A stretch of DNA of 64,000 nucleotides from Natranaeroarchaeum aerophilus (lineage in GTDB: Archaea > Halobacteriota > Halobacteria > Halobacteriales > Natronoarchaeaceae), in contig NZ_JAKRVY010000002.1 in the NCBI RefSeq assembly GCF_023638055.1, positions 186,001 through 250,000 on the forward strand, read 5' to 3'. The position numbers and the translations under genes were made by a program. The notes beneath the pieces are model-generated. The model ran no database searches and was not told the origin of the DNA. It saw only the letters and a list, made by a program, of their open reading frames with translations. Of this stretch, positions 1 through 64,000 are shown one piece after another (the first letter of the stretch is position 1; each line of letters opens with the position of its first letter).

Positions 1-468
1 GTCCTCAAACGGGATCAGATCGGGGCCCATCGCGCCGTGGGCATCCGATCCTGCGACAAAAGTAATCCCTGTTTCCTCGGCGTAGTCGTCCGCGTCCAGA
101 TGCGCGGAGATGAACGGCTGCTCCTCGTCCCCCGTGAGGCTGTAATCGACGCCACTGTAATCGGTGAGATACGTGACGATCGGTGTTTCTCCGGCATCTT
201 CGGCATCGAACCGGTATCGGTAGGTACAGGTGCCGCTGCAGAAGTGCGCTGGACCCTCCCGATCGTCCGGGTAGTCCTCGAAGAATATCTGCCCAGTCGG
301 ACCGGGGTGTTCCTCGATCACCATGCCACACTGATCACAGGACTGACCGTCGTCGAGGGCGATCGGCTCCGGTGCATCGTCATCACCGAGACAGCCGGCG
401 AGCGCGCCGATCGCTACCCCGCCTGCAGCTGCCAGAATACGCCGTCTACTGAGGTTGCTCTCGTACAT
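1..468 (-). CDS. NosL-like copper-binding lipoprotein (3' part cut by window edge)
   Basis: Read from ATG at 468 this frame stays open to the window edge (156 codons). The N-terminus has SRRRILAAAGG followed by a GALAGC lipobox, so a Tat-exported lipoprotein is predicted. The next segment has CDQCGMVI and then HFCSGTCTYRYRF, the Cys-Met-Cys pattern of NosL/YHS-type copper-binding accessory proteins. NosL proteins bind Cu(I) and help supply copper to periplasmic metalloenzymes. The gene follows a copper P-type ATPase on the same strand, about 57 nt downstream, and lies near the ba3 oxidase, so a copper-delivery role for the oxidase is inferred. A nitrous oxide reductase is not visible in this window. 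Confidence 0.8.
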   Translation of the reverse strand, partial: MYESNLSRRRILAAAGGVAIGALAGCLGDDDAPEPIALDDGQSCDQCGMVIEEHPGPTGQIFFEDYPDDREGPAHFCSGTCTYRYRFDAEDAGETPIVTYLTDYSGVDYSLTGDEEQPFISAHLDADDYAEETGITFVAGSDAHGAMGPDLIPFED

Positions 469-525
469 GGGAAGACGCAGGTGCTGGACGGTATTAGGGA
501 GTCTGGTACGAGCGCCGAAACCCAC

Positions 526-2898
526 CTACAGACTCCGCGAAGAGTTGAGGACGACCAGAAAGCTCGATAGCGCCATCGCGGCGGCAGCCAACAGCGGGTT
601 CAGATATCCGGTGATGGCAAGTGGAATCGCGATGGCGTTGTAGACGAACGCCCAGCCGAGATTCTGTCTGATCCGACGGTTCGTCCGCGCCGAGAGGTCG
701 AACACGTCCGGGACGCCGTCGAGATTCCCGCTGGCGATTACGGCGTCGGCGGCGTCCGTCGCGAGTTCGGTCCCGTTACCGAGCGCGATCCCGACGTCCG
801 CCGCGGCCAGCGCCGGTGCGTCGTTGCTCCCGTCGCCGACCATTGCCGTCTTGCCCTGCGTCCGGAGCCGTTTTACGGTCTCGGCTTTGGCCTCGGGCGG
901 GACGCCGGCGAACACGTCATCGACCGCCGGGGCGGCCCGGAACCGCTCGGCTGCTGCCCCCTCATCGCCGGTGATAACCACGACGCGTCGTTCCTCACCG
1001 ACCCGTGACAGGACGTCTTCCCAGTTCGGTCGTGGCGTATCGCCGACCACCACGACGCCCTCGGCCCGCCCGTTCCAGCCGACGACGATGGGTACGGTCC
1101 CGCTGTCACGCGCTTCGGCGACCGTCGACTCGAAGCGGTCGGGGATCTCCCAGTCGCGCTCTGCGAACAACAGTGGATGACCGACAATGATCTGGTCGCC
1201 GTCGAGACGCCCCGTAACGCCGCGGGCGTGACGTTGGAAGTTGTCGACGCTCGGAAGGGTATCGGGTGCGCGCTCGTTCACGTGGTTTACGATCGCCCGG
1301 GCGACCGGGTGTTCGGTCAGACGCTCGAGCGCGGCCGCACGGGCGAGCACGGCTTCGGTATCGTCGGCATCGACGCGCTCGACAGTCATTTCGGCAGTCG
1401 TCAGGGTTCCAGTCTTGTCGAAGGCGACGATGTCGACGTCCGGCGCATCCTCGAAGATCGTCTCCGCGGCGATTACGATCCCGCGTTTTGCGGCCGTCTG
1501 CACGCCGGACGCGACAGCAAGCGGCGTGGCCAGTCCAAGCGCACAGGGACAGGAGACGATCAACACGGTGAGCGCGGTTAGCATCGCCGGCGTGAACGCC
1601 GATCCGGTGGCAAGTAACCAGAGGGCGGTCACCGACGACAGCAGGATGACTAGCGGGACGAACACGATCGCGAGCCGATCCGCGAGCCGCTGGACACCGG
1701 GGCGCGTGCTCTGGATCGACCACAGCAGTTCGACGATCCGGTCGAGGGTGCTCGCGGCCTCCTCGCCGACTTCCACGACGAGTGGCTGGTCGGTCACCAC
1801 CGTCCCGCCGAGCACCGGATCACCCGGCCCCTTCTCGACGGGCACGGATTCGCCGGTGATCAGCGCCTCGTCGACCGCAGCGCTGCCGTCAAGAACGGTC
1901 CCGTCGAGCGGCACCCGTTCGCCGGGCCTGACGAGCAGTTCCTCGCCGGCATCAACCGTGTCGAGTGGGACGCGCTCGCCGCTTTCGTTCAGCCGGGCGT
2001 CCTCGACCTGTAGCTGTGTCAGTTCGGAGAGCAGTCCAGCCGCGCGTTCCTTGATCCGCCCCTCGTAGTAGTTGCCCGCAGTGACGACCAGGACGACCGC
2101 AACCGTCACGTCAAAGTACAGATCCGACCGGCCTGCGAGCATCGCGATGGTGCTGTAGGCGTAGGCCCCTATCGCCGCGAGCGCGACGAGCAGGTCCATG
2201 TTCGGCTGTCTCGCACGGAGGCTGACGAGGGCTCCCCGGAGGATCGGGTAGCCAGTGTAAAAGAGGATCAGCGAAGTTAGCAGCCAGATATTCGCGTAGA
2301 TGTAGAGCCCGTCGAACCCGCCCAGTTCGACGACAGGGTCGAAACCGAAGTAGGTGGGATAGAGGAAGAGTACGTACCACAGCATCACCATCATGCCGAA
2401 GAGACCGCCGCCGAGCAGGAACTTCACCAGCGCGGCGCTCTCGGTGGTACCGTTCGTGTCTTCTGCCCGGGGACGTGCCTCATAACCCATCCCCGAAATC
2501 GCGTCAGGAATACCTTCGGGGTCGGTCGTATCGGCGTCGTAGGTCACCTGGACGGTGTCGGTCGCATAACTCGCCCGCGCCGCCGCGACGCCCTCGATCC
2601 CGCTCGCGCGGTTCTCGAGGAATACCTCGCAGGTCGAACAGTGCATGCCATCGACCGCGAGATACAGTTCCTCCCCCTCGATATCGTCTGGATCGTCGGC
2701 ATCCTCTCCCCGAAGTTCGTCGACGTCGTCGACATCCACGTCACCCAGCGTACGCTGGACCTCCAGGCAGCCGCGACAGCAGAACTCGCCGTCGACTTCG
2801 GGATCGGTAATCGGATCCGCGGGGACCGGCAGATCGCAGAGTCGACACTCGCTATCGCTTGGTTCGGATACCTGTCGGGGGGAAGCGGCATCTTGCAT
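526..2898 (-). CDS. Heavy-metal (copper) P1B-type ATPase, CcoI/FixI-like
   Basis: This 790-residue protein pumps a soft metal, probably Cu(I), across the membrane. It begins with a cysteine-rich segment (C18, C21, C40, C41, C44) typical of CcoI/FixI-type ATPases, then a heavy-metal-associated domain with GMHCSTC at 84-90. TGES is at 348-351, the transport motif CPC at 450-452, the phosphorylation motif DKTGT at 494-498, the HP motif near 528 and GDGSNDAPAL at 687-696, so all catalytic motifs are intact. The ATG at 2898 was chosen because it lies 2 nt after the stop of the upstream DsbD-like gene; an in-frame extension to 3177 would overlap that gene. CcoI-type pumps load copper into haem-copper oxidases, which fits the ba3 operon 1 kb away. 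Confidence 0.92.
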   Translation of the reverse strand: MQDAASPRQVSEPSDSECRLCDLPVPADPITDPEVDGEFCCRGCLEVQRTLGDVDVDDVDELRGEDADDPDDIEGEELYLAVDGMHCSTCEVFLENRASGIEGVAAARASYATDTVQVTYDADTTDPEGIPDAISGMGYEARPRAEDTNGTTESAALVKFLLGGGLFGMMVMLWYVLFLYPTYFGFDPVVELGGFDGLYIYANIWLLTSLILFYTGYPILRGALVSLRARQPNMDLLVALAAIGAYAYSTIAMLAGRSDLYFDVTVAVVLVVTAGNYYEGRIKERAAGLLSELTQLQVEDARLNESGERVPLDTVDAGEELLVRPGERVPLDGTVLDGSAAVDEALITGESVPVEKGPGDPVLGGTVVTDQPLVVEVGEEAASTLDRIVELLWSIQSTRPGVQRLADRLAIVFVPLVILLSSVTALWLLATGSAFTPAMLTALTVLIVSCPCALGLATPLAVASGVQTAAKRGIVIAAETIFEDAPDVDIVAFDKTGTLTTAEMTVERVDADDTEAVLARAAALERLTEHPVARAIVNHVNERAPDTLPSVDNFQRHARGVTGRLDGDQIIVGHPLLFAERDWEIPDRFESTVAEARDSGTVPIVVGWNGRAEGVVVVGDTPRPNWEDVLSRVGEERRVVVITGDEGAAAERFRAAPAVDDVFAGVPPEAKAETVKRLRTQGKTAMVGDGSNDAPALAAADVGIALGNGTELATDAADAVIASGNLDGVPDVFDLSARTNRRIRQNLGWAFVYNAIAIPLAITGYLNPLLAAAAMALSSFLVVLNSSRSL

Positions 2899-2900
2899 GA

Positions 2901-3704
2901 TCAGAGCGGCTGATAGTGGGGCAGCGGCGGATGTGGTAGATGGATCCCGTACAGCATCAGTCCGTGCTGGAGGGGAATGTACCCCAGCAGGATGAACGCA
3001 GCACCGAGCGCGCGATGGACGCGCCGCCGTGATGTCGCCGAGACGGCCTGAATGAACGTGCCGTAGACGAACAGTGTCGGGATCGTCCCGAGACCGAGCA
3101 CACCCAGTGCGAGCGCCCCGCGGATCGGATCGCCTGTCGCGAAGGCGTACAGGTAGGCCGGGTAGATGATCGGACACGGCAACAGTCCGTGTATCGCGCC
3201 GAGACCGACGATCCCGCCGGAGGTCGCCAGTCTGTCGACGCGGCTCGTGATGAGTCCACTGAGGCGTCCAAAGACGGCTCCGAAGAGTGGAACCCGCCCG
3301 CCGGGCACGCCGGACTGGCCACGAAGGTAGTAGACGCCAGCGAGTATGATCGCGATCCCGACGACGATGCCAGTACTGGCACGGACCGAGTCGCCTGCAG
3401 CCGTAATAGCGTCACTCGACGCGAACGCGGCCGCACCGAGCAGGCCGAACAGCCCGCCGATTGCCGCATAACTGAATGTGCGGCCGAGATTGAACAGTCC
3501 GTGCTGGCGGACCTCGAACCACGAGAGCGTGTCGGAGCGGCGGTCGTCTCTCGATGCCGAGATTCGATCACCGTACGTTGTCACGAGCGGCCCGCACATA
3601 CCGAGACAGTGGGCCCCGGCGAGGAGACCGACCAGCAAGAAGACACCGAACTCTGTGGTCGAAATCCCGCCACCCCCGATTACCGCGAGAACGGTCGAAC
3701 CCAT
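2901..3704 (-). CDS. DsbD/UreH-like (TauE/SafE-type) membrane protein
   Basis: This 267-residue polytopic membrane protein carries GAHCLGMCGP near residue 35, the paired-cysteine motif of the DsbD_2/UreH-like transmembrane family often annotated as sulfite exporter TauE/SafE. Members commonly sit beside CcoI-type copper ATPases and are thought to act in cytochrome oxidase maturation, either in thiol redox chemistry or copper handling. The same pairing is seen here: the ATPase start codon follows 2 nt after this stop. About six membrane segments are visible. The substrate is not known from sequence. Confidence 0.8.
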   Translation of the reverse strand: MGSTVLAVIGGGGISTTEFGVFLLVGLLAGAHCLGMCGPLVTTYGDRISASRDDRRSDTLSWFEVRQHGLFNLGRTFSYAAIGGLFGLLGAAAFASSDAITAAGDSVRASTGIVVGIAIILAGVYYLRGQSGVPGGRVPLFGAVFGRLSGLITSRVDRLATSGGIVGLGAIHGLLPCPIIYPAYLYAFATGDPIRGALALGVLGLGTIPTLFVYGTFIQAVSATSRRRVHRALGAAFILLGYIPLQHGLMLYGIHLPHPPLPHYQPL

Positions 3705-3707
3705 CAG

Positions 3708-3920
3708 CTACGTCGACTCGTGGGAGCTGTCCTCGGCGCCGTGATGATCTCCGTCTACAGGGCGCATCGCAACGTACAGCGACGCGAAGATGATCACGAT
3801 GTTTACTGCCGCGACGTACCCCGCCAGGCTTGGGCGTCCGAACGCGTACGCGAATGCCGGGATAATGGCCAGTAATCCCAGCGCTGCGCCGCGCCGTGGC
3901 GTGAGGAGCGAAGTAGTCAT
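3708..3920 (-). CDS. Small two-helix membrane protein at the oxidase locus
   Basis: This 70-residue protein has two hydrophobic segments (about residues 12-28 and 34-50) and a histidine-rich acidic tail (GDHHGAEDSSHEST). It ends 3 nt before the DsbD-like gene and is divergent from the ba3 oxidase operon, so it is likely first in the copper-handling operon. The His-rich tail could bind metal, but this is a guess. No named function is assigned. Confidence 0.7.
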   Translation of the reverse strand: MTTSLLTPRRGAALGLLAIIPAFAYAFGRPSLAGYVAAVNIVIIFASLYVAMRPVDGDHHGAEDSSHEST

Positions 3921-3990
3921 GCCCTCATATCATGGGATGTGCTTTATGAATGTTTGTCCCAATCCCAGAACGTGAGAATAGCCGACAGCA

Positions 3991-4009
3991 TAGAAATGGG
4001 CTGTTTCTA
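3991..4009. promoter_or_regulatory. Inverted repeat upstream of ba3 oxidase operon
   Basis: TAGAAA and TTTCTA form perfect 6-bp arms separated by 7 nt, ending 10 nt before the start codon at 4020. They lie in the 99-nt space between the divergent copper genes and the oxidase operon. The position would place a bound regulator over the transcription start. The regulator is unknown. Confidence 0.4.
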
Positions 4010-4019
4010 AAGGGGCCAT

Positions 4020-4184
4020 ATGACCGAGGAGCGCGAGATACGAGAAATAGGACACGACGAGTTCGATCCGATCGGGACGCTCTCCCTGATCGCGATATAT
4101 TTTGCAATACTCGCAATAATGTGGTTCTTCATGTATTTCGTTGAATTCGCCGAACACGGCCCCACGGTGATCGGAACAGTATGA
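4020..4184 (+). CDS. ba3-type oxidase small subunit (CbaD / subunit IIa-like)
   Basis: This 54-residue protein has a charged N-terminus (MTEEREIREIGHDEFDPIG) and one membrane helix at about residues 20-43. Its stop codon overlaps the ATG of subunit II (ATGA at 4181-4184), so the two are translationally coupled. The size, single helix and position before subunit II match the short accessory subunit of ba3-type oxidases (subunit IIa in Thermus, CbaD in Natronomonas). The similarity to that subunit is positional and topological; sequence identity was not measured. Confidence 0.75.
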   Translation: MTEEREIREIGHDEFDPIGTLSLIAIYFAILAIMWFFMYFVEFAEHGPTVIGTV

Positions 4185-4681
4185 ACATTCACACCTACGA
4201 AAAGCTCTGGCTTGCTGCGTCGATGTTGCTCATTGTGGGGTTCATCGCGACGGTTACCTACGGGGCGGTCGGCCTCGGGATCGCGATGATCGACGACTCG
4301 GAGTCCTCGATCAATCCGGATGCACTCGATGAAGACGACCGGTTTACCGATCCGCGCGTCGAGGAGATGGATGATGGGACCTACGAGGCCTACGTCGTTG
4401 CCGAACAGTACCGGTTTAATCCCGATCCCCTCGAGGTGCCGGCCAACAGTACAGTAACCTTCTACGTCACATCGCCGGACGTGATACACGGCTACGAAAT
4501 CGTCGGGACGAACGTCAACACGATGGTGATTCCCGGAGAGGTAGCGACGATGACCGTCGAGTTCGAGGAGCCCGGCGAGTACGGCGTCGTCTGTAACGAG
4601 TACTGTGGCGCTGGGCATCACGGGATGGAAGGGGAAGTGCACGTTGTCCCTGAAGACGAGTTCGAGGTGAGCGAGGAATGA
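4181..4681 (+). CDS. cbaB: Cytochrome c oxidase subunit II, ba3-type
   Basis: This 166-residue protein has one N-terminal membrane anchor (about 9-35) and an external cupredoxin domain carrying the CuA centre. The ligands are visible: H103 (VIHGYE) and C138-N-E-Y-C142-G-A-G-H146 with M149. It accepts electrons from a blue copper donor such as halocyanin and passes them to subunit I. Its ATG overlaps the preceding stop, and its own stop overlaps the start of subunit I (ATGA at 4678). The length is that of the short ba3 class rather than the aa3 class. Confidence 0.93.
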   Translation: MNIHTYEKLWLAASMLLIVGFIATVTYGAVGLGIAMIDDSESSINPDALDEDDRFTDPRVEEMDDGTYEAYVVAEQYRFNPDPLEVPANSTVTFYVTSPDVIHGYEIVGTNVNTMVIPGEVATMTVEFEEPGEYGVVCNEYCGAGHHGMEGEVHVVPEDEFEVSEE

Positions 4682-6390
4682 GCACGTACGTCGATCGGTT
4701 TCCACAGGAAGCCCGCGTCATCCGCTATGCGCTGTACAGCTCCTTCGTCGCGCTGTTTTTCGGCGGCGTCTTCGGGCTGATCCAGACACTCCACCGCACT
4801 GATTTCGTGCGGATTATCGACTCGACGAAGTACTACGACGTGCTGACCGGCCACGGCGTCTTCATGGTGATCACGTTCACGATCTTCTTCCTGGTCGGCA
4901 TCTTCACGTGGGCTGTCACGTCGAGCCTCGACAGACACGTCGAGGATATCCGGTTTACCTGGTCGTGGTACGGACTGATGAGTCTGGGAACCGTCTTCGT
5001 GGCGATCCCGATCTTCGCGGGCTTTGTCGACTCGATCGATATGAGCGCCGCCGTCCTGTTTACCTTCTACGCGCCGCTGCAGGCACATCCGCTGTTTTAT
5101 ATCGGACTGACGATGTTCGTCATCGGGACGTGGCTTGCCGGGGCAGACTGGTTCCGATCGTGGTGGGCCTGGACGAAGGAAAACCCCGATGACAGGATCC
5201 CGTTGCAGACGTTCATGGTGCTGACGACGATGATCATGTGGTACATTGCGACGCTCGGTGTCGCCGTCGCCATCCTCGTCTTCTTGCTCCCGTGGTCGCT
5301 CGGGCTGATCGACACAGTCAATCCGCTACTGACGCGGACGCTGTTCTGGTACTTCGGTCACCCTGTCGTGTACTTCTGGCTGATGCCCGCGTACCTGCTG
5401 TGGTACACTGTGCTCCCCAAACTCTCGGGCGGACGGCTGTTCAGTGACCCGCTGGCACGTGTCGTTTTCGTGCTCTTCCTGTTGCTCTCGACGCCGGTCG
5501 GGATCCATCACCAGTATCTCGATCCGGGGATCGCGGAAGGGTTCAAGTTCATCGCGATGACCAACACCATGTTCTTGCTCCTGCCGAGCCTGCTCACCGC
5601 CTTTACCGTGGTCGCCAGCATGGAACACGGCGCGCGACAGCGTGGCGGCGAGGGCAAACTCGGGTGGCTCAAGGCCCTTCCGTGGCGCGACCCGGCCTTT
5701 GCCGGGATGGCGCTTGCAGGGCTGATGTTCGCGGCAGGGGGCTTTAGCGGGATGATCAACGCTGGGATGAACATCAACTATCTCGTCCACAACTCGCTGT
5801 GGGTGCCCGGCCACTTCCACCTGACAGTCGGGACTGCCGTCGCGCTGACGCTGATGGCAGGGACGTACTGGCTGCTCCCACAACTGACCGGCTCACCGCT
5901 GTACAGCAAACAGATCGGGCTGTTCCAGGTGATCCTCTGGTTCGTGGGGATGACGTTCATGTCGAACGCTATGCACCGTGCTGGTCTGCTCGGTATTCCC
6001 CGCCGGACTGCCGAGCCGCAGTATCAAGATGTCACGTTCGAGGCGTCGATCGGAACGGTCGGGGAACTGGACGCCCAGATCGCGCTCGGCGGGACGATCC
6101 TCTTCGTCTCACTGATCCTGTTCCTCGGTAATGCCCTGCTCACCGCGCTCGGGCCGCGCGTCGAGAACCCTGTCGACGACGAGCTCCCCCCGGCACTGTC
6201 CGGACCCGAAGATGCCCCGCAGGTCCTCGACAATCTGAAGCTCTGGACCGCGATCGCGGTCGTGCTGGTGATCCTCGCGTACACGCTTCCGATCGCCAGT
6301 ATTGTCAGCGATGGCGGCCTGTTCGGTCTCGGTGGTGAGGCATTTCCGGTCATGACCGATCTCACCCCCCTCATCGAGGTGTTCCGATGA
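4678..6390 (+). CDS. cbaA: Cytochrome c oxidase subunit I, ba3-type
   Basis: This 570-residue, about 13-helix protein is the catalytic subunit reducing oxygen to water and pumping protons. The low-spin haem ligands are H59 (TGHG) and H381, the CuB ligands H228, H277 and H278, the cross-linked tyrosine Y232 (GHPVVY), and the high-spin haem ligand H379 (PGHFHL). The Q-H-P-L-F-Y loop and the overall shape match B-type (ba3) oxidases. It overlaps both neighbours by 4 nt, which indicates tight co-translation. Confidence 0.95.
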   Translation: MSTYVDRFPQEARVIRYALYSSFVALFFGGVFGLIQTLHRTDFVRIIDSTKYYDVLTGHGVFMVITFTIFFLVGIFTWAVTSSLDRHVEDIRFTWSWYGLMSLGTVFVAIPIFAGFVDSIDMSAAVLFTFYAPLQAHPLFYIGLTMFVIGTWLAGADWFRSWWAWTKENPDDRIPLQTFMVLTTMIMWYIATLGVAVAILVFLLPWSLGLIDTVNPLLTRTLFWYFGHPVVYFWLMPAYLLWYTVLPKLSGGRLFSDPLARVVFVLFLLLSTPVGIHHQYLDPGIAEGFKFIAMTNTMFLLLPSLLTAFTVVASMEHGARQRGGEGKLGWLKALPWRDPAFAGMALAGLMFAAGGFSGMINAGMNINYLVHNSLWVPGHFHLTVGTAVALTLMAGTYWLLPQLTGSPLYSKQIGLFQVILWFVGMTFMSNAMHRAGLLGIPRRTAEPQYQDVTFEASIGTVGELDAQIALGGTILFVSLILFLGNALLTALGPRVENPVDDELPPALSGPEDAPQVLDNLKLWTAIAVVLVILAYTLPIASIVSDGGLFGLGGEAFPVMTDLTPLIEVFR

Positions 6391-6581
6391 GCAGGATCTC
6401 GAACACAGGGCTTCTGATCCTGATCGGCTTTAGCATTCCAGTTCTCATCGAACTCAGGACGCTTCTGTCGTTCATGAACATCGAGATCTCCGCCCGAACC
6501 ACCATACTCGTCGGCGCAGTCTACATCACGGCACTCGTCATTTACGGGACGTTCCCGGACGGTTCGAACACAGGCTCCTGA
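6387..6581 (+). CDS. Small oxidase-associated membrane protein (CbaC/CbaE-like)
   Basis: This 64-residue protein has two hydrophobic helices (about 7-27 and 38-54). Its ATG overlaps the subunit I stop by 4 nt, so it belongs to the same transcript. Haloarchaeal ba3 operons typically carry such small subunits (called CbaC or CbaE). Which of these it corresponds to cannot be told from the sequence alone. Confidence 0.7.
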   Translation: MSRISNTGLLILIGFSIPVLIELRTLLSFMNIEISARTTILVGAVYITALVIYGTFPDGSNTGS

Positions 6582-6590
6582 TCGGAACCC

Positions 6591-7265
6591 ATGACACGAA
6601 TTTGGCACCCGGACACCGTCGACGCATCCGCACTGCATCGGCTGTTCGTCGCGGGTGCCGGAGTTCTCTTGCTCGAAGTCGCGGCCGTACTGGCGTATGT
6701 ACGAGCGACCGGTGCGACCGATGTTCCGGCGTGGCAATACGCCTACCCGCTGATCTGGATCAACCTGACACTGATTGCCGTTGCTGTGGCGTGGCGACGG
6801 TCACCGCCACTATCCGGGTCTCTCGCAGCCATTGCAGGAACGTACTTCCTCGTGCTCGCGTGGATCGGTGGGATCGTCTCGCTCGGTGGATCCGGAGGCG
6901 GCCTCACCGTCCACACGCTCCCACCCGGATGGGGGCCGATGATCGCCTACGAGAGCTCGCTACTGACGCTCTCGCTCGTGCCGTTCCGCGTCGTCGGCTA
7001 TCTCGGACTGACCTATCTGGTTTATGTCGCACTCGGGCGCTCTCTGGGGGCGGGAACCGTCGGACTGGTAGGACTCTTGAGTTGCGTGACCTGTACCGGT
7101 TCGGTGCTTGCCCTCGTCGTCGGTGCGCTCGGTGGCGGATCGGTCGCGACGATGGGGACGGTCGACAGCGCGGCGGAGCTTTCCTTACTCGTCTTTGCCC
7201 TTTCGATCGTTGCCCTCCTCTGGGTCATCGAGCGCCCCTCCAACCAGAACATAGTTCCCGAATAG
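6591..7265 (+). CDS. Polytopic membrane protein of the ba3 operon, function unknown
   Basis: This 224-residue protein has about six membrane segments and starts 9 nt after the previous stop, so it is probably co-transcribed with the oxidase. A CVTCTGS motif sits at the start of the fifth helix (near residue 165), with the two cysteines spaced CxxC and facing the same side; this could bind copper or exchange thiols. It is not one of the four classical subunits. Its placement suggests an assembly or copper-insertion role, which is inference only. Confidence 0.7.
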   Translation: MTRIWHPDTVDASALHRLFVAGAGVLLLEVAAVLAYVRATGATDVPAWQYAYPLIWINLTLIAVAVAWRRSPPLSGSLAAIAGTYFLVLAWIGGIVSLGGSGGGLTVHTLPPGWGPMIAYESSLLTLSLVPFRVVGYLGLTYLVYVALGRSLGAGTVGLVGLLSCVTCTGSVLALVVGALGGGSVATMGTVDSAAELSLLVFALSIVALLWVIERPSNQNIVPE

Positions 7266-7282
7266 TGAGAACTGCCCGCTTC

Positions 7283-7290
7283 TTTAATAA
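7283..7290 (+). promoter_or_regulatory. TATA-like box for the 85-residue membrane protein gene
   Basis: TTTAATAA lies about 32 nt before the ATG at 7319 in an otherwise GC-rich intergenic gap, the usual place for an archaeal TATA box. Confidence 0.45.
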
Positions 7291-7318
7291 TACAGTCGCC
7301 AAATAACGGGTAAACAGT

Positions 7319-7576
7319 ATGTCCGGTCACAAAGCACTCGAAAGCGGTGGGGTCGATATCGGCGAGCAGTGGTGGTTCCGAACGCTCGTTGCCGTGCTCT
7401 GGCTGCTGGTCGGTGCACTTGCTGCGATTGGGGTGTACTCGGTTGCCCCCGGTATATTCGCCGACGTCCCGACACTGCTCGTCGGATCGCTGGTCTCCCT
7501 CTTCCTTCTGGTCGTCGTGACGATCTACATTGGCCGAGCGCTGGCGACAAACTATCAGCCACAGCGACGGTTCTAG
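7319..7576 (+). CDS. Small two-helix membrane protein
   Basis: This 85-residue protein has two membrane helices (about 22-45 and 53-75) and lies between the ba3 operon and subunit III. The preceding TATA-like box suggests its own promoter. Similar small proteins are found near cox genes in haloarchaea, but no function is known to me. Confidence 0.65.
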   Translation: MSGHKALESGGVDIGEQWWFRTLVAVLWLLVGALAAIGVYSVAPGIFADVPTLLVGSLVSLFLLVVVTIYIGRALATNYQPQRRF

Positions 7577-7636
7577 CTGTTCGACGGAGAGGGAATTCTC
7601 GGAGAGGCTCGTTCGTGGCTGGTTCGGTTGGATGGA

Positions 7637-7644
7637 TTTTTAAT
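7637..7644 (+). promoter_or_regulatory. TATA box of cox subunit III gene
   Basis: TTTTAATA is centred 27 nt upstream of the ATG at 7667, which places the transcription start at or next to the start codon and predicts a leaderless mRNA. Confidence 0.6.
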
Positions 7645-7666
7645 AGTCGGCATGTAACCCCTCTAT

Positions 7667-8506
7667 ATGACTGTTGACGACGCTGCAGACGACCACGGGC
7701 ACCACCTCCCCGCGGTGAAAGACTTCCCCCGCGGGTTCGGGGAGGCGAGCTGGTGGCCCTTCATCACGGCGATCGGTGGATCGGGCTTTTACATTGCCGC
7801 AGCGATCTATGTACTCGGCGAACAGCTCGTCGGCGGTGTACTCTTCGCGCTGAGCGCGCTGATCTTCCTTGGCGGTCTGTACGGCTGGCTCTACCACGCC
7901 TTCGTCGCCGACTTCTGGAGCCGCGAGGCCGACCACAAACACGAGTCGAAGCTCCGCTGGGGAATGCTTGCGTTCCTCGGCTCCGAGATCGCCACGTTCG
8001 GTGCCCTGTTCGTCTATTACTTCTTCCTCCGCGTCGGCGCGAGCTGGCCATCCGGCGACTTCAGCGACGTGCCCGCACTGCTGAACTCGGTCGTGATCTT
8101 CAACACGATCGTGCTGCTCGCCAGTAGTGCGACGATCCACTACGCACACGTCGCGCTACTCAACGAGGATCGCAAGCGGTTCATTCAGCTGTTCGGCGCG
8201 ACGATCCTGCTCGGCCTGATCTTCATGGGGGGCTGGGCGTTCGAGTACTACGAGTTCATCGTCCAGTACAACTACGGCTTCTTCGAGGGTGCATTCTCCA
8301 ATGGCTTCTACGCGTTGACCGGTTTGCACGGGATCCACGTCTCACTCGGCATCGCGATGATGGGATTCGTTTTCGTCCGGGCGCTCAGAGGCCAGTACTC
8401 GGCGGAACGTCACGTCTCCGTGAGCACTGTCTCGATGTACTGGCACTTCGTCGACATCGTCTGGGTGTTCCTGGTCGTCGTGCTGTACGTCGGTGCGGGC
8501 CTGTAA
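7667..8506 (+). CDS. coxC: Cytochrome c oxidase subunit III
   Basis: This 279-residue protein has seven membrane helices in the CyoC/CoxC pattern, with EIATFGALFVYYF around residue 108 and the final GLHGIHVSLG and YWHFVDIVWVFLVVVLYV segments diagnostic of subunit III. It lacks redox centres and stabilises subunit I. ba3 oxidases classically do not need subunit III, so this gene either serves this complex in haloarchaea or pairs with an aa3-type subunit I elsewhere. It has its own TATA box. Confidence 0.93.
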   Translation: MTVDDAADDHGHHLPAVKDFPRGFGEASWWPFITAIGGSGFYIAAAIYVLGEQLVGGVLFALSALIFLGGLYGWLYHAFVADFWSREADHKHESKLRWGMLAFLGSEIATFGALFVYYFFLRVGASWPSGDFSDVPALLNSVVIFNTIVLLASSATIHYAHVALLNEDRKRFIQLFGATILLGLIFMGGWAFEYYEFIVQYNYGFFEGAFSNGFYALTGLHGIHVSLGIAMMGFVFVRALRGQYSAERHVSVSTVSMYWHFVDIVWVFLVVVLYVGAGL

Positions 8507-8512
8507 TCGCTC

Positions 8513-8794
8513 ATGTCCGGGACCCAGCGACACGGTTCGAGCCGGTACGAGGTTCCGGAGGACGCCGCGACACACACCTGTCCATACTGCGACCGGCCGT
8601 TCAGAACCGAACGACTCCGTCGGTTACACGTCGGGCTCGACCATCCCGAACTCATCGACGACGACGAACGTGACGCCTTTCAGGATACGTATCTGGACGA
8701 AAACGAGGAGATCGGCCTCTTTCGACTGAAGGTGCTCGCGCTTCTCGTGCTGATCTACTTTTCGTTCCTGTTCGTCTATCTGGTCGTCAACTGA
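8513..8794 (+). CDS. Membrane-anchored C2H2 zinc-finger protein
   Basis: This 93-residue protein has one C2H2 finger (CPYC at about 20-23, then the pair of histidines in LHVGLDH about 14 residues on) followed by an acidic linker and one C-terminal membrane helix (about 71-91). It starts 7 nt after the coxC stop, so co-transcription is likely. A single finger next to a helix suggests a metal-binding or protein-contact module at the cytoplasmic membrane face rather than a classic DNA-binding factor. An assembly role for the oxidase is inferred from position. Confidence 0.75.
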   Translation: MSGTQRHGSSRYEVPEDAATHTCPYCDRPFRTERLRRLHVGLDHPELIDDDERDAFQDTYLDENEEIGLFRLKVLALLVLIYFSFLFVYLVVN

Positions 8795-8812
8795 GAACGT
8801 CGTTGGGATCGG

Positions 8813-9088
8813 TCACATCCCCATATCATTCGCATCGTCGGGCACCGGCAGGTCATTCGGCGACGTTCCCAGTAACTCCGCGGCGTGATCCAGCGCCATG
8901 TCGAAGCCATAGTACCGTTCTAGCTCGTCGCCGTCCGCACTCGGCCGGACTTTCAACATCGCGTACCCTTCGATGTTCTGTGCGATGGCGGCCGTCCGGC
9001 CGTCCCGCTCGAACGCGAGGATGCGCTCGGTCTCGGTCGTGTAGTACTCGGCGCTGACGTCGCCTGCCTCTGCCGTCGCGTCGCTCAT
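8813..9088 (-). CDS. Conserved haloarchaeal protein, DUF7111-like
   Basis: This 91-residue acidic soluble protein has no signal or membrane segment. Its mixed alpha/beta pattern and wording (YYTTETERILAFERDG, then a C-terminal NDLPVPDDAND) resemble a family I know only as a haloarchaeal domain of unknown function. It converges with the C2H2 protein gene and diverges from a PadR-type regulator. Function unknown. Confidence 0.7.
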   Translation of the reverse strand: MSDATAEAGDVSAEYYTTETERILAFERDGRTAAIAQNIEGYAMLKVRPSADGDELERYYGFDMALDHAAELLGTSPNDLPVPDDANDMGM

Positions 9089-9178
9089 ACCCGGCGGTTA
9101 GGACGGCCCCTAATCGAAGCTGTCGGTTCCGGAAGCTGGATCGGAACGCCAAAGCGCTCAGCGCAAGTGGTATCGGGT

Positions 9179-9466
9179 ATGTCCCAGTGGCTCCAGAGCG
9201 GCCTTCGGCGCGACCTCTGTATCCTGCTGTACGGCGAGGAACGCAACGGGCAGACGCTCAAGACGGCGATCGAGCGACGATACGACAAACGCTTCGAGCC
9301 GCGGCAGTTCTACGGCGCGCTCGACCAGCTAGAACGAACGGGGTTCGTCGAGAAGCAAACCGAGGGATTGCACGACGTGTACGCGCTGACCGAGCCGGGA
9401 CGCCGGAGCGTCGAGCGCCAGTTCGAGTGGATGCGCGAGGAGCTCGACTACCCGTCGAGCACCTGA
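9179..9466 (+). CDS. PadR-family transcriptional regulator
   Basis: This 95-residue protein is a single winged-helix domain: LRRDLCILLYGEERNGQTLK forms the first helices, RQFYGALDQLERTGFVEK the recognition helix, and GLHDVYALTEPGRRSVERQ the wing and last helix. The ATG at 9179 was preferred over GTG at 9167, since the family normally begins just before the first helix. It converges with the acyl-CoA dehydrogenase gene. Target genes are not evident. Confidence 0.8.
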   Translation: MSQWLQSGLRRDLCILLYGEERNGQTLKTAIERRYDKRFEPRQFYGALDQLERTGFVEKQTEGLHDVYALTEPGRRSVERQFEWMREELDYPSST

Positions 9467-10611
9467 TCGCCGATCGTGTTCCGCAAGACCTCGCTCGTCC
9501 CCTCGTAGATCTCGTTGAGCTTGGCATCGCGGTAGTAGCGTTCGACCGGGAAGTCCTTGGTGTAGCCGTAGCCGCCGTGGATCTGGATGCCCTCGTTGGC
9601 CACCTCGCGGGATACCTCGCTTGCGTAGAGTTTGGCCTGTGCAGCTTCCTTGATGTACGTTTCTCCCCGAATCTTCCGGTCGGCCGCGCGGTGCATGAGC
9701 AGTTTTGCGGCCTGCAGTTTCGTGTCCATGTCGGCGATCTTGTGTTTGATCGACTGGAACTCGCCGATGGGCTGGCCGAACTGCTCGCGCTCGTTGGCGT
9801 ACTCGACCGCCGCGTCGAGGGCGGCCTGCGCGATGCCGACCCCGCGTGCCGCGATGGTGATCCGCCCCGCGTTGAGCGTCTTCAGCGCCTGGACGAACCC
9901 GTCGCCCTCCGCGCCGAGACGACGGTCGGCGGGGATTCGCAGGTCGTCGAACCGCAACTCGGCGGTCGGACAGCCCTTGTCACCGAGTTTGTGTTCGGTG
10001 CCCTCGACGTGGAACCCGTCGTCTTCCTCGGGTCGAACCACGAACGAGGAGATACCCCTGTTTCCCGCCTCCTCGTCGGTTTTGGCGAAGACGACGACGG
10101 TCTCGGCGACCGACCCGTTTGAAATCCAGAGTTTGTTGCCGTTCAGGACGTACTCGGCGGCATCGCCATCGCCACTACCAACCGGATCGGCAGTCGTCTC
10201 CATCGCGGGCACGTCGCTGCCAGCGCCCGGTTCCGAGAGGGCAAACGCGCCGATCTCTCGGCCCTCATTGAGCGGCGTCAGATACGTCTCTTTCTGCGTG
10301 TCATCGCCGAACTCGTAGAGCATGTTTCCGGCGAGGCTGGTGTGGGCGGCGACGATTGTCCCGAGCCCGCCGCTGCCGCGGCTGATCTCCGCCAGCGCGA
10401 GCGCGTAGCTGTGGTAATCGAGTCCGGCCCCGCCGTACTCCTCGGGAAACGGCATCCCGAGCAGGCCGAGGTCGGCCATTTCGTCGAGCAGATCGCGGGG
10501 GAACTCGTCGGTTTCATCGATCTCCCCTGCCCGCGGGACGACTTCTTCGTCGACGAACTCCGTCACCATCTCGTCGATCTGGCGTTGCTCCGTCGAGAGC
10601 GTGAAATCCAT
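9448..10611 (-). CDS. Acyl-CoA dehydrogenase
   Basis: This 387-residue FAD enzyme removes two hydrogens from acyl-CoA in fatty-acid or branched-chain degradation. ALSEPGAGSDVPAM is the flavin-binding signature, GNKLWISNG and the C-terminal IQIHGGYGYTKDFPVERYYRD carry the family motifs, and the catalytic-base region EIYEGTSEVLRNTI is complete. The ATG at 10611 (MDFTLSTEQ) matches the usual start; an upstream ATG at 10668 would add an unconserved 19-residue extension. The 3' end overlaps the convergent PadR gene by 19 nt. Confidence 0.93.
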   Translation of the reverse strand: MDFTLSTEQRQIDEMVTEFVDEEVVPRAGEIDETDEFPRDLLDEMADLGLLGMPFPEEYGGAGLDYHSYALALAEISRGSGGLGTIVAAHTSLAGNMLYEFGDDTQKETYLTPLNEGREIGAFALSEPGAGSDVPAMETTADPVGSGDGDAAEYVLNGNKLWISNGSVAETVVVFAKTDEEAGNRGISSFVVRPEEDDGFHVEGTEHKLGDKGCPTAELRFDDLRIPADRRLGAEGDGFVQALKTLNAGRITIAARGVGIAQAALDAAVEYANEREQFGQPIGEFQSIKHKIADMDTKLQAAKLLMHRAADRKIRGETYIKEAAQAKLYASEVSREVANEGIQIHGGYGYTKDFPVERYYRDAKLNEIYEGTSEVLRNTIGDQVLDG

Positions 10612-10711
10612 ATCGAATCGTTCGTGGCGTGTCACTTCACCGTTTCCATAACGTGCATGAAAAACCATTCACAACGTGCGGGCAGTGGGTATCCTCTCGG
10701 CGGCGATTCCT

Positions 10712-10736
10712 TAGACCTTTTTATCTCTGGGGTCTA
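10712..10736 (+). promoter_or_regulatory. Promoter of squalene synthase gene with TATA inside an inverted repeat
   Basis: A TATA-like TTTTTATC (10718-10725) is flanked by TAGACC (10712-10717) and GGTCTA (10731-10736), perfect 6-bp arms with a 13-nt spacer. A dimeric protein bound here would cover the TATA box, so repression of the downstream gene at 10754 is a reasonable guess. Confidence 0.5.
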
Positions 10737-10753
10737 GAGGAATTACTACGAGG

Positions 10754-11809
10754 ATGAACGACACCCAAGAGGTGACGTTCGACGAGGACCTGGCCTGGTG
10801 TTTCGACGCCGTCTCCGACGTCTCGCGAACGTTTGCGATTACGATCGACGTGCTGGACGAGCCGATGGCTTCGCGGATCTGTGTCGGCTACCTCCTCTGT
10901 CGCGTCGCGGATACGGTCGAGGACGCGGGTCATATCCCGCCTGACGTCCAGCAGGGGCTGCTCGAGGAGTACAACGATGCGATCGCCCGGGACGCCGACG
11001 TGACGGTCAGGGAGTTCAACGAGGATGTCGCCGAGTGGATCCCTGAAGAGCCCGGCGAAGACGCTGACGACTGGGCGGTCGTCGGGAATGCTTCCCGTAT
11101 CGTCCGGACCTTCGAACACCTCCCGGAAGCGGACCGGGAAGCGATCCGCGAGCCCGTCCGAGAACTGGTCGGCGGGATGGCGACGTTCGTCGATCGACAC
11201 GCCGAGACGGGCGGGTTGCGGATCGAGACGCCGGACGAACTCGAGGAGTACTGCTGGTACGCCGCCGGAACCGTCGGCGAACTCATCACGAATCTGGTCA
11301 CCCGGGGAACCGACCCACAGCGAACCGAAGTGTTAGAAGAAAACGCTCGTTCGTTTGCCCTCCTGCTCCAGCTTGTCAACGTCGCCAAGGACGTCACCGA
11401 CGACTACCACGAGGAGAACAACGTCTATCTGCCCGCGAGCTGGTTGCAAGAGTACGGCGTCGACCAGGATGCCGTCTGCGAGAAGCACAACCACCGCGAG
11501 GTGACGAGTGTGATCGAACGCGTCACCGATCGTGCGGCGGGCTATCTCGACGACGCGCTGGTCTATCTCGAGGCGTTGCCGGAACACCGCGGGAACACGC
11601 TGGCCGCGTGGGCGATCCCCTATCTGCTCGCGGTCGGGACGATCCGCGAGCTCCGTGAGCGCCCCGAAGACGTCCTCGAAGAAGGCGGCGTCAAGGTACC
11701 AAAGCCGGAAGTACTTCGGCTGATGGCAGAGTTCGACAACGGTGTCGACAAGACCGCACTGGCCGAGTTGCGCCACCAGATGGAGCGTCAGCCGCTCCAC
11801 CAGCACTGA
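10754..11809 (+). CDS. Squalene/phytoene synthase family, probably squalene synthase
   Basis: This 351-residue enzyme joins two prenyl diphosphates head to head. The first aspartate-rich motif is DTVED (53-57) after SRTFAITI, and the second is DVTDD (213-217) in LVNVAKDVTDDYHEE, with YLPASWL following. The wording of the second motif and the length favour the haloarchaeal farnesyl-diphosphate farnesyltransferase (squalene synthase) over CrtB phytoene synthase. Squalene is a major neutral membrane lipid in haloarchaea. The gene stands alone with its own promoter. Confidence 0.88.
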   Translation: MNDTQEVTFDEDLAWCFDAVSDVSRTFAITIDVLDEPMASRICVGYLLCRVADTVEDAGHIPPDVQQGLLEEYNDAIARDADVTVREFNEDVAEWIPEEPGEDADDWAVVGNASRIVRTFEHLPEADREAIREPVRELVGGMATFVDRHAETGGLRIETPDELEEYCWYAAGTVGELITNLVTRGTDPQRTEVLEENARSFALLLQLVNVAKDVTDDYHEENNVYLPASWLQEYGVDQDAVCEKHNHREVTSVIERVTDRAAGYLDDALVYLEALPEHRGNTLAAWAIPYLLAVGTIRELRERPEDVLEEGGVKVPKPEVLRLMAEFDNGVDKTALAELRHQMERQPLHQH

Positions 11810-11877
11810 CTGGACGTCCCAGCGCAGTTCGACCGCCTGCGGGAACCTTATTCACTCCACGCCCCTACTACGTGTAT

Positions 11878-12339
11878 ATGAGCCTCGACGTCGAACCGCC
11901 CGAGCTACCGGAGCTGACCGAACAGGTTCCTGACAAGTACGAAGACGATGACCATCTCGACGAGACCTCCGAGTATCGACGTGACGAGCTTGAGACGCTC
12001 CTCCACGACGGCGCGTGGCTGGACGGGTTTGAACAGTGGGCGGCACACACTGATCTCGATGAGGAGGAGTACAGGATAGCGGTCGAACTCGGCATGTTCG
12101 CCGCGTTCGATTTCTTCTGGGACGACTTCGCGGATCGCGTGGGATACAACGCGCCCGGGATCCCCGAGGACTGGCGTGAGACGGAATATCATCCCGATAT
12201 CGACTCCTGGGGAACCGTTTCGGGGATCAACGCCGCGATGACCGAGTTCGGCCAGATCGTCTCGGAGGTGCTCAAAGAGGAGTACATCGACTGGGAAGCC
12301 GAGTACGAGGCACCGGATGACCTGCCGGACTTCGACTGA
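11878..12339 (+). CDS. Conserved haloarchaeal hypothetical protein
   Basis: This 153-residue acidic protein is soluble and largely helical, with an aromatic-rich centre (FAAFDFFWDDFADRVGY). The ATG at 11878 lies about 27-30 nt after a TATA-like CCTTATTC, so a leaderless transcript is likely; a GTG two codons earlier is less probable. I do not recognise a functional family. It converges with a ThuA-like gene, 3 nt between stops. Confidence 0.7.
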   Translation: MSLDVEPPELPELTEQVPDKYEDDDHLDETSEYRRDELETLLHDGAWLDGFEQWAAHTDLDEEEYRIAVELGMFAAFDFFWDDFADRVGYNAPGIPEDWRETEYHPDIDSWGTVSGINAAMTEFGQIVSEVLKEEYIDWEAEYEAPDDLPDFD

Positions 12340-12342
12340 TCC

Positions 12343-13062
12343 CTACTTTTCGATCGGCTCGACCGGATCGGCGTTCCCGAAGTACGGCTCCGGACCGTCG
12401 GTCGGCGCAGCCCAGTCGACGGCGTTGAGCAGGACCTGTCGGATCTCCTCCTGGAAGTAGACCGGGTACTCCTCGTGGCCGGGGCGGAAGTAGAAGATTC
12501 GGCCGCTCCCACGGCGGTAACAACAGCCGCTGCGGAACACTTCGCCGCCCTCGAACCAGCTCACGAAGACCAGTGCGTCGGGCTGTGGGATGTCAAAGCG
12601 CTCGCCGTACATCTCTGCCTCGGGCACTTCGAAGGACTCGTCGAGGCCCTCGGTGATCGGATGTCCCGGCTCGACCGTCCAGAGCCGTTCGATCTCGCCA
12701 ACCTCGCGCCATTTGAGCGAACAGCTGGTCCCCATCAGGCGCTTGAACGGCTTCGAGTAGTGCGCGGAGTGGAGTGGCAGGAATCCCATCCCATCACGGA
12801 CCCGTTCGACGACACGTTCTGCGACGTCGTCGCGCACTTCGTCATGGGCGATATGGCCCCACCACAGGAGGACATCAGTGTCGTCGAGGACGGCCTGAGG
12901 GAGACCATGCTCGTCTTCGTCGAGCGTCGCAGTGCGGACATCGTGGCCCGCGTCTTCGAGCAGTTCCGCGAGGGCGGTGTGGATCCCTTCGGGATAGATC
13001 TCGCCGACCTCGTCGTTCTCTCGCTCGTGGCGGTACTCGTTCCAGACAGTGACACTGACCAT
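12343..13062 (-). CDS. ThuA-like domain protein
   Basis: This 239-residue protein has the ThuA fold, a class-I glutamine-amidotransferase-like architecture: VWNEYRHE at the start, [28 protein letters not shown] in the middle and [19 protein letters not shown] near the end. ThuA proteins are linked to sugar metabolism in bacteria (trehalose and related sugars) although the reaction is unclear. No sugar transporter or dehydrogenase is adjacent here. Confidence 0.85.
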
Positions 13063-13125
13063 ACATGGCAGTCAACGCCTTTGGTAAAAGCACCCGCGCT
13101 TCTCTATGGACGAACGGAATCGATG

Positions 13126-13350
13126 CTAGAAGACGTACTCGTCGTCGTGACCCATCATTCCGTCGTCTTCCAGCCCGTCGTCGAACCCTTGCTGGTTGTC
13201 GTCGGAGGGGCCACTGGTCTTGTACGCTTTGAGGCCTGCGGACAGCAGGTCTTCGATCGCTTCTTCACGGTTTACGAACTCGCCTTGCTCGATCATCTGG
13301 GTGATCTGCATCTCCAGATGTTCGGGCACGTTGATCTCGACTTTGGGCAT
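13126..13350 (-). CDS. CopG/ribbon-helix-helix-like protein (DUF7120-type)
   Basis: This 74-residue protein begins with a beta strand PKVEINVPEHLEMQI and a helix-turn-helix FVNREEAIEDLLSAGLKAY, the ribbon-helix-helix pattern of small DNA-binding proteins, and ends in an acidic glycine/methionine-rich tail. The start at 13350 (MPKVEINV) was chosen as the natural beginning of the strand. No toxin is adjacent, so an antitoxin role is not suggested. Confidence 0.75.
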   Translation of the reverse strand: MPKVEINVPEHLEMQITQMIEQGEFVNREEAIEDLLSAGLKAYKTSGPSDDNQQGFDDGLEDDGMMGHDDEYVF

Positions 13351-13487
13351 TGGACAGTGGGGCTTTGCCGGAGCCATATTTAAGTTTGACGGGGATCGTC
13401 CGAAATCGAGAGCCGATAGTGGACAGGGATTTAACGAGCCGGAATCGAACCGGGTCATTTACCCGCCAGTCAGGTCTACAGAGTGGT

Positions 13488-13760
13488 ATGCCGCTACCGA
13501 AATCGGAGTTCGACCAGCTCTTTCCCTGCGAGTTCAGCACGCCCGAAGACCTGCTCGAACCGGATCAGCTCTACACCGTCTACGAGATCGCCCGCATGCT
13601 CCAGCAGCTCGATCCCGACGCGGAGATCGAGGCCGAAACCGAGGACGTCCTGCTCGACTGGGCGATCCCGTGGGTGATGGTTCACGCCGACGATCTGGTG
13701 ATCGCCGACCCACGATCCGAGGACGAACCGGGCTACTACGGCCTGAAGACCGACGAGTGA
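13488..13760 (+). CDS. DUF5827-family protein
   Basis: This 90-residue acidic protein carries PKSEFDQLFPC, DQLYTVYEIARMLQQLDP and VLLDWAIPWVM, which I recognise as the haloarchaeal DUF5827 family. It is soluble and has no known function. The start at 13488 matches the usual MPxPKSEF beginning; in-frame codons upstream to 13350 are probably untranslated. Confidence 0.8.
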   Translation: MPLPKSEFDQLFPCEFSTPEDLLEPDQLYTVYEIARMLQQLDPDAEIEAETEDVLLDWAIPWVMVHADDLVIADPRSEDEPGYYGLKTDE

Positions 13761-13770
13761 CGCCCACTCA

Positions 13771-14364
13771 TCAGTCGTCAGCGGCCATCGGCTCCTGATG
13801 GTCGATTTCGGTCCCCAGCACGTCGAGGAACGCCTCGATCCAGCCGGGGTGGTCCGGCCAGGCCTGGGCCGTCACAAGATTCCCATCAACCGCGATCCCC
13901 TCTTCCCAGTCGCCGCCCGCGTCTCGGACGTCCGCCTCGAGCGCGGGATACGCGGTGCAGGTTCGTCCGTCGATAACGTCGGCCGCCGTAAGGATCTGTG
14001 CGGCGTGACAGATCGCCGCGATCGGCTTGTCTTCCTCGTCGAACGACTGGACGGCATCGATCACCGCGTCGTAGTTCCGCAGATACTCCGGGGCGCGACC
14101 GCCGGGCAGCACCAGTCCGTCGTAGGTATCGACGTCGATGTCGTCGAACGTCGCCGTCAACTGGAAGTCGTGCCCGCGTGACTCCATGTACGTCTGATCT
14201 CCCCGAAAGTCGTGGATGGCCGTCTTGATCGTCTCTCCCTCGTCTTTCTCCGGACAGACCGCGTCGACTTCGTGCCCCACCGCCTGGAGCGCCTGAAACG
14301 GCACCATGATCTCGTAATCCTCACCGAAATCGCCGACTATCATCAGTAGTGATTTGCCTGTCAT
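13771..14364 (-). CDS. DJ-1/PfpI family protein
   Basis: This 197-residue protein has the PfpI/DJ-1 fold with the nucleophile elbow AAICHAAQ (Cys near residue 107) and the conserved GLVLPGGRAPEYLR. Family members act as intracellular proteases, glyoxalases or deglycases of methylglyoxal-damaged molecules. The ATG at 14364 (MTGKSLLMIVGDFGEDYE) fits the family start. Confidence 0.88.
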   Translation of the reverse strand: MTGKSLLMIVGDFGEDYEIMVPFQALQAVGHEVDAVCPEKDEGETIKTAIHDFRGDQTYMESRGHDFQLTATFDDIDVDTYDGLVLPGGRAPEYLRNYDAVIDAVQSFDEEDKPIAAICHAAQILTAADVIDGRTCTAYPALEADVRDAGGDWEEGIAVDGNLVTAQAWPDHPGWIEAFLDVLGTEIDHQEPMAADD

Positions 14365-14418
14365 TATTACCTCCGTGTTCGACCACGACGGCATGGATCA
14401 AAGTCCTATCACCGGGAG

Positions 14419-14997
14419 CTACCGTTCGCGCGCCATTCGCCCGGAACGCTCGATCTGGGAGTACGGTTCATTGGTGATGCTCGGCCCGTGGCCCACGTGT
14501 AGCTCCGAGAGCGAGTTGTCGACCCGATCAAGCACCCTGTCGATACTCTCGACCAGCAGTTCACGGTCACCTTCCGGAAGATCCGTCCGACCGAACGCTC
14601 CGTTCTGGAAAACGAGGTCACCGGCGAACAGCTGGCTCCCCGCGGCCGAATAAAAACAGAGGTGATCGTTCTTGTGTCCCGGAGTGTGCAGGGCGACGTA
14701 CTTGTCGTCCCCGAGTGTGACCGTCTCTTCGTCCGCGATGGCGGCGTCGACGGCTGGCTGGTCGACATCATAGCCCCACGTCTCGACGTCGAAGGCGTCC
14801 GTGATTGCTGGCAAATTGTCGATGTGGTCCTGATGCGTGTGCGTCAGGACCACCGCATCGAGCGCGTCGACGCGCTCGCGGAGCTTGCCGACAGCATCGA
14901 AGTTCGCGCCCGTGTCGACGAGCACCGTTCGATCGCCCGGAACGAGAAACGCGTTGCTGGTGAACGCCTGCACGCCCTGCGCGATGTTCGTGACCAT
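14419..14997 (-). CDS. MBL-fold metallo-hydrolase
   Basis: This 192-residue protein has the metallo-beta-lactamase motif THTHQDH (near residue 52), TPGHKNDHLCF and AGDLVFQNG, so both zinc sites look intact. The compact size resembles glyoxalase-II-like hydrolases. The substrate is unknown. It is divergent from thyX. Confidence 0.88.
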   Translation of the reverse strand: MVTNIAQGVQAFTSNAFLVPGDRTVLVDTGANFDAVGKLRERVDALDAVVLTHTHQDHIDNLPAITDAFDVETWGYDVDQPAVDAAIADEETVTLGDDKYVALHTPGHKNDHLCFYSAAGSQLFAGDLVFQNGAFGRTDLPEGDRELLVESIDRVLDRVDNSLSELHVGHGPSITNEPYSQIERSGRMARER

Positions 14998-15122
14998 GGG
15001 ACTGGTACGTCCGGTCGATGTTTGGGCCTGTCGACAGGCGGACGCCGTCGAGACCGGCCTGGCAGGGATCGCCCGTTCTCATGCCGGGCCGGTCGCCTCT
15101 CGTCGCAGGTCGGAACAGTAGG

Positions 15123-15130
15123 ATTATCTA
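15123..15130 (+). promoter_or_regulatory. TATA box of thyX
   Basis: ATTATCTA is centred about 27 nt upstream of the ATG at 15153, predicting a leaderless transcript and supporting that start codon over upstream in-frame codons. Confidence 0.6.
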
Positions 15131-15152
15131 TCTCCCCCCTAGCCACGTGTGT

Positions 15153-15896
15153 ATGGAAGTCCAACTGCTCGAAGCAACGGAGACCCCCGAGGAGGTCATC
15201 TGCACTGGCGCGCGGAACGATTACATGTCGGAGTTCGTCGGCGATCAGTCCTTCGAGGAGATCATGGAGTCGGTAGAGGGCGAAACGATCGAAGAGAAGA
15301 AGGCGACACTGATCGGCCACCTGCTCGACCACGGCCACTTTGGGCCGTTCGAGCACCCGCAGATCACGTTCGCGGTAAAAGGACTCAGCCGATCGTGTAT
15401 GGCACAGATCACCCGGCACCGGCACGTCTCCTTCGACGTGCAGTCGATGCGCTACGTCGCCTTCGACGACGTTGATCCTGCTGACGTCGAGGACGGCGAG
15501 ATGGTTGTCACACCTCCCTCTGCGAGCGATCCAAACTGGGTCGGCCGGAACCAGAAAGCGGGACAGGTCGACGACGCGACGGTCGAGCGACGCGAGGAGA
15601 TTTTCCAGCAGTCGGTGCGCCAGTCGGTGGAGGACTACCAGGAACTGCTTGATCTGGGGATGCCGCCGGAGGACGCCCGATTCGTCCTACCGATCGGGAC
15701 TGAAGTGAACATGGTAATGTCGATGAACGCCCGGATGCTGATGCACGTAGCCGATATGCGAGGCGAGGCCGACGCCCAGTGGGAGATCCGTGGACTAACC
15801 GAGGAGATTCTCGATCTCGCCGAGGAATGGTGTCCGATCACGTTCGAGCACTACAACGAACACATGAAGGGACGGAAGAACCGACTGGCCCCCTGA
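15153..15896 (+). CDS. thyX: Flavin-dependent thymidylate synthase
   Basis: This 247-residue enzyme makes dTMP from dUMP using methylene-tetrahydrofolate, FAD and NADPH. The ThyX motif RHRHVSFDVQSMRY is at residues 88-101, and LPIGTEVNMVMSMNARMLMH supplies the second nucleotide-binding region. It replaces the ThyA route. The start at 15153 is fixed by the TATA spacing. Confidence 0.96.
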   Translation: MEVQLLEATETPEEVICTGARNDYMSEFVGDQSFEEIMESVEGETIEEKKATLIGHLLDHGHFGPFEHPQITFAVKGLSRSCMAQITRHRHVSFDVQSMRYVAFDDVDPADVEDGEMVVTPPSASDPNWVGRNQKAGQVDDATVERREEIFQQSVRQSVEDYQELLDLGMPPEDARFVLPIGTEVNMVMSMNARMLMHVADMRGEADAQWEIRGLTEEILDLAEEWCPITFEHYNEHMKGRKNRLAP

Positions 15897-15967
15897 CCTG
15901 TCAGTAGAACCCTTGCCCGGTGCCTGTCGCAAGGTCTTTTGTACTACCCGCGTTGTTCTAATACACT

Positions 15968-17152
15968 ATGGAGCGCTCGCTGGGTATCGGACTCGTGGTT
16001 ATTCTGCTGGTTGTGGGTACTCTCGGCGTTCTGCCTGCAGCCAGCATCGTGACGGCAGGCGAGCACGCCGCCACGAGCGAGCTCGAAACCGACAGCCAGC
16101 TGTCGGCTGCCCAGAGCGACGAAGTCGACAACGAACAGTTCAAGCTCACGATCCACGAAAACGGGACGGCACAGTGGACGTTCCAGACGAACCGCCATCT
16201 CGACGACGAGGAGGAGGTCGAACAGTTCGAGACGTTCGCAGCAGAGTTTAACGACGACGAGGACCACCAGCTGTTCGCCGACTTCCGCGATCAGGCGACG
16301 GCACTCGTCAGGAACGCGGACGACGAACTCGATCGCGAGATGGCAGCCCGGCAGTTCGAGCGCGAGGCTGGCGTCGAAACCGATACGCAGGGTAACTCCG
16401 TCGGCGTCGTCAGAATGTCGTTTTACTGGGAGGGGTTCGGTGACCAGCAGGACGACCGCGTGGTCGTCGGCGACATCTACGAGGGGGGACACTATATCGG
16501 TGAGGACCAGTGGATCGTCTTCGAGGCCGGAGATGGACTCGTTTTCAGCGAATACGAGCCGACCGAGACCGGAGAACTTTCGGGATCTAATCTAACCGAT
16601 AGCGACTCGATTACGTGGAAAGGTGAGGAGGTCTTCAGCGATAATCAGCCACGGGCCGTCCTGCAACCTGCAGATGCAGTCGATGAAGAGGAGATAAACG
16701 GTGAACCGAATGAGAATCCGGACGAGTCCGACAACAACCCGTGGATGCTGTTCACCGGAATTATCGTGCTCGTGCTCGGAATCGGAATTATCGCCGCGTG
16801 GCGACGCGATGCGACCGTGTTCGAACAGCTTGTAACCGCTGATGCGGCCGAGACATCGACAGATTCGACGGAGCCGTCGGCCTCCGAGTCGACAGGCGAT
16901 TCGGCGGTTCCGGACGAGGAGTTACTGACCGACGAAGCGCGCGTGACCTCGCTCCTCGAAGAGAACGGCGGCCGGATGAAACAGGTTCGGATCGTCGAGG
17001 AGACCGGCTGGTCGAAGTCGAAGGTAAGCATGCTTCTCTCGGATATGGAAGACGAGGGAGACCTCTCGAAGTTGCGGGTGGGCCGTGAGAACATCATCAG
17101 TCTCGATGGACACGAACCGGAAGCCGCCGGATCGCCATTCGAGGACGAATAA
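15968..17152 (+). CDS. Membrane-tethered winged-helix regulator (DUF7345/DUF7343-like)
   Basis: This 394-residue protein has an N-terminal signal or anchor (about 5-30), an external domain of some 220 residues rich in acidic and aromatic positions, a single membrane helix at about 260-280, a Ser/Thr/Glu linker, and a C-terminal winged helix (about 318-380: LLEENGGRMKQVRIVEETGW, SKSKVSMLLSDMEDEGDL). The layout suggests a one-component sensor that perceives something outside the cell and binds DNA while anchored. No cognate target is known, but it is followed on the same strand by the RND-TrmB operon. Confidence 0.8.
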   Translation: MERSLGIGLVVILLVVGTLGVLPAASIVTAGEHAATSELETDSQLSAAQSDEVDNEQFKLTIHENGTAQWTFQTNRHLDDEEEVEQFETFAAEFNDDEDHQLFADFRDQATALVRNADDELDREMAARQFEREAGVETDTQGNSVGVVRMSFYWEGFGDQQDDRVVVGDIYEGGHYIGEDQWIVFEAGDGLVFSEYEPTETGELSGSNLTDSDSITWKGEEVFSDNQPRAVLQPADAVDEEEINGEPNENPDESDNNPWMLFTGIIVLVLGIGIIAAWRRDATVFEQLVTADAAETSTDSTEPSASESTGDSAVPDEELLTDEARVTSLLEENGGRMKQVRIVEETGWSKSKVSMLLSDMEDEGDLSKLRVGRENIISLDGHEPEAAGSPFEDE

Positions 17153-17245
17153 CTCAATTTGACCGGTCTCGGGACAGCACGTTGTTTGTTGAGATTTTGA
17201 ACGGGAGTTCGCCAGCCACAGCAGATTCCCCTGATTGCGACACCG

Positions 17246-17252
17246 TTATATT
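17246..17252 (+). promoter_or_regulatory. TATA box of RND transporter operon
   Basis: TTATATT in a GC-rich gap predicts a start of transcription near 17275, about 70 nt before the GTG start at 17346. A leader of that length is long for this window and contains the palindromes at 17261-17308. Confidence 0.5.
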
Positions 17253-17260
17253 CTGGGCTT

Positions 17261-17308
17261 TGTTAGTAGTCGAATAACAACAGGGCTGTTGTATGGATCC
17301 TACTAACA
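17261..17308 (+). promoter_or_regulatory. Nested palindromes before the RND-TrmB operon
   Basis: Outer arms TGTTAGTAG (17261-17269) and CTACTAACA (17300-17308) pair perfectly over 9 bp. Inside them ACAACAG (17277-17283) and CTGTTGT (17286-17292) pair perfectly over 7 bp with a 2-nt centre. The inner palindrome covers the predicted transcription start. It may be an operator for the TrmB protein encoded in the operon, or a structured 5' RNA. Confidence 0.55.
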
Positions 17309-17345
17309 GAACACTCCGCGTCGAATATCGGCCGCCGGTGGTCGC

Positions 17346-20300
17346 GTGAGCCTTCCAGAACGCCTCGCTTCGCTCGTTACGACATACAGCAAGACCGCAA
17401 TAGCGGTCATGCTGGTGTTGACGCTGGTCGTGGGCAGCGGTGTGGGGATGGTCGAACAGTCGTCCTCGCTTGACCAGTTCGAAAGCGAGAACGACGAGGT
17501 CGAGGGCCAGGAGTACATCGACGAGAACTTCGTCGCACCGGGCCAGGAGAACGTCACACAGGCACAGATCATCGTCCGTGGTGACGACGTGCTCACCCGT
17601 GAGTCGGTGCTGTCGACGCTCGAATACCAGCAGGCATTACACGATGACGCCGAGATCAACGACACGCTCGCGGAGGACGATCCGATCACGGGCGTCTCGA
17701 ATCTGATCGCGATCACGGCAATCCAGAGCGAGCGCGCGGAAGAACTTGAAACACGCGGCGAGGAGCTCGAAGCGGATCAGGAGGAATTAGAGCAGGATAC
17801 AGCTGATCTCGAAGCCCGAGCTGGCAACCTCGAAGACGCGCTGAACGAAACCCAGCGGCTCCAGACCGAACTCGACGAGGTCGAACGCCAGTACGAAAAC
17901 GGCGAGATCGACGAGGAGACCTACGAGGCCGAACAGGAGCGGATCGAAGAGGAGATCGGCGGAGTTGTTGAGGACGCCACCGCCGATCTGACCGACGAGC
18001 AAGCGGGAACGTTCGAGGATGCCGTCAGTCAGCTTCGCCCGCTCGTAAGCGATCGCAACGATCTCGTTGCAGCCCAGGAGGAGGGCGCGGACAACCAGGA
18101 CGAGATCGATGAGATCGACGAGTCGATCGGAGAGATCTACGAACTCGGGACGGTCGGCGTTTTCGAAGACGAGTTCGAGGCGCTGGAAGAGCGGGGGGAC
18201 GACCTCGAACAGCGTGGCGACGAGCTCGAAGCGGATCAGGAGGAACTACAGGACGGCTCTTCGCCCTCGCTCGACGACCAGATCGAGCACGTCGGCGGGA
18301 TGGACGACGACGAGTTCGAGGACGCGGTGACAACGGTACTCGATCCCGATGACGGACAGGACTTCGCGTTCCAGTTGATGCCGACCGGCTACGAACCGGG
18401 TAGTACCAGCTCCGACGCCCGGATGATGATCGTTCGGCAGGACGTCCCCGAGGCCGGTGATTTCGAGACCGGCGACGTCTCCGACGTGCTGGTCGACACG
18501 CAGCTTGCAATGCAGTCGATCGGCGACGAACTGAGCACTGACGACGAGGTAATCGTCTTCGGCTTCGGCGCGATCAGCGAGGAGATTGACCGGTCGATGG
18601 GCGAGTCGCTGGCGATCGTTGGACCGCTTGCACTCCTCTTCGTCGTCGTCGCGCTGGCAATCGCGTATCGGGATCTGCTCGACATCCTGCTCGGGACTGC
18701 CGGGATCTTTGCAGTGCTGATCTGGACCTTTGGCTTCATGGGCTGGGCAGGGATCCAGTTCAACCAGATCTTCATCGCGGTTCCCGTCCTATTGATCGGG
18801 TTATCGATCGACTACGCGATCCACATATTCATGCGCCATCGCGAGCAACGCGAGGCGGACGGCTACGCGGAGGGTGATGGGATCCGCCGTGCCATGACCG
18901 TCGGCCTCACCGGGGTCGGCGTCGCGCTCGTGTGGGTAACCGCCACGACCGTCTTCGGGTTCCTCTCGAACCTCGTCAGCCCCGTCGCGCCGATCCAGGA
19001 GTTCGGCGTTGTCAGTAGCGTCGGCATCGTCTCCGCGCTGTTAATCTTCGGCGTCCTGATCCCCGCACTGAAAATCGAGCTCGATGAACTGCTTGAAGGC
19101 TGGGGATTCAACCGTAAGAAACGGGCGTTCGGGACCGGCGGCGGTCGGTTCAGTGACGTGCTCTCGACCGGTGCAATTCTCGCTCGGAAAGCGCCGGTGG
19201 CGATTATTCTGGTCGCGCTGGTCATCAGCGCGGGCGGCGCGATCGCCGGCTCGCAGGTCGATACCAGTTTCGAGGACGAGGACTTCCTCGCGGACGACCC
19301 GCCAGACTGGATGAAGAACCTGCCCGACGCTATCGCACCTGGTGACTACTCCGCGAAGGCTAACTTCGAGTACGTCAACGAGAACTTCGTCCGACAGGAT
19401 ACACAGGCGAACATTCTCGTGAGAGGTGATGCGACCGACGCGGAGACCCTAGAGCGGATCGACGCTGCGGAAGCCGAAGCAGGGGAGACTGATTCGGCCG
19501 TGATTCTCTCCCGCGGCGGAGCGGATACGGAGAGTCCGATCGGCACGATGCAGTCGGTGGCCGACCGGAACGAGAGCTTCAACGAGACGTTTACTGATGC
19601 CGATACGACCGGCGACGGCATTCCCGACGAAAACATCGAGGAAGTGTACGACGAACTGTACAATGTCGCACCCGACGAGGCAGCAAACGTCATCTATCGG
19701 ACCGACGACGGGGAGTACGAGGCGCTCCTGTTGACCGTCTCCGTCCGCGGGAGTGCAGCGACCGCCGACGTGACCAGCGAGATGCGCGCTGTCGCCGGTG
19801 GGATCGACGACGACGGGTCCCACGAAACCAGAAGCGCTATCGCGACTGGGGGTCCGATCGTCAACGAAGTCATTCAGGGGCAGCTGTTCGACACTGTCAT
19901 CCAGAGTCTGCTGGTGACGCTTGTGACGGTGTTCGCGTTCCTCGGTGGGATCTACCGGCTGCAGCACGGGAGCGCGATCCTCGGCGTGATCACGCTACTC
20001 CCGGTCGCACTCGCCGTCAGCTGGATCCTCGGGACGATGTACGTCCTCGGGATGCCGTTTAACGTCCTGACGGGGATGATCACAAGCCTGACTGTCGGGC
20101 TGGGGGTCGCCTACAGTATTCACATTAGCGAGCGCTACAACCTCGAACTGGCCAGACACGAAAGCGCGTGGGACGCGATGCACATCGCGGTTACCGGTAC
20201 CGGCGGCGCACTGCTCGGCAGTGCAGCGACGACCGTCGGCGGCTTCGGCGTACTCGCCTTCGCCATCCTGCCAGTACTCCAGCAGTTCGGCATCATCACG

Positions 20301-21137
20301 GGGATGACGATCATCTACGCATTCCTCGGGAGCGTGATCGTTCTGCCCTCGCTGCTGGTGCTGTGGACCCGCTACATCGGTCCGGCGGAGAAACTTGATG
20401 TCGATCCATCGGACCAGCCACCGGACGACTCCCCGGAGACGGGATCGGACGACGCCGCCGCTCCGCCAGCATCGAACGTCGATGTAGCGAGCGCCGATGC
20501 ACCGAGTGTCGAGCGCGTCGCGACCCGAAGCCTCGCACAGGAGACACTCGAACCCGGCGATCAGTTCGAAGCGACCATCACGGTCGAGGCATCTGACGGC
20601 CGCGTCGTCCTCGCCGAGGAAGCGCCCGGCGAGGGTGGTCACGTCACCGAACTCACGCCCGAGCCAGTCGAGTGCGAGCAGGTCGGCCGGACGCTGTACG
20701 TGCTCTGGGAGTCGGTGACGCCCGTCGATCTGCGCATGAGCTACGTGGCGACGGTCCCCGAGGACGTACCGGGTGGTGAAACCATCGAGTTCAACGGGCG
20801 AGTGACGACGGCGGACGGTGCTCGACCGGTCGGCGGAACCGAGACAGTCCCTGTCAGGACTCCCCTGCTGGAACGACTCAACGATGAGGACGCGCCCGAC
20901 GAGGACGTCCTCTCCGAGGCGGGAGCCGGTGCGAATGACGGCGATATCACTCGGTCGACGCTGGAAGACGTGTATCGTCGGTGGGTCTCGGCAACAGATC
21001 CGAATGATGACGGATCGACGGCTTCGGAGCCGGCTACGGGTGAAGATGGGAGCTTCGAGGGGCATGCCAGAGCAGCCGACACCGACGGCGGGACCGACAG
21101 GGAGTCGTCCCCGGACGACGAGGAGGGCGACCCATGA
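17346..21137 (+). CDS. RND superfamily exporter with coiled-coil insert and C-terminal extension
   Basis: This 1263-residue protein has the duplicated RND/MMPL layout: helix 1, a large external domain, then six helices, repeated. GLSIDYAIHIFMRHREQREADG and GLGVAYSIHISERYNLE are the paired signature helices. The first external loop contains a long Glu-rich coiled coil (roughly 120-310) with the repeated phrase ELEADQEELQ. After the last helix (near 1015) an unusual hydrophilic tail of about 245 residues follows. The translation begins at GTG. Family members export lipids or hydrophobic compounds; the substrate here is unknown. Its stop overlaps the start of the trmB-type gene. Confidence 0.9.
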   Translation: MSLPERLASLVTTYSKTAIAVMLVLTLVVGSGVGMVEQSSSLDQFESENDEVEGQEYIDENFVAPGQENVTQAQIIVRGDDVLTRESVLSTLEYQQALHDDAEINDTLAEDDPITGVSNLIAITAIQSERAEELETRGEELEADQEELEQDTADLEARAGNLEDALNETQRLQTELDEVERQYENGEIDEETYEAEQERIEEEIGGVVEDATADLTDEQAGTFEDAVSQLRPLVSDRNDLVAAQEEGADNQDEIDEIDESIGEIYELGTVGVFEDEFEALEERGDDLEQRGDELEADQEELQDGSSPSLDDQIEHVGGMDDDEFEDAVTTVLDPDDGQDFAFQLMPTGYEPGSTSSDARMMIVRQDVPEAGDFETGDVSDVLVDTQLAMQSIGDELSTDDEVIVFGFGAISEEIDRSMGESLAIVGPLALLFVVVALAIAYRDLLDILLGTAGIFAVLIWTFGFMGWAGIQFNQIFIAVPVLLIGLSIDYAIHIFMRHREQREADGYAEGDGIRRAMTVGLTGVGVALVWVTATTVFGFLSNLVSPVAPIQEFGVVSSVGIVSALLIFGVLIPALKIELDELLEGWGFNRKKRAFGTGGGRFSDVLSTGAILARKAPVAIILVALVISAGGAIAGSQVDTSFEDEDFLADDPPDWMKNLPDAIAPGDYSAKANFEYVNENFVRQDTQANILVRGDATDAETLERIDAAEAEAGETDSAVILSRGGADTESPIGTMQSVADRNESFNETFTDADTTGDGIPDENIEEVYDELYNVAPDEAANVIYRTDDGEYEALLLTVSVRGSAATADVTSEMRAVAGGIDDDGSHETRSAIATGGPIVNEVIQGQLFDTVIQSLLVTLVTVFAFLGGIYRLQHGSAILGVITLLPVALAVSWILGTMYVLGMPFNVLTGMITSLTVGLGVAYSIHISERYNLELARHESAWDAMHIAVTGTGGALLGSAATTVGGFGVLAFAILPVLQQFGIITGMTIIYAFLGSVIVLPSLLVLWTRYIGPAEKLDVDPSDQPPDDSPETGSDDAAAPPASNVDVASADAPSVERVATRSLAQETLEPGDQFEATITVEASDGRVVLAEEAPGEGGHVTELTPEPVECEQVGRTLYVLWESVTPVDLRMSYVATVPEDVPGGETIEFNGRVTTADGARPVGGTETVPVRTPLLERLNDEDAPDEDVLSEAGAGANDGDITRSTLEDVYRRWVSATDPNDDGSTASEPATGEDGSFEGHARAADTDGGTDRESSPDDEEGDP

Positions 21138-21895
21138 ACGAGTCAGACGCGATCGAATCGCTCGAACGGCTCGGGCTGACCAGCTACGAGGCGAAGGTGT
21201 TCATCGCGCTCCAGAAGCTCGGCGGCGGAACCGCCCGCGAAGTTCACCAGATCACCGACGTACCGCGCTCGCAGGTGTACAGCGTGGCCGACGGGCTGGC
21301 CGATCGGGGACTGGTCGAGGTCCAGCAGTCGAACCCGATCCAGTACCGGCCCGTAAGTATCGACGAGGCCCGTGAGACACTTCGTTCGCGGTTCGAGCGC
21401 GAGCAACAGCAGGCGTTCGACTACGTCGAACAGGTCCAGCGCGAGCACGACGACGGACAGGAAAAAAAGGAAGCGATCTGGACGCTCCGTGGTCGCGAGC
21501 GGATCGACGCGCGCACCCGTGAGATCATCGACGGTGCGGAATCGAGGATCGTGTTCGGGACGGGTGATCTGTCGATACTTTCCGAGGCGATGGAACAGCT
21601 CCTTCGGGAACGCGCCGCCGATGGGCTCTCTGTGCTCGTGATCAGCGAGTCCCAGGAGGTCCGTGCGGTGTTCGCGGACGATGATCGGATCACCGTCGTG
21701 CAACCGCCGATGCAGTATGACGAGGAAAACCCCGCAGGACGAATCGTCCTCGGGGACTGGAACGCGCTCCTGATGAGCGTGACCGACGAGGAGGCAGTCG
21801 ACCCAAGCGGTGAGGAAACGGCGATCTGGAGCGTCGACACGAGCTTCGCGACGATGCTATCCGGGATCATCGAAGCGAACCTCGGGATCGAGTGA
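21134..21895 (+). CDS. TrmB-family transcriptional regulator
   Basis: This 253-residue protein has the TrmB winged helix (LERLGLTSYEAKVFIALQKLG, then PRSQVYSVADGLADRGLVEVQ), a short coiled coil and a C-terminal effector-type domain. TrmB proteins regulate sugar or efflux genes in response to small molecules. The ATG overlaps the RND stop by 4 nt, so it most likely controls this operon. The C-terminal half is shorter than in sugar-binding TrmB, so the ligand may differ. Confidence 0.9.
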   Translation: MNESDAIESLERLGLTSYEAKVFIALQKLGGGTAREVHQITDVPRSQVYSVADGLADRGLVEVQQSNPIQYRPVSIDEARETLRSRFEREQQQAFDYVEQVQREHDDGQEKKEAIWTLRGRERIDARTREIIDGAESRIVFGTGDLSILSEAMEQLLRERAADGLSVLVISESQEVRAVFADDDRITVVQPPMQYDEENPAGRIVLGDWNALLMSVTDEEAVDPSGEETAIWSVDTSFATMLSGIIEANLGIE

Positions 21896-21958
21896 TCGAC
21901 TGGCCGATGTCCCGGTTACCACGACTCGATACGGATGACATCCCCGACTGTATCGCGG

Positions 21959-23290
21959 TCACTGATTCGTCCCGAGTTCGAAGAATTCGAGCACACGCGG
22001 CCAGGCGTCTGTAGCGGCTGCTGCAGTTCCGGCTATCGTCCCTCCAAACGGTCCACCCGACCGGTTCGGCCACGTCGGGAGCGAGGGCACCCCGATGCCG
22101 TGACCAGCTGCGTCGTAACTGTGATGTTCGAACCGATGGTCGTATCCGACCGTTTCGAGCCGCTGTTCGGTCCGGTCGAGAAGATATCGTGACGGCCAAA
22201 CCTGATCGTCGCCTCCCGAGAGTAACAAGATCGGAGCGCCGATCTCTTCGAGTGGGATTTGGGCCGCACGAATCGTCTCTTCAGGCGTGGTTTCCTCGAT
22301 CCACGTTCGATACCCCTCCGTGAGATCACCTCCCTGATCGAATGCCTCCAGGGATGGATGGGCCAGCGGCTCCCCGTCGATCGACCAGGCTGAGGTGTCC
22401 GGCGTTTCCGGCGCTGGATCCAGGTTCTCGTCGAGAACGATGGCGTTGAACAGCATTCCAGCGCCGGCCCAGTTGACGACGGCACCGACATCGTCGTGAC
22501 GGGTGCCAACCAGCAGGGCGAGTTCGCCACCACGGGAGATACCACCGAGTCCGATCGGCGCTTCGGTCGTCGCCTCGTGGTCCGCGAGCCAATCGACGGC
22601 ACTATCGGCGTACTCGACCGGAACCTCGACGAGGGCGTCGGGGAGGGTCTGAACATCCGGCGAGAAGTACTGCAATGCCAGGACAGTAAACCCGTGCCGG
22701 GCGAGCAACCGTGCGGGGGCGAGCGGTCTGTTGCCGCCAGAGCCGTGAAACAGAACGATTCCCGGAGCAGGGCCGTCTGTCGGAGATTCGACGAGCGTGC
22801 CGACGATCGGTGAGGTGATTTCAGTTTCGTCGCTGTCCGGCGCTGCGAGGTGTCGTTCGACGGTCCTCTCGGCGATCGGGTCGTCAGCCGTTTCCGGCAC
22901 CACCCGGAAACGGACGGACTGGGTTTGCTGGTCGGTGTCGTACGTCGGCAACGCGAAGTCCCCCGGTTGCATCGACCAGAACAGCCCCATTGCAGCCGTC
23001 TGTTCGTAGGTTCCACGGTTCGGCGACGCCTCCTGGAGATGGACCGCACCATCGCCCGGTTCGAACAGTCCCCGTCCGAACCACCGGTTTCCGCTCCCGT
23101 CCTCTGTTTCGGCCTCTATCCAGACCCGTTCCTCGGACTCGATGTCCGTGACACTGATATCGATTCGCTCGTCGACGAATGCCGTCTCCGGCACCTGAAT
23201 GGTCGCGATCTCCCCGAACAGGTCGAGACAGCCAGCTACGGACGTGAGACCGAAACTTGTGGCCGCTGTGAGCAAGTCCCGTCGGCGCAT
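21959..23290 (-). CDS. Secreted acyl-CoA thioester hydrolase/BAAT-family lipoprotein
   Basis: This 443-residue protein starts MRRRDLLTAATSFGLTSVAGC, a Tat signal with lipobox. An N-terminal beta domain (about 30-150) resembles the acyl-CoA thioester hydrolase/bile-acid transferase domain, and the C-terminal part is an alpha/beta hydrolase with the nucleophile elbow GGISRGGEL, the acid in LLLSGGDDQVW and the histidine in DAAGHGIGVP. BAAT enzymes normally act on acyl-CoA inside cells, so an exported version implies another ester substrate. It is a single-gene unit between convergent trmB and upstream pelA. Confidence 0.85.
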   Translation of the reverse strand: MRRRDLLTAATSFGLTSVAGCLDLFGEIATIQVPETAFVDERIDISVTDIESEERVWIEAETEDGSGNRWFGRGLFEPGDGAVHLQEASPNRGTYEQTAAMGLFWSMQPGDFALPTYDTDQQTQSVRFRVVPETADDPIAERTVERHLAAPDSDETEITSPIVGTLVESPTDGPAPGIVLFHGSGGNRPLAPARLLARHGFTVLALQYFSPDVQTLPDALVEVPVEYADSAVDWLADHEATTEAPIGLGGISRGGELALLVGTRHDDVGAVVNWAGAGMLFNAIVLDENLDPAPETPDTSAWSIDGEPLAHPSLEAFDQGGDLTEGYRTWIEETTPEETIRAAQIPLEEIGAPILLLSGGDDQVWPSRYLLDRTEQRLETVGYDHRFEHHSYDAAGHGIGVPSLPTWPNRSGGPFGGTIAGTAAAATDAWPRVLEFFELGTNQ

Positions 23291-23415
23291 CGCCCGTACG
23301 TTCGTAACGGTGATTTAAAAAACCAGAGCCGATTGCAGTACGCGAGACAGTTGTAAACGCGCCGGTGCTGTGCAGTCGGGAAAATAACCGACATCGAGAG
23401 CCGGTGCCGCAGCGC

Positions 23416-24483
23416 TCACTCCAGCCGGTAGCGCAACAGCGCGGCGATCCCACCGAGATTCGAGAGCTGCTGGCCGGGATCGAACTCGCCGGAGAAGACG
23501 ACGACGTCGCCGCCCTGCTGTTCAACCTGCGTGATCACGTCGTCGGCGTCGATCTCCCACTCGCCTTCCCCGCTTCGTTCGTGTCTGAGCCGGTCGTCGA
23601 GGATCAACAGCGTCTCGACCGCGCCGAACTCCGCGGCCTCGGCGACGTTGTCGGGCCCATAGGATGCTTTCGCCCCCTCGGCCATTCGTTCGGTCAACTC
23701 GTCGATCAACCCGGCCTCCTCGGCGATACGGGTCTCTGCCTGGACGTCCGCGACCGCACCGCGTTTCAGCACCTCGTGGACGCCGCGATCGCCGACGCCG
23801 CTCGTGTCGACCATCGTAATTTTATCGGTAACCTCCGCGGCCTCCTCCTCGATGTACGAGTAAGCGTCCTTCTTGGTGAATCCCGGCCCGGCGAGGATGA
23901 TCGCATCGACGTCCAGACGCGCGAGCGCGTCGGTTAGCTCCTCGAACAGCTCCTCGCGCGAGCGGGAGAACTCGCCTTTCCCGGTCGTCCCGGTGAAACG
24001 GGCGTACTCCTCGGTCCCATACTGCTCGACGGAGTGGATGTGGGCCTGCCCCTCTTCGACGGTGGCGATGACGACGTCGGGGTTCTCGGTTGCTTCGACG
24101 GCCTCCTGTAAGCGTTCCTCCTGATCGGGTTTGAATCGCTTTTCGACGGTAATCTCGTCGCGCTCCTCGATGTTGAGTGTGTGGTGGAGCCCGAGCTGGT
24201 CCTCGCGGGAACAGTCGTCGATGGTACCGGCGACGCGAAGCCGATTCGAGAACTTGTGGAACTCGACCTCCTCGACGTCGATGGTGACGTACATGTGTTC
24301 GCGCTCGCCGCCGGTGTCACGCATCTGGTCGTCGTTACGCTGGATCCGCCGGGTCGTATCGCCGCCGACGAGGTCGCCGGGTTCGAGGACGTACTGCAGA
24401 TGCCAGAGGTCGTCGAGGCTTTCGGGGACGAGCGTCATCCGCTCGCGGCCTCCCTCGACCGGATGGCGATCCTGAATTCTCAT
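23416..24483 (-). CDS. pelA: Pelota, mRNA surveillance protein
   Basis: This 355-residue protein is archaeal Pelota (aPelota), the eRF1 paralogue that enters stalled ribosomes and splits them with ABCE1. The N-terminal Sm-like domain ([19 protein letters not shown]), the central domain and the C-terminal domain ([40 protein letters not shown]) are all present. The GGQ motif of eRF1 is absent, as expected. The start at 24483 (MRIQDRH) is standard. Confidence 0.95.
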
Positions 24484-24551
24484 ATCGATTGGTGTGTTCC
24501 CGTCCGGTAAGTGCGCTGTTATTCGTGCTCGCTTCCGGAGTGGCGATACAC

Positions 24552-24560
24552 TAAATTATC
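24552..24560 (+). promoter_or_regulatory. TATA-like box of the first histidine kinase gene
   Basis: TAAATTATC lies about 37 nt before the ATG at 24593, in the 109-nt divergent gap between pelA and the kinase gene. Confidence 0.4.
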
Positions 24561-24592
24561 AGTAATGTATGGTGTAGAACGAACGATCATCA

Positions 24593-26278
24593 ATGGACGG
24601 AGTTGCCGCGATGCCAGCGTGGGTGTGGGTGCTCGTCGTCGTCGCGTTCACGACGGCAGGGCTCGCCGCGTACACGTTCCGGTACCGAACGATTCCCGGC
24701 GCACTCTGGCTTACCGCGATGAACCTCGTGGTCTGTGTGTACACTGGAACCTACATCCTGCAGGCGATGACGATCCGTTCGCCAGCGACGCTCGCGTTCC
24801 TGGAACACCTCCAGCTTGCACTCGGAACACTGTCGGTCGCGTGCTGGTTCCTCTTCGTCCTCACGTACACCGGTCGCGCAGAGCTACTGGGTCGGCGCGG
24901 ACACGGTGCCGTCGTCGCCCTGCTCTGTATCGTGTTCGTGGTGAACGTCACGGGGCCGATCCACGGACTGGTCTTCTCGGAGGTGTTCGTCGACCTCTCG
25001 GGCGACGTGCCGATCGTCAACACCGAGTCGAACGTGATCCACGTCGTCCAGTTGCTCGCGCTGTTTTCGCTGTCGCCGATCGGTCTCGTCTTCCTCCACA
25101 GATCGCTCTCGGAGTACGACGAGCTGTTCTCCGAGCAGGCGTTTGCCCTTCTCCTCGGATCGGTTTCGCCGTACGTGGCGGCCGGAATCGACGTCATGCA
25201 GCTCGAACCCGATCCAGCCATGCCGCTGTTACCACTCGGGTTCGGCGCGATGAGCGTTGCTCTCACGTACGCGGCTGCCAGACATCGCCTGTTCGAGTTC
25301 GTCCCGGCAACCCGTCGGATCGGCGAAGCGAGGGCACTCCAGCAACTCGACGACGGCGTCGTCATCGTCTCGACTGACGGGACGGTGTTACAGATCAACG
25401 AGAGCGCCTGTGGACTGCTTGATTGTGACCGCTCAGCGTGTCTCGGTGAGCCGCTGTCAACGCTGCACGAGACTGGAGATCACGGTCCAGCGGATGTCCC
25501 CAAAACGATCGACCGACTCGGGCGACGGCTCCAGACGAACCGCTCAGCCGTCGAAGGACCGACCGGTGACGTGATGGGCTATGCCGTCGTCTATCGGGAC
25601 GTCACGGGGAAACGGCGACGACAGCAGCGGATTACCGTGCTGAACCGGCTCCTCAGACATAACTTGCGCAACGAACTCTCCGTCGTCGAGGGGCATGTCA
25701 CTCAGCTGGCCGACATTGAGGATTCCGAGCAACGCAGACAGCGTGTCGACGAGCTCGAAACCGTCATCGAGCGGATCGTCGATCTCAGCCGGCAAGCACA
25801 CGCCGTCGAACGCCACCTGTCGGTCGCCGACCGTACGATCGAGCAGGTCGCAGTGGCCGACGTAGTCGATCGGATCGTTGAACGGACTGCCCGGAACTAC
25901 CCCTCGGCCGAAATCGTCAGCAACGTCCCACCGGATCTCGCTGTCTCGACCTACCCCCAGCAACTCGAAGTGGTACTCGAAAACCTCGTCGAGAACGGCA
26001 TCCAGCACAACAACTCCTCAGAACGACGGCTCGGGATCACTGCAACGAGGGACTCGGATGGTGTCGCCCTCGGGATCGCCGACGACGGCCCCGGAATCCC
26101 CGATCACGAGCTCGAGGCGATTGAAGCCGGAGAGAACTCACAGCTCTACCACGGGAGCGGACTCGGACTCTGGCTCGTCAGCTGGGTCGTCGCAGTGCTC
26201 GGCGGCGATCTCGACTTCGAGGTAACCGACGACGGAACGACCGTACACGTGTGGGTGCCGAATCGAGGCGACGAGTAA
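24593..26278 (+). CDS. Histidine kinase with 7-helix N-terminal sensor and PAS domain
   Basis: This 561-residue kinase has seven membrane helices (about 8-230) of the histidine-kinase N-terminal 7TM type, a PAS-like domain (about 245-340, LDDGVVIVSTDGTVLQINESA), the phospho-acceptor box RLLRHNLRNEL (H356), and a HATPase domain with ENLVENGIQHN, IADDGPGIPDHE and GSGLGLWLV. No response regulator lies nearby, so it is an orphan in this window. The signal is unknown; the 7TM type often senses membrane-soluble ligands. Confidence 0.9.
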   Translation: MDGVAAMPAWVWVLVVVAFTTAGLAAYTFRYRTIPGALWLTAMNLVVCVYTGTYILQAMTIRSPATLAFLEHLQLALGTLSVACWFLFVLTYTGRAELLGRRGHGAVVALLCIVFVVNVTGPIHGLVFSEVFVDLSGDVPIVNTESNVIHVVQLLALFSLSPIGLVFLHRSLSEYDELFSEQAFALLLGSVSPYVAAGIDVMQLEPDPAMPLLPLGFGAMSVALTYAAARHRLFEFVPATRRIGEARALQQLDDGVVIVSTDGTVLQINESACGLLDCDRSACLGEPLSTLHETGDHGPADVPKTIDRLGRRLQTNRSAVEGPTGDVMGYAVVYRDVTGKRRRQQRITVLNRLLRHNLRNELSVVEGHVTQLADIEDSEQRRQRVDELETVIERIVDLSRQAHAVERHLSVADRTIEQVAVADVVDRIVERTARNYPSAEIVSNVPPDLAVSTYPQQLEVVLENLVENGIQHNNSSERRLGITATRDSDGVALGIADDGPGIPDHELEAIEAGENSQLYHGSGLGLWLVSWVVAVLGGDLDFEVTDDGTTVHVWVPNRGDE

Positions 26279-26296
26279 CAGAGACTGTGGTCTACC

Positions 26297-28417
26297 TTAT
26301 TCGTCCAGCATTCGACTCCCGCCCGGCGGCAGGAAATGCTGGATCAGATCGGGGCTCGCGACCTTCCGGACGAAGGAGGTATCCGCGAAGCGCTCGCGGA
26401 ACTGCCGGTAGATCCGTTTTGCCACGTCCCCCTGTGCGTACCTGCCTGGTTCGACCTCGATCACAGTCTCGGCGTGCGCGCGAACCGCGGCGGGTGGCCC
26501 ACCGATCACTCGCGTCGACGGTTCACAGGTAATCCCGACCGCGGCACCGATCTCGACGTCCCGGAAGTACTCCCGGTCGCCACGGATCGCAAAGCCGCCT
26601 TTCTCCAGAAACTCGCCGCTCTCGGGCGTCTTCGAGACCTGGTCGTGATCGACTGCGTAGACGTCTCCCGAGTACCGGCCATCCTTCCAGACCGACGAGT
26701 AGGATACCGCGAACTGTGCGGCCTCCTGCTCGCTGGAGTCAGGGATGTCGACATCCCGTGCCGCTTCGCTTGGATCCGTAGCCTTGAGAATCGTCACGGG
26801 GCCGCCGTGGGCCTGCGCGTGGAAGAACCGATCTCCCTTGTCGAGATACTTTTTCACCAGTTCCTCGTTCTGGTCCGCGTTCCGGCCGCCGATCACGAGA
26901 TAGCCGTCGGTCGTGCGGAACCAGCGGAACCGCTCGTACCACTGCTCGGAGCTACGGACGGGGATCGACGGCATGGAGAGCCAGTCGCGATCCGTCTCTT
27001 CGTCGCCGCCATCCTCGTCCATATCGTCTTGCTCCTGTCGTCGCTCCCACTCGTCGCGGCGCTGCTTGACGTCTTCGAGCGCCTCGCGGGTGTCCTCGAT
27101 GGCCGCCAGCGCGCCTTCTTTCTTGTCCTCGATGCGCTTTGCCTCCCGATACAGTCGGTCGGCGTTGTGTTCGACCCCCTCGCTCGCGTCGAGACGGACG
27201 TCGACGCCGTCGATATCGACGGTGACGAACCCTTCGTCGGCGTCGAGCTGCTGGACGGCTTCGGCCTCTGCGATTCCTTGCTCCGCCCCCTGTTCGAACG
27301 TCGCTTCTATCTCGTCCCACGGCACGTCGTCGGCGCGGGCCGACTGAATCGTCGAGAGTATGTCATCAACCAGATCGTAGTTGGCATACAGCGATTCGGC
27401 TTTCTCGCGTTCGGCCTCGGCGTCTTGCTCGAATCCCTCGATCGCACCTTCTTGCTGTTCGATAATTCGTTTCTGTTTCTCGATCTCGTTTTCGAAGTCC
27501 GGACGCTGTGTCTCCCCCGAGTTCTCCTCTTCCTCGGTCAGATCGAGCTGATAGAAGTAGTCGTCGATGGCCGCGTTGAACGTGTCGAACGCCTCGCTGT
27601 CGAGGTGATCGTACTCCTCCAGCGGAATCGGCGTCACGTCGACCCGCCGCCGACTCTCCCCATCCGTCTCCTCGTAGTAGACGCGTGGATCGAGCCCACC
27701 AGTTCGCAGCTCGATCGCGAGTTCGTCGATGGCGGCGTACAGCGGCTCGTACACTGACTCGTCGGCCTCGCCGATCTCGGTCGTTTTGTCGATCCCGGCA
27801 CGGGTGCAGAGCTCCTCCGCGTAGAGCCCGCCGAAGTTGAGCTGGGTGGCGAGGGTCCTGACGACATCGGAATCGGAGTCGTCCATCATCGCGACAAAGG
27901 CCTCGTAAGACATCGTGAGCGGATGGACCTGCGACTCCGGGAACTCGTACTGTGCGCCGGGGGCGACGGTCCGGGATTTCAGTCGGACGGTGTCGAGACA
28001 GTCGACTACCTCGCGATTCGCGTCGACGACCGCGATGTTCCCCGGACCGAACAGCTCGGTGATGATCGTGGTGTTCTCGTCGTCGCGCTCGAACTCGAAA
28101 CTGAGGATACGATCGAACTCGTACTGTTCGACACCGGCGAAATCGGCCCCCGAAAGACGATTTCGTAGCATCATCGCGAAGTTCGGCGGTCGTCCCGGCG
28201 CGTCGGGGACGTGCTCGGGCGCGGCGAGATGGGCACGTTTCACGTCGCTGATCTCGACCAGCAACTCGACACGTCCGCGGTCGAAATCCCGCATCTTGAG
28301 CCGGAGGAAGTCATCGCCGTAGAGATAGGCTTTGTCGACTTTCGCCCCCTCGTAGGCTCCGAACTCGGAGACGAGGGCGGCGAGATCGACGCTCGTCAGC
28401 TCCTGCTTCTGGTCCAT
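26297..28417 (-). CDS. rqcH: Ribosome quality control protein RqcH (NEMF/Rqc2 homologue)
   Basis: This 706-residue protein binds split large subunits carrying peptidyl-tRNA and in other organisms adds C-terminal tails to stalled chains. It has the NFACT-N domain at the start (LTSVDLAALVSEFGAYEGAKVDKAYLYGDDFLRLKM), helix-hairpin-helix and coiled-coil regions in the middle, and the NFACT-R domain (RWFRTTDGYLVIGGRNADQN; FHAQAHGGPVTILK) near residue 470-560. The ATG at 28417 was chosen as the family start. Pelota, which acts upstream in the same process, is encoded 1.8 kb away. Confidence 0.93.
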   Translation of the reverse strand: MDQKQELTSVDLAALVSEFGAYEGAKVDKAYLYGDDFLRLKMRDFDRGRVELLVEISDVKRAHLAAPEHVPDAPGRPPNFAMMLRNRLSGADFAGVEQYEFDRILSFEFERDDENTTIITELFGPGNIAVVDANREVVDCLDTVRLKSRTVAPGAQYEFPESQVHPLTMSYEAFVAMMDDSDSDVVRTLATQLNFGGLYAEELCTRAGIDKTTEIGEADESVYEPLYAAIDELAIELRTGGLDPRVYYEETDGESRRRVDVTPIPLEEYDHLDSEAFDTFNAAIDDYFYQLDLTEEEENSGETQRPDFENEIEKQKRIIEQQEGAIEGFEQDAEAEREKAESLYANYDLVDDILSTIQSARADDVPWDEIEATFEQGAEQGIAEAEAVQQLDADEGFVTVDIDGVDVRLDASEGVEHNADRLYREAKRIEDKKEGALAAIEDTREALEDVKQRRDEWERRQEQDDMDEDGGDEETDRDWLSMPSIPVRSSEQWYERFRWFRTTDGYLVIGGRNADQNEELVKKYLDKGDRFFHAQAHGGPVTILKATDPSEAARDVDIPDSSEQEAAQFAVSYSSVWKDGRYSGDVYAVDHDQVSKTPESGEFLEKGGFAIRGDREYFRDVEIGAAVGITCEPSTRVIGGPPAAVRAHAETVIEVEPGRYAQGDVAKRIYRQFRERFADTSFVRKVASPDLIQHFLPPGGSRMLDE

Positions 28418-28506
28418 ACCCACAGGTCTTGCCGGGGGCAAAAATGCGTGTCGCTCCAGGGGGACACTGAAGTCACCTCCGCACGAACTGTCGGGTGATC
28501 GGATAG

Positions 28507-29289
28507 ATGGTATCAGTCCTGGAGGTCTCGCTGATCGCGCTCGCTGCCGGTGCCGCCACGGGAATCGGCGCGCTGCCGATCCTGGTCACCGATCGGATCA
28601 GCCACCGGACCTACGACGGGGCTGTCGGCATGGCTGCAGGAATTATGTTCGGCGCGGCCGTGTTCGCCCTGATCGTGCCCGGCCTCGAATTCGGCGGCAT
28701 CGGTGAGGTGCTGGGCGGGTTCGTGGTCGGCGGCGTCGCGTTGCTCGCGATCAACCGGACGCTCCCACACGTCCACCTTCGCTTTCGTGGTCCGGAATCG
28801 CACGGCACAGACGACACCACAGGGCTGGAGGACGCCGAGAACTGGCGACAGGCAGTGCTGATCGCCGGATCGATCACCATCCACAACATCCCCGAAGGCC
28901 TCGCGATCGGTATCGCGTTTGCCAGCGGTCTGGACACTGTGGGCATCGCACTCGCCATCGCCATCGCCGTCCAGAACGTGCCCGACGGGTTCGCGATGGC
29001 GGTGCCAGCCGACAGAGCGGGGCTCTCGAAAGGAAAGACCATCCTGTACACGACGCTTTCGGGGGCGGTCCCCGAGCCGATTGCGGCCGCTCTCGGGTTC
29101 GCGCTCGTGGCGATCGTCTCGGGACTGTTCCCCGCGGCCGCCGGATTCGCCGCGGGGACGATGATCGCCGTCGTCTTCCGGGAGATGATCCCCTCCAGTC
29201 ACGGCCACGGCTTCGCCGATCTGGCGACGCTCACCTTCCTCACCGGCTTTGGCGTGATGCTCGTCGTCGATACCGTCCTCGCTGTCTGA
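28507..29289 (+). CDS. ZIP-family metal transporter
   Basis: This 260-residue protein has eight membrane helices and the ZIP metal-site motif HNIPEG in helix IV (near 124-129) and QNVPDGFAM in helix V. A histidine-bearing loop (HVHLRFRGPESHG) lies between helices III and IV. ZIP proteins move Zn(II), Fe(II) or related ions into the cytoplasm. It is divergent from rqcH. Confidence 0.92.
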   Translation: MVSVLEVSLIALAAGAATGIGALPILVTDRISHRTYDGAVGMAAGIMFGAAVFALIVPGLEFGGIGEVLGGFVVGGVALLAINRTLPHVHLRFRGPESHGTDDTTGLEDAENWRQAVLIAGSITIHNIPEGLAIGIAFASGLDTVGIALAIAIAVQNVPDGFAMAVPADRAGLSKGKTILYTTLSGAVPEPIAAALGFALVAIVSGLFPAAAGFAAGTMIAVVFREMIPSSHGHGFADLATLTFLTGFGVMLVVDTVLAV

Positions 29290-29297
29290 CCGGCGGC

Positions 29298-29708
29298 TCA
29301 GCGCTCGAACTCCGGCTGGCGCTCCCTGCGTTGCTGTCTGTCCTCGACGTCTTCGAGCGTCTCCGTTTCCAGCAAGCGCTCTAGCTTCCGCTCGAACTGC
29401 TCGTCCGTCAGCTCCCCCCGCGCATATCGGTTCCGAAGAGTTTCGAGTGCGCTTTCGGCCTGTGGCTCGTCGTCCGCATCCGTCGGTTCTTCGCGATCAA
29501 ACTCCTCGACCCATTCTTCCATCTCTTCTTCGTCGCCGAACAGCATCGCGGTCACGGGGACAATAACGATGTAGCCAAAGAGCAGGAATGCCAGCCATGC
29601 CATGCTATCGGGGAACAGAAACAGCATCGCCAGCCACGTCCCGGTAACGGCTGTCGACGCGATCCCGACAGCGTTCTCGCGGAACCGCTCCGCCGTTCGC
29701 TCGTCCAT
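29298..29708 (-). CDS. SHOCT-domain membrane protein
   Basis: This 136-residue protein has two membrane helices (about 13-32 and 37-57) followed by an acidic linker and a C-terminal SHOCT motif (ALETLRNRYARGELTDEQFERKLERLLETE, split here as ALETLRNRYARGELT and EQFERKLERL). SHOCT is a short oligomerisation motif. Function unknown; it converges with the ZIP gene. Confidence 0.82.
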   Translation of the reverse strand: MDERTAERFRENAVGIASTAVTGTWLAMLFLFPDSMAWLAFLLFGYIVIVPVTAMLFGDEEEMEEWVEEFDREEPTDADDEPQAESALETLRNRYARGELTDEQFERKLERLLETETLEDVEDRQQRRERQPEFER

Positions 29709-29787
29709 GAATTGCCTCTACAACGGCACTGATAAAAACTGTCGGGATTTCTACGGGTACTCCCGCCAGCCGGGCAAACTGATCTGA

Positions 29788-29982
29788 TCACTGTTGGTCG
29801 TCGAGAGCTACGAACGACCCCGCTTTCGCCGATATCCAGGTGGTCGTCTCCCGATCATTCGGGACGTCGGACGGAAAAATAGTACACTCATCGGCTTCGT
29901 CATCGTACTCTTCGATTATCGCGCGGAGCTCGGCGAGGTCTTGGTTGCTCTCGTCTTCGTGGAGCTCGTGTGGTTCGTTCAC
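29788..29982 (-). CDS. Small haloarchaeal protein, DUF7511-like
   Basis: This 64-residue protein starts at GTG 29982. The core LRAIIEEYDDEADECTIFP followed by TTWISAKAGSFVALDD is one I recognise as a common haloarchaeal domain of unknown function. It is the real gene in this stretch; the overlapping plus-strand frame from 29794 to about 30009 is therefore not the beginning of the kinase gene. A TATA-like TTATTTTTTTA on the opposite side (30014-30024) could serve as its promoter. Confidence 0.78.
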   Translation of the reverse strand: MNEPHELHEDESNQDLAELRAIIEEYDDEADECTIFPSDVPNDRETTTWISAKAGSFVALDDQQ

Positions 29983-30009
29983 GGGTGGTATTATGGGACC
30001 GCTGCGGCA

Positions 30010-31074
30010 GTGTTGTTATTTTTTTACCCAGTATTATTAATTCTGACGTTTGCCGTTCCTGTGGGTCTATTACTACTCGCCATGGTTATAGGCATCGAAC
30101 TACTGATACTCCGTATGAGTCGCGTCAAGTCCCTGATCAGCATGTCGCCGCTGAAAATCTCGCTCGGGTACTTGGTATTCGGAATCCTCTGGGTCCCTGG
30201 CACGGACCTGCTGCTGGCCGCGCTCGTTACTACTCAGGCACCGCCGACTGCGATCGGACTGGCAAAAAGCTGGATCTTCATCACCCTTTCTGCCGTGTTA
30301 ATCTACCTGCTCTCGACCATCCACCGCCAGCAGATGTCAACCGCCCAGACGAAGCTACGGGCTGCGAACGAACAACTGCAGGTGCTCCACCGCGTCTTTC
30401 GGCACAACATCCGAAACGACATCAACGTGATACAGGGGTACGCCGAGATCCTTACCGAGCGTCTGGACTGCGAAACGGACCGGGACCACGCCAGAGCGGT
30501 CCAGCAGACTGCCGAAGGGATCACGGCAATCAGCGAGAAGCTGAAGATGCTCGAAAGCGTCGATCCGACCCTCAGCGACGAGCACGTTGTTGATCTTGTC
30601 GAAATCGTCAAAAGCGAGGTCGAACACGCCGAGTCGGGGAATGTCGCCGTCGATATCACGACCGATCTCCCGTCCAGAGCGTGGATCGACTGCGACGAGT
30701 CGATCCGATACGCCGTTCGAGAAGTCCTCGAAAACGCGGTCAGGCACAACGAAAGATCTCCTCGTCAGATCCACATCTCGCTGGATCGGATGGACGGCGC
30801 GGTCTCGCTTGACGTCGAAGACAACGGTCCGGGAATCCCGGATGCGGAACTGCGATCACTCGATGCAGGCGAAGAGACTGCACTCGTCCACGCCAGCAGC
30901 GTCGGTCTGTGGCTGGTCAGGTGGGTGTCACAGCTTCACGACGGCCGGGTTCAGTTCGACACCGAGGATTCCGGCGGGACGACAGTCTCGTTCGAGTTTC
31001 AGGCAGGGTCCAGAACGACGCTCCTCGATGCCGGGACGAGCGTCAACGATCGGATCGAGGCGGTGGCCGACTGA
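30010..31074 (+). CDS. Membrane histidine kinase (start uncertain)
   Basis: About 354 residues if begun at GTG 30010; ATG codons at 30082 and 30115 are alternatives. The first 35 residues are almost purely hydrophobic and AT-rich at DNA level, followed by further helices to about residue 95, then VLHRVFRHNIRNDINVIQGYAEIL (H-box) and a HATPase with REVLENAVRHNER, VEDNGPGIPDAEL and SVGLWLV. No sensor domain beyond the membrane part and no response regulator are evident. The frame is open back to 29794 but that part overlaps the DUF7511 gene. Confidence 0.8.
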   Translation: MLLFFYPVLLILTFAVPVGLLLLAMVIGIELLILRMSRVKSLISMSPLKISLGYLVFGILWVPGTDLLLAALVTTQAPPTAIGLAKSWIFITLSAVLIYLLSTIHRQQMSTAQTKLRAANEQLQVLHRVFRHNIRNDINVIQGYAEILTERLDCETDRDHARAVQQTAEGITAISEKLKMLESVDPTLSDEHVVDLVEIVKSEVEHAESGNVAVDITTDLPSRAWIDCDESIRYAVREVLENAVRHNERSPRQIHISLDRMDGAVSLDVEDNGPGIPDAELRSLDAGEETALVHASSVGLWLVRWVSQLHDGRVQFDTEDSGGTTVSFEFQAGSRTTLLDAGTSVNDRIEAVAD

Positions 31075-31090
31075 CTGGCTCGCTCAGAAG

Positions 31091-31297
31091 GACTCGCGAT
31101 GCTCGACCGTCATGATCCCGTTCGCTACCTTCACGGGATATTCGCTCGCTACAGCCGCTTGCTCACGTACGGCCCCTCACTGCGACCTTTTTCATCGTCG
31201 GTTGGCCACGCTTCGCTCGCCACCACTCCTCGAAAAATCTCGGCCAAAAACTGCTCGCTCGGGACGACTCGCGATGCTCGCCGCCCCAGATCGCTCG
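31091..31297. repeat. Intergenic element with a copy of the elp3 3' end
   Basis: A 34-bp stretch at 31142-31175 is identical to 31291-31324, which contains the last eight codons and stop of elp3. A 15-bp GACTCGCGATGCTCG also occurs in both copies (31091-31105 and 31266-31280). Between them lies a low-complexity block with GCTTCGCTCGCC and poly-A/T runs (31186-31260) like repetitive intergenic elements seen in haloarchaea. ATCCCGT/ACGGGAT at 31115-31139 forms a 7-bp hairpin. No gene is present. Confidence 0.7.
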
Positions 31298-32956
31298 CTA
31301 CAGCCGCTTGCTCACGTACGGCCCGTCCTGATAGTAGCCGAGTTTCTCCCGGTAGTACTCGCGGGCACCGATGCCGCTGATCACGCTGACTTTGTCGTAG
31401 CCTGCGTCGGCAGCCAGCCCTTCTGCGGTCTCGATCAGGCGGCGGCCATACCCCTTGTGCTGGTGCTGGTCACCCGCTGCATCCTTGCCGATCCCCGCCT
31501 CACTGCCGTACACGTGGAGTTCACGGACCAGCGCGGCGTCCTGTAGCTCCCTGCGTACGGGGTTGTTCGGGAACCGCAGTCGACAGAAGCCGACCAGGAG
31601 ATCCTTCTCGAAGTCCTCGAAGCTGATGAAGTGTTCCGTCCCGCCGCTTGCCTCGTAGGTCATCACGTCGAGCTCGATGTTTTCGGGCTCCTCGTCGTTC
31701 ATTCCCGCCTCACGGGACCGGATATCCTCACACTCCCAGCCGTGGTTGTCCATCTCCTTCCAGGCGAGCTGGCGGAGGTTGGACTTCCAGACCCCGGCGT
31801 CGATGAAATCCGCTGGGATGTCCCGCTGGACGCGCTGGAGCCGGGTGTACCGGGGGATCATCGACATGATCTCGGCGACGATCTCGGCGGCCTCCTCGTT
31901 GGTCAGCGGATCGTACTCGCCGTCGTGCCACATGTCGTAGGTCCGGGTCCCGCGGACGATCAGCGTCGGGTAGATCTTCAGGTAATCGGGCTTCCACTCC
32001 TCGTCTTCGAACAGCCGGCGGAAGTCCTCGAGACACATCTCGTGGGACATGCCGGGCTGGCCGGGCATCATGTGGAAGCCGACCTTGAACGCGGCGTCCC
32101 GGAGCCGTCGATTGGCGTCGATCGACGCCTGCGCGCCGTGCCCCCGATGCATCTCGCGGTTGATCCGCTCGAACGTCGTCTGGACGCCGACCTCGACTTT
32201 CGTACCGCCCAGATCGAGCATCCGGTCGATCTGTTCCGGATCGCACCAGTCGGGCTTCGTCTCGAAGGTCGTCCCGATGTTTCTGATCTCGTTTGTCTCG
32301 TTTCTCGCGATGACGTCTTCGAGGTACTCGAACTCGACGTCTTCGGGATCGGGTGCGAAACTCAGTTCCTCGGCGGGCGAGGGCTCTGCGTCCAGATCGT
32401 AGTCGTTCATCGCCTGGAGGGCGCGCTTGACGAACCACTCCTGGTAGTCGTGGCTCCGGGCGGTCATCGTCCCGCCCATCAGGATCAACTCGACCTTGTC
32501 GACGGGGTGGCCGATCTCCCGAAGCTGGTGGAGCCGCAGGGTGACCTGCCCATAGGGGTCGTAGTCGTTTTGCTCGCCGCGGGCCGCCGCCGGTTCGTGG
32601 CCGGTGTAGCTCTGCGAGCTCGAAAACTCCGAGCCCGGCCCGCCGGGACAGTACAGACACTTCCCGTGCGGGCAGTTGTGCGGGCTCGTCATGATCGCCA
32701 CTGGTGAGACGCCCGAGGCCGTCCTGACCGGCTTGCGCTGCAGGACGGCTTCCAGTTCCTCGCGACGCTCCTGTGGTGCGTAGTCCAGTAGCTCGGTATG
32801 TTTGGGCACCTTCGGCGAGGAAAACTCCGAGCAGACGTCGAGCTTGGCGCTCTCAAGATCCTCTCGGTCTACGTCCCCCGCGAGGATCCGATCAACCAAC
32901 TCCGCACAGGCGTTCTCGAACGCCTCGCTCTCCGTGGCGTCCGACTCGGTACTCAT
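31298..32956 (-). CDS. elp3: tRNA uridine(34) 5-carboxymethyl modification enzyme Elp3
   Basis: This 552-residue protein combines a radical-SAM domain with the iron-sulfur cysteines C95, C100 and C103 (NCPHGKCLYCPGGPG) and a C-terminal GNAT acetyltransferase domain (GKDAAGDQHQHKGYGRRL). Archaeal Elp3 modifies the wobble uridine of tRNA using acetyl-CoA and SAM. The ATG at 32956 (MSTESDATESEAF) was preferred to earlier in-frame codons that lack conservation-like sequence. The 3' end is duplicated downstream. Confidence 0.95.
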   Translation of the reverse strand: MSTESDATESEAFENACAELVDRILAGDVDREDLESAKLDVCSEFSSPKVPKHTELLDYAPQERREELEAVLQRKPVRTASGVSPVAIMTSPHNCPHGKCLYCPGGPGSEFSSSQSYTGHEPAAARGEQNDYDPYGQVTLRLHQLREIGHPVDKVELILMGGTMTARSHDYQEWFVKRALQAMNDYDLDAEPSPAEELSFAPDPEDVEFEYLEDVIARNETNEIRNIGTTFETKPDWCDPEQIDRMLDLGGTKVEVGVQTTFERINREMHRGHGAQASIDANRRLRDAAFKVGFHMMPGQPGMSHEMCLEDFRRLFEDEEWKPDYLKIYPTLIVRGTRTYDMWHDGEYDPLTNEEAAEIVAEIMSMIPRYTRLQRVQRDIPADFIDAGVWKSNLRQLAWKEMDNHGWECEDIRSREAGMNDEEPENIELDVMTYEASGGTEHFISFEDFEKDLLVGFCRLRFPNNPVRRELQDAALVRELHVYGSEAGIGKDAAGDQHQHKGYGRRLIETAEGLAADAGYDKVSVISGIGAREYYREKLGYYQDGPYVSKRL

Positions 32957-32999
32957 TACCGGAATAAAGCGACTTGCCGCGAATAAGGGTATCGACTGA

Positions 33000-35180
33000 T
33001 TACAGCTCGCTCGCGATCGATGCGATGACGGCTTCGAGCACGTCATCACGGCCGCCCGCGAGGAACTCGATGTGACCGTCACGCCCGCCGACTGCGGAGA
33101 CGGCCGCGTTGTCGGCTCGCTCTGCGGCGTGTCCGGCGATCTCGCGGACGTCGAGGCCAACCGAGCTACGCACGTGGATCTCGTCGTCGTCGACGCCGAG
33201 CGTCACGAGTGGCGTCCCCAGCTCCTCGCTCTCGCGCCGGTGGAGTGCGTCGACGAGCAGCGTCGTCGTCGGGAAGTCATACTGGTGGGTGTACGCGTCG
33301 GTATCGAGGACCGCGAAGTGGACTCCCTTCGCCTCCCGCGTGGTCAGGTTCCGCTCGGCCGTCCCGATCTCGGTGTCGAGTTTCGTTCGGAACTGCTCGC
33401 TGACGTGCCCGGCGAGCCCTTCGGCGCGCTCGAACAGCAGATCCGTGATGAGCTCGCGTTTGTCACGATAGGTCTGGTAGAACGCTTCCAGCGCAATGGC
33501 TTCGCGAAGTTCCTGCACTGCCTCGGTGTCGTAGCCCGCTTCGCTGGCAAGCTCGACGTACTGCTCGGGAGCGGCTTCCCAGTACCCAACTGCGGGGACG
33601 TGTTCGAGATCCGCGCGAACGTCGGGATTGACCGCCGCAGCGACGTTCGCCGCGATTGCGGGCGTCGTGACGTCCTCGGCGGAAACGAAGGTGTCGACGG
33701 CTGAATCGACACCCTCGTCCGGCGCGTGGGTGTCGAGAACGACACGTTCGACGTCGTAGACGTCCAGCAGTTCGTAGCCGTCTCTGGACTCTTTCGTGCT
33801 GCCGACGTCTACGAGCACGACCAGAGGTAGCTGTTCGCCGTGTCGCTCACGGGCTTCCAGCATGTTCGTCACGTCGTTGGTCGCGGCCTCCATGTCGTAG
33901 ATGTGGCCTTCGAGCGGTCGTCGGTTGAAGTAGTTGTAGACCGCGTCCTGTCGGTCGTGTTCCTCGCGGATCAGCGGGAGCGCGGCGCGTTCGAGCGCGG
34001 CACCGGCCGCGTAGCCGTCGGCGGTCGCGCTGTGCCGGACGACGATCGGTCGACCGACCATGATGGCACGGCGGATCGCCGTGCTGGCGGCCTCGATCCC
34101 GTCTTCGACCGCAGCGACGGCGTCGTGGTCGGCCAGCAGGTCGATCTCGTCGGGCCGGGCAGCCTCGGAAAGGGCGGCGTTCAGACGGTCCTCGACGACC
34201 GCGCGCTCGCCGCCGGTCAGTTCGATCAGGGCTTCGGTTTCGACCTGCAGTTCCTCACGTCGGAGCTCGACCTCGCCGTCGAGTCTGACGAAGTCGTCGG
34301 TCTCGATGTCGGGATAGGCTCGAACGCCCGCTTCCTCGAAGGCGGCACACTCGACGGTGCCGGTCTCGTCTCGCAGTTCGAAGATCGTCGGCCCGCTGGT
34401 CTGTCGGACACTCACGACTTCGCCCTCGATCCGGACGCGATCGCCCACACGATCGTCGAGGGTGTCGATCCCGGAGCGTTCGATCGTCTCCGCCGCGACA
34501 TCGTCTGCCGACTCGTCGTCGCTGTCCGGCTCCGCATCATCCGGCTCGGCATGGTCGTCCGGCTCTTTCTCGTCGTCCGGTTCGACATCTTCGAGGTCCG
34601 ACTCCGCGTCGTCCGCCTCGTCGTCCCCTTCGTCAGACTCGTCGACGAGCGTCTCGACTGCCTCGTCGACTGCCGTCGTCGCGTCCTCGGTCTGTTGTTC
34701 TGCCTGCGTCGTGCCACCGTTCGGTGTCACCGTCTCCGTGGTGTCAGGTGTTGTGTCGTCGACCGTTGCCGACGACTTATCGGCGTTTCCCGACTCGTCC
34801 TCCTCGTGCACTTTGTCTCCGCTCGGTGCGTCAACCAGTCGGCCGCGGAAATCCCGATCCTCCTGCCGGATCGACCAGCCCAGGTCGACGTCGCCGTTGT
34901 CGCGAACCGATTTGACCTTGACGTACATGTCGTCGCCGGTATCCCAGTCGAGGCTGTCGAGTCGCTGGTCGAGTTCGCTGCGGTGGAGGAGCCCAGTGAC
35001 ACTGTCGCCGATGTTGACGAAGACGCCGAACTCGGCGAAGCCATCGACCTGTCCCCTGTAATACCGGTTCGGTGTGAGCTGATCCGGGGAGTTCCCACGG
35101 AACTCGAACGCGACGTCCTCTTCGTGTGTGCTACAGACGAGCCCATCCACGGGCTTGCCACAGATGATACAGTTGCTCAT
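33000..35180 (-). CDS. DHH/RecJ-like protein with S1 and OB domains
   Basis: This 726-residue protein begins with a small zinc-binding segment (CIICGKPVDGLVCSTHEED), an S1 RNA-binding domain (YYRGQVDGFAEFGVFVNIGD), a very acidic low-complexity linker (about 125-235), an OB-fold (VRIEGEVVSVRQTSG) and a DHH-type phosphoesterase core. The DHH motifs are altered: ATADGYAAGAAL lacks one aspartate and the DHH triplet reads DTH in VLDTHAPDEG. Relatives are annotated as RecJ-like single-strand exonucleases; this copy may have changed or lost catalysis. Confidence 0.85.
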   Translation of the reverse strand: MSNCIICGKPVDGLVCSTHEEDVAFEFRGNSPDQLTPNRYYRGQVDGFAEFGVFVNIGDSVTGLLHRSELDQRLDSLDWDTGDDMYVKVKSVRDNGDVDLGWSIRQEDRDFRGRLVDAPSGDKVHEEDESGNADKSSATVDDTTPDTTETVTPNGGTTQAEQQTEDATTAVDEAVETLVDESDEGDDEADDAESDLEDVEPDDEKEPDDHAEPDDAEPDSDDESADDVAAETIERSGIDTLDDRVGDRVRIEGEVVSVRQTSGPTIFELRDETGTVECAAFEEAGVRAYPDIETDDFVRLDGEVELRREELQVETEALIELTGGERAVVEDRLNAALSEAARPDEIDLLADHDAVAAVEDGIEAASTAIRRAIMVGRPIVVRHSATADGYAAGAALERAALPLIREEHDRQDAVYNYFNRRPLEGHIYDMEAATNDVTNMLEARERHGEQLPLVVLVDVGSTKESRDGYELLDVYDVERVVLDTHAPDEGVDSAVDTFVSAEDVTTPAIAANVAAAVNPDVRADLEHVPAVGYWEAAPEQYVELASEAGYDTEAVQELREAIALEAFYQTYRDKRELITDLLFERAEGLAGHVSEQFRTKLDTEIGTAERNLTTREAKGVHFAVLDTDAYTHQYDFPTTTLLVDALHRRESEELGTPLVTLGVDDDEIHVRSSVGLDVREIAGHAAERADNAAVSAVGGRDGHIEFLAGGRDDVLEAVIASIASEL

Positions 35181-35258
35181 TTGATCGAATTGAATAGCCC
35201 CGCCCTAAAACTGTTGTCGAAACTCGCTCGCCGTGTGGCCTGTGGGCGCTCCCATGGA

Positions 35259-35522
35259 CTACTCGAAGACCCGACTATCACCTTCCAGCCGTTCGATATC
35301 CTCCGCGATGGATCGGACGTCTTCGGGAAACAGCGCGATCTGTATCTCGCTCCCCTCGTCGTCTTCGAAGACGAGTTTCACGCGTTTGTCCCCGAACTCC
35401 CGCGCTTCAGCCCGGTCGACGTCGAACAGCTTCGCCGTCGCGGTCTTGTTCGAGGGGCCGACGTTCTTGATTGCGCCGTCTTTCAGTTCGAGCAGAAAAT
35501 CGTCCAGTTGTAGCGTGAGCAT
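35259..35522 (-). CDS. Conserved small haloarchaeal protein
   Basis: This 87-residue protein is acidic and soluble, with alternating strands (TLQLDDFLLELKDGAIKNVG, KRVKLVFEDDEGSEIQIAL) and a C-terminal helix. The ATG at 35522 lies about 26 nt after a TATA-like CATTTTTCAG on the minus strand, so the transcript is probably leaderless. I do not recognise a function. Confidence 0.72.
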   Translation of the reverse strand: MLTLQLDDFLLELKDGAIKNVGPSNKTATAKLFDVDRAEAREFGDKRVKLVFEDDEGSEIQIALFPEDVRSIAEDIERLEGDSRVFE

Positions 35523-35655
35523 AGTCGTCGTTCGCGGGGTACACTGAAAAATGGCGACCCCACGATACATCTCCGTCCTGAACCGATCGGGAGCAACTGC
35601 CGACGGGCACGTCCCACTCGGGACCGGACAGGGGCAAGGTGGAAACGAGCGGACG

Positions 35656-35678
35656 AACGTACCGGTTACCGGTACGTT
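35656..35678. promoter_or_regulatory. Perfect 23-nt palindrome between divergent genes
   Basis: AACGTACCGGT and ACCGGTACGTT are perfect 11-bp arms around a single central base. The site lies 77 nt before the UPF0173 gene and 133 nt before the divergent small gene. It looks like an operator for a dimeric protein; an extended cruciform is also possible. Confidence 0.55.
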
Positions 35679-35755
35679 GCTCCCTCTCCGTGACATAGAG
35701 TATCAGTCAACTTGGTTATCATTAAGTGGATGAAGAGAGTACGTTCCGGTGCACC

Positions 35756-36484
35756 ATGGAGCTCACCTGGCACGGTCACTCGACCTGGCGCATCGTCGTC
35801 GGAGATACGGACCTGTTGATCGACCCGTTCTTCGATAACCCGAAGACAGATCTCGACCCTACGGACATAGACTCCCCCGACTACGTACTTCTCACGCACG
35901 GGCACGACGATCACGTCGCCGATGTCGGGGCGTTCGAGGACGCGACCGTCGTCGGAAACCCGGAAGTAACCGGTCACGTGGTCAGCGAGCACGGGATCGA
36001 TGAGGACGCCGTGATCGGGATGAACCTCGGCGGGACGGTCGAACTCGGGGACGCCTACGTGACGATGCATCGTGCCGACCACTCGAACGGCGTGGGGTCG
36101 GGCTTCGAGACGCCCAGCGCCGGAATGCCAGCGGGTTACGTCATCAGCGACACGAAGCCGACGCAGGTCGCTGACGACGAGAGCACGACCTTCTACCACG
36201 CGGGCGACACCGGGCTGATGACCGAGATGCGAGACGTGATTGCGCCGTATCTCGAACCTGACGCCGCGGCGGTCCCGGTTGGCGATCACTTTACGATGGG
36301 GCCGATGCAGGCCGCAATCGCGGTGGACTGGCTGGACGTCGACCACGCGTTCCCGATGCACTACGACTCGTTCCCGCCGATCGAGATCGACACGGACGAC
36401 TTCGTCCGCGAGGTGAAGGGCACTGGCAGCGACGCTGACGTGCACGTGCTGGACGGCGACGAGAGCTTCGAGCTACCGTCGTAG
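35756..36484 (+). CDS. UPF0173-type metal-dependent hydrolase
   Basis: This 242-residue MBL-fold protein begins [11 protein letters not shown] and has [13 protein letters not shown] (metal site), [16 protein letters not shown] and [14 protein letters not shown], the pattern of the UPF0173/YtkL family. Substrate unknown. The ATG at 35756 is the normal family start; a GTG-like extension upstream is unlikely. A TATA-like TTATCATTAA is 30-40 nt upstream. Confidence 0.9.
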
Positions 36485-36548
36485 CTTTCACCATCCGCTT
36501 TCCGATTGAACAACCCTTACAACGGCGGGCGTTGAAATGTGAGGTGCT

Positions 36549-36935
36549 ATGGCCAAAGAAGTACACAGCACCTCGACCGAGGGCTTTTCGACGCAGAACA
36601 AGATTCGAGAGTTCGAGACGACCATCGACGCCACCGGCGAGGACGCGCCGGACACGCTCGAAACACTGCTCGCCACGTATAGCGCGTGTTTCGTCCCGGC
36701 GCTCCGCGTCGGCTCCGAACAGCGTGGCGGCGGCGACCTCGGTGAGATCGAGATCGCAGTGACGGGTGAACTGAACGACGACGACAAGCTCGAATCGATT
36801 TCGTTCGACGTCACCACTGAGGCCGACCTCGACGACGAGACCGCAGCACAGGTCAACGAGCGCGCTCAGGAACTCTGTAAGGTCCACGACGCGCTCAAAG
36901 AGAGCCTGCACGCAGACGTCACGCTCAACAGCTGA
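36549..36935 (+). CDS. OsmC-family peroxidase-like protein
   Basis: This 128-residue protein has the OsmC/Ohr fold with one cysteine in TYSACFVPALRV (near residue 47) and a second in AQELCKVHDAL (near 107). Ohr/OsmC proteins reduce organic hydroperoxides with this cysteine pair. It lies 64 nt after the UPF0173 gene. Confidence 0.87.
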   Translation: MAKEVHSTSTEGFSTQNKIREFETTIDATGEDAPDTLETLLATYSACFVPALRVGSEQRGGGDLGEIEIAVTGELNDDDKLESISFDVTTEADLDDETAAQVNERAQELCKVHDALKESLHADVTLNS

Positions 36936-36990
36936 TCGGTCCGCACCGTTTTTCCACAGATGTAATAGGCCCGTCAGTCCTACAACCGAT

Positions 36991-37455
36991 ATGAGCAACA
37001 GCGACTGGACCGACAGGATCGTCGGCGCACGCATGAAAGTCGATCAGGAGTTCTCGGAGCAGGTACAGGCGTCCGAGTTTTCCAGTCAGGAGTGGGGCAT
37101 GATCATGACCGCAGTGGAACTGGAGATCGAGAACCCTGGCACTCCGGAGGAGGCTCGTGTCGTGGCAAACACGGAGAACGTCCCGCAGGTGATGCCCGCG
37201 CTTGACGACGTGCGCGATCAGATGGGCGCAATGGGCGGCGCGCCGGGCGGATCGTCGGGGGGCGGCGGGGGTGGCGGCATCATCGACAGCATACTGGGTG
37301 TGTTCGGGATGGGCGGTGACGGCGGTGGGGACGCCGAGCGTATCGAAGCCGCCGAGAACCTCGCTCAGGAATATGCAGAGCAACTGCAGTCTCATCTCGA
37401 ATCACAGGGGCAGTGGGAGACTGCATGCAATGCGGCAGCGAGAGCGTCTGAGTAG
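36991..37455 (+). CDS. DUF5799-family protein
   Basis: This 154-residue protein has a conserved N-terminal half (WTDRIVGARMKVDQEFSEQV, QEWGMIMTAVELEIENP) recognised as the haloarchaeal DUF5799 family, then a glycine-rich linker of about 25 residues and a C-terminal helix. It is soluble and of unknown function. Confidence 0.8.
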   Translation: MSNSDWTDRIVGARMKVDQEFSEQVQASEFSSQEWGMIMTAVELEIENPGTPEEARVVANTENVPQVMPALDDVRDQMGAMGGAPGGSSGGGGGGGIIDSILGVFGMGGDGGGDAERIEAAENLAQEYAEQLQSHLESQGQWETACNAAARASE

Positions 37456-37542
37456 CTCGAACTCCGTGGTTCTCACCTTCTGAAAACACACCCCGTTATT
37501 TGATGGGTCTTGCCTGAGAACCCAGAACTGGAGGCAACAATA

Positions 37543-38121
37543 ATGGCCACGCAACCATCGGAACGGACGCTCGAAACGGAAATGTTCGGTCGAAACGTGA
37601 CCTACGAGTACTCGGAGACGTGGGTGGGCTACTCGATGCTCTCCCTGCGACTCGTGATGGCGTGGGTATTCCTTCAGGCAGGGATCGCAAAGTGGGCAGA
37701 TGGTGGCTTCGGCGAGCCGCTCGCGTGGAGTTCGGAGGGGTTCCTGAGAGGGATGGACTCGGCGAACCCGCTGAGCGGAATGTTCACCGCATTCGCTGAC
37801 TTCGCCTGGCTGTTCGACCCGCTCGTGATCTTCGGACAGGTGCTCATCGGACTTGCACTCCTGTTCGGCGTCTTCGTCCGCTTTGCGGCAATGATGGGTG
37901 CGATCCAGATGTTCATGTTCTGGACCGCAGCGTGGGAGGGCGGACTCATGGCCGGGTTCCCGGTCCAGAACGGGTACTTCATCGACAGCTCCTTTGTCTA
38001 CATGCTCTTGCTGTTCGGCCTCGGCGCGTTCGGCGCTGGCCGGATCCTTGGCCTCGATTCCAAACTTGAACAGACCGAGATCGTCCAGCAGAACCCGTGG
38101 CTGCGCTACCTGCTCGGTTAA
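37543..38121 (+). CDS. DoxX-family membrane protein
   Basis: This 192-residue protein has four helices and the DoxX pattern (SLRLVMAWVFLQAGIAKWADGGF near residue 35-57). In Acidianus DoxX pairs with DoxA in thiosulfate:quinone oxidoreductase; most haloarchaeal copies lack that partner, and none is seen here. The ATG at 37543 was chosen since it follows a purine-rich stretch and starts the conserved part. Confidence 0.85.
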   Translation: MATQPSERTLETEMFGRNVTYEYSETWVGYSMLSLRLVMAWVFLQAGIAKWADGGFGEPLAWSSEGFLRGMDSANPLSGMFTAFADFAWLFDPLVIFGQVLIGLALLFGVFVRFAAMMGAIQMFMFWTAAWEGGLMAGFPVQNGYFIDSSFVYMLLLFGLGAFGAGRILGLDSKLEQTEIVQQNPWLRYLLG

Positions 38122-38140
38122 GCCGATCGAGTCGGCACCA

Positions 38141-38281
38141 CTACTCAGTTTTGAACAGCGTCATTTCTTCCGCCTGATAGATGTTGATCAGTTCGTTGAT
38201 CAGCTCGTCGTAGGACTCGTCTTCAACCTGCAGGTTGTCGAGCCGTTCGATAGTTTTCTCGTCGAGTTCGATGTCAGGCAT
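38141..38281 (-). CDS. Small antitoxin-like protein (DUF7557-type)
   Basis: This 46-residue protein, MPDIELDEKTIERLDNLQ followed by ESYDELINELINIYQ, has the strand-helix-helix outline of VapB/RHH-type small proteins common in haloarchaea. No toxin gene (PIN domain) is adjacent. The gene ends 20 nt from the convergent DoxX stop. Confidence 0.72.
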   Translation of the reverse strand: MPDIELDEKTIERLDNLQVEDESYDELINELINIYQAEEMTLFKTE

Positions 38282-38409
38282 ATCTGTTAGTTCTACTCGA
38301 ACGCGCTTAATCAGCGGGGCCCATCACCAGAACGCCCTCTCTCAGTTGCCGATCTGCTCCCGGACGGGCCGAAATTCGTCAAAGCGGACGTTCGTCCAGT
38401 GGCACCGTC

Positions 38410-38415
38410 AAAAAA
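38410..38415 (-). terminator. Oligo-T tract downstream of leuB
   Basis: Six T residues on the minus strand occur 36-41 nt after the leuB stop. Oligo-T tracts end transcripts in archaea, so this may be the leuB terminator. Confidence 0.4.
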
Positions 38416-38450
38416 TACAGCTCGCGGTTTCAGGCTGATTCCCCGTTCAC

Positions 38451-39431
38451 CTAGAGCCGCTCGACGATCGCAGCGGTGACCTCCTCGGTCGACCCGTCGC
38501 CGCCGAGATCCGGGGTTCGCGGCCCCTCGTCCAGCACGGCTTCGGTCGCTTCGCGGACGCGGTCGCCAGCCTCGCCGTAGCCGAGGTGATCGAGCATCAT
38601 CGCCGCCGAAAGGATCATCGCGGTCGGATTGGCGACCCCTTCGCCGGCGATATCCGGCGCGGAGCCGTGGACCGGTTCGAACAGGGCATTCTCCGCGCCG
38701 ACGTTCGCGCTCGGGAGGAGTCCGAGGCCGCCGACGAGTCCGGCGGCGAGATCCGAGAGCATGTCGCCCGCGAGGTTCGGACAGATGACGACGCCGTAGT
38801 CCTCCGGATGCGTGATCAGATGCATCGCCAGCGCGTCCATCAGCGCAGTGTTGTACTCCGCGTCACGCTCGGCCGCGACTGCTTCAGCGGTCTCGAGAAA
38901 GAGGCCATCGGTCTCGCGCATGACGTTTGCCTTGTGGGCGATCGTCACGTCGTCGTAGCCGTTCGTCTCGGCGTACTCGAAGCCGAACTCGGCGATATCC
39001 CGTGAGGCGTCCTCGGTAATGACGCGTGTCAGCGTCGTCACGCCGTCGGCGATTTCGCTTTCGATCCCCGAGTAGACGCCCTCGGTGTTCTCACGAATGA
39101 AGACGAGGTCCGTATCGGGCTGGACGGCGTCGAGACCCGGATACGAGACGGCGGGGCGGACGTTTGCGAAGGAGCCGACGACCTCACGCAGCGGAAGGAT
39201 CACGTCGGCGGCGGTCTCGCCCGCTGCACCGAACAGCGTCGCATCGGCACCGCGTGCGAGTTCGCGCGTGTCCTGTGGCAGTGCCTCGCCAGTTTCGGCT
39301 TTCGTTGCGTCGCCCGCATCCCCCTCGACGAAGTCGAACTCGATGTCGAGGGCGTCGAGCACCTCGACTGCCGCAGGGGTCACTTCCTGTCCGATTCCGT
39401 CGCCCGGGATCACGGCGATCCGATGTGTCAT
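38451..39431 (-). CDS. leuB: 3-isopropylmalate dehydrogenase
   Basis: This 326-residue enzyme oxidises 3-isopropylmalate in leucine synthesis. It has [13 protein letters not shown] at the start, [12 protein letters not shown], the catalytic-Lys segment [10 protein letters not shown] and [14 protein letters not shown] with [11 protein letters not shown] (NAD-binding end). The protein could also belong to the wider isocitrate/isopropylmalate family, but the nearby leuCD and leuA support LeuB. In many haloarchaea leuB follows leuD directly; here about 4.2 kb with a TnpB element separates them. Confidence 0.9.
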
Positions 39432-39606
39432 TATCGCCTCAGACGCCGCGGGGGTAAGAAAGAGATTCGATTCGGCAGCGCTGTCCCACCTCAACTGTTA
39501 ACCGCTTCGGCGACACACCTTCTTGATATGCACGCTGCCGGAGTCGGTCGTCGTCGGTTACCGTCGCTCCAGAGGCCACCGCCCTGTAAATCGAGGTGGC
39601 CCTGAC

Positions 39607-40812
39607 GTGTCGGTCGCCTTCTGGGCGCTCGTCGGCCTGGGGACGCTCACCTGCCTGTTTATGGCCTGGGCGCTTGGCGCGAACAGCAACTCGCCACCGT
39701 TTGCCCCGGCGATCGGCGCGAACGCCATCTCGACGATGCGTGCCGCCTTTCTCATCGGTATTCTCGCGGCGCTTGGCGCGCTCACACAGGGCGGCGCGAT
39801 CTCCGAGACCGTCGGCCAGAACCTGATCCTGAACACGCCGATCACCGCACTCGCGGCGATTTCCGGGCTCATCACTGCCGCAGGGTTCATGATCTTCGGC
39901 GTCTACTCCGGCTATCCGGTACCCGCGGCGTTCGCCACGACCGGTGCGATGGTGGGTGTCGGTCTCTCGCTCGGGGGAGACCCCGCCGTCGACACCTATC
40001 GCGAGCTCGCGACGTTCTGGCTGCTCGTCCCCCCGACGTCCGGCGGCATGGCCTATCTCACTGCCAAGCTGCTCCGGCGGGACGATATCCCCGATACGGT
40101 CGGCGTGCCGCTGCTCGCTGGTATCGTCGGCGGGATCCTCGCGAACATCCGGCTGGGCGTGATACCGTCGCCACCGGAAATCGACCAGAGCTCCGTCGCC
40201 GAGCTCGTCTCCCGGACCCTTGGCGAGCCCCACGTGGCCGGGATCGATATCGCCGTCGTTCTCGTCACGCTCGCCTTCGCTGTCGGCGGCTTCACGTACA
40301 TCCGCAGGCGGACGATGGCCTCGGTCGACGACGGGATCAGAACCTTTCTGCTCGTGCTGGGAAGCGTCGTCGCCTTCTCCAGTGGGGGCAGTCAGGTCGG
40401 GCTGGCGACCGGCCCCCTCGAAAACCTCTTTGGCGTCGAGCTGGGACTGCCGGGGATCGTACTGCTCGCGATCGGTGCAACGGGGATCATCGCCGGTGCA
40501 TGGATGGGCGCACCGCGGTTGCTGCAGGCAACCTCCCGGGAGTATGCACAACTCGGGGCTCGGCGGTCGATTGCCGCGCTCGTCCCCGGCTTCGTCATCG
40601 CCCAGATCGCAATCGCGCTTGGCATCCCCATCTCGTTTAACAACATCATCATCTCCGGTGTGATCGGCGGAGGACTCGCCGCTGGCTCGGCTGGCGTCTC
40701 GCGCAGAAAGATCGGCGTCACACTGGCGTTCTGGCTGATCACGCTCTCGACATCGATCGTCATCGGCTTCGGGCTGTATCAACTGCTCTCGACCGTGCTG
40801 GGGATCCGGTAA
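39607..40812 (+). CDS. Inorganic phosphate transporter, PiT family
   Basis: This roughly 401-residue protein has about ten helices with the duplicated PiT signatures: ALGANSNSPPFAPAIGANAIS near the start and GVYSGYPVPAAFATTGAMVG, then SSGGSQVGLATGPLENLF and PISFNNIIISGVIGGGLA. PiT carriers take up phosphate with a cation. GTG at 39607 was chosen because the upstream in-frame residues are basic and not typical. Confidence 0.88.
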   Translation: MSVAFWALVGLGTLTCLFMAWALGANSNSPPFAPAIGANAISTMRAAFLIGILAALGALTQGGAISETVGQNLILNTPITALAAISGLITAAGFMIFGVYSGYPVPAAFATTGAMVGVGLSLGGDPAVDTYRELATFWLLVPPTSGGMAYLTAKLLRRDDIPDTVGVPLLAGIVGGILANIRLGVIPSPPEIDQSSVAELVSRTLGEPHVAGIDIAVVLVTLAFAVGGFTYIRRRTMASVDDGIRTFLLVLGSVVAFSSGGSQVGLATGPLENLFGVELGLPGIVLLAIGATGIIAGAWMGAPRLLQATSREYAQLGARRSIAALVPGFVIAQIAIALGIPISFNNIIISGVIGGGLAAGSAGVSRRKIGVTLAFWLITLSTSIVIGFGLYQLLSTVLGIR

Positions 40813-41244
40813 CTACCTGATCACGGTCACGGAGACCGGAGCTTCCGCCACGACTTTCGTCGCAACCGTCCCGAGGAGTCGTTTCGCGATCCGATTCGCA
40901 TCGCCGCCGTGCCCGCCCATGACGACCTGATCGATGTCACGGTCCTCGGCAACGTCGAGGATCACGTCCGCCGGATCACCAGTCTCGATCATGATGTCGA
41001 CCGTTCGATCCGCGGCGTCTGCCCGACGTTCCGCTTTCTCGATCACCAGCGCGGCGTGCTCGCGGGCGGCATCGATGCGCTCGTCATCAGCGCCAAGAAT
41101 ACCACCCTCGCTCATCGGTGCGTCGAGCGGCAGGATGACGTTCACAACCGTAATCGGACACTCGAAGGTGTCCAGCGCGTGTTCGAGCGCGTCGTCGGCA
41201 AGCGGCGAGCTGTCCAGCGGGACGAGGACGTGTGAAGGTGCCAC
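40813..41244 (-). CDS. Universal stress protein (UspA family)
   Basis: This 143-residue protein has the UspA fold with HVLVPLDSSPLADDALEHAL and the ATP-binding signature GGHGGDANRIAKRLLGTVATKVV. It starts at GTG 41244. Single UspA domains act in stress responses; beside a PiT transporter it may modulate transport, which is only positional inference. Confidence 0.88.
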   Translation of the reverse strand: MAPSHVLVPLDSSPLADDALEHALDTFECPITVVNVILPLDAPMSEGGILGADDERIDAAREHAALVIEKAERRADAADRTVDIMIETGDPADVILDVAEDRDIDQVVMGGHGGDANRIAKRLLGTVATKVVAEAPVSVTVIR

Positions 41245-41339
41245 AGATGATCTTCGACTGGTGGGGTTTTGTATCTCACGGCGACCGGTCCGGCGGGACA
41301 AAGAAGCGGGACAAAAACGCAATTACTGCGGGTGGTCGA

Positions 41340-41873
41340 TCAGTCTTCGGTCTCGATGACGTCGATCGCGCCGTACATCCCTTCAGCGGTGTGGGGTTCA
41401 CAGTAGTATAGCTGAATCCCGTCGTCGTCAAAGGACTGATCGAAAGTCGTCCCGTCTTCGGCAACGACATCACCGCTGTTGAAGTCCGATGCGGAATCCT
41501 CGTCGGAGACGACGTTGTGCGCACCACCCTCCCAGACCCATTCGACAGTCGTGCCCGCGTCGATCCGGATCGCCGCTGGTTCGAAGACGTTGGTGTCAGT
41601 CAGTGAGACTGTCACCTGCTCCTCGCCTGTCGCGTCGACCATCGTCCCATCGTAGTTAGGCGCGTCCTGTAGATACTCCTCGATCGCCACAGGGACCTCG
41701 TCGATCTCGCCGATAGATCCGTCGTCACCGTTTTCTGTTCCGTTCTCGTCGTCGCTATCGTCGACCTCCACGGCTCCGTTGTCGTCATCGTCTCCGGCAC
41801 AGCCGGCCAGGGCAGTGAGGGCGACGGTTCCACTCGCAGCGATAAATCGACGGCGGCTCTGTTGGTTCGACAT
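41340..41873 (-). CDS. Halocyanin (blue copper lipoprotein)
   Basis: This 177-residue protein has a Tat signal (QSRRRFIAASG) with lipobox ALAGC, an acidic linker and one cupredoxin domain. The type-1 copper ligands are visible: His in GGAHNVV, Cys in YYCEPH, His in that motif, and Met in AEGMYG. Halocyanins carry electrons to the terminal oxidase; the ba3 subunit II in this window is a possible acceptor. Confidence 0.93.
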   Translation of the reverse strand: MSNQQSRRRFIAASGTVALTALAGCAGDDDDNGAVEVDDSDDENGTENGDDGSIGEIDEVPVAIEEYLQDAPNYDGTMVDATGEEQVTVSLTDTNVFEPAAIRIDAGTTVEWVWEGGAHNVVSDEDSASDFNSGDVVAEDGTTFDQSFDDDGIQLYYCEPHTAEGMYGAIDVIETED

Positions 41874-42135
41874 GCACCGCGAGGTTGGTTTCTACAGTCA
41901 AAAGCACAGTGGTATAGTCATATTGATATGTGTTGATTGATGCTGCACAATAGACACAGCTACTCTCTCCGTCAGCAACTCAGAAAAACGAATCTACGGC
42001 GGTTTTAGCTGAACCGAGGCGCTAAGCCCCCTTCCTCAAGGAGCGACCGAAGGGAGCGAGTAGGGAGGGGATACAGCGCCGCACGAGTAGCAAACACGTT
42101 CAACGCTCGGCCCACAGGCCCACGCAATCGCAACT

Positions 42136-42142
42136 CTTATTT
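42136..42142 (+). promoter_or_regulatory. TATA box within the TnpB element
   Basis: CTTATTT is centred 27 nt before the GTG at 42166, which predicts a leaderless transcript for the small gene and tnpB. Confidence 0.5.
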
Positions 42143-42165
42143 GTGTAGTTTGTGTATTATGTGGT

Positions 42166-42288
42166 GTGGCAACGCGCAAGAACATCTCTATCCGCGACGA
42201 CCAAGCCGAGTGGATTCAGGAAAACCACCTGAACCTTTCCTCGTTCGTTCAAGAAAAATTGGATGAACTAATCGAGGAGCGAGAGTAA
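42166..42288 (+). CDS. Small RHH-like protein of the TnpB element
   Basis: This 40-residue protein, with MATRKNISIRDDQAEWIQEN at the start and LSSFVQEKLDELIEERE at the end, has the strand and two helices of a ribbon-helix-helix DNA-binding protein. It begins at GTG 42166 and stops 3 nt before tnpB. Such small genes are often found in front of tnpB in haloarchaeal IS1341 elements and may regulate it. Confidence 0.7.
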   Translation: MATRKNISIRDDQAEWIQENHLNLSSFVQEKLDELIEERE

Positions 42289-42291
42289 CGG

Positions 42292-43584
42292 ATGTACTAC
42301 GCTTACAAGTACCGTCTCAAACCGTCCGACGCCCACCGCGAGGAGTTGGACCGCCACCGAGACATTTGTAGGCAACTGTACAACCACACGCTCTACCGCC
42401 TCAACGAGTACCAAGATGAACACGGCGAACTGCCGTCCATGACCGCCCTGCGGTCGGAACTTCCCGACCTCAAGAAGTGGTGGGACGGCCTCTCGGACGT
42501 GTACTCGAAGGTCCTCCAAACCGTCGTGGAACGCCTGTTCGACAACCTCAAAGGACTCTCGGCGCTCAAGAAGAACGGCTACGGCGTCGGTCAACTCAAG
42601 TGGAAGTCGCCACGGGAGTTCCGCAGTTTCACGTACAGTCAGTCTGGCTTCAAGCTCGACAAGAAGGGCGGTCAGACTGTGCTGTCACTCTCGAAACTCG
42701 GAAACATACCGATTCGACTCCACCGCGCCATCCCCGACGACGCGACGCTCAAACAGGTCACGGTTAAGAAGGAACCGACGGGCGAGTGGTTCGCCACCTT
42801 CGGCGTCGAAATGGACCGCGAACCACCCGAACCGCCTGAGAACCCCGAGAAATACGTCGGTATCGACGTAGGAATTCTCAAGTACGCCCACGACACCGAC
42901 GGGACGGCGGTCGGGTCGCTCGACCTCACCGACGAGCGCGAACGCTTGGAACGCGAACAGCGGTCCCTCTCACGGAAGGAACACGGGTCGAACAACTGGG
43001 AGAAGCAACGGCGACGGGTCGCGGAGTGTCACGCCGACCTTCGACGGAAGCGCCGCGACTTCCTCCACAAGCTCTCGGCGTACTACGCCCGAGAGTACGA
43101 CTTCGTGGCGGTCGAAGACTTGAACGTGAAGAGGATGCTCGAATCACCGTCGAACAGTCGCAACAGGGCGTCGGCGGCGTGGCGAACGTTCCTCTCGTTG
43201 CTCGAATACAAGTGTGAGCGCGAGGGGACGCACTTCGTCGCGGTCAACCCGGGAGGGACGACCAAGGAGTGCGCGGCGTGCGGCGTTTCGACGGAGAAGC
43301 CGTTGTGGGTCCGTGAACATTCCTGTCCCGCCTGCGGGTTTGAGGCGGACAGGGACGCGAACGCGGTCGTCAGACTACGTCTGACGGGCAGCAAAATCGC
43401 TCGCGATTTTGCGACGGCGTGGAACATTCTTTCTCGCGGCCTCGAAGACATAGGAGTGGGATACTCCGAATCAACGCCTGTGGAGACTGCGCTCCCTGTG
43501 GATACGCCTGTATCTGCAAAGCGCGTCGTAGAATCAGGAAGCCCTACCCTCAAGGAGCGAACGGCGTCAGCCGTGAGCGAGTAG
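42292..43584 (+). CDS. tnpB: RNA-guided endonuclease TnpB (IS1341-type)
   Basis: This 430-residue protein has an intact RuvC-like centre: D192 (VGIDVG), E275 (VAVEDLNVK) and D355 (ADRDANAVV), with a zinc ribbon CAAC...CPAC at about 328-348. The N-terminal OrfB_IS605-type domain starts MYYAYKYRLKP. TnpB is a nuclease guided by an RNA from the element's right end. Its stop codon lies inside the right-end hairpin, so coding and guide-scaffold sequence overlap. There is no frameshift or internal stop, so it appears active. Confidence 0.93.
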   Translation: MYYAYKYRLKPSDAHREELDRHRDICRQLYNHTLYRLNEYQDEHGELPSMTALRSELPDLKKWWDGLSDVYSKVLQTVVERLFDNLKGLSALKKNGYGVGQLKWKSPREFRSFTYSQSGFKLDKKGGQTVLSLSKLGNIPIRLHRAIPDDATLKQVTVKKEPTGEWFATFGVEMDREPPEPPENPEKYVGIDVGILKYAHDTDGTAVGSLDLTDERERLEREQRSLSRKEHGSNNWEKQRRRVAECHADLRRKRRDFLHKLSAYYAREYDFVAVEDLNVKRMLESPSNSRNRASAAWRTFLSLLEYKCEREGTHFVAVNPGGTTKECAACGVSTEKPLWVREHSCPACGFEADRDANAVVRLRLTGSKIARDFATAWNILSRGLEDIGVGYSESTPVETALPVDTPVSAKRVVESGSPTLKERTASAVSE

Positions 43585-43595
43585 GGTAGGGTAGT
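43500..43595 (+). ncRNA. Candidate reRNA (omega RNA) scaffold of TnpB
   Basis: Sense RNAs overlapping the 3' end of IS1341-type tnpB genes are known in haloarchaea. The 3' hairpin 43542-43591, with an inner stem ACGGC/GCCGT (43561-43565 and 43570-43574), is the expected scaffold core. Transcription on past 43592 would add a guide matching the leuD 3' end. The boundaries are estimates, not measured. Confidence 0.45.
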
Positions 43596-44201
43596 TCACT
43601 CGTCCGATTCGACGTAGGGAAGCCCGTCAACGGTCGCCTCGACCTTGCTCATGTTCGAGTACATCAGCGCGGTCGTGTCCCAGATCCCGTCGACGAGCGC
43701 TTCTTGCATCGAGCTGTCAATATCGACATCCACAGTGGTCTCGCCGTAGGTGACGGTCTCGTCCTCGACGTCGATCTCGACGTCGCCGTCCGGGTGCTCG
43801 CGGATCCACTCCTGGAGCGCGGTCACGGTCTCTTTGTCCGCCGTCGCGGCGGGGATGCCAAGGGACTTGCAGTTGTCCGCGAAGATCTCCGCGAACGTCT
43901 CGCCGACGACGCCGTCGACGCCCCAGCGCATCATGGCCTGGGGGGCGTGCTCGCGGGAGGAGCCACAGCCGAAGTTCTTGTTGACGACCGCGATGTTGGC
44001 TCCCTCGTACTCGTTGAGCGGGTGATCGTTGAACCCGCCGTCGTCGTCCCGCCGCGCGTCATAAAAGAGGTAATCGGCCATGTTGTCGAACGTGACCTCC
44101 TTCATGAACCGCGCGGGCAGGATCTGGTCAGTGTCGATGTCGTCACCGGGAATCGGGACGCCGGTGCCCGAAACTTCGGTGATGTGGTTCTCACCCGACA
44201 T
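43596..44201 (-). CDS. leuD: 3-isopropylmalate dehydratase small subunit
   Basis: This 201-residue subunit has IPGDDIDTDQILPARFMKEV near the start and VVNKNFGCGSSREHAPQAM, the LeuD/aconitase swivel-domain signatures. Together with LeuC it isomerises 2-isopropylmalate to 3-isopropylmalate. Its start overlaps the leuC stop by one base (TGATG). A TnpB element ends 4 nt downstream of its stop. Confidence 0.95.
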   Translation of the reverse strand: MSGENHITEVSGTGVPIPGDDIDTDQILPARFMKEVTFDNMADYLFYDARRDDDGGFNDHPLNEYEGANIAVVNKNFGCGSSREHAPQAMMRWGVDGVVGETFAEIFADNCKSLGIPAATADKETVTALQEWIREHPDGDVEIDVEDETVTYGETTVDVDIDSSMQEALVDGIWDTTALMYSNMSKVEATVDGLPYVESDE

Positions 44202-45667
44202 CAGTCTGCCACCTCCTCGACGTCGTCGGCAGCAACCACGTCTGACGGTCCGTCGTCCAGGAACCGTCGGGCATCGGTAACTTCACCCTCTACCGCCGCT
44301 GCGGCGACCATCGCGGGACTCATGAGGACGGTCTTGCCGTCCTTGTCACCCTGCCGACCGATGAAGTTCCGGTTCGAGGATGAGGCACAGACCTCACCCG
44401 CTTCGAGCTTGTCGTCGTTCATCGCCAGACACATCGAACAGCCGGCACGTCGCCACTCCCAGCCGGCCTCGATGAACGTCTGGTCGATGCCGCGAGCCTC
44501 ACACTCCTTGCGGACCGTCTCCGATCCGGGAACTGCGAGCGCCCAGACGTCGTCGGGGACCTGCTGGCCCTCGATGATGTCGGCGGCGACCTCGAAGTCC
44601 GAGACGCGACCGTTCGTACAGGTACCAAGGAAGGCGACATCGACGTCGTAGCCGAGCATCGACTCGCCAGGGGAGAGCTCCATGTGATCGAGCGCCTGTT
44701 CGGCGGCCTCCTGTTCTGTCTGGGTGGGTAGATCCGAGGGAGCCGGAATCGGCTCGGATACCTCGATGACCTGTCCGGGGTTGATCCCCCAGGTGACCAG
44801 CGGGTCGATGTCGTCGACGTTGATCGTGACGACATCGTCGTACTCGGCGTCGTCGTCGCTTTTGATCGACTCCCAGTACTCGACGAGCTCGTCAAACGCC
44901 TCGCCCTCGGGGACGTACTCGCGACCGCGCAGGTACTCGTAGGTGGTCTCGTCGGGGTTGATATAGCCCGCACGAGCGCCGCCCTCGATCGACATGTTAC
45001 AGATCGCGAGCCGACCCTCCATGCCGAGTTCCTCGATAGCGGGGCCACCGTACTCGTAGACGTGGCCGACACCGCCGTCGACGCCCAGTTCCTGAATGAT
45101 CTTCATGATCACGTCTTTGGCGTAGACGCCGTCGCCGAGGCTCCCCTCGATCTCGATGCGGCGGACTTTCTGTTTGTCGGCGGCGATACAGCCGGTCGCG
45201 AGTACGTCGCGGATCTGGCTGGTGCCGATACCGACGCCGATCGAGCCGAATGCTCCGTGAGTCGCCGTGTGGCTGTCCCCGCAGGCAACGGTCATTCCGG
45301 GCTGGCTCAGCCCCAGCTCTGGCGCGACGACGTGAGTAATGCCCTGTTTCCCCGAGTCGAAGTCGAAGAAAGTGATACCGTTTTCGCTGGTGTTTTTCTC
45401 CAGAGCGCCCAGCATCTCCTCGGATTTCTCGTCTTCGAGGGGGCGTTTGCGTTTGTCCGCCTCGGTCGGGGCGATGTGGTCGGTCGTTGCGAACGTGCGG
45501 TCGGGGTACGCGACGTTGAGGTCCCGTTCGCGCAACATGCCAAACGCCTGTGGGCTCGTCACTTCGTGGACGAGATGCAGCCCGATGAACAGCTGATCCT
45601 GCCCGTTCGGCAGCTCCGTTACCTTGTGTTTCTCCCAGACTTTGTCGTACAGTGTTCCATCACTCAT
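44201..45667 (-). CDS. leuC: 3-isopropylmalate dehydratase large subunit
   Basis: This 488-residue subunit carries the 4Fe-4S cluster; the cysteines are in FLGTCTNGR and GCSMCLAMND. TVACGDSHTATHGAFGSIGVGIGTS and GMEGRLAICNMSIEGGARAG are the catalytic-domain motifs. The start at 45667 overlaps the stop of the preceding small gene by 8 nt. Confidence 0.95.
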   Translation of the reverse strand: MSDGTLYDKVWEKHKVTELPNGQDQLFIGLHLVHEVTSPQAFGMLRERDLNVAYPDRTFATTDHIAPTEADKRKRPLEDEKSEEMLGALEKNTSENGITFFDFDSGKQGITHVVAPELGLSQPGMTVACGDSHTATHGAFGSIGVGIGTSQIRDVLATGCIAADKQKVRRIEIEGSLGDGVYAKDVIMKIIQELGVDGGVGHVYEYGGPAIEELGMEGRLAICNMSIEGGARAGYINPDETTYEYLRGREYVPEGEAFDELVEYWESIKSDDDAEYDDVVTINVDDIDPLVTWGINPGQVIEVSEPIPAPSDLPTQTEQEAAEQALDHMELSPGESMLGYDVDVAFLGTCTNGRVSDFEVAADIIEGQQVPDDVWALAVPGSETVRKECEARGIDQTFIEAGWEWRRAGCSMCLAMNDDKLEAGEVCASSSNRNFIGRQGDKDGKTVLMSPAMVAAAAVEGEVTDARRFLDDGPSDVVAADDVEEVAD

Positions 45668-45902
45668 TATATACGTCCTCGTCGTTCGCGGCTACGTCAG
45701 ACTGCCGGTTCCCGCCCCGCTCGAAGGCGGGGGCCGCTCCCTCGCCCTGCGGCGGGACGTGATCGACGTCCGCCATTCGTTCGTCGTGCTGTTCGTCCTG
45801 TCCACCGTCGGTGACGACCGTTGGGCCGCGCTCGAACGAGCGGGCCGCGCTGGTGTCCCCGAACGGGTGGGTGTGATCGACGTCTCGCATGTTCTCAGTC
45901 AT
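45660..45902 (-). CDS. Small conserved protein in the ilv-leu operon
   Basis: This 80-residue hydrophilic protein contains [21 protein letters not shown] and a second echo, [21 protein letters not shown], so it looks like a degenerate duplication of one motif. It overlaps ilvC by 8 nt upstream and leuC by 8 nt downstream, which argues strongly that it is translated. A gene at this position is also found in related haloarchaea. Function unknown; it may contact IlvC or LeuC. Confidence 0.75.
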
Positions 45903-46926
45903 CTGCTGGCGCTTCCGCTTTTTCCTCCTCCCACGCGAACAGTTCGCGCAGGCTGCCGCCGACGTCCTCGATCTCGTGTCCTTCCTCGGCGGCGCGCAGT
46001 TGTTTGTAGCTCGGTCGGTTCGTCTGGTTTTCGGTGATCCACTCGCGGGCGAACTCGCCGTTTTGAACCTCTTCGAGGACCTCCTCCATTCCCTCGCGGG
46101 CGTACTCCTCGTCGACGACGTACTCGCCGCGGGTGAGCCCGCCGTACTCGGCAGTGTCGGAGACGGAGTTCCACATCCCCATCAGCCCGCCCTCGTAGAT
46201 GAGATCGACGATGAGCTTCATCTCGTTCATGCACTCGAAGTACGCCATCTCGGGGGAGTAGCCGGCGTCGACGAGCGTCTCGTAGCCCATCTTCATCAGC
46301 TCGGTGACGCCGCCACAGAGGACGGCCTGCTCCCCGAACAGGTCGGTTTCGACCTCCTCCTGGAACGAGGTCTCGATGACGCCCGCTCGCGTGCAGCCGA
46401 TCGCCTCGGCGTAGGCAAGCGACTGGTCTTTGGCGTCGCCGGTTGCGTCCTGATACACCGCGATCAGGCCCGGGACGCCCTCGCCGCGCTGGTAGGTACG
46501 GCGCACGAGGTGGCCCGGCGATTTCGGCGCGACCATCGTCACGTCGACGTCCTCCGGCGGTCGGATCTGCCCGTAGTGGATGTTGAAGCCGTGAGCGAAC
46601 TGCAGGGTGTCACCGGCATCCAGTCCGTCCTCGATCGCCTCGTACACTGCGGGCTGGATCGTGTCGGGGACGAGCATCTGGACGATGTCGGCCTCGGCGG
46701 CGGCGACGTCGGGCGTCTCGACACGTAGCCCCTCGCTTTCGGCCTCGGGCCACGAGGAGGAATCCTCGCGCAGGCCGACGATCACGTCGACGCCGCTGTC
46801 GTGCAGGTTGAGCGCGTGAGCGTGGCCCTGGCTCCCGTAGCCGAGAACGGCGACCGTCTTGTCTTCGATGTACGTGCTATCCGCGTCTTCGTCCCGATAT
46901 ACTGTCGTTGTAAATTCGTCTGCCAT
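45895..46926 (-). CDS. ilvC: Ketol-acid reductoisomerase (class I)
   Basis: This 343-residue enzyme converts acetolactate to dihydroxyisovalerate using NAD(P)H and Mg. The Rossmann motif [17 protein letters not shown] is near residue 30, [15 protein letters not shown] follows, and the knotted C-terminal domain has [16 protein letters not shown] and the metal-binding glutamates. Length fits class I. Confidence 0.96.
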
Positions 46927-46941
46927 TGTAACTCTCAGTTG

Positions 46942-47601
46942 TCAGTCGTCGGCCGGCACTTCTTTGCTTTCCGGTTCTGCGATCTGCGGTCCGTCGGGCG
47001 CGGTCCGTTCTGCGCCACGGGTCAGAGCCGCTGTCCCGGTGCGGACGATCTCCACGATTCCGAACTGCTCGAACGCGTCGATCGCCGCGTCGATCTTCTG
47101 CTCGCTCCCCGTGATTTCGACGGTGACGGTCTCCCGCCCGGCGTCGACGGCCTGCCCACCGTACATCTCCGCCAGCGACTGGACCTGATCGGGGTGGCTG
47201 CCCTCGACCTTGATCAGGGCCAGATCGCGCCGGGTCGCGTCGGCCGGCAGCTCGGTCACGGAGACGACCGGCACCAGCTTCTGCAGCTGCTTTTTCGCCT
47301 GCTCGATGCCCGGCCCGGACTCCTCGATGACGAGCGTGATCCGGGCGCGGTCCTCGTCCGTCGTCGCACCGACGGTCAGGCTCTCGATGTTGAACTGTCG
47401 GCGGCTAAACAGTGAGGCGACGTTCGCGAGCACGCCCGGCTCGTGAGCGACCAGCGCGGAGAGTACCGCCTGCTGCGTGTCGGGCTCGGCCTCGGCGTCC
47501 GGGTCGATCCGGATCCCCTGGGCGTTGCGTCGTCGCGACGTCTCCGGTCGTTCGCTCGGATGCGGTCCCTCCAGTGCCTTGGAATCGATGTCGTCGCTCA
47601 T
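46942..47601 (-). CDS. ilvN: Acetolactate synthase regulatory subunit
   Basis: This 219-residue protein has an ACT domain (VLSALVAHEPGVLANVASLFSRRQFNIESL) and a second C-terminal ACT-like domain. It confers valine feedback inhibition on IlvB. An N-terminal extension of about 35 residues precedes the ACT domain. It starts 2 nt after the ilvB stop. Confidence 0.94.
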   Translation of the reverse strand: MSDDIDSKALEGPHPSERPETSRRRNAQGIRIDPDAEAEPDTQQAVLSALVAHEPGVLANVASLFSRRQFNIESLTVGATTDEDRARITLVIEESGPGIEQAKKQLQKLVPVVSVTELPADATRRDLALIKVEGSHPDQVQSLAEMYGGQAVDAGRETVTVEITGSEQKIDAAIDAFEQFGIVEIVRTGTAALTRGAERTAPDGPQIAEPESKEVPADD

Positions 47602-47603
47602 TG

Positions 47604-49367
47604 TTAGATGTCATCCAGCTGGCTTGCGTTCAGTGCGAACTTCCCGTTGTTGCCGCCGCTTGGAACCATCGGGTAGACGTTCGCCTGCGGGTCGATGCGG
47701 AAGTCGATGACAGTCGGGCCGTCGTACTCCATCGCGGCCTCGACAGCGTCTGCGACCTCGTCGTAGTTCTCGACCGCCTCGCCGTGGGCACCGAAGGCCT
47801 CGGCGAGCTTGTCGAATTCGGGACACCAGCCGTACTCCGAGGCGGCGTGTCGCCCCTCGAAGAAGGCGTCCTGCCACTGGCGAACCATCCCGATGTACTC
47901 GTTGTTCAACACGGCGACGGTGATGTCCATGTTCTCGCGGACGGCGACAGAGAGCTCCTGCATCGTCATCAGGAACGACCCATCGCCCTCGAAACAGATG
48001 ACCTCCTGGTCGTCGTCGGCCGCGACGCGTGCGCCGATCGCCGCGGGCAGGCCATAGCCCATCGTCCCCAGCCCGTTCGAGCTGACGAACGTGCGCGGTT
48101 CCAGCCAGTCCCAGTACTGCCAGGCCCACATCTGGTGCTGGCCGACGCCGGTGGTGACGATCGCGCGATCGCTCGTGGCCTCGTCCAGCGCCTCGACGAC
48201 GAACTCCGGCTGGAGCGCGCGGTCCTCGGGGACCGGGTAGTCCATCGGATACTCCGCCTTCCACGTCTGGCACTGGTCGCGCCACTCGTCGGCGTCGGGC
48301 GCGTGCTCGATCTCGGCGTCGAGCTGCTCGATCACCGTGCCCGCGTCGCCGATCAGCGGGTAGTCCGCGTGGACGTTCTTGCTGATCTCGGCGGGATCGA
48401 TATCGACGTGGACGACCTCGGCGTCGGGCGCGAACGTCTCGATGCCGCCGGTCAGCCGGTCGTCGAAGCGCGTCCCGATGCCGATCAGCAGGCTGGAGTG
48501 GTGCATCGCCATGTTGGCGAAGCCGGTCCCGTGCATTCCAGCACCTTCCATCGATAGCTCGTGGTCCTCCGGGAACGCACCGGTACCCGGCATCGTCGTG
48601 ACGACCGGAATCTCGTACTCCGTCGCGAACTCGTACAGTTCATCCGAGGCCTCACTTCGGATGACGCCACCACCCGCGAGAATTGTGGGGCGTTCGGCGG
48701 CTTCGATCGCGCGTGCGGCTTCAGCGATGCTGTCCGGCTCGGCGTGTTCGGTGTACTGGTACGTGTCCGGCACCGTCGCTTCGCCCGGTTCGGTGTCGGT
48801 CTCGCCCAGCGTGATATCCTTGGGCAGGTCGACCAGGGTCGGACCGGGTCGTCCCTCCCGGGAGAGGGCAAGCGCCGAACCGACGTCGTCGCCGACAGTG
48901 TCGGAGTCGTCAGCGAAGATGTTGTGTTTCGTGATCGGGTCGGTCACCCCGGTCGTATCCGTCTCCTGAAAGGCGTCGTTGCCGACGAAGTTCGTCGGGA
49001 CCTGCCCGGTCAGGGCGACGAACGGATCCGAATCCATCGAGGCGTCCGCGATGCCCGTGATGAGGTTCGTCGCGCCGGGCCCGGAGGTTGCCAGACAGAC
49101 GCCGGGGTCGTTTGCGACGACGCCGTAGGCGTCTGCGGCGTGGGCCGCACCCTGCTCGTGAGCCATCGTGACGTGGGTGAGCTGGTCGGAGCTGTACAGC
49201 GCATCGTAGACGGGCATGATTGCGCCGCCCTGAACGCCAAAGAGGTGTTCGACGCCGTCGTTTTCGAGCGCCCGGACGACCGCCTCCGCGCCCGTGGTGA
49301 CGGGTTGCTGGTCCGTTTCGCCGTCTTCCTCCTCGTCGAACTCCGCGGCGTGTGCCGGTTCGCTCAT
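47604..49367 (-). CDS. ilvB: Acetolactate synthase catalytic subunit
   Basis: This 587-residue ThDP enzyme condenses two pyruvates, or pyruvate and 2-oxobutyrate. FGVQGGAIMPVYDAL, the catalytic-Glu region MAHEQGAAHAADAYG, and the ThDP-binding motif GDGSFLMTMQELSVAVREN are intact. It has a long 5' leader (about 234 nt) that contains a leader-peptide-like ORF. It is first in the ilvBNC-leuCD operon. Confidence 0.96.
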   Translation of the reverse strand: MSEPAHAAEFDEEEDGETDQQPVTTGAEAVVRALENDGVEHLFGVQGGAIMPVYDALYSSDQLTHVTMAHEQGAAHAADAYGVVANDPGVCLATSGPGATNLITGIADASMDSDPFVALTGQVPTNFVGNDAFQETDTTGVTDPITKHNIFADDSDTVGDDVGSALALSREGRPGPTLVDLPKDITLGETDTEPGEATVPDTYQYTEHAEPDSIAEAARAIEAAERPTILAGGGVIRSEASDELYEFATEYEIPVVTTMPGTGAFPEDHELSMEGAGMHGTGFANMAMHHSSLLIGIGTRFDDRLTGGIETFAPDAEVVHVDIDPAEISKNVHADYPLIGDAGTVIEQLDAEIEHAPDADEWRDQCQTWKAEYPMDYPVPEDRALQPEFVVEALDEATSDRAIVTTGVGQHQMWAWQYWDWLEPRTFVSSNGLGTMGYGLPAAIGARVAADDDQEVICFEGDGSFLMTMQELSVAVRENMDITVAVLNNEYIGMVRQWQDAFFEGRHAASEYGWCPEFDKLAEAFGAHGEAVENYDEVADAVEAAMEYDGPTVIDFRIDPQANVYPMVPSGGNNGKFALNASQLDDI

Positions 49368-49505
49368 GCACGATCACCTGTCGGTCGTGCTGTGGTGGTT
49401 GGCTGGCGATACTGTCGTCGTGGGTGTCGGGATCGATACATGGTTCGAGCGGTGACTGTGTGATCTACGAGCGATGCGGGCCGGGTCGAAAACTGTGGTA
49501 GTGGT

Positions 49506-49521
49506 GGGGCTAGAAGGCCCC
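49506..49521 (-). promoter_or_regulatory. GC hairpin at the end of the leader-peptide ORF (candidate attenuator)
   Basis: On the minus strand GGGGC and GCCCC pair around a 6-nt loop that contains the leader stop codon (TAG). TTTT occurs 13 nt after the hairpin. An 8-nt segment GTGTGATC in the leader codons (49525-49532) can also pair with GATCACAC downstream (49458-49465), which would enclose this hairpin. Confidence 0.45.
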
Positions 49522-49599
49522 TACGATCACACCGAGAAGACGTCGGACGGACCGGGCGCTGGTGGCCTCGGGCGCACCAGTCGTGGCGGTCCGTGTCAT
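49510..49599 (-). CDS. Putative ilv leader peptide (29 residues)
   Basis: ATG at 49599, stop TAG at 49510-49512. The last 11 residues read RRLLGVIVGAF, with Leu, Leu, Val, Ile and Val within six codons, that is, all three amino acids the operon makes. A TATA-like ATTATGTATA is about 27 nt upstream of the ATG, so the ORF would be read leaderlessly as the first thing on the ilvB transcript. It is not in frame with ilvB. Translation and function are inferred. Confidence 0.6.
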   Translation of the reverse strand: MTRTATTGAPEATSARSVRRLLGVIVGAF

Positions 49600-49622
49600 C
49601 AGTACGTTGGTGATGCTCTTCG

Positions 49623-49634
49623 TATACATAATTC
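49623..49634 (-). promoter_or_regulatory. TATA box of the ilvB transcript
   Basis: AATTATGTATAC on the minus strand, centred near 49628, predicts a transcription start near 49601, directly before the leader-peptide ATG and about 234 nt before ilvB. Confidence 0.5.
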
Positions 49635-49707
49635 TTGTGAGTCGCCGAGCACTGATCGGTCAGCGACTGCTCGGGGTTGTCACTACCGGCGAACCCGGAC
49701 GTGGCCA

Positions 49708-50938
49708 TCAGGCGCGGACCTCCTCGGTGCGCTTGATGCCCTGCTCGCGGGCGAACTCCTTCAGCATCTCCATCGTCACACGTTCCTTCTCCGCACCGCG
49801 GTCTTTCACCTGACGTGTGAGCGCCCGGACCTCCTCGTCGGTCGGCGCGAAGCCGGCGTCTTCCAGCCGTTCGCGGACGGAGTGGTTGCCGGTGTGTTTG
49901 CCCAGCACCAGTTTGCGGTGTGCGCCGACCATCTCGGGAGTCATGACGCCCGGCTCGAACGTATCGGAGTTCTCGATGACGCCTGCGGCGTGGATGCCGC
50001 TCTCGTGGGAGAAGGCGTTCTCGCCGACGACGGGCTTGTTGCCCGGTACGTCGATGCCGCTTTTCTCCTCGACCAGCTGTGAGAGCTCGGTGATACGGGT
50101 CGTGTCGATCCCAGTGTCGACCTGATAGACCGACTCGATCGCCATCACGAACTCCTCGTAGGCCGCGTTGCCAGCGCGCTCGCCGATCGAGTTGACCGAC
50201 ACCTGGGCCTGTTTCGCGCCCGCCTCGATGCCCGAGAGGGCGTTGGCGGTCGCCAGCCCGAAGTCGTCGTGAGTGTGGACGTCGACGTTCGCGTCGGTGT
50301 GGTCCACGACCGTTCGGATCAGGTCGTAAAAGCGGCGCGGCGTCGCGACGCCACAGGTATCGGGGATGTTGATCCAGTCGGTTCCGGCCTCGGTTACCTC
50401 CTCGATTACCTCGATCAGGTAGTCCTCGTCGGTGCGGGTCGCATCCATCGGCGAGTACATGCAGATCGCGCCTGCATCCTTCACTCGCTCGACGGCTGCG
50501 ACCGAACGCTCTACTACTTCCTCGCGGGTCGCGTGCATCGAATCCTCGATCTGGACGTCGCTCGTCGAGGAGAACACGTGGACCATCTCGACGCCGCTGT
50601 CGAGGGCGGCCTCGATGTCCTTGTCGACGACCCGGGCCAGGCCACAGGTCGTCGTTGCTGTGTTCTCGGCGATGTCACGCACCGCCTCGAACTCCGCGTC
50701 GGAGTTGACGGGGAACCCGGCCTCGATGACGTGGGTGCCCATCTCGTCCAGCACCGCCGCTATCTCGCGTTTGTCTTCGTACGAGAACGACGTGCGGGGT
50801 GACTGTTCTCCGTCGCGGAGTGTGGTATCGAAAACGCGTGCTGACTCAATTTCGTCAGTGGAATCTAACGTGCCCTGGAAGAACTCGACCCCCCTGACTG
50901 GTGTCAGAGGACGAATCCATGGACGCTTGGTCGGACAT
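49708..50938 (-). CDS. leuA: 2-isopropylmalate synthase-type enzyme, 5' end frameshifted
   Basis: The body (about 400 residues) has FDTTLRDGEQSPRTSF, HVIEAGFPVNSDAEF, VDVHTHDDFGLATAN and SHESGIHAAG, the LeuA/homocitrate/citramalate synthase motifs. This frame, with VEFFQGTLDSTDEIE at its start, has no ATG, GTG or TTG upstream. The only well-placed start is ATG 50938, about 30 nt after a TATA box (50963-50972), but it reads MSDQASMDSSSDTSQGG in another frame. The two frames would join if one base were removed from the six-C run at 50889-50894. So the gene has a frameshift, a sequencing error, or an unusual start. 2-isopropylmalate synthase is supported by the adjacent leu/ilv genes. Confidence 0.8.
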
Positions 50939-50962
50939 GGTACCTCAATGAATCACGTCTTC

Positions 50963-50972
50963 ACATATAAGC
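50963..50972 (-). promoter_or_regulatory. TATA box of leuA
   Basis: CTTATATGTG on the minus strand predicts a transcription start about 3 nt before ATG 50938, which supports that codon as the intended start. Confidence 0.55.
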
Positions 50973-51092
50973 GTGTCGTTCGTTCGCCCACTCACACCCA
51001 CGAGGCGGGACGCAAATATTACAATTCCACAGTTGGCCCCCGCCCCGTCGAACTGAGAAGGTTTTTTCTCGGGGGGGTGCCTCGGGTGGGAC

Positions 51093-51392
51093 ATGTCCGA
51101 TTTCAACCTCGATCTCCGGTCGGTCGAAGACCACCTCGAGGACGAAGAAGACGGCGAGAGCTTCGAGGGCCGTGTTGTGCTGGGCGTGCTTGATGGGACA
51201 ACTGATCCCGCGGAGTGGCTCCAGACCGTGCTGGGGGGGAACGTCCTCGTACTCAATGTGGATGGCGACGTGAACGAACTGGCTGCTGGCTTCGCACGGG
51301 AAGTGCGCGACGAGGACGGGGAACTCGTCCACTTCCGGGGCTTTCTGATCGTCACGCCGCCCGGCGTCGATATCGATCGGGAACGACTGTAG
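51093..51392 (+). CDS. DUF5779-family protein
   Basis: This 99-residue acidic protein contains VVLGVLDGTTDPAEWLQTVL, VLVLNVDGDVNELAAGFAREV and HFRGFLIVTPPGVDID, which I recognise as the haloarchaeal DUF5779 family. Soluble, unknown function. A GGTTTTTTCTC stretch about 27 nt upstream of ATG may be its TATA box. Confidence 0.82.
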   Translation: MSDFNLDLRSVEDHLEDEEDGESFEGRVVLGVLDGTTDPAEWLQTVLGGNVLVLNVDGDVNELAAGFAREVRDEDGELVHFRGFLIVTPPGVDIDRERL

Positions 51393-51448
51393 CTCAGTCT
51401 TTCCGCACGCCCATCTGTAGTTGATCCGTTCCGTACGCCCGGCTATAG

Positions 51449-52096
51449 CTAATCCGTTCCGTACGCCCGGTTGAACCGGCTTTCGGAGAGCAAGAGGTCT
51501 TCCATTGCGGGCATGTGTTTGACGTTGAAGACGACTTTCGTGTCCTCGGTCACCGGCGTCGTGATACAGGACAGTCGGATTCCTCGGTCGATCATCTCCT
51601 GAGTGAGAACGTGGCTCGTCGGAATCGGAACCTCACCGTCGATCACCGCGACGGCGCAGTTCGAGCAGGCCCCGCCACGACAGGCGAATGGCCACGCCAG
51701 CCCGGCGTTCTCGGCGGCTTCGAGCAACGTCTCCCGTTCCTCGACAGTGATTTCGCCGTAGTCTGCGTTCCCCAGATTCGCGTCGGCCGCCTTCTCGAAG
51801 AGGTCCTCGTCGTCGAGGCTCCAGCCGTGCTCGTCCAGTCGCTCGTAGTTGAGAAACTCAACCCGATACTGCGGACGTTTTTCCGTCTCTTCGACAGGGT
51901 CGCTCCCCTCGTGAACGGAGACGGGACTGACCTTGCCCGCCTCGATCCGCTCGTAGGCAGTCTTGACGGCCTGGAACGCGCGAGCGGAGCCGCCATGATC
52001 GGGATGGGTCTCCTTGACCCGTTCCCGGTAGGCCTCCAGTAGTTCCTCCTCGTCCGCGTCGCGGGCGACGCCGAGGATGTCGTACGGGGATGCCAC
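51449..52096 (-). CDS. J-domain fused to 2Fe-2S ferredoxin
   Basis: This 215-residue protein joins an N-terminal DnaJ-type J-domain (SPYDILGVARDADEEELLEAYRERV, with HPDHGGS carrying the HPD motif near residue 32-34) to a plant-type ferredoxin. The cluster cysteines are in CRGGACSNC and SCITTP. The ferredoxin resembles halophilic 2Fe-2S ferredoxins with an acidic insertion. A J-domain would recruit Hsp70 (DnaK), perhaps for folding or cluster insertion. Confidence 0.9.
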   Translation of the reverse strand: MASPYDILGVARDADEEELLEAYRERVKETHPDHGGSARAFQAVKTAYERIEAGKVSPVSVHEGSDPVEETEKRPQYRVEFLNYERLDEHGWSLDDEDLFEKAADANLGNADYGEITVEERETLLEAAENAGLAWPFACRGGACSNCAVAVIDGEVPIPTSHVLTQEMIDRGIRLSCITTPVTEDTKVVFNVKHMPAMEDLLLSESRFNRAYGTD

Positions 52097-52204
52097 GGAC
52101 GCGGCTAGCGGCCCGGCATATATATTCCCTACTTTTGACCCGTCGTTCGCCGGTACCGGACGTCCAGCGGTAGCGGGCTAGGCTGGTACGGGCCCTGAAC
52201 ACGC

Positions 52205-54139
52205 TCAGTTGACTGATTTCGACAGTTCTGCCCCGGCCTTGAATTTGACATCCCTTCCGGTGCCAGAAGCGTTGGCCAGGTGAACGAGCGGGGCGTCCAG
52301 CCCCAGTGCGCTCCTCGTGATAACTGGGGTATTCTCCCCTTCGTGTTCACCGTGGATCTTGACATTCATGGCGTTGAGGCCCCGCCGTCCGTCCCCGGAC
52401 TGGAGGACCTCCGGGATACCGTCACCGTCGAGGTCCCTGACGATCATCCCCGAGCCCTGCTCGCTCCGATCCCGGGAGAACTGCTCGACGATGCGGTCGT
52501 CGAGATCTCCGCTCTCGACGTCCGCTGCGGTCACACTTGCGATCTCGGTGGGTCCCTCGTCGAACAGGTGGGTCACCGAATCCTCGTAGAGCGCGCCCTC
52601 GTCGAGCGTCCACCCGCCGGCGAAGATGACCTGATCGTCGTGGAGACACCGCCGGACCCAGAAGAGCCCGGGCAACGGACACGGACAGTCCTCGGGCGTG
52701 ACGGTCACGGGACAGACCAGCGTCTGACTCGCCGGGTCGGCGTCCGAACGACGCTGGCCCCAGCAGTACACCTGTCCATCCTCCGCGGCGCGGTTCTGCC
52801 CCCAGCAGTGTATGCCAGCCTCGTTCAGGCTCCGTGCCTCGCGGAGGGTGCCGTCAGCGGCGACGAAGACGCATTTGCCGTCGGCGTCGGCCGACGCCGG
52901 TGCACCGCTGACGACCGCGCCGCCCTCGATGCTATGGCCAACGATCGCCCGGTTTTCGGTCCGGTAGGAGTCGAGCTCCGCCGTAAGAACGGAGCCACAG
53001 GAGATGTCGTGATGTAACGAGATCGGGCCGTCTAGCTGGATGCAGCCCTCGTCGTCGTAGCTGATGCCACTGCTGCCGTACTGGTCGTGGAACGGTGGCC
53101 GGAGACCATCAGGCTCGTGGGAGGCAACACAGTACGCGAGCACTCGGTCGGGTGTGAGTTCCTCGGCCAGCGAGCCGCGGTCGCCCGGCAGGCTGGCATC
53201 CGGGAGACAGACGGTAAACCGCTCGCCAACCGTCGGTTCGTCCCGCATGTACTCGATGATATCGAGGAACCGTGGTCGGCTCGGATACCGCTCGACTAGC
53301 TCGTCGTCCAGTCCGTCGATGTCGGCCAGGATGATCTCCTCGACGCCCGCGAGTTCTCTCAGTGCGGTACTCCAGCGGTCTTCGTCGACCGCATCGCTGG
53401 CTCGCCGAACGGCCTTTGTCCGGTGATCCGAGTGCGCCCGGACGGTCTCACAGATGCCCGTACCACAGCTGTCGAGTGCCGGTCGCAGATCGGTCTCGGT
53501 GGTGTCGATAAACGCATCCAGCGCGCGGTTGGCATCGGCACCCTCGCGTCGCTCCACGCAACGTTGTGCGTCCGTGAGATGGACCAACAACGCCAGTTCG
53601 GCGTCGAGGATATCCACGAGGATGTCCCCGTCGTCGTCATCGTCGAGCTCGTCGTCGGGACCGGCCCACCAGTCGGTTCTCCGTTTGTTCGAGCGCACGG
53701 AGTTGTAGTCATTGGCCTTCATCACTCCGCCGATCGACCAGCCTTCGAGTTCGATCTCCCGCCCCTCGGCCCGTGCCGTCGCCGGTACTGAACGGACCTC
53801 ACCCGGGCCGGTACGGACAACCGCCCGTTCGTGGCCGTTGCGGCTGTCGGAGATCGCGGGAGCACTGAACAACTGAACCCCGTCTTCGGTTCCGTAGCTA
53901 CCGGCGAGACTGCCAGACGAGTCCGCCGACTCCCGTCCGGGATAGAAGGCTGCCGGTGCGGAGACCGTCGTTCCGAGCACCTGCTCGCTGGCACGGCCCA
54001 CCAGCCCATCGAGCGCAGAACAGCCTGCCAATCCACTGAGGCCGACCGCTCCGCTCGCAGCGAGAAACGCCCGCCTCGTCACGCCGAACTCGTCGGTACT
54101 GCCGGTCTCTTCTCCCGCCCCGTTCGATGTACTATTCAT
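52205..54139 (-). CDS. Large Tat-exported lipoprotein with FG-GAP-like motif
   Basis: This 644-residue protein has a twin-arginine signal (VTRRAFLAASGAVGLSGLAGC) with lipobox. The mature part is cysteine-containing and mostly beta, with an Asp-rich run (DDELDDDDDGDILVD) and, near the C-terminus, the Ca-binding FG-GAP-type DLDGDGIPEVLQSGDG. CWGQ occurs twice (GIHCWGQNRA, VYCWGQRR). I do not recognise a family. ATG 54139 was preferred; 54148 is an alternative. The upstream 300 bp is AT-rich. Confidence 0.78.
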   Translation of the reverse strand: MNSTSNGAGEETGSTDEFGVTRRAFLAASGAVGLSGLAGCSALDGLVGRASEQVLGTTVSAPAAFYPGRESADSSGSLAGSYGTEDGVQLFSAPAISDSRNGHERAVVRTGPGEVRSVPATARAEGREIELEGWSIGGVMKANDYNSVRSNKRRTDWWAGPDDELDDDDDGDILVDILDAELALLVHLTDAQRCVERREGADANRALDAFIDTTETDLRPALDSCGTGICETVRAHSDHRTKAVRRASDAVDEDRWSTALRELAGVEEIILADIDGLDDELVERYPSRPRFLDIIEYMRDEPTVGERFTVCLPDASLPGDRGSLAEELTPDRVLAYCVASHEPDGLRPPFHDQYGSSGISYDDEGCIQLDGPISLHHDISCGSVLTAELDSYRTENRAIVGHSIEGGAVVSGAPASADADGKCVFVAADGTLREARSLNEAGIHCWGQNRAAEDGQVYCWGQRRSDADPASQTLVCPVTVTPEDCPCPLPGLFWVRRCLHDDQVIFAGGWTLDEGALYEDSVTHLFDEGPTEIASVTAADVESGDLDDRIVEQFSRDRSEQGSGMIVRDLDGDGIPEVLQSGDGRRGLNAMNVKIHGEHEGENTPVITRSALGLDAPLVHLANASGTGRDVKFKAGAELSKSVN

Positions 54140-54444
54140 ATCACACATATTATGGTCGTATGAGAATATAAAGTTTCGCATAGTTAACTAACGATGAAAA
54201 TATAGTATAATCCCGACATCTATGCGGTATGGGCCCTCACATAAGTGATATTACTGAACACAGGATCCAGTGCATGATGTATATTTGATGATCATATTTA
54301 CTTTATATTTGATAAAACTGGTCACAGAATCCGGAATGGCTCACTTCGAAAACTGTAGTAAAATACTTCAGTAATTGTAGTGGTAGCGACCCGGGGGCGA
54401 CGGCAGGGTTTATCGGCGTCGACGCCCCAGTACTCGACAGACAG
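54140..54444. other. AT-rich intergenic region
   Basis: No gene is visible. The region is distinctly AT-rich between 54180 and 54320. TATATTTGAT occurs as a direct repeat at 54280-54289 and 54304-54313. It probably holds the promoters of the divergent lipoprotein and MBL-like genes. Confidence 0.6.
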
Positions 54445-55125
54445 ATGCCTATCAAATCGAGCGGCGAGGCAGTGCTAGAGAAGACGATTGAGTGGGACGG
54501 CGGGATGAGCTGGATCGCCCATCCCGAGGAGGGGATGGAACGCGCCAGCCACGCGGTCGTCGTCAACGAGGGGGTCTGGCTCGTCGATCCGGTCGACGCC
54601 GAGAGGCTGGACGACGCCATCGCGGAGTACGGCCCGGTGGCGGGCGTGGTCGTCCTGCTGGACCGGCACAAACGCGATAGTGCCGCGATCGCACGACGTC
54701 ACGACGTCCCCGTGTACGTCCACGAGTCGATGGACGATGTAGCCGGGGAACTCGACGCCGACATCGAGCGTTTCGGCGACACCCTGCCGGGCACGCCCTT
54801 CTCGGTCATCCCGGTCGTCGACAACCGCTTTTGGAAGGAGGTCGCGCTGTACGACGCCGACAGCGGCACGCTCGTGGTCGCTGAATCCTTTGGTCGCGCG
54901 AGCTACTTCCTCACCGCTGACGAGCGCATCGGCGTCCACCCGATGCGTCGGGGGACGCCGCCCCGCGACGCCTTCGAGAACGTTGCGGCCGAACGGATCC
55001 TTGTCGGCCATGGGACACCGTTGCTGGAGAATGCGACGCGGGCGATGCGGGACGCGCTCGCGGGGTCACGAAAGCGGATGCCACGGCTCTACCTCTCGGC
55101 CGCCCGGTCGCTGTTGCCGTTCTGA
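54445..55125 (+). CDS. Degenerate MBL-fold protein
   Basis: This 226-residue protein follows the metallo-beta-lactamase outline (VVNEGVWLVDPVDAE, VVVLLDRHKRDSAAI, VVAESFGRASYFL, ILVGHGTPLL), but the metal motif HxHxDH reads DRHKRD and the usual Asp at the central strand is Glu or missing. Metal binding is thus likely altered or lost. Function unknown. Confidence 0.75.
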   Translation: MPIKSSGEAVLEKTIEWDGGMSWIAHPEEGMERASHAVVVNEGVWLVDPVDAERLDDAIAEYGPVAGVVVLLDRHKRDSAAIARRHDVPVYVHESMDDVAGELDADIERFGDTLPGTPFSVIPVVDNRFWKEVALYDADSGTLVVAESFGRASYFLTADERIGVHPMRRGTPPRDAFENVAAERILVGHGTPLLENATRAMRDALAGSRKRMPRLYLSAARSLLPF

Positions 55126-55164
55126 ACGATACTGTTAACATCCACACCTCTCAAATCCAACACA

Positions 55165-55608
55165 GTGAGCCGTGATAGACCGGTATTCGTGACTGAGGGG
55201 CTGGTAGACGCGTTACTGGAGTACGCTGCCCAGGAGGATCCGGAGTCGTTGAGCATGGCACTCTCGATAACTCCCGCGGGCGACCTCGAGGGGGCCGACG
55301 ACCTCGACCCCGACACGCCCGTCTTCACGGATCTGTACGTCCCACAGCAGGATCGGTCGGTAAACGCCGTCTTCGGTATGGACTTTACCATCCCACCCCG
55401 CCAGACGCAGGGCCGGTTTCTCTCACATCCCGACGGGACGGCCGATGTGACACGCGAGGACGATCTGCACGAGGTGATCCTCGTCGCCGTCCCACCCTGG
55501 GAGCGAGACGACGTGCGGGCGTTCAACCGCTCGGGCAAGCAACTATCGCTCGACGTACTCGACGCCGTCCCGCCCGCTGACCCCTTCGAGGACGACTACT
55601 CCAGGTAG
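55165..55608 (+). CDS. Conserved haloarchaeal protein, JAMM-like outline
   Basis: This 147-residue protein begins at GTG with PVFVTEGLVDALLEYAAQED and has GRFLSHPDGTADVTREDDLHEVILVAVPPWE. The order (early helix, SHPDG, later Asp, a beta strand) recalls JAB1/MPN metalloproteases, HxHPx8-10SxxD, but the first His and the Ser are missing. It could be a degenerate JAMM or an unrelated family. Confidence 0.65.
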   Translation: MSRDRPVFVTEGLVDALLEYAAQEDPESLSMALSITPAGDLEGADDLDPDTPVFTDLYVPQQDRSVNAVFGMDFTIPPRQTQGRFLSHPDGTADVTREDDLHEVILVAVPPWERDDVRAFNRSGKQLSLDVLDAVPPADPFEDDYSR

Positions 55609-55805
55609 CCCAGATCGCTCAACTGTTCGGCGATCTCCTCGAACTCGGCCTCGGTCAGTTCGCCGCCTTGCTGGTGCTGGATGACGATGCTCCGGAGCAT
55701 GAATCGCACGAGGTCGCTGGTACTCGAAAAGCTCGTTCCTTCGATCGTCTCGTCGACCCGGTCCGCGAGATCCTTCGGGATCGAAACAGTAGTGTACTCG
55801 GTCAT
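55596..55805 (-). CDS. CopG/RHH transcriptional regulator
   Basis: This 69-residue protein starts MTEYTTVSIPKDLADRVDE and continues SFSSTSDLVRFMLRSIVI, the strand-helix-helix of CopG. A C-terminal acidic helix follows. Its stop overlaps the previous gene's end by 13 nt on the opposite strand. No partner toxin. Confidence 0.82.
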   Translation of the reverse strand: MTEYTTVSIPKDLADRVDETIEGTSFSSTSDLVRFMLRSIVIQHQQGGELTEAEFEEIAEQLSDLGYLE

Positions 55806-55906
55806 GTTCGGGGGTTGGTGGGCAGGCCGATAGACCTTGCGACCGATACTGTTTCCCAGGGCTGGCAAGCACAGGGTTGATTTGGGGGGACCGATCTGTG
55901 TTAGAT

Positions 55907-56233
55907 ATGGCAGCCCGCCCACCGAGTAACGGCAGTGAGGAACCCGACGCCATCGAGTTCGGCATCGCGGCGGTCGACGCCCGTCTCGGCGAGACCGACC
56001 TGACGTTTCCGGCGACCGACGACGAGATCGTCGACGCGATCCGGAACGACTCCATCCCGTTTAACAGTCACGGCTTCACCGTCGACCTCCGGACGGCACT
56101 CGAGGAAACGGGCCGATCCGAGTTCGACTCCGAACAGGACCTGCTCAACGCGCTGTATCCGGTGTTCGAGGAGCGTCGAAATTCGACGTCGGTCGGCTTG
56201 CTCGCGCAGATTCGGGACATGCTTCCCTTCTAG
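55907..56233 (+). CDS. DUF5789-family-like small protein
   Basis: This 108-residue acidic protein has IEFGIAAVDARLGETDLTFPATDDEIVDAI and a later SVGLLAQIRDMLPF, the last two blocks of which recall the haloarchaeal DUF5789 family. Soluble. Function unknown. The stop overlaps that of aglJ by 4 nt. Confidence 0.7.
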   Translation: MAARPPSNGSEEPDAIEFGIAAVDARLGETDLTFPATDDEIVDAIRNDSIPFNSHGFTVDLRTALEETGRSEFDSEQDLLNALYPVFEERRNSTSVGLLAQIRDMLPF

Positions 56234-57144
56234 TCGTCCTCCGCAATACGCTCGATCCGGCGGCGCTGCTCACGGTGGAGCGTGAGGATCATGTCCGAGA
56301 GGACGCCGAACATCACGATCTGGACGCCCAGCAGGATGGTAAACGCCGACAGGAGCGCGAGGACCTCGTGGCTCACGCCCTCGAAGAACCAGCGATAGCC
56401 GACGTACCCAGCAAGTGCCACCCCAACCATCCCGCTCGCCAAACCGATCGAGCCGTAGTACAGCATCGGGTTGTTGAGTTTTGCAAGCCGATATAGCGTG
56501 AGCAGAATCACTCCGCCGTCCCGGAGTGGGTGCAGGTTCGTCTCCGACCCGTCGGGTCGTGGCTCGTAGCCGATCGGTACTACCTCGATGTCGATGCCCT
56601 GTCGTACACACTCGACTGCCAACTCGGTCTCGATCCCGAATCCGTTCGCCGAGAGGTCGAGCTGCCGGACCGAGTCGGCAGTGAACGCCCGATACCCGCT
56701 GAGTACGTCGGTGAGGTTTCGGTGATGGACCACAGCGAACGTCCGGTTGATCAGCCGGTTGCCGAATCGGTTGAGTCGCGTCATCGCGCCCGGCTCCATA
56801 TCGGCAAAGCGGTTGCCGATGACGTGTTCCGCCCGCCCGTCCCGGAGCGGTTCAAGCATCGCCGCCGCCTCTTCCGGCTGATAGGTTCCGTCACCATCGA
56901 GCATCAGCACGTACTCGGTTTCGATCCGGTCGAGTGCCTCCATCACCGCCTGTCCTTTTCCTCGACCGCTCTGTTCGAGGACGTCCGCCCCGCGCTCGCG
57001 TGCGATCGCTTGCGTCCCATCGGTCGACCCGCCGTCGATCACAAGGATCGTCTCGTAGCCGTTCGCCCGGAACCCGTCGATCACATCGCCGATCGTTGCG
57101 GCTTCGTCGAGGGTCGGGATCAACACACAGACGTCCTCGGGCAT
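56230..57144 (-). CDS. aglJ: Dolichyl-phosphate hexosyltransferase AglJ-like
   Basis: This 304-residue protein has an N-terminal GT2 glycosyltransferase domain (VCVLIPTLDEAATIGDVIDGF, YVLMLDGDGTYQPEEA with the DxD-type motif) and two C-terminal membrane helices. In Haloferax AglJ adds the first sugar to dolichyl phosphate for S-layer N-glycosylation. The start at 57144 (MPEDVCVLIPT) removes a non-conserved upstream extension. It is divergent from a sugar nucleotidyltransferase. Confidence 0.88.
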   Translation of the reverse strand: MPEDVCVLIPTLDEAATIGDVIDGFRANGYETILVIDGGSTDGTQAIARERGADVLEQSGRGKGQAVMEALDRIETEYVLMLDGDGTYQPEEAAAMLEPLRDGRAEHVIGNRFADMEPGAMTRLNRFGNRLINRTFAVVHHRNLTDVLSGYRAFTADSVRQLDLSANGFGIETELAVECVRQGIDIEVVPIGYEPRPDGSETNLHPLRDGGVILLTLYRLAKLNNPMLYYGSIGLASGMVGVALAGYVGYRWFFEGVSHEVLALLSAFTILLGVQIVMFGVLSDMILTLHREQRRRIERIAEDD

Positions 57145-57317
57145 CGTTACCGGATGCTCGCCACGGCCGCAAAAACCTTGCTGGTCGTCGCACATCTCGG
57201 GCCGAGCCCCCACGCCAAGGTATTCAAACCAGTACGCGGAGATACAACCGTGAGTTCGACACATCGGTCCGAGAATAGCCAAGTGGATCAGCCCTCCGTA
57301 AGCGGGGTGAGAACGCC

Positions 57318-58520
57318 GTGAAAGCGGTGGTTCTCGCCGCGGGAGAAGGAACACGGATGCGACCACTGACCGCGACTCGACCGAAACCGATGGTTCCTGT
57401 CGCGGGCAAGCCGCTGGTCGAGCACGTGCTCGACATCGCTGCGGAGTACGTCGACGGCTACGTCCTCGTCGTCGGCTACAAAGAGGAATCGATCCGTTCG
57501 TATCTCGGCGACGAACACCTCGGAAAGCCGATCGAGTACGTTCGACAGGAAGAACAACGCGGGACGGCGCATGCGATCGGACAGGCCGAACCATACGTCG
57601 ACGAGCGATTCCTGGCGCTCAACGGCGACGTAATGCTCGACGACGGTCTCGTTGCGAAGTTAGCTGGTGCAGAGGCAAACGCCATTGCGACGATGCGCGT
57701 CGACGATCCGACCGCCTACGGCGTGATATCGCGGGACGGTGATCGGGTGACCGGCATCGTCGAGAAGCCGAAAGATCCGCCTTCGACCCTCGCCAATCTC
57801 GGTCTCTACGCCTTCGAGCCGGAGATCTTCGAGTACATCGACCGGACCGGCCGGAGCGAGCGCGGCGAGTACGAGATTACCGATTCAATCGAGATGTCCA
57901 TCGACGACGGTCGAACTGTCGTCGCCGTCGAACACACCGGAACGTGGCTCGACGTCGGCCGGCCGTGGGAGGTTCTCGACGCCAACGAACATCTCCTCGA
58001 ACACTGTTCACGCCGGATCAACGGCGACGTCGAGGACGGCGCGACGGTCAACGGCGATGTGGTGATCGAGGAGGGCGCACGCGTCCGGTCCGGGGCCTAT
58101 CTGGACGGCCCCGTGCTCGTCCAGTCGGGGGCGGACGTCGGGCCGAACGCCTACGTCCGGGGATCCACGGTGGTCGGCCGGAACGCCCGGGTCGGCAACG
58201 GCGTCGAGATCAAAAACTCGATCCTGCTCGACGGTGCGAGCGTGGGCCACCTCTCCTACGTCGGCGACTCGGTTATCGGTGCCGACGCGAACCTGGGTGC
58301 TGGAACCATCGTCGCCAACCTCCGCCACGACGATCAGCCAGTCAAGATGGCCGTCAAGGGCGAACAGGTCGACACCGGTCGCCGAAAACTCGGTGTCGTC
58401 CTCGCCGACGGCGTCAAAACCGGGATCAACACGAGCCTCAACGCGGGCACGAAACTCGGCGTCGGCGCGATGACCCGACCCGGCGAGTCGGTGATGTCGG
58501 ATCGGGGAGACGGGCTGTAG
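57318..58520 (+). CDS. Bifunctional sugar-1-phosphate nucleotidylyltransferase/acetyltransferase (GlmU-like)
   Basis: This 400-residue protein has an N-terminal nucleotidyltransferase (VVLAAGEGTRMRPLTATRPK and NGDVMLDD) and a C-terminal left-handed beta-helix of hexapeptide repeats (about 235-390). It resembles AglF, which makes UDP-sugars for the N-glycosylation pathway, and GlmU. The start is GTG at 57318. Adjacent aglJ supports a glycan role. Confidence 0.9.
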   Translation: MKAVVLAAGEGTRMRPLTATRPKPMVPVAGKPLVEHVLDIAAEYVDGYVLVVGYKEESIRSYLGDEHLGKPIEYVRQEEQRGTAHAIGQAEPYVDERFLALNGDVMLDDGLVAKLAGAEANAIATMRVDDPTAYGVISRDGDRVTGIVEKPKDPPSTLANLGLYAFEPEIFEYIDRTGRSERGEYEITDSIEMSIDDGRTVVAVEHTGTWLDVGRPWEVLDANEHLLEHCSRRINGDVEDGATVNGDVVIEEGARVRSGAYLDGPVLVQSGADVGPNAYVRGSTVVGRNARVGNGVEIKNSILLDGASVGHLSYVGDSVIGADANLGAGTIVANLRHDDQPVKMAVKGEQVDTGRRKLGVVLADGVKTGINTSLNAGTKLGVGAMTRPGESVMSDRGDGL

Positions 58521-58523
58521 GTG

Positions 58524-59477
58524 CTACTGGATATCGGCGCGCTCGAAGTAGACGACTGCGGCAGCGAGCAGTGCGCCAGCGCCGACAAGTAGTCCGAGCA
58601 GCGACACGAGTGGCGGGACGTGACCCGCAAGCGGTACCGACGCCTCCATCCCGCCGACGAGCGGGTCGACGCCGGTTCCGGCCGTATCGTAGACGCCAGT
58701 TGCCGATCCCAGGGCAGACTGCGTTGTGGGACTGAACTCCACGCCGAGTGCTTCGAGGAGGAAAACGAACGCGTTCCCGAAGTGGTAGTTCAGATCGACG
58801 AAGTACAGCCGGTAGTCGACGTAGATCGTTGCTCCCGCGAGTAGCCGGACAGGAATAAACGCGAAAAAGACGACGGGAATCAACAGCGTCGCAAGTACCG
58901 TCCCCATCCGGCTCCCCGTCAGGACGGCGAGCGCGGTTCCGACTGCCCCTGTCACGAAGCCGACGAACAGCGCGTAAACGAGGATTCCCGGGACGAGTGC
59001 CCAGACGCCGCCGCCCAGTGCCATCGGGCTGACAGCAGCGAGATCGGCCCCCAGGAAGTGAAAGACGAGCACCGCGCTCAGCAGAATCCCTGCAAGCATC
59101 GTGAGAACGGTAAAGAGGAAGATTGCGGCGAACTTCCCGCCCAGGACTTCCCAGCGTCGGATCGGCTTGCTCAGCAGGATCCGGAGCGTCCCAGTCTGGG
59201 ACTCCTTTGCGATGCCGTTTGCCGCCAGCACGCTCACCAGCACCATCATCGGGATTCCGACGCCCCAGAGGAAGGCCAGCTGGCTGAACGCCGCCGCAAG
59301 CTCCTGTTCCTGGACGTGGAGGGGCATCGTCGCCAGTTCGTCGGGTGCGGCCTGTGTTACTCCGATCGCAAGGAACGCGCCCACCCCCGCGTAGACGACC
59401 AGAAAGCCCAGCAAGTACAGCGGATTCGAGAAGTCATCGAGGGACTTGCGCATGACGACCACGCCTCCAGCGATCAT
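58524..59477 (-). CDS. ABC-2 transporter permease
   Basis: This 317-residue protein has six membrane helices and KESQTGTLRILLSKPIRRWEVLGGKF near residue 100, the signature cytoplasmic loop of ABC-2 (NosY/GldF-type) permeases. It overlaps the ATPase gene by 4 nt. It is the last of three genes in one operon. Confidence 0.9.
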   Translation of the reverse strand: MIAGGVVVMRKSLDDFSNPLYLLGFLVVYAGVGAFLAIGVTQAAPDELATMPLHVQEQELAAAFSQLAFLWGVGIPMMVLVSVLAANGIAKESQTGTLRILLSKPIRRWEVLGGKFAAIFLFTVLTMLAGILLSAVLVFHFLGADLAAVSPMALGGGVWALVPGILVYALFVGFVTGAVGTALAVLTGSRMGTVLATLLIPVVFFAFIPVRLLAGATIYVDYRLYFVDLNYHFGNAFVFLLEALGVEFSPTTQSALGSATGVYDTAGTGVDPLVGGMEASVPLAGHVPPLVSLLGLLVGAGALLAAAVVYFERADIQ

Positions 59478-60388
59478 TCCGCCTCACCTCCAGCCATGAT
59501 GTCGGCAAAGGCCTCCTCGAGGCTGCCCTCCTCGGAGAGCCCTTCGAGCAGGATCCCCTCCTCGGCCAGCAGCGTTTGCAGTTCGCTTTTGAACTCGTCG
59601 GGCTGGTCGGTCGCAACCATGATCGCATCGCCCTCGATACGGACCTCGGAGATCCACTCGCGTCCCTCGATCAGCGCGACGACACGCTCGTCGTCGGAGG
59701 TCTCGACCGAGAACGCCTGACCGCCGTACTCCGACTGGATGGCCGAAACGTCGTTCGTCTCGACGAGCTGTCCGTCCCGGAGGATACTCACGGTGTCGAT
59801 GAACTGTTCCAGCTCCGCGAGGACGTGGCTGCTGACGAACACCGTAATTCCCTCCTCAGTCAACTCCTCGAGCGACTCGATGATGATCCGACGACCCGTC
59901 GGGTCGAGCTCGGCGGTCGGCTCGTCGAGGATCAGCAGCTCCGGCTCGTGGATCATCGCCTGTGCCAGGCTGAGTCGGCGTCGCATCCCGCCGCTGAACC
60001 CACTGATCGTCTGGTCCGCCGCGTCGGCCAGGTCGAGCCAGTCGAGCAGTTCGTCCGCCCGTTCGTTCGCCCGAGAGCCCATCCCTGCGGTCTTTCCCAT
60101 GTAGACCAGATACCGTTTTGCCGTCATCGATTCGTGGAACGCCGGCTCCTGGGGAGCGTAGCCGATCTTTTCTTTGGCTGCGATCGTCCCGGCTTTCTCG
60201 CCATCGATGTAGGCCTCTCCCTCTGTCGGCCTGAGCAGTCCAACAAGCATCTGCATGGCTGTCGTCTTCCCCGCCCCGTTCGGGCCGACGAAGCCGTGGA
60301 GACTCCCTTCTTCGACCGCGAGATCCATCCCGTCGACTGCCCGTACGTCACCGAACGTTTTCGTGAGGTTCGTCGTTTCGATCATCAT
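59474..60388 (-). CDS. ABC transporter ATP-binding protein
   Basis: This 304-residue ATPase has Walker A GPNGAGKTT (36-44), the signature FSGGMRRRLSLAQAM, Walker B LLILDEPT and the switch His in VSSHVLAELE. A C-terminal acidic domain of about 80 residues follows. Starting 4 nt after the beta-propeller gene, it probably powers the permease gene behind it. Confidence 0.93.
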   Translation of the reverse strand: MMIETTNLTKTFGDVRAVDGMDLAVEEGSLHGFVGPNGAGKTTAMQMLVGLLRPTEGEAYIDGEKAGTIAAKEKIGYAPQEPAFHESMTAKRYLVYMGKTAGMGSRANERADELLDWLDLADAADQTISGFSGGMRRRLSLAQAMIHEPELLILDEPTAELDPTGRRIIIESLEELTEEGITVFVSSHVLAELEQFIDTVSILRDGQLVETNDVSAIQSEYGGQAFSVETSDDERVVALIEGREWISEVRIEGDAIMVATDQPDEFKSELQTLLAEEGILLEGLSEEGSLEEAFADIMAGGEAE

Positions 60389-60392
60389 GGTA

Positions 60393-63300
60393 TCACCCTC
60401 TCACCTTTCTGAGCACGGTCGGAACCAGCCCGATCCCGAACAGCACGCCGATCGAGACGCCTGTGCCCGCATACAGGAACAGATGCGAACTTGACCCCTC
60501 CTCGACCGTCACCGTCGTCGAGTCGTGGATCGTGATGCCATCCGCGCTGGTTGCCCTGATCTCGACCTCGTGGGTGCCGTCCGGAAGCCGGAGGTCGGTC
60601 GCCGTTTCCGTCGTGATCGCCACCGGAACGCCATCGACCGTCAATGTCGAGACGTACTCCCGATCGGCGTCGAACGTCCACTCGATCCGTTGTCCCTCGT
60701 CAGTCTCGCTCGTCGAGAGCGTCACGCCATCGTCGGGGTTGACGGTCCGAAGGCTACCGTCCCCGCGCAGGAGACCGACCTCCTCGTCGAGCGTGACGAA
60801 CTCGGCGACGGTGCCGTCTCCGCTCAGCAGAACCTCTCCTTCGGTCGGATCGACGATGTAGAACCGGACACTCGAAGCAGTGCCATCCGTGCTCGCTACG
60901 ATCCCGAGTTCGGGCGTTCCGTCGCCGGTCTGATCAGGGATCGACTGGGCAGTGATCCCGGTTTCTGACTCCGCGGTCGTGCCTTCCACCCACGGTTCGA
61001 GGTCGATGGTTTCCGTGACAGTGCCCGTGGCGTCGTGCAGGTTTACTCTTACACCCTGTCCACCGTGTCGTGGGGTCTCGACTACCGCAACCGAGTCGAC
61101 TCCCTCACCCGTGACCGTGGCGGGTGTCGGTACCGTTACCGACTCGAGGTCCCGGACGACGGAACTGGGCTGTAGCTGCTGGCTCCAGCGCTCGTCGACG
61201 CCCTCGTACACCGAGAGCCGGCCCTCGCCGCCCTCGTCCTCGAAGGCGATCAGGACGTCATCACTCACCGACACGGAGAGCCGATCGGATCGCTGGAACG
61301 TGGCGGGAACGGAAAGATCACCAGGCGCGATGATCGTTGCCTCCGTATCGTCGTCACGGATGTCGACGAGCAGTTCGTCGTAGCCGTCACCGGTGAGATC
61401 TCCTAGTATCCGCAGATCGGTCTGCCCGGAGCGGTCACCCTCGATCGATCCCTGCCGGACCGTGTCGAACTCCAGTTCGTCGCCAGTCCACTCCGGCTCC
61501 AGCACTGCGAGATTAGCGTCGGAGCGCGAGATCGCGAGGACGTGGGACGGCTCGTCACCGCCGACTGCACGGTACCGAATGTCGTTCCCGTCGACGGGCT
61601 GGAACTCCTCAGGAGCGTCCGGACCACGTGCCTGATACGTGCGCTCGAAGACGGTCTCACCCGTTTCTGTATCGACCACGTACACGAACTGACGGTCACC
61701 GAGCAGCACGTTCACGTTGCCGTTCCCGGTGACATCGCCGAGCACGTCCATCGAGACTGCCTGTAACTGATGGCCGTCTTGGTTGACGAGGTCGATGCTG
61801 AGACGTTCGGTTCCATCACTGCCGTCGAGTCGCAAGAGCTCCCCGGGTGGGAGCTCACTGGGATCTCCATCCGTATAGTCCGGCTGCCGGACCGTAATCA
61901 GATCGGCACCACCACTCCCGTCGTCGACGACGCGGACGAACTCGTGACCGCCCTGTTCCAGGAACTCGCCGGTATCGAGTATTTCCGACCAGACCACGCT
62001 CCCATCAGTGCCGGACCTGAGCACGAGGCTTCGCGACTGGACGCCACCCTGTCGCTGGTTCTGTGAGACGAGCAAGTAGTCGTCGATGCCGTCGCCGGTG
62101 AAGTCGGCGACGACCGGGTCAATAGAACGGATCGAGGGGACGCCCCACTGTCGTTCGGCGTCACCATCGATCGCAATTAGATCGCCGCTGGCAGCGGTAA
62201 TCGCGATGTCGTCCCCGGCGGCACCCACGTAGCCGGTCCCGCTACTCGGTCCGCCCCGCGGGTCCGCCCCCGGGACGGTGTCGACCGCAAATGTCGTGGT
62301 AACGCTGCCATCGTCAAGTCCCAGCACGTCGACCTGCTGGCCGTCCTCGTCTGGCGGTTCGGGCACCAGTAGCCCTCCGGCTGCCTCGCTATACGCGACG
62401 TTCCCAACCCCCTCAAAGTCTATTTCGGTATCCGACCAAACGATATCGCCCGACCCGACATCGAGTCGATGCAGTGCAGTCGTCTCGGGTCGGTAGTTGC
62501 GGTTATCCGGCTGTGCCTCGATTTGGACGACAGCGATCAGGGCGTCCTCGGCGACGATCAGCTCGACGTTCTCGAAGTTCGCGTCGCCGGGCAGCGTCGG
62601 ATAGCCGGCTCGTTCATCCCCGCGGTAGTAGGTCTCGAGGCTGTCGTCGTCCAGTTCGAGCACCTGTTCGCTCCAGATTGCCGTTCCATCCGAGCGATCC
62701 GCGAGGACGACCTGGCCGTCCTCGGTCGAGAGGGCGAGCCGTTCCGCTCCGTCGACCGTTGTCGGCTCGACGCTCCAGACCGAATGCGGGATCTCACCCA
62801 TCTGGTCGTGTGTGAACGTCCCCGCGACCTGCTCGTCGTACAGCTCCGTTCCATCCGGATCGAGACCGAGAAGGGTGCCGCCCTGCGTTCCGGCGTAGAG
62901 GCGGTCCCCATCGTACGCCAGCTCCCAGACGTTGTGCGAGCGGTCATGTTGCCAAAGCTGCTCGCCGTCCTCGCCGCCCAGAGCGATGATCGACTTGCCA
63001 GCCGCGACGGCGACGTCGTCAGTGCCGTCACCGGTGCGATCGCCGATCGGCGCGGCGTCGAACGCAGGCACCTGTCGGTCGACGAAGCCGAAGTCGTTGC
63101 TATAGACGGTTCGTTCGTGTGACTCGGACCAGATGATCTCGCCGTTCCAAAGATCGACCAGCAGAACGTTCGCAAACTGGTCGTCGTCAGTGAGCACGAC
63201 AACACGGTCATCACCGACGTTGGAGACGTCCTTCACCGGTCGCGTATCGATGTACTGGTCGATCTCACCGTTGTCGATCACGTAGAGCCCCCGGTCGGTT

Positions 63301-63557
63301 CCCACCACGACGTTGTCGCCGACGTGGGTAGGCGGCATCGTCACGTCACCCTCGATGGTGGCCGGGATCATCAGTTCCCCGTCCACGGAATGGGCCGGCT
63401 GGTCGATCTGCGCGTCCCATTCTACTGTCGTGTCGGGACCGATCGGTCCGTCTTCACCGTCCGCAGCCAGGACACCGCCAACTGCTGCGCCGAGAAGTAT
63501 CGCGGCGACCACGAAGGCGATCCCGATTATCGCCTGGCGTTTCGACACGAGTACCAC
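60393..63557 (-). CDS. Membrane-anchored beta-propeller (PQQ/VCBS-like) protein
   Basis: This 1054-residue protein has an N-terminal anchor (about 8-30), a large external part with many repeats of two types, PQQ-like blades (VVVGTDRGLYVID, EDGEQLWQHDRS, GTQGGTLLGLD) and FG-GAP/VCBS-like DxTGDGxDD motifs (DRTGDGTDDVAVA, DFTGDGIDDYLL, DLTGDGYDELLVD), then an Ig-like domain and a C-terminal membrane helix (about 1028-1050). It begins at GTG 63557; GTG 63548 is an alternative. With the ABC-2 genes it forms an operon, so it is likely the external binding part of the transporter. Confidence 0.85.
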   Translation of the reverse strand: MVLVSKRQAIIGIAFVVAAILLGAAVGGVLAADGEDGPIGPDTTVEWDAQIDQPAHSVDGELMIPATIEGDVTMPPTHVGDNVVVGTDRGLYVIDNGEIDQYIDTRPVKDVSNVGDDRVVVLTDDDQFANVLLVDLWNGEIIWSESHERTVYSNDFGFVDRQVPAFDAAPIGDRTGDGTDDVAVAAGKSIIALGGEDGEQLWQHDRSHNVWELAYDGDRLYAGTQGGTLLGLDPDGTELYDEQVAGTFTHDQMGEIPHSVWSVEPTTVDGAERLALSTEDGQVVLADRSDGTAIWSEQVLELDDDSLETYYRGDERAGYPTLPGDANFENVELIVAEDALIAVVQIEAQPDNRNYRPETTALHRLDVGSGDIVWSDTEIDFEGVGNVAYSEAAGGLLVPEPPDEDGQQVDVLGLDDGSVTTTFAVDTVPGADPRGGPSSGTGYVGAAGDDIAITAASGDLIAIDGDAERQWGVPSIRSIDPVVADFTGDGIDDYLLVSQNQRQGGVQSRSLVLRSGTDGSVVWSEILDTGEFLEQGGHEFVRVVDDGSGGADLITVRQPDYTDGDPSELPPGELLRLDGSDGTERLSIDLVNQDGHQLQAVSMDVLGDVTGNGNVNVLLGDRQFVYVVDTETGETVFERTYQARGPDAPEEFQPVDGNDIRYRAVGGDEPSHVLAISRSDANLAVLEPEWTGDELEFDTVRQGSIEGDRSGQTDLRILGDLTGDGYDELLVDIRDDDTEATIIAPGDLSVPATFQRSDRLSVSVSDDVLIAFEDEGGEGRLSVYEGVDERWSQQLQPSSVVRDLESVTVPTPATVTGEGVDSVAVVETPRHGGQGVRVNLHDATGTVTETIDLEPWVEGTTAESETGITAQSIPDQTGDGTPELGIVASTDGTASSVRFYIVDPTEGEVLLSGDGTVAEFVTLDEEVGLLRGDGSLRTVNPDDGVTLSTSETDEGQRIEWTFDADREYVSTLTVDGVPVAITTETATDLRLPDGTHEVEIRATSADGITIHDSTTVTVEEGSSSHLFLYAGTGVSIGVLFGIGLVPTVLRKVRG

Positions 63558-63750
63558 CCCTTCCGGTTCCTAAACATACTAAATCTAAGATAAAGAGTAA
63601 TGTTTATATTTTTCGGTATATTCAAGTGTGGTTACCAGTTAATTATCGTCGGGACCAATGATAGCTACCCGATAGTCGCTACGAGATTGGGATCGAAAAC
63701 GACGGACTTAGGTCGTAACCTATTGGGCCGTCCGGGTTGCATACACGAGT

Positions 63751-64000
63751 ATGACCACGTACGACGCGGACGGGATCACCCTGCACAAGGTTCGGGACTA
63801 CGTCTGGGAGATTCCACAGGAGGACGATATGCGCACCCCGGCGCGCGTGCTCGCCAGCGAGCAGTTGCTCGACGAGATCTCCGAGGACAAGACGCTCCAG
63901 CAGCTAAAAAACGCCACACATCTCCCCGGAATTACCAGACATGCCATCTGTATGCCCGACGGGCACCAGGGTTACGGCTTCCCCGTAGGTGGCGTGGGCG
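63751..64000 (+). CDS. rtcB: RNA-splicing ligase RtcB (5' part)
   Basis: 83 codons are in the window. The frame starts at ATG 63751 and includes YVWEIPQEDDMRTPARVLAS, HLPGITRHAICMPDGHQGYG and FPVGGV, the N-terminal RtcB motifs including the metal-binding Asp-Gly-His. RtcB joins tRNA exon halves. The gene runs off the right edge. Confidence 0.93.
   Translation, partial: MTTYDADGITLHKVRDYVWEIPQEDDMRTPARVLASEQLLDEISEDKTLQQLKNATHLPGITRHAICMPDGHQGYGFPVGGVG

Follow-up and report, generated by a model that had tools for sequence, protein, structure and literature searches.

The 3' end of elp3 in Natranaeroarchaeum aerophilus is present twice: the last codons of the gene and their stop recur on the far side of an intergenic block. 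How does a gene come to be followed by a second copy of its own end, and what is the block between the two? The locus lies in a window of 64,000 nucleotides (contig NZ_JAKRVY010000002.1, positions 186,001 to 250,000), the whole stretch of DNA that was analysed and to which all coordinates below refer. It was compared with the rest of the same genome (G000) and with related genomes.

The duplicated end of elp3

The elp3 ORF (31298..33160, minus strand, start codon unassigned) contains the Pfam domains ELP3_N, Radical_SAM and Acetyltransf_1. Its left tail copy, L (31291..31327, minus strand), comprises the final nine codons, the stop and 7 nt, and reads DGPYVSKRL*. The right tail copy, R (31142..31178, minus strand), reads EGPYVSKRL*, likewise followed by 7 nt, and starts 6 nt past a conserved AAAAAGGT. 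The two copies share 36 of 37 nt at a spacing of 149, and the 34-bp identical segment reported in the first-pass annotation is the core of this repeat. That annotation had also recognised a 15-bp block repeated at a different spacing; this exact 15-mer, GACTCGCGATGCTCG, at 31091-31105 and 31266-31280, lies inside a 28-nt UTR repeat (L-side copy 31253..31280, R-side copy 31078..31105, both minus strand) that is identical at 25 of 28 positions with a spacing of 175. The two repeats are spaced differently because the downstream UTR copy carries about 30 nt extra before the convergent gene. The latter (29794..31074, plus strand) is histidine-kinase-like, its ORF having an HATPase_c domain and a HisKA match under its cut-off.

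As a direct repeat the window pair scores 69, and mismatched left and right flank pairs from elsewhere reach 44 in 4 of 414 and 1 of 297 cases. The tails differ in one codon (D/E), and the 7 post-stop nucleotides and the UTR repeat are kept in both; with 30 coding nucleotides and a single nonsynonymous difference, the pair offers too little to decide allele descent. When 40 relatives were searched with the end of elp3, the tail proved to be duplicated in G002, G024 and G003 as well, and the block between the tails (31260-31181) matched many other places. In the congener G001 a shortened element and a remnant of R are visible by eye at elp3 (L003), where our covariance model R1 (see below) has no match; we take this as a later deletion. 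Since like cases occur in many genomes, a chance repeat or an assembly error was rejected, and the window pair is an ordinary, somewhat decayed member of a class. A pattern search with the 15-mer stayed at an uninformative level (14 and 23 matches; control 14 and 15).

Mirror-symmetric GAGCGAAGCGAG / GAACGnAGTGAG stems with tandem G.A are frequent in haloarchaeal UTRs, also away from the element; those at 31078-31105 and 31253-31280 are examples. The top-scoring tandem repeat of the window lies elsewhere, at 51401-51470, and consists of 2.5 copies of a 28-bp unit.

A structured element between the tails

The sequence between the tails had been described as low-complexity filler. This description does not hold: the GCTTCGCTCGCC text is a hairpin stem, and the oligo-T/oligo-A block is a 72-nt structured element (31182..31253, minus strand), delimited by R1 and covariation, so that a low-complexity expansion was rejected. 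It is the only R1 match in the window (74.7 bits, E 2.1e-15) and reads CAG-TTTTT-GGCCGAGA-TTTTT-CGAGGAGTGGT-stem-AACCGACGATG-AAAAA-GGTCGC. The first T5 run (31246..31250, minus strand) is terminator-like for elp3, resembling the T-stretch terminators of Haloferax (PMC7237163). The second T5 run (31233..31237, minus strand) forms the foot of the hairpin and pairs, as judged by covariation, with the A5 run (31188..31192, minus strand), which is a T5 run for the convergent gene and is followed by GGTCGC.

Across copies, the scheme is T5-NNN-T5-hairpin-A5-GGT-N'N'N'. In the direction of the upstream gene, one or two small GC hairpins often follow the stop; next come CTTTTT and a spacer whose last three positions are NNN, then TTTTT and a short arm leading into GAGTGGT. 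A variable stem separates this from ACCCGA, behind which stand the matching arm, AAAAAGGT and N'N'N'. At the foot of the hairpin, 88 of 91 cores have a Watson-Crick pair at -4/+4 (shuffles: mean 37, maximum 51) and 85 of 91 at -5/+5 (shuffle maximum 63), while -6/+6 is unpaired (16/91). Further in, Watson-Crick pairing is seen in 103/120, 110/120 and 110/117 copies for inner pairs 1, 3 and 4 and in just 67/120 for inner pair 2 (shuffle maximum 55), and the two inner positions past pair 4 are mostly G.A and often A.G. In alignment A1 (47 sequences) 89.9% of cells are paired, and its covariation score is 0.284 against 0.098 when shuffled (0/500), with slid controls at or below 0.090.

The five well-paired variable positions comprise 539 cells, 496 of them Watson-Crick; G-T or T-G accounts for 5 cells among the listed types, and 5 more cells are of unlisted type. 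RNA helices usually tolerate more G-T pairs. The presence of so few at covarying positions suggests that the structure may act as folded DNA, or on both strands. For six copies, the window's first, DNA folding gave z-scores of -0.48, -2.15, -1.95, 0.49, -2.53 and -2.38, and RNA folding gave -0.55, -3.77, -3.13, -0.31, -3.65 and -2.23; shuffled sequences fold as well as the window copy and L139 do. Among six loci checked against Rfam, the sole match above the gathering score was the tRNA in L071. The structured element is widespread and, as far as these six loci show, absent from Rfam.

A longer element of about 170 nt, with three hairpins and conserved flanks, is present at non-homologous sites in L142, L158, L165, L177, L199, L202 and L233. 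It carries AAAAAGGTACGT..CATGTAACG on the right, and its hosts include Natronococcus and Natrialba.

Distribution

R1 detected the element in 107 of 116 genomes of the order (at least 90% complete) at E 0.001, with 1-35 matches each; 42 candidates were scored per genome, making these copy counts lower bounds. A search for the exact core pattern was positive in 80 of 195 genomes from the order, with 0 control matches among the rows listed. G000 itself has at least six R1 matches at E 0.1, with 150 of 3133 candidates scored. Uniqueness in the genome, which the first-pass annotation had set against mobility, holds for the exact 234-bp block of the window, which occurs once, yet not for the element, with its six matches.

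Among 80 loci with listed names in a set of 120, 62 are haloarchaeal (Haloarcula, Halorubrum, Natrialba, Natrinema, Halococcus, Halovenus and others). None of the 18 non-haloarchaeal loci has the T-run and A-run flanks, and none is in our set of 140 cores, for which both flanks are required. Viral contigs contain the core pattern in three stretches. One 201-base Halorubrum query had no phage match and matched seven haloarchaeal plasmid records; on the viral-contig and phage results a viral origin was rejected. Among the best-ranked matches in the open-access literature, no earlier description of the element was found.

Placement at gene ends and duplication of tails

In the first set, 133 of the 140 copies could be used for placement. 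The stop of a convergent ORF of at least 100 aa lies within 20 nt of the right end in 46 (median 3 nt; 5.9% for random positions), 39 have a tail duplication, 12 sit at a tRNA end and 36 show none of these, though several of the 36 start, by eye, with truncated tRNA or thiolase tails. A second set of 60 R1 matches, hand-picked near the top of the score list with earlier-fetched places skipped and thus not random, yielded 17 direct repeats, 25 convergent stops, about 10 tRNA ends by eye and 8 with none. In both sets most elements sit immediately at the 3' end of a gene. The tRNA counterpart of the tail duplications is seen in L074, L094, L226 and L333, where part of a tRNA 3' end is repeated next to the element.

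The first-pass proposal to look for copies at other gene ends with duplicated tails led to a positive result. A direct repeat across the core (score at least 44) is present in 43 of 138 copies of the first set (138 of 140 cores used; tandem copies counted separately, and a few being tRNA or hairpin repeats), against 4 of 414 mismatched pairs. The corresponding figures for the second set are 17 of 60 and 1 of 297, with 15 of the 17 readable as a gene end. Five of the six matches in G000 have a duplicated neighbouring end, namely those of elp3, nuoI, an HhH protein, a thiolase and hisH. The genes that we take to be nuoI, ileS, tiaS, hisH, etfA, HhH and thiolase are named from our reading of their translations rather than from database matches. 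In 24 of 43 rows the first base of the repeat lies 6-8 nt past AAAAAGGT, several zeros being second array units that share a junction, and the duplicated gene stretch ranges from 16 to about 225 nt.

Duplicated tails appear to be specific to the element. Among 554 gene ends in the window and the named-locus set, 10 have a duplicated tail, and 9 of these are at an element (six recognised through a core motif, two by eye, namely the window and L231, and L189 minus, which is the L189 plus locus); the tenth, L187, is a coding repeat without an element. This figure is evidence of specificity and not of frequency, because the loci had been picked for holding the core. The same genes are struck across several families: nuoI is duplicated at 7 of 29 readable loci and ileS at 7 of 29, one of the latter (G199) without a clear element, with one further locus unreadable for each gene; tiaS, hisH, thiolase, etfA and others are also struck. 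In the nuoI, ileS and gene U loci (gene U is described below) the stop of L lies about 90-265 nt from the start of R. By eye, no TnpB-like motif before the start of the duplication was common to the loci.

Arrays generally consist of n elements and n+1 tails, as in L005, L088, L123 and L139 with two elements and three tails; L083, with two tails and two cores, is an exception. At the thiolase of G000 (L285, C8:136326) a second identical unit starts but is cut off by a run of N, perhaps a sign that the assembly collapsed a tandem array. Between nuoI and nuoJ, to the right of R, extra minus-strand ORFs are present in L255, L252 and L253 (G000, G005 and G003); by our own reading they look like a vapBC toxin-antitoxin pair, which seems to have been lost in G001.

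Evidence that the two tails can differ in descent

L and R were compared in 51 of 59 pairs, eight having no readable frame. Pairs from tandem loci were counted separately, the non-coding L302 was left out, and the possibly misframed first copy of L088, L163 and L226 were kept. The pairs show 100 synonymous and 43 nonsynonymous differences (pS 0.151, pN 0.021, pN/pS 0.14). A dead tandem copy was rejected on this ratio; R does not look like a copy made in place and left to decay, and probably was once a functional gene end.

For nuoI, all eight genomes with a long R have R closest to their own L (two ties), and the same is true of the three long ileS tails, so tails are homogenised or recent as well. 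The ileS identities between L and R are 197/225 in G011, 212/225 in G205 and 195/199 in G214 (the tail query ended at 225 nt); the repeats start at query position 446-447 in all three, and the tails are 68-75% identical between genera, with one genome available for comparison in the genus of G011. Together, the synonymous excess and the nuoI and ileS comparisons indicate tails exchanged or renewed under coding constraint.

Allele descent can be read directly in a gene that we call U, ending ...VVQRDGTFVFEDGFE-, which was fetched from 30 genomes of one genus. Of these, 26 loci were counted (G247, G234, G240 and G248, in the wrong frame, were left out), and 12 have the duplication. The insertion-free G130 has the end FEA* and a downstream flank 1, and the insertion-free G251 has FED* and flank 2. 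In six genomes (G083, G124, G161, G156, G235 and G027) L ends in FED* and is followed by the flank-2 type of UTR start and the hairpin, and R then has the resident end (FEA* in five, altered in G124) and flank 1. The sequence after R in these six is identical to that of G130 at 87-113 of 96-119 nt (scores 151-209), and that after L scores 15-20. L and hairpin are of this kind in G090, G176 and G241 too, where R has FED* and flank 2. In G237, L ends in FEG*, R ends differently and its flank matches the insertion-free G231 at 99/119; in G238, L ends in FEG* and R in FEA*. By eye, the 5' parts of R in G083 and G124 resemble their own L.

The insertion state is scattered over the gene-body tree, with 6 changes against a shuffled mean of 5.7. 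Three pairs of sisters differ in it: G130/G176 (support 100/98), G231/G237 (98/95) and G251/G241 (92/93). R1 finds the element in gene U of G241 and G237, with no match in G251, G130 and G231. Compared by eye with its empty sister G251, the occupied G241 has about 84 nt inserted and about 66 nt duplicated, the latter being the tail and the first UTR bases. The alignments thus show that in gene U, L with its UTR and hairpin and R with its flank come from different alleles, so that the hairpin marks where an incoming gene end meets the resident one.

A second gene supports differing descent of the two tails. In elp3 of G002, the gene body and L appear closest to G006 (L at 61/63) and R to G004 (60/63), and all six L/R differences are synonymous. 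Here R looks foreign; the foreign part is not always L, so the direction is not uniform.

A proposed mechanism and its alternatives

The element is multi-copy, has a structure kept by covariation, lies near gene 3' ends and is often accompanied by a direct repeat of the host tail. With a little more confidence than doubt, we propose that it is a gene-free mobile hairpin element of haloarchaeal gene 3' ends, paired with a gene-specific tail. Because the L and R flanks of gene U differ in origin, a unit of tail and hairpin seems to have been recombined in, displacing the resident end. Homologous recombination at the tail would carry such a unit from one related genome to another, the tail acting like an att site and making entry independent of downstream sequence. 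Where the crossover falls would decide whether L or R is foreign, and the same recombination could remove or multiply the element. The first arrival at a new gene may, more speculatively, depend on some activity that works on the hairpin folded as DNA. Haloarchaea are reported to recombine between species and to undergo efficient gene conversion in their polyploid cells (PMC4500145, PMC8223754, PMC11276520). The element is probably also a two-way transcription terminator; haloarchaeal (Haloferax) termination occurs at T stretches like its T5-C runs (PMC7237163). The first-pass suggestion of a small mobile or expanding repeat that copied the gene end accordingly splits in two: its presence at other gene ends and the arrays of two elements and three tails bear out mobility and expansion, and simple copying in place is probably wrong, since the two ends differ in descent.

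Some observations weigh against this proposal. Direct allele support for exchange comes from gene U in one genus and elp3 of G002, and G241, G090 and G176 also fit insertion in place with a long duplication. Neither a duplication, a convergent ORF nor a recognised tRNA is present at 8 of 60 and 36 of 133 copies. On the same side weigh the nuoI and ileS tails that are closest to their own L, the differing direction in G002, the R 5' parts of G083 and G124, the ileS duplication of G199, the unpaired -6/+6, the weak inner pair 2 and the folding of the window copy and L139. This analysis found no enzyme and no free DNA consisting of an element and a tail. The pattern itself is firm; direct support for the exchange model comes from few loci.

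An alternative that we consider unlikely, and that still deserves a serious hearing, is a transposable hairpin that inserts at or just past gene ends with a long, variable target-site duplication (about 15-225 nt), the copies of which would stay alike as gene conversion acts on L and R, either mutually or from insertion-free alleles. The empty and occupied sisters G251 and G241 fit it, as do the 24 of 43 repeats that start 6-8 nt past AAAAAGGT, the mirror arrangement at the tRNA in L226, and the efficient intermolecular gene conversion reported for polyploid Haloferax (PMC8223754, PMC11276520). A dead copy would nevertheless not be expected to show a pN/pS of 0.14, L and R differ in C-terminus with resident flanks behind R, and the duplication length is highly variable. 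Nor does a Y1 transposase track copy number: PF01797 is present in 19 of 40 genomes and was not found in G006, G013, G032, G035 and G030, which have 9-27 R1 matches, and dependence on it was rejected. Improbable, in our judgement, is a strong DNA hairpin at which slipped replication or illegitimate recombination repeatedly gave a tandem of tail and terminator, the second terminator then being lost. This would account for the tandem units in L005, L088, L123, L139 and L192 and for right copies that run into a truncated or diverged second core in L083, L106, L115 and L160 (the L083 core found by R1), but many right copies stop at or near the stop codon, those of gene U join a flank also present in insertion-free relatives, and the divergence is mostly synonymous.

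Selection could instead maintain ordinary, immobile two-way terminators beside which tail duplications are incidental. The T5 runs on both strands, the median of 3 nt to a convergent stop (46/133, null 5.9%) and the haloarchaeal termination at T stretches (PMC7237163) agree with this. A plain T-run terminator, however, could do without the conserved GAGTGG/CCCGA loop and without a covarying foot, one element recurs at unrelated genes, and in the 554-end comparison tail duplication is confined to the element; we regard this explanation as very improbable. An RNA-templated insertion of retroelement or diversity-generating type is scarcely credible. The order of gene end, hairpin and tail copy does resemble the layout of such systems, in which the last part would be the template copy. 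Against it, the reverse transcriptase PF00078 is present in 0 of 40 relatives, G000 included (control genomes were positive in 3 of 14), on which reverse transcription was rejected, and G-T pairs are few at covarying positions. A diversity-generating layout was also rejected by eye, there being no A-biased changes.

Relation to known systems

Integrative elements have attL and attR in gene 3' ends and include relics that can be mobilised in cis. The element resembles integrase-type elements and their relics in the direct repeats of the gene 3' end (in part of the copies), in the incoming end that restores the gene, in the housekeeping and tRNA genes struck and in tandem accretion. Unlike them, it leaves no room between the repeats for a recombinase gene and has no single att per family: the repeat is the end of whichever gene is struck, and the hairpin is what is common. 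Like integron attC sites, it is a folded-DNA hairpin after an ORF, conserved in structure over sequence; unlike attC, it has a duplicated tail beside it. REP/BIME palindromes with RAYT transposases are also short, structured, multi-copy intergenic hairpins. Compared with these (PMC3733652), the element has no GTAG-type tag, its foot positions -4/-5 vary and covary, it is associated with gene-tail duplications and it is not tied to a Y1 transposase. It shares with MITEs, including the haloarchaeal ones (PMC3119063), the character of non-coding, multi-copy inverted-repeat DNA, but differs from MITEs and DNA transposons in lacking a short constant target duplication (16-225 nt here) and a recognised parent transposase. 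T5-C runs just past stops on both strands are also a feature of archaeal T-tract terminators (PMC7237163); the conserved asymmetric loop and covarying foot go beyond what such terminators need. Membership tests place the element in none of the families tested.

A more specific version of our proposal, in which we have more doubt than trust and which we offer tentatively, would see a recombinase-free class of mobile cassettes, in which a folded-DNA hairpin is joined to a tail that differs by gene and would be a portable attachment site. Such cassettes would spread between haloarchaeal species by recombination at the end of the same gene, rewriting housekeeping C-termini and terminators, and a host factor would read the GAGTGG/CCCGA loop. 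If the proposal is right, the 3' ends of core haloarchaeal genes are swapped horizontally in hairpin-bordered cassettes, DNA moves without an encoded enzyme, and the process is a source of C-terminal variation. Each such locus would also be a readable record of recombination between species, one tail being the relic of another allele. Annotation and transcription work on archaeal 3' ends should reckon with this widespread structured element.

Follow-up and report, generated by a model that had tools for sequence, protein, structure and literature searches.

Within the window, the 64,000-nucleotide stretch of the Natranaeroarchaeum aerophilus genome that we analysed, three genes lie on the minus strand in the order head gene, ABC ATPase and ABC-2 permease; all features given below are on that strand. 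The head gene (60393..63557) starts with a GTG codon, a later in-frame GTG being a possible alternative, and encodes a 1054-aa multi-propeller protein, predicted to be exported and anchored at its C-terminus, that shares 26-41% identity with four relatives and matched PQQ_2 over cut-off in two stretches in a Pfam scan (E 5.7e-13). After a 4-nt gap comes the 304-aa ATPase (59474..60388; ABC_tran, E 4.1e-32, 112.1 bits against a cut-off of 25), which overlaps the 317-aa permease (58524..59477; ABC2_membrane_2, E 5.6e-11, 42.7 bits against a cut-off of 27.2) by 4 nt. The sequence-only reading had described a tight operon of this make-up, and its coordinates, strand and spacing were all correct. 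The ATPase domain carries its catalytic motifs (Walker A GPNGAGKTT, signature SGGM, Walker B LLILDEP and H-loop SSH) and its partner has an ABC-2 membrane domain and fold, which places the pair in the ABC-2, or type V fold, class. Just outside the operon are ORFs that resemble a glycosyltransferase and a sugar nucleotidyltransferase, and the adjoining ORFs resemble RtcB and the sugar nucleotidyltransferase, all named by reading rather than by family scan; the nearest sugar gene is convergent with the operon.

The head opens with a hydrophobic export signal (residues 1-34; 63456..63557), seen by hydropathy and as a model helix at residues 8-23, where pLDDT is below 50. No Tat-like motif was found at this N-terminus; Tat-like RR motifs are present in the Halorussus head and in that of genome G069. 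The first beta-propeller (residues 63-465; 62163..63371) matched 8fl2_NJ in VIA-align with Z 31.9 and an rmsd of 2.8 over 321 aligned residues, and BamB entries matched roughly the same residues at Z 28.5-31.0; we take these chains to be eight-bladed. Residues ~478-940 (60738..62126) appear to form a second all-beta, propeller-like region, with regular strands modelled at lower confidence and boundaries and fold that are accordingly putative, and FG-GAP-like loops occur in it at residues 485, 608, 720 and 875. The whole head contains five loops of the Ca-binding D-x-[TN]-G-[DN]-G type. FG-GAP_3 had no match in the window's genome, and the FG-GAP and VCBS families were not listed by Pfam for the head, although FG-GAP_3 was reached in relatives from Hadesarchaea (7.7e-18) and Aenigmatarchaeota (1.1e-6). 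The earlier mention of PQQ-like and VCBS-like repeats therefore stands in its first half, whereas the VCBS-like repeats amount to loop motifs with no family match.

Next to the membrane, a stalk (residues ~945-1019; 60501..60725), which looks Ig-like by eye in the model, is common to the Lokiarchaeota heads, as judged from alignments and from a profile that recovered all seven of those heads given to it (E 1.9e-5 to 5.7e-3). It is followed by the C-terminal membrane anchor (residues 1020-1054; 60396..60500), to which profile tests relate the anchors of other head kinds. The two hydrophobic segments of the protein, 1-34 and 1026-1045, agree with the proposal that the propeller is anchored, the second being marginal, with a hydropathy score of 1.87 barely above the threshold of 1.8; the model helices at 8-23 and 1025-1040 both fall in low-confidence stretches. 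Structure prediction, which the same reading had recommended, gave the strong match of the first propeller within a whole model of middling confidence (pLDDT 65, pTM 0.47).

The permease was modelled with a pLDDT of 89.8, and all ten of its Foldseek matches at E <=0.001 were chains of NosDFY complexes, being NosY by size and label. When the model was ranked with VIA, the first six rows were NosDFY or NosFY (Z 17.9-21.3); ABCA4, at Z 17.0, was the first other row and ties with the last of the six (17.9), and the ABCA, ABCG and PmtCD exporters lay at Z 15-17. The predicted fold is thus closest to NosY among the VIA rows, and families absent from those tables are not counted as excluded. This ranking, together with the co-occurrence of the three genes, bears out the idea of a NosFY-type ABC pair with a large outside partner; a shared fold by itself shows no function. 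Between the last two long helices of the model lies a segment (residues 222-288; 58614..58814) that would face outside if the usual ABC-2 topology holds. Within it, D228, H232, N235, Q253 and G261 are invariant in 12 of 12 permease rows, four Lokiarchaeota sequences included, so that putatively outward-facing permease residues are constant although the heads differ.

A first contig scan with the window propeller as query found no relative, and a permease profile search was needed to reach them. The block of head, ATPase and permease recurs in haloarchaea and in MAGs of Hadesarchaea, Aenigmatarchaeota and Lokiarchaeota, and since it is conserved in such distant archaea the arrangement is more than chance. 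The distribution is patchy (8 of 391 genomes), and one genome, G257, holds a decayed copy. Co-occurrence had been put forward as the check, and a propeller found mostly without the ABC genes as the contrary outcome; instead, both ABC genes lie directly downstream of six of the seven propeller genes of the family, that of the window included, and the seventh stops at a contig edge. We therefore rule out a propeller that stands beside ABC genes by accident. Only the head, ATPase and permease recur in more than three of 18 compared loci, from which the Lokiarchaeota loci were left out, and no constant fourth gene was seen among them: a regulator-like gene recurs in three, genes for FAD-oxidoreductases, like several further kinds, recur in two each, and the sugar genes beside the window operon are not among the common genes. 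It follows that no fixed client travels with the system.

Four kinds of head were found directly before the ATPase, namely multi-propeller, subtilase plus beta-helix, beta-helix and, by a weak assignment, SBBP-type propeller, and trees place all four on one ATPase-permease group. Named carriers include Halorussus halobius (propeller), Halobellus clavatus (subtilase) and Natrarchaeobius chitinivorans (beta-helix). The heads appear to share their means of attachment. A profile made from subtilase and beta-helix anchors gave E-values of 8e-5 and 9e-5 to the two propeller heads, against 1.2 for the next ORF, and with a stalk-anchor profile from six propeller heads the 12 other heads given outranked every other ORF. 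Anchor profiles built from two sequences performed less clearly: one trained on propellers placed two subtilase heads at 0.56 and 1.7, amid unrelated ORFs, and with one trained on beta-helix heads an unrelated ORF (0.048) came between the two propellers, which stood at 0.024 and 0.29. In a scan of 391 genomes, with at most 19 first-look candidates scored per genome, strong anchor matches fell in eight places, every one at these loci and a row of the profile itself. Three weak matches to orphan proteins (E 2.4e-4 to 6.2e-4) were taken as chance because each lies in what appears to be a polytopic membrane protein encoded next to cytochrome oxidase genes. By hydropathy, the C-terminal segment is above threshold in 14 of 20 heads; it is below in the Halorussus, G086, G205 and G275 heads and in both G312 heads, and the anchor in these consequently rests on likeness to the others. 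A hydrophobic or Tat-like N-terminal segment is present in 18 of 20 heads, so the transporter probably does not carry the heads as its cargo.

Non-propeller heads are nested within propeller heads in a combined tree drawn from its midpoint, whereas some subtilase and beta-helix loci are deepest in an ATPase tree with outgroups. At least three changes among the four head labels are needed on the combined tree, when the Lokiarchaeota, decayed and frameshifted loci are scored as propeller. As read from the sequences, these natural swaps point to the stalk and anchor as a candidate socket and to the rest of the head as a tool. The new point here is this apparent modularity, one engine with exchanged heads in related haloarchaea, which the sequence-only reading had no means of seeing.

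Our best reading, to which we give a probability of about 0.5, is that a NosFY-like engine uses an exchangeable anchored head to act mechanically on surface clients or to assemble them. The operon would encode a three-part, NosFY-like ABC machine of the type V fold, whose motor, judging from the family, would consist of two ATPases and two permeases. The propeller protein would be exported by its own N-terminal signal, tethered by its C-terminal helix after the conserved stalk and docked onto the permease. ATP-driven movement of the permease could then be passed mechanically to the head, which may grip a surface or exported client and fold, load, process or release it. Of the role originally proposed, the NosFY-type pair is supported, whereas transport is a possibility: the engine may do mechanical work instead.

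We think it unlikely that the operon is a conventional ABC-2 exporter for some surface component such as a lipid or glycan, whose substrate the head would receive outside or hand on. The ABC2_membrane domains over cut-off, the good matches of ABCA, ABCG and PmtCD folds to the permease and the sugar genes just past the operon would all suit an exporter, but NosY outscores every exporter in the VIA table, the sugar genes are not common to the loci and the nearest is convergent, and a single substrate would leave unrelated heads on the same engine unexplained. The patchy distribution, the decayed copy and the exchange of binding and protease heads could also reflect immunity or detoxification, for example against halocins or peptide toxins, with the head catching the toxin (or, as a subtilase, cleaving it) and the ABC pair clearing the membrane. 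The lantibiotic protection family TIGR03740 does match the ATPase at 167.9 bits, as MutG does the permease at 19.1; however, both scores are under their cut-offs (309.75 and 117.2 bits), the oxyanion-hole asparagine is lost in three of five subtilase heads, and MAGs of Lokiarchaeota and Aenigmatarchaeota retain the propeller form, a broad range for an arms race. We consider immunity quite unlikely. A metal or cofactor importer working like PedA1A2BC, with the propeller as outside binding part, seems very improbable, despite the Ca-binding-type loops. The ATPase reaches 150.5 of the 302.25 bits required by TIGR03864, which we take to be the model for PedB, and at E <=0.1 neither the PQQ-catabolism-associated propeller PedA2 nor the PQQ-ABC permease family is among the four matches of the window head and the four of the window permease, respectively. 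PedA1A2BC itself combines a YVTN beta-propeller protein, an ABC ATPase and a permease with a substrate-binding protein (PMC6839425), a gene for which was not seen among the ORFs adjoining the window operon.

Swapped outer parts on one engine and anchor suggest, for the preferred mechanical reading, a single motor that may serve different surface tasks. ATP is absent at the cell surface, and archaea have a single membrane, usually with an S-layer; to our knowledge, energy-dependent folding, loading and processing outside the archaeal cell are poorly known. If the reading is true, such an engine, with anchored heads that can be exchanged, would be a convenient system in which to test energy-dependent extracellular work: the motor is the same throughout, its heads have been swapped naturally in several cases, and carrier strains are known by name. 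More tentatively, and with somewhat less than even confidence, we propose a distinct, as yet undescribed modular family of ABC machines across archaea, from Lokiarchaeota to haloarchaea, in which one NosFY-like engine and an anchor-stalk socket carry interchangeable outer tools as an ATP-driven, general-purpose surface device, the Asgard multi-propeller form being perhaps a distant counterpart of lumenal EMC1.

EMC1, which belongs to the ER membrane protein complex, likewise carries a pair of propellers on the lumenal face of its complex (PMC7785296). All of the first five Foldseek matches of the whole head model were chains of EMC structures with the size of EMC1 (8s9s_1 the best, at E 2.7e-17), with a TM-score of 0.18 by query length and 10% identity, and EMC1 was not among the matches listed (60 of 64) for the head sequence profile in PDB. 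We do not read this as kinship: the likeness is at fold level, and probably that of a common propeller plan. The GldAFG and DrrAB systems share the ATPase and permease superfamily, and the GldAF-type kinship once proposed is not supported beyond that level, with GldA (167/402.6 bits), DrrA (220.5/312.45) and GldF (30.7/288.5) all far under cut-off. FtsEX-EnvC and YbbAP-TesA also join an ABC motor to an outside protein, and offer a hydrolase-partner precedent for the subtilase heads, but are termed type VII systems in the published abstracts, whereas the window permease matches the NosY fold. The lanthanide-uptake system PedA1A2BC of Pseudomonas putida, required for growth at low lanthanide concentrations, encodes a beta-propeller with an ABC ATPase and permease (PMC6839425, PMC12997753). 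It differs in its YVTN-type propeller and additional substrate-binding protein. Because it pairs propeller and ABC genes, the combination has precedent, and the statement that no function was assigned to it needs correcting, though the window proteins fail the family tests of PedA1A2BC.

The closest plan is that of NosDFY, the nitrous oxide reductase maturation system of NosD beta-helix, NosF ATPase and NosY permease: the window permease fold is nearest NosY (Z 21.3; next family 17.0), and some sister loci carry beta-helix heads. NosDFY proper is nevertheless ruled out by the NosZ, ATPase-tree and NosD tests. Full-length NosZ is absent from the window's genome (a draft, 98% complete), with two short matches near the model end, and whole-model matches in two of nine genomes (G312 and G362; 537 bits against a family cut-off of 625) lie on contigs other than that of the locus. 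No ORF in two haloarchaeal nos loci was matched by the window permease (P0003) at E <=1. In a tree with long branches flagged and bacterial NosF left out, none of the 23 head-linked ATPases falls within the branch (97/80) where two haloarchaeal NosF stand together with 29 other ATPases. The NosD model TIGR04247 had no match in the window head at E <=0.1 and gave at most 34.8 bits with six other heads, against 371.7 for a true haloarchaeal NosD and a cut-off of 300. NosD from haloarchaeal nos clusters ends, by reading, in a polar C-terminal tail without such an anchor, and therefore coupling between head and engine here would differ from that in NosDFY.

The three genes of the window operon lie on the minus strand, with the propeller head (the 1054-aa outer protein; Pfam PQQ_2 over cut-off) at 60393-63557, the ATPase (ABC_tran over cut-off) at 59474-60388 and the permease (ABC2_membrane_2 over cut-off) at 58524-59477. 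A 4-nt gap separates head and ATPase, and ATPase and permease overlap by 4 nt; the placement, strand and spacing given by the sequence-only reading agree exactly with the ORF coordinates. A convergent ORF (57318-58520) ends 3 bases from the operon, and a divergent gene, RtcB-like by reading, lies upstream. Just beyond the window's right edge, L001:7738-10245 encodes an 835-aa protein whose N-terminus, GITPVVAVILLFG, we take to resemble those of archaeal pilins, an unusual length for that kind.

That reading had treated the three genes as a unit, and their co-occurrence bears this out. The seven propeller genes of the family come from the window, G069, G362, Halorussus halobius, Salinibaculum litoreum (split across two frames), a Hadesarchaea MAG and an Aenigmatarchaeota MAG; six are followed directly by ATPase and permease, and the seventh, in G362, lies at a contig edge. 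A propeller-profile search of 14 genomes gave one such gene in each of the seven carriers and otherwise short matches, with two long, partially matching ORFs in the Lokiarchaeota genome G677, the surroundings of one of which were read. An upstream head is present at seven of nine Lokiarchaeota permease loci. Five of these heads are complete (1462-1767 aa), the other two are truncated by a contig end, and the two heads scanned are Pfam propellers (FAM234A/B-type, 44.1 and 35.3 bits, cut-off 26.4). Genome G257 holds a decayed operon (L024:6455-8100) with a head fragment, a truncated ATPase and a permease with an altered start, and in QS_6_64_34 the region read around the permease shows no head. 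The Hadesarchaea system is complete (L032:3846-8945), and its permease is 45% identical to that of the window, seven others in the same comparison being 37-44% identical; lateral transfer or misbinning is possible.

The presence of the system is patchy. Used as sole query against 391 genomes of its class, the window propeller matched six. Besides the window's own these are G362, where the match spans residues 13-893 and a contig end truncates the gene, G069, where two pieces together cover almost the full length, and three genomes matched over 55-84 residues. The window permease alone found eight genomes at E 1e-10, and those eight also contain all nine strong matches (E 1.1e-96 or better) of a profile built from eight permeases. 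The next match in any genome stood at E 3.6e-11, and this drop indicates a sharply bounded permease family; at 1e-6 some match occurred in 65 of the 391. This draw includes nine genomes from the family group to which the window belongs; the window's genome is the sole carrier among them, and a permease search of an overlapping 344-genome phylum draw gave nothing new better than E 2.5e-13. Named genomes yielded 59 loci. Neighbourhoods were read for 16; L034, L036, L038 and L042 match, by their place on the contig, genomes already read, L047 and L049 supplied ABC sequences alone, and L052-L088 are 37 weaker bacterial matches outside the neighbourhood reading.

The heads on the ATPase-permease engine are exchangeable. 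At five haloarchaeal loci (G136, G086, G205, G275 and QS_1_68_20) the propeller's place is taken by one related protein bearing a Tat-like motif. In the two scanned, G136 and G086, Peptidase_S8 and CarboxypepD_reg exceed the Pfam cut-off; G136 adds a beta-helix match over cut-off, and in G086 the NosD and beta-helix matches stay below threshold. All five retain the subtilase Asp, His and Ser, and three have lost the oxyanion-hole asparagine, so some of these heads may bind rather than cut. Two loci of G312 (Natrarchaeobius) have related heads of 469-472 aa, one with a marginal Pel9A-like beta-helix over cut-off, and the related heads of SW_6_65_15 and Halonotius terrestris (551-557 aa) show a weak SBBP propeller likeness (E 3e-6, 26 bits vs a cut-off of 400). 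A related regulator-like gene lies beside three loci whose heads are of the beta-helix or SBBP type (L028:6551-7144, L033:2029-2832, L040:4710-5267). Mutually similar genes that read as FAD-dependent oxidoreductases adjoin the system in G362 and G069 (L009:2852-3901, minus strand; L010:4874-5899, plus strand), another, desaturase-like by reading, follows the permease in QS_1_68_20 (L037:8979-10346, plus strand), and none lies beside the window copy.

These different kinds of head appear, from their sequences, to have one anchor in common. Profiles of the last 36 residues were searched against 1461 ORFs. Training on subtilase and beta-helix heads recovered the window head at E 8e-5 and the G069 head at 9e-5, ahead of the next ORF at 1.2; with subtilase heads alone the values were 8e-5 and 5e-4 (next 1.5). 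Two-sequence profiles are, in our view, weaker tests than those from larger training sets. The one trained on propellers recovered four further heads (9e-5 to 5.7e-3), and two more scored 0.56 and 1.7, in the range of unrelated ORFs; the one trained on beta-helices placed the propellers at 0.024 and 0.29, on either side of an unrelated ORF (0.048). A stalk-plus-anchor profile of six propeller heads ranked all 12 other heads given, seven from Lokiarchaeota and five haloarchaeal of other kinds, above all other ORFs (1.9e-5 to 0.064; first non-head 0.68), the haloarchaeal five agreeing best in the anchor part. Across the 391 genomes the anchor profile gave eight strong places (E 3e-18 or better) in seven genomes (G312 twice, G086, G275, G136, G205, the window's genome and G069), all of them sequences on which the profile had been trained. 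Three further, weak matches look like chance. C-terminal hydropathy exceeds the threshold in 14 of 20 heads; a membrane helix in the other six is suggested by their likeness to the rest. In Salinibaculum the propeller's C-terminal anchor resembles those of the subtilase and beta-helix heads, and the ABC genes of this locus cluster with nine non-propeller loci (100/100; the nine without it, 91/84); we regard the locus as a natural intermediate.

The head model, all-beta with one helix before and one after, reaches moderate confidence (pLDDT 65, pTM 0.47). Residues 63-465 reached Z 28.5-31.9 against WD40 propellers and BamB among the matches listed, and a head profile found designed propellers, BamB and PQQ dehydrogenases among those listed in the PDB. 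The first five Foldseek matches of the whole model are ER membrane protein complex chains of EMC1 size, at low TM-score; EMC1 is absent from the best 60 of 64 profile matches. The permease was modelled well (pLDDT 89.8), and all ten of its Foldseek matches at 0.001 or better are NosDFY-complex chains. VIA placed six NosDFY/NosFY entries first at Z 17.9-21.3, followed by ABCA4 (17.0), with which the lowest of them is tied, and sequence searches of the PDB with the permease gave no match. Twelve permeases, from haloarchaea to Lokiarchaeota, conserve K11, D15, L101, S103, K104, P105 and R108, probably at the coupling helix, and Y219, D228, H232, N235, Q253 and G261, probably outside. The ATPase tree, in which long branches were flagged, keeps the 23 head-linked ATPases outside a branch (97/80) that unites two haloarchaeal NosF with 29 further ATPases.

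Most heads carry their own export signals, they share the anchor, the motor is NosY-like, and no fixed client gene travels with the system in our locus comparison. We therefore consider that the best fit would be a motor that uses its head to act on a client whose gene lies elsewhere. It is possible instead that the ATPase-permease pair exports a surface compound, that the system confers toxin immunity, or that it serves uptake in the manner of Pseudomonas PedA1A2BC, a beta-propeller with ABC genes (PMC6839425, PMC12997753). Among the titles listed in open-library searches on NosDFY, ABC-2, propellers and archaea none described such a system, which leaves its unpublished status unproven. One paper, drawing on older work, mentions a haloarchaeon that has nosFY genes and lacks nosZ (PMC9240420), and other NosFY-like pairs may lie behind that report.

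As controls for NosDFY we used the nos clusters found in genomes G312 and G362. Haloarchaeal nos clusters (L128:3645-9823 and L127) contain NosZ, NosD, NosF and, by position, NosY, a protein to which no NCBIfam model gives a name at E values up to 0.01; the one haloarchaeal NosD scanned scored 371.7 bits with TIGR04247 (cut-off 300). By our reading of their sequences, the NosD proteins of both controls end without a C-terminal anchor.
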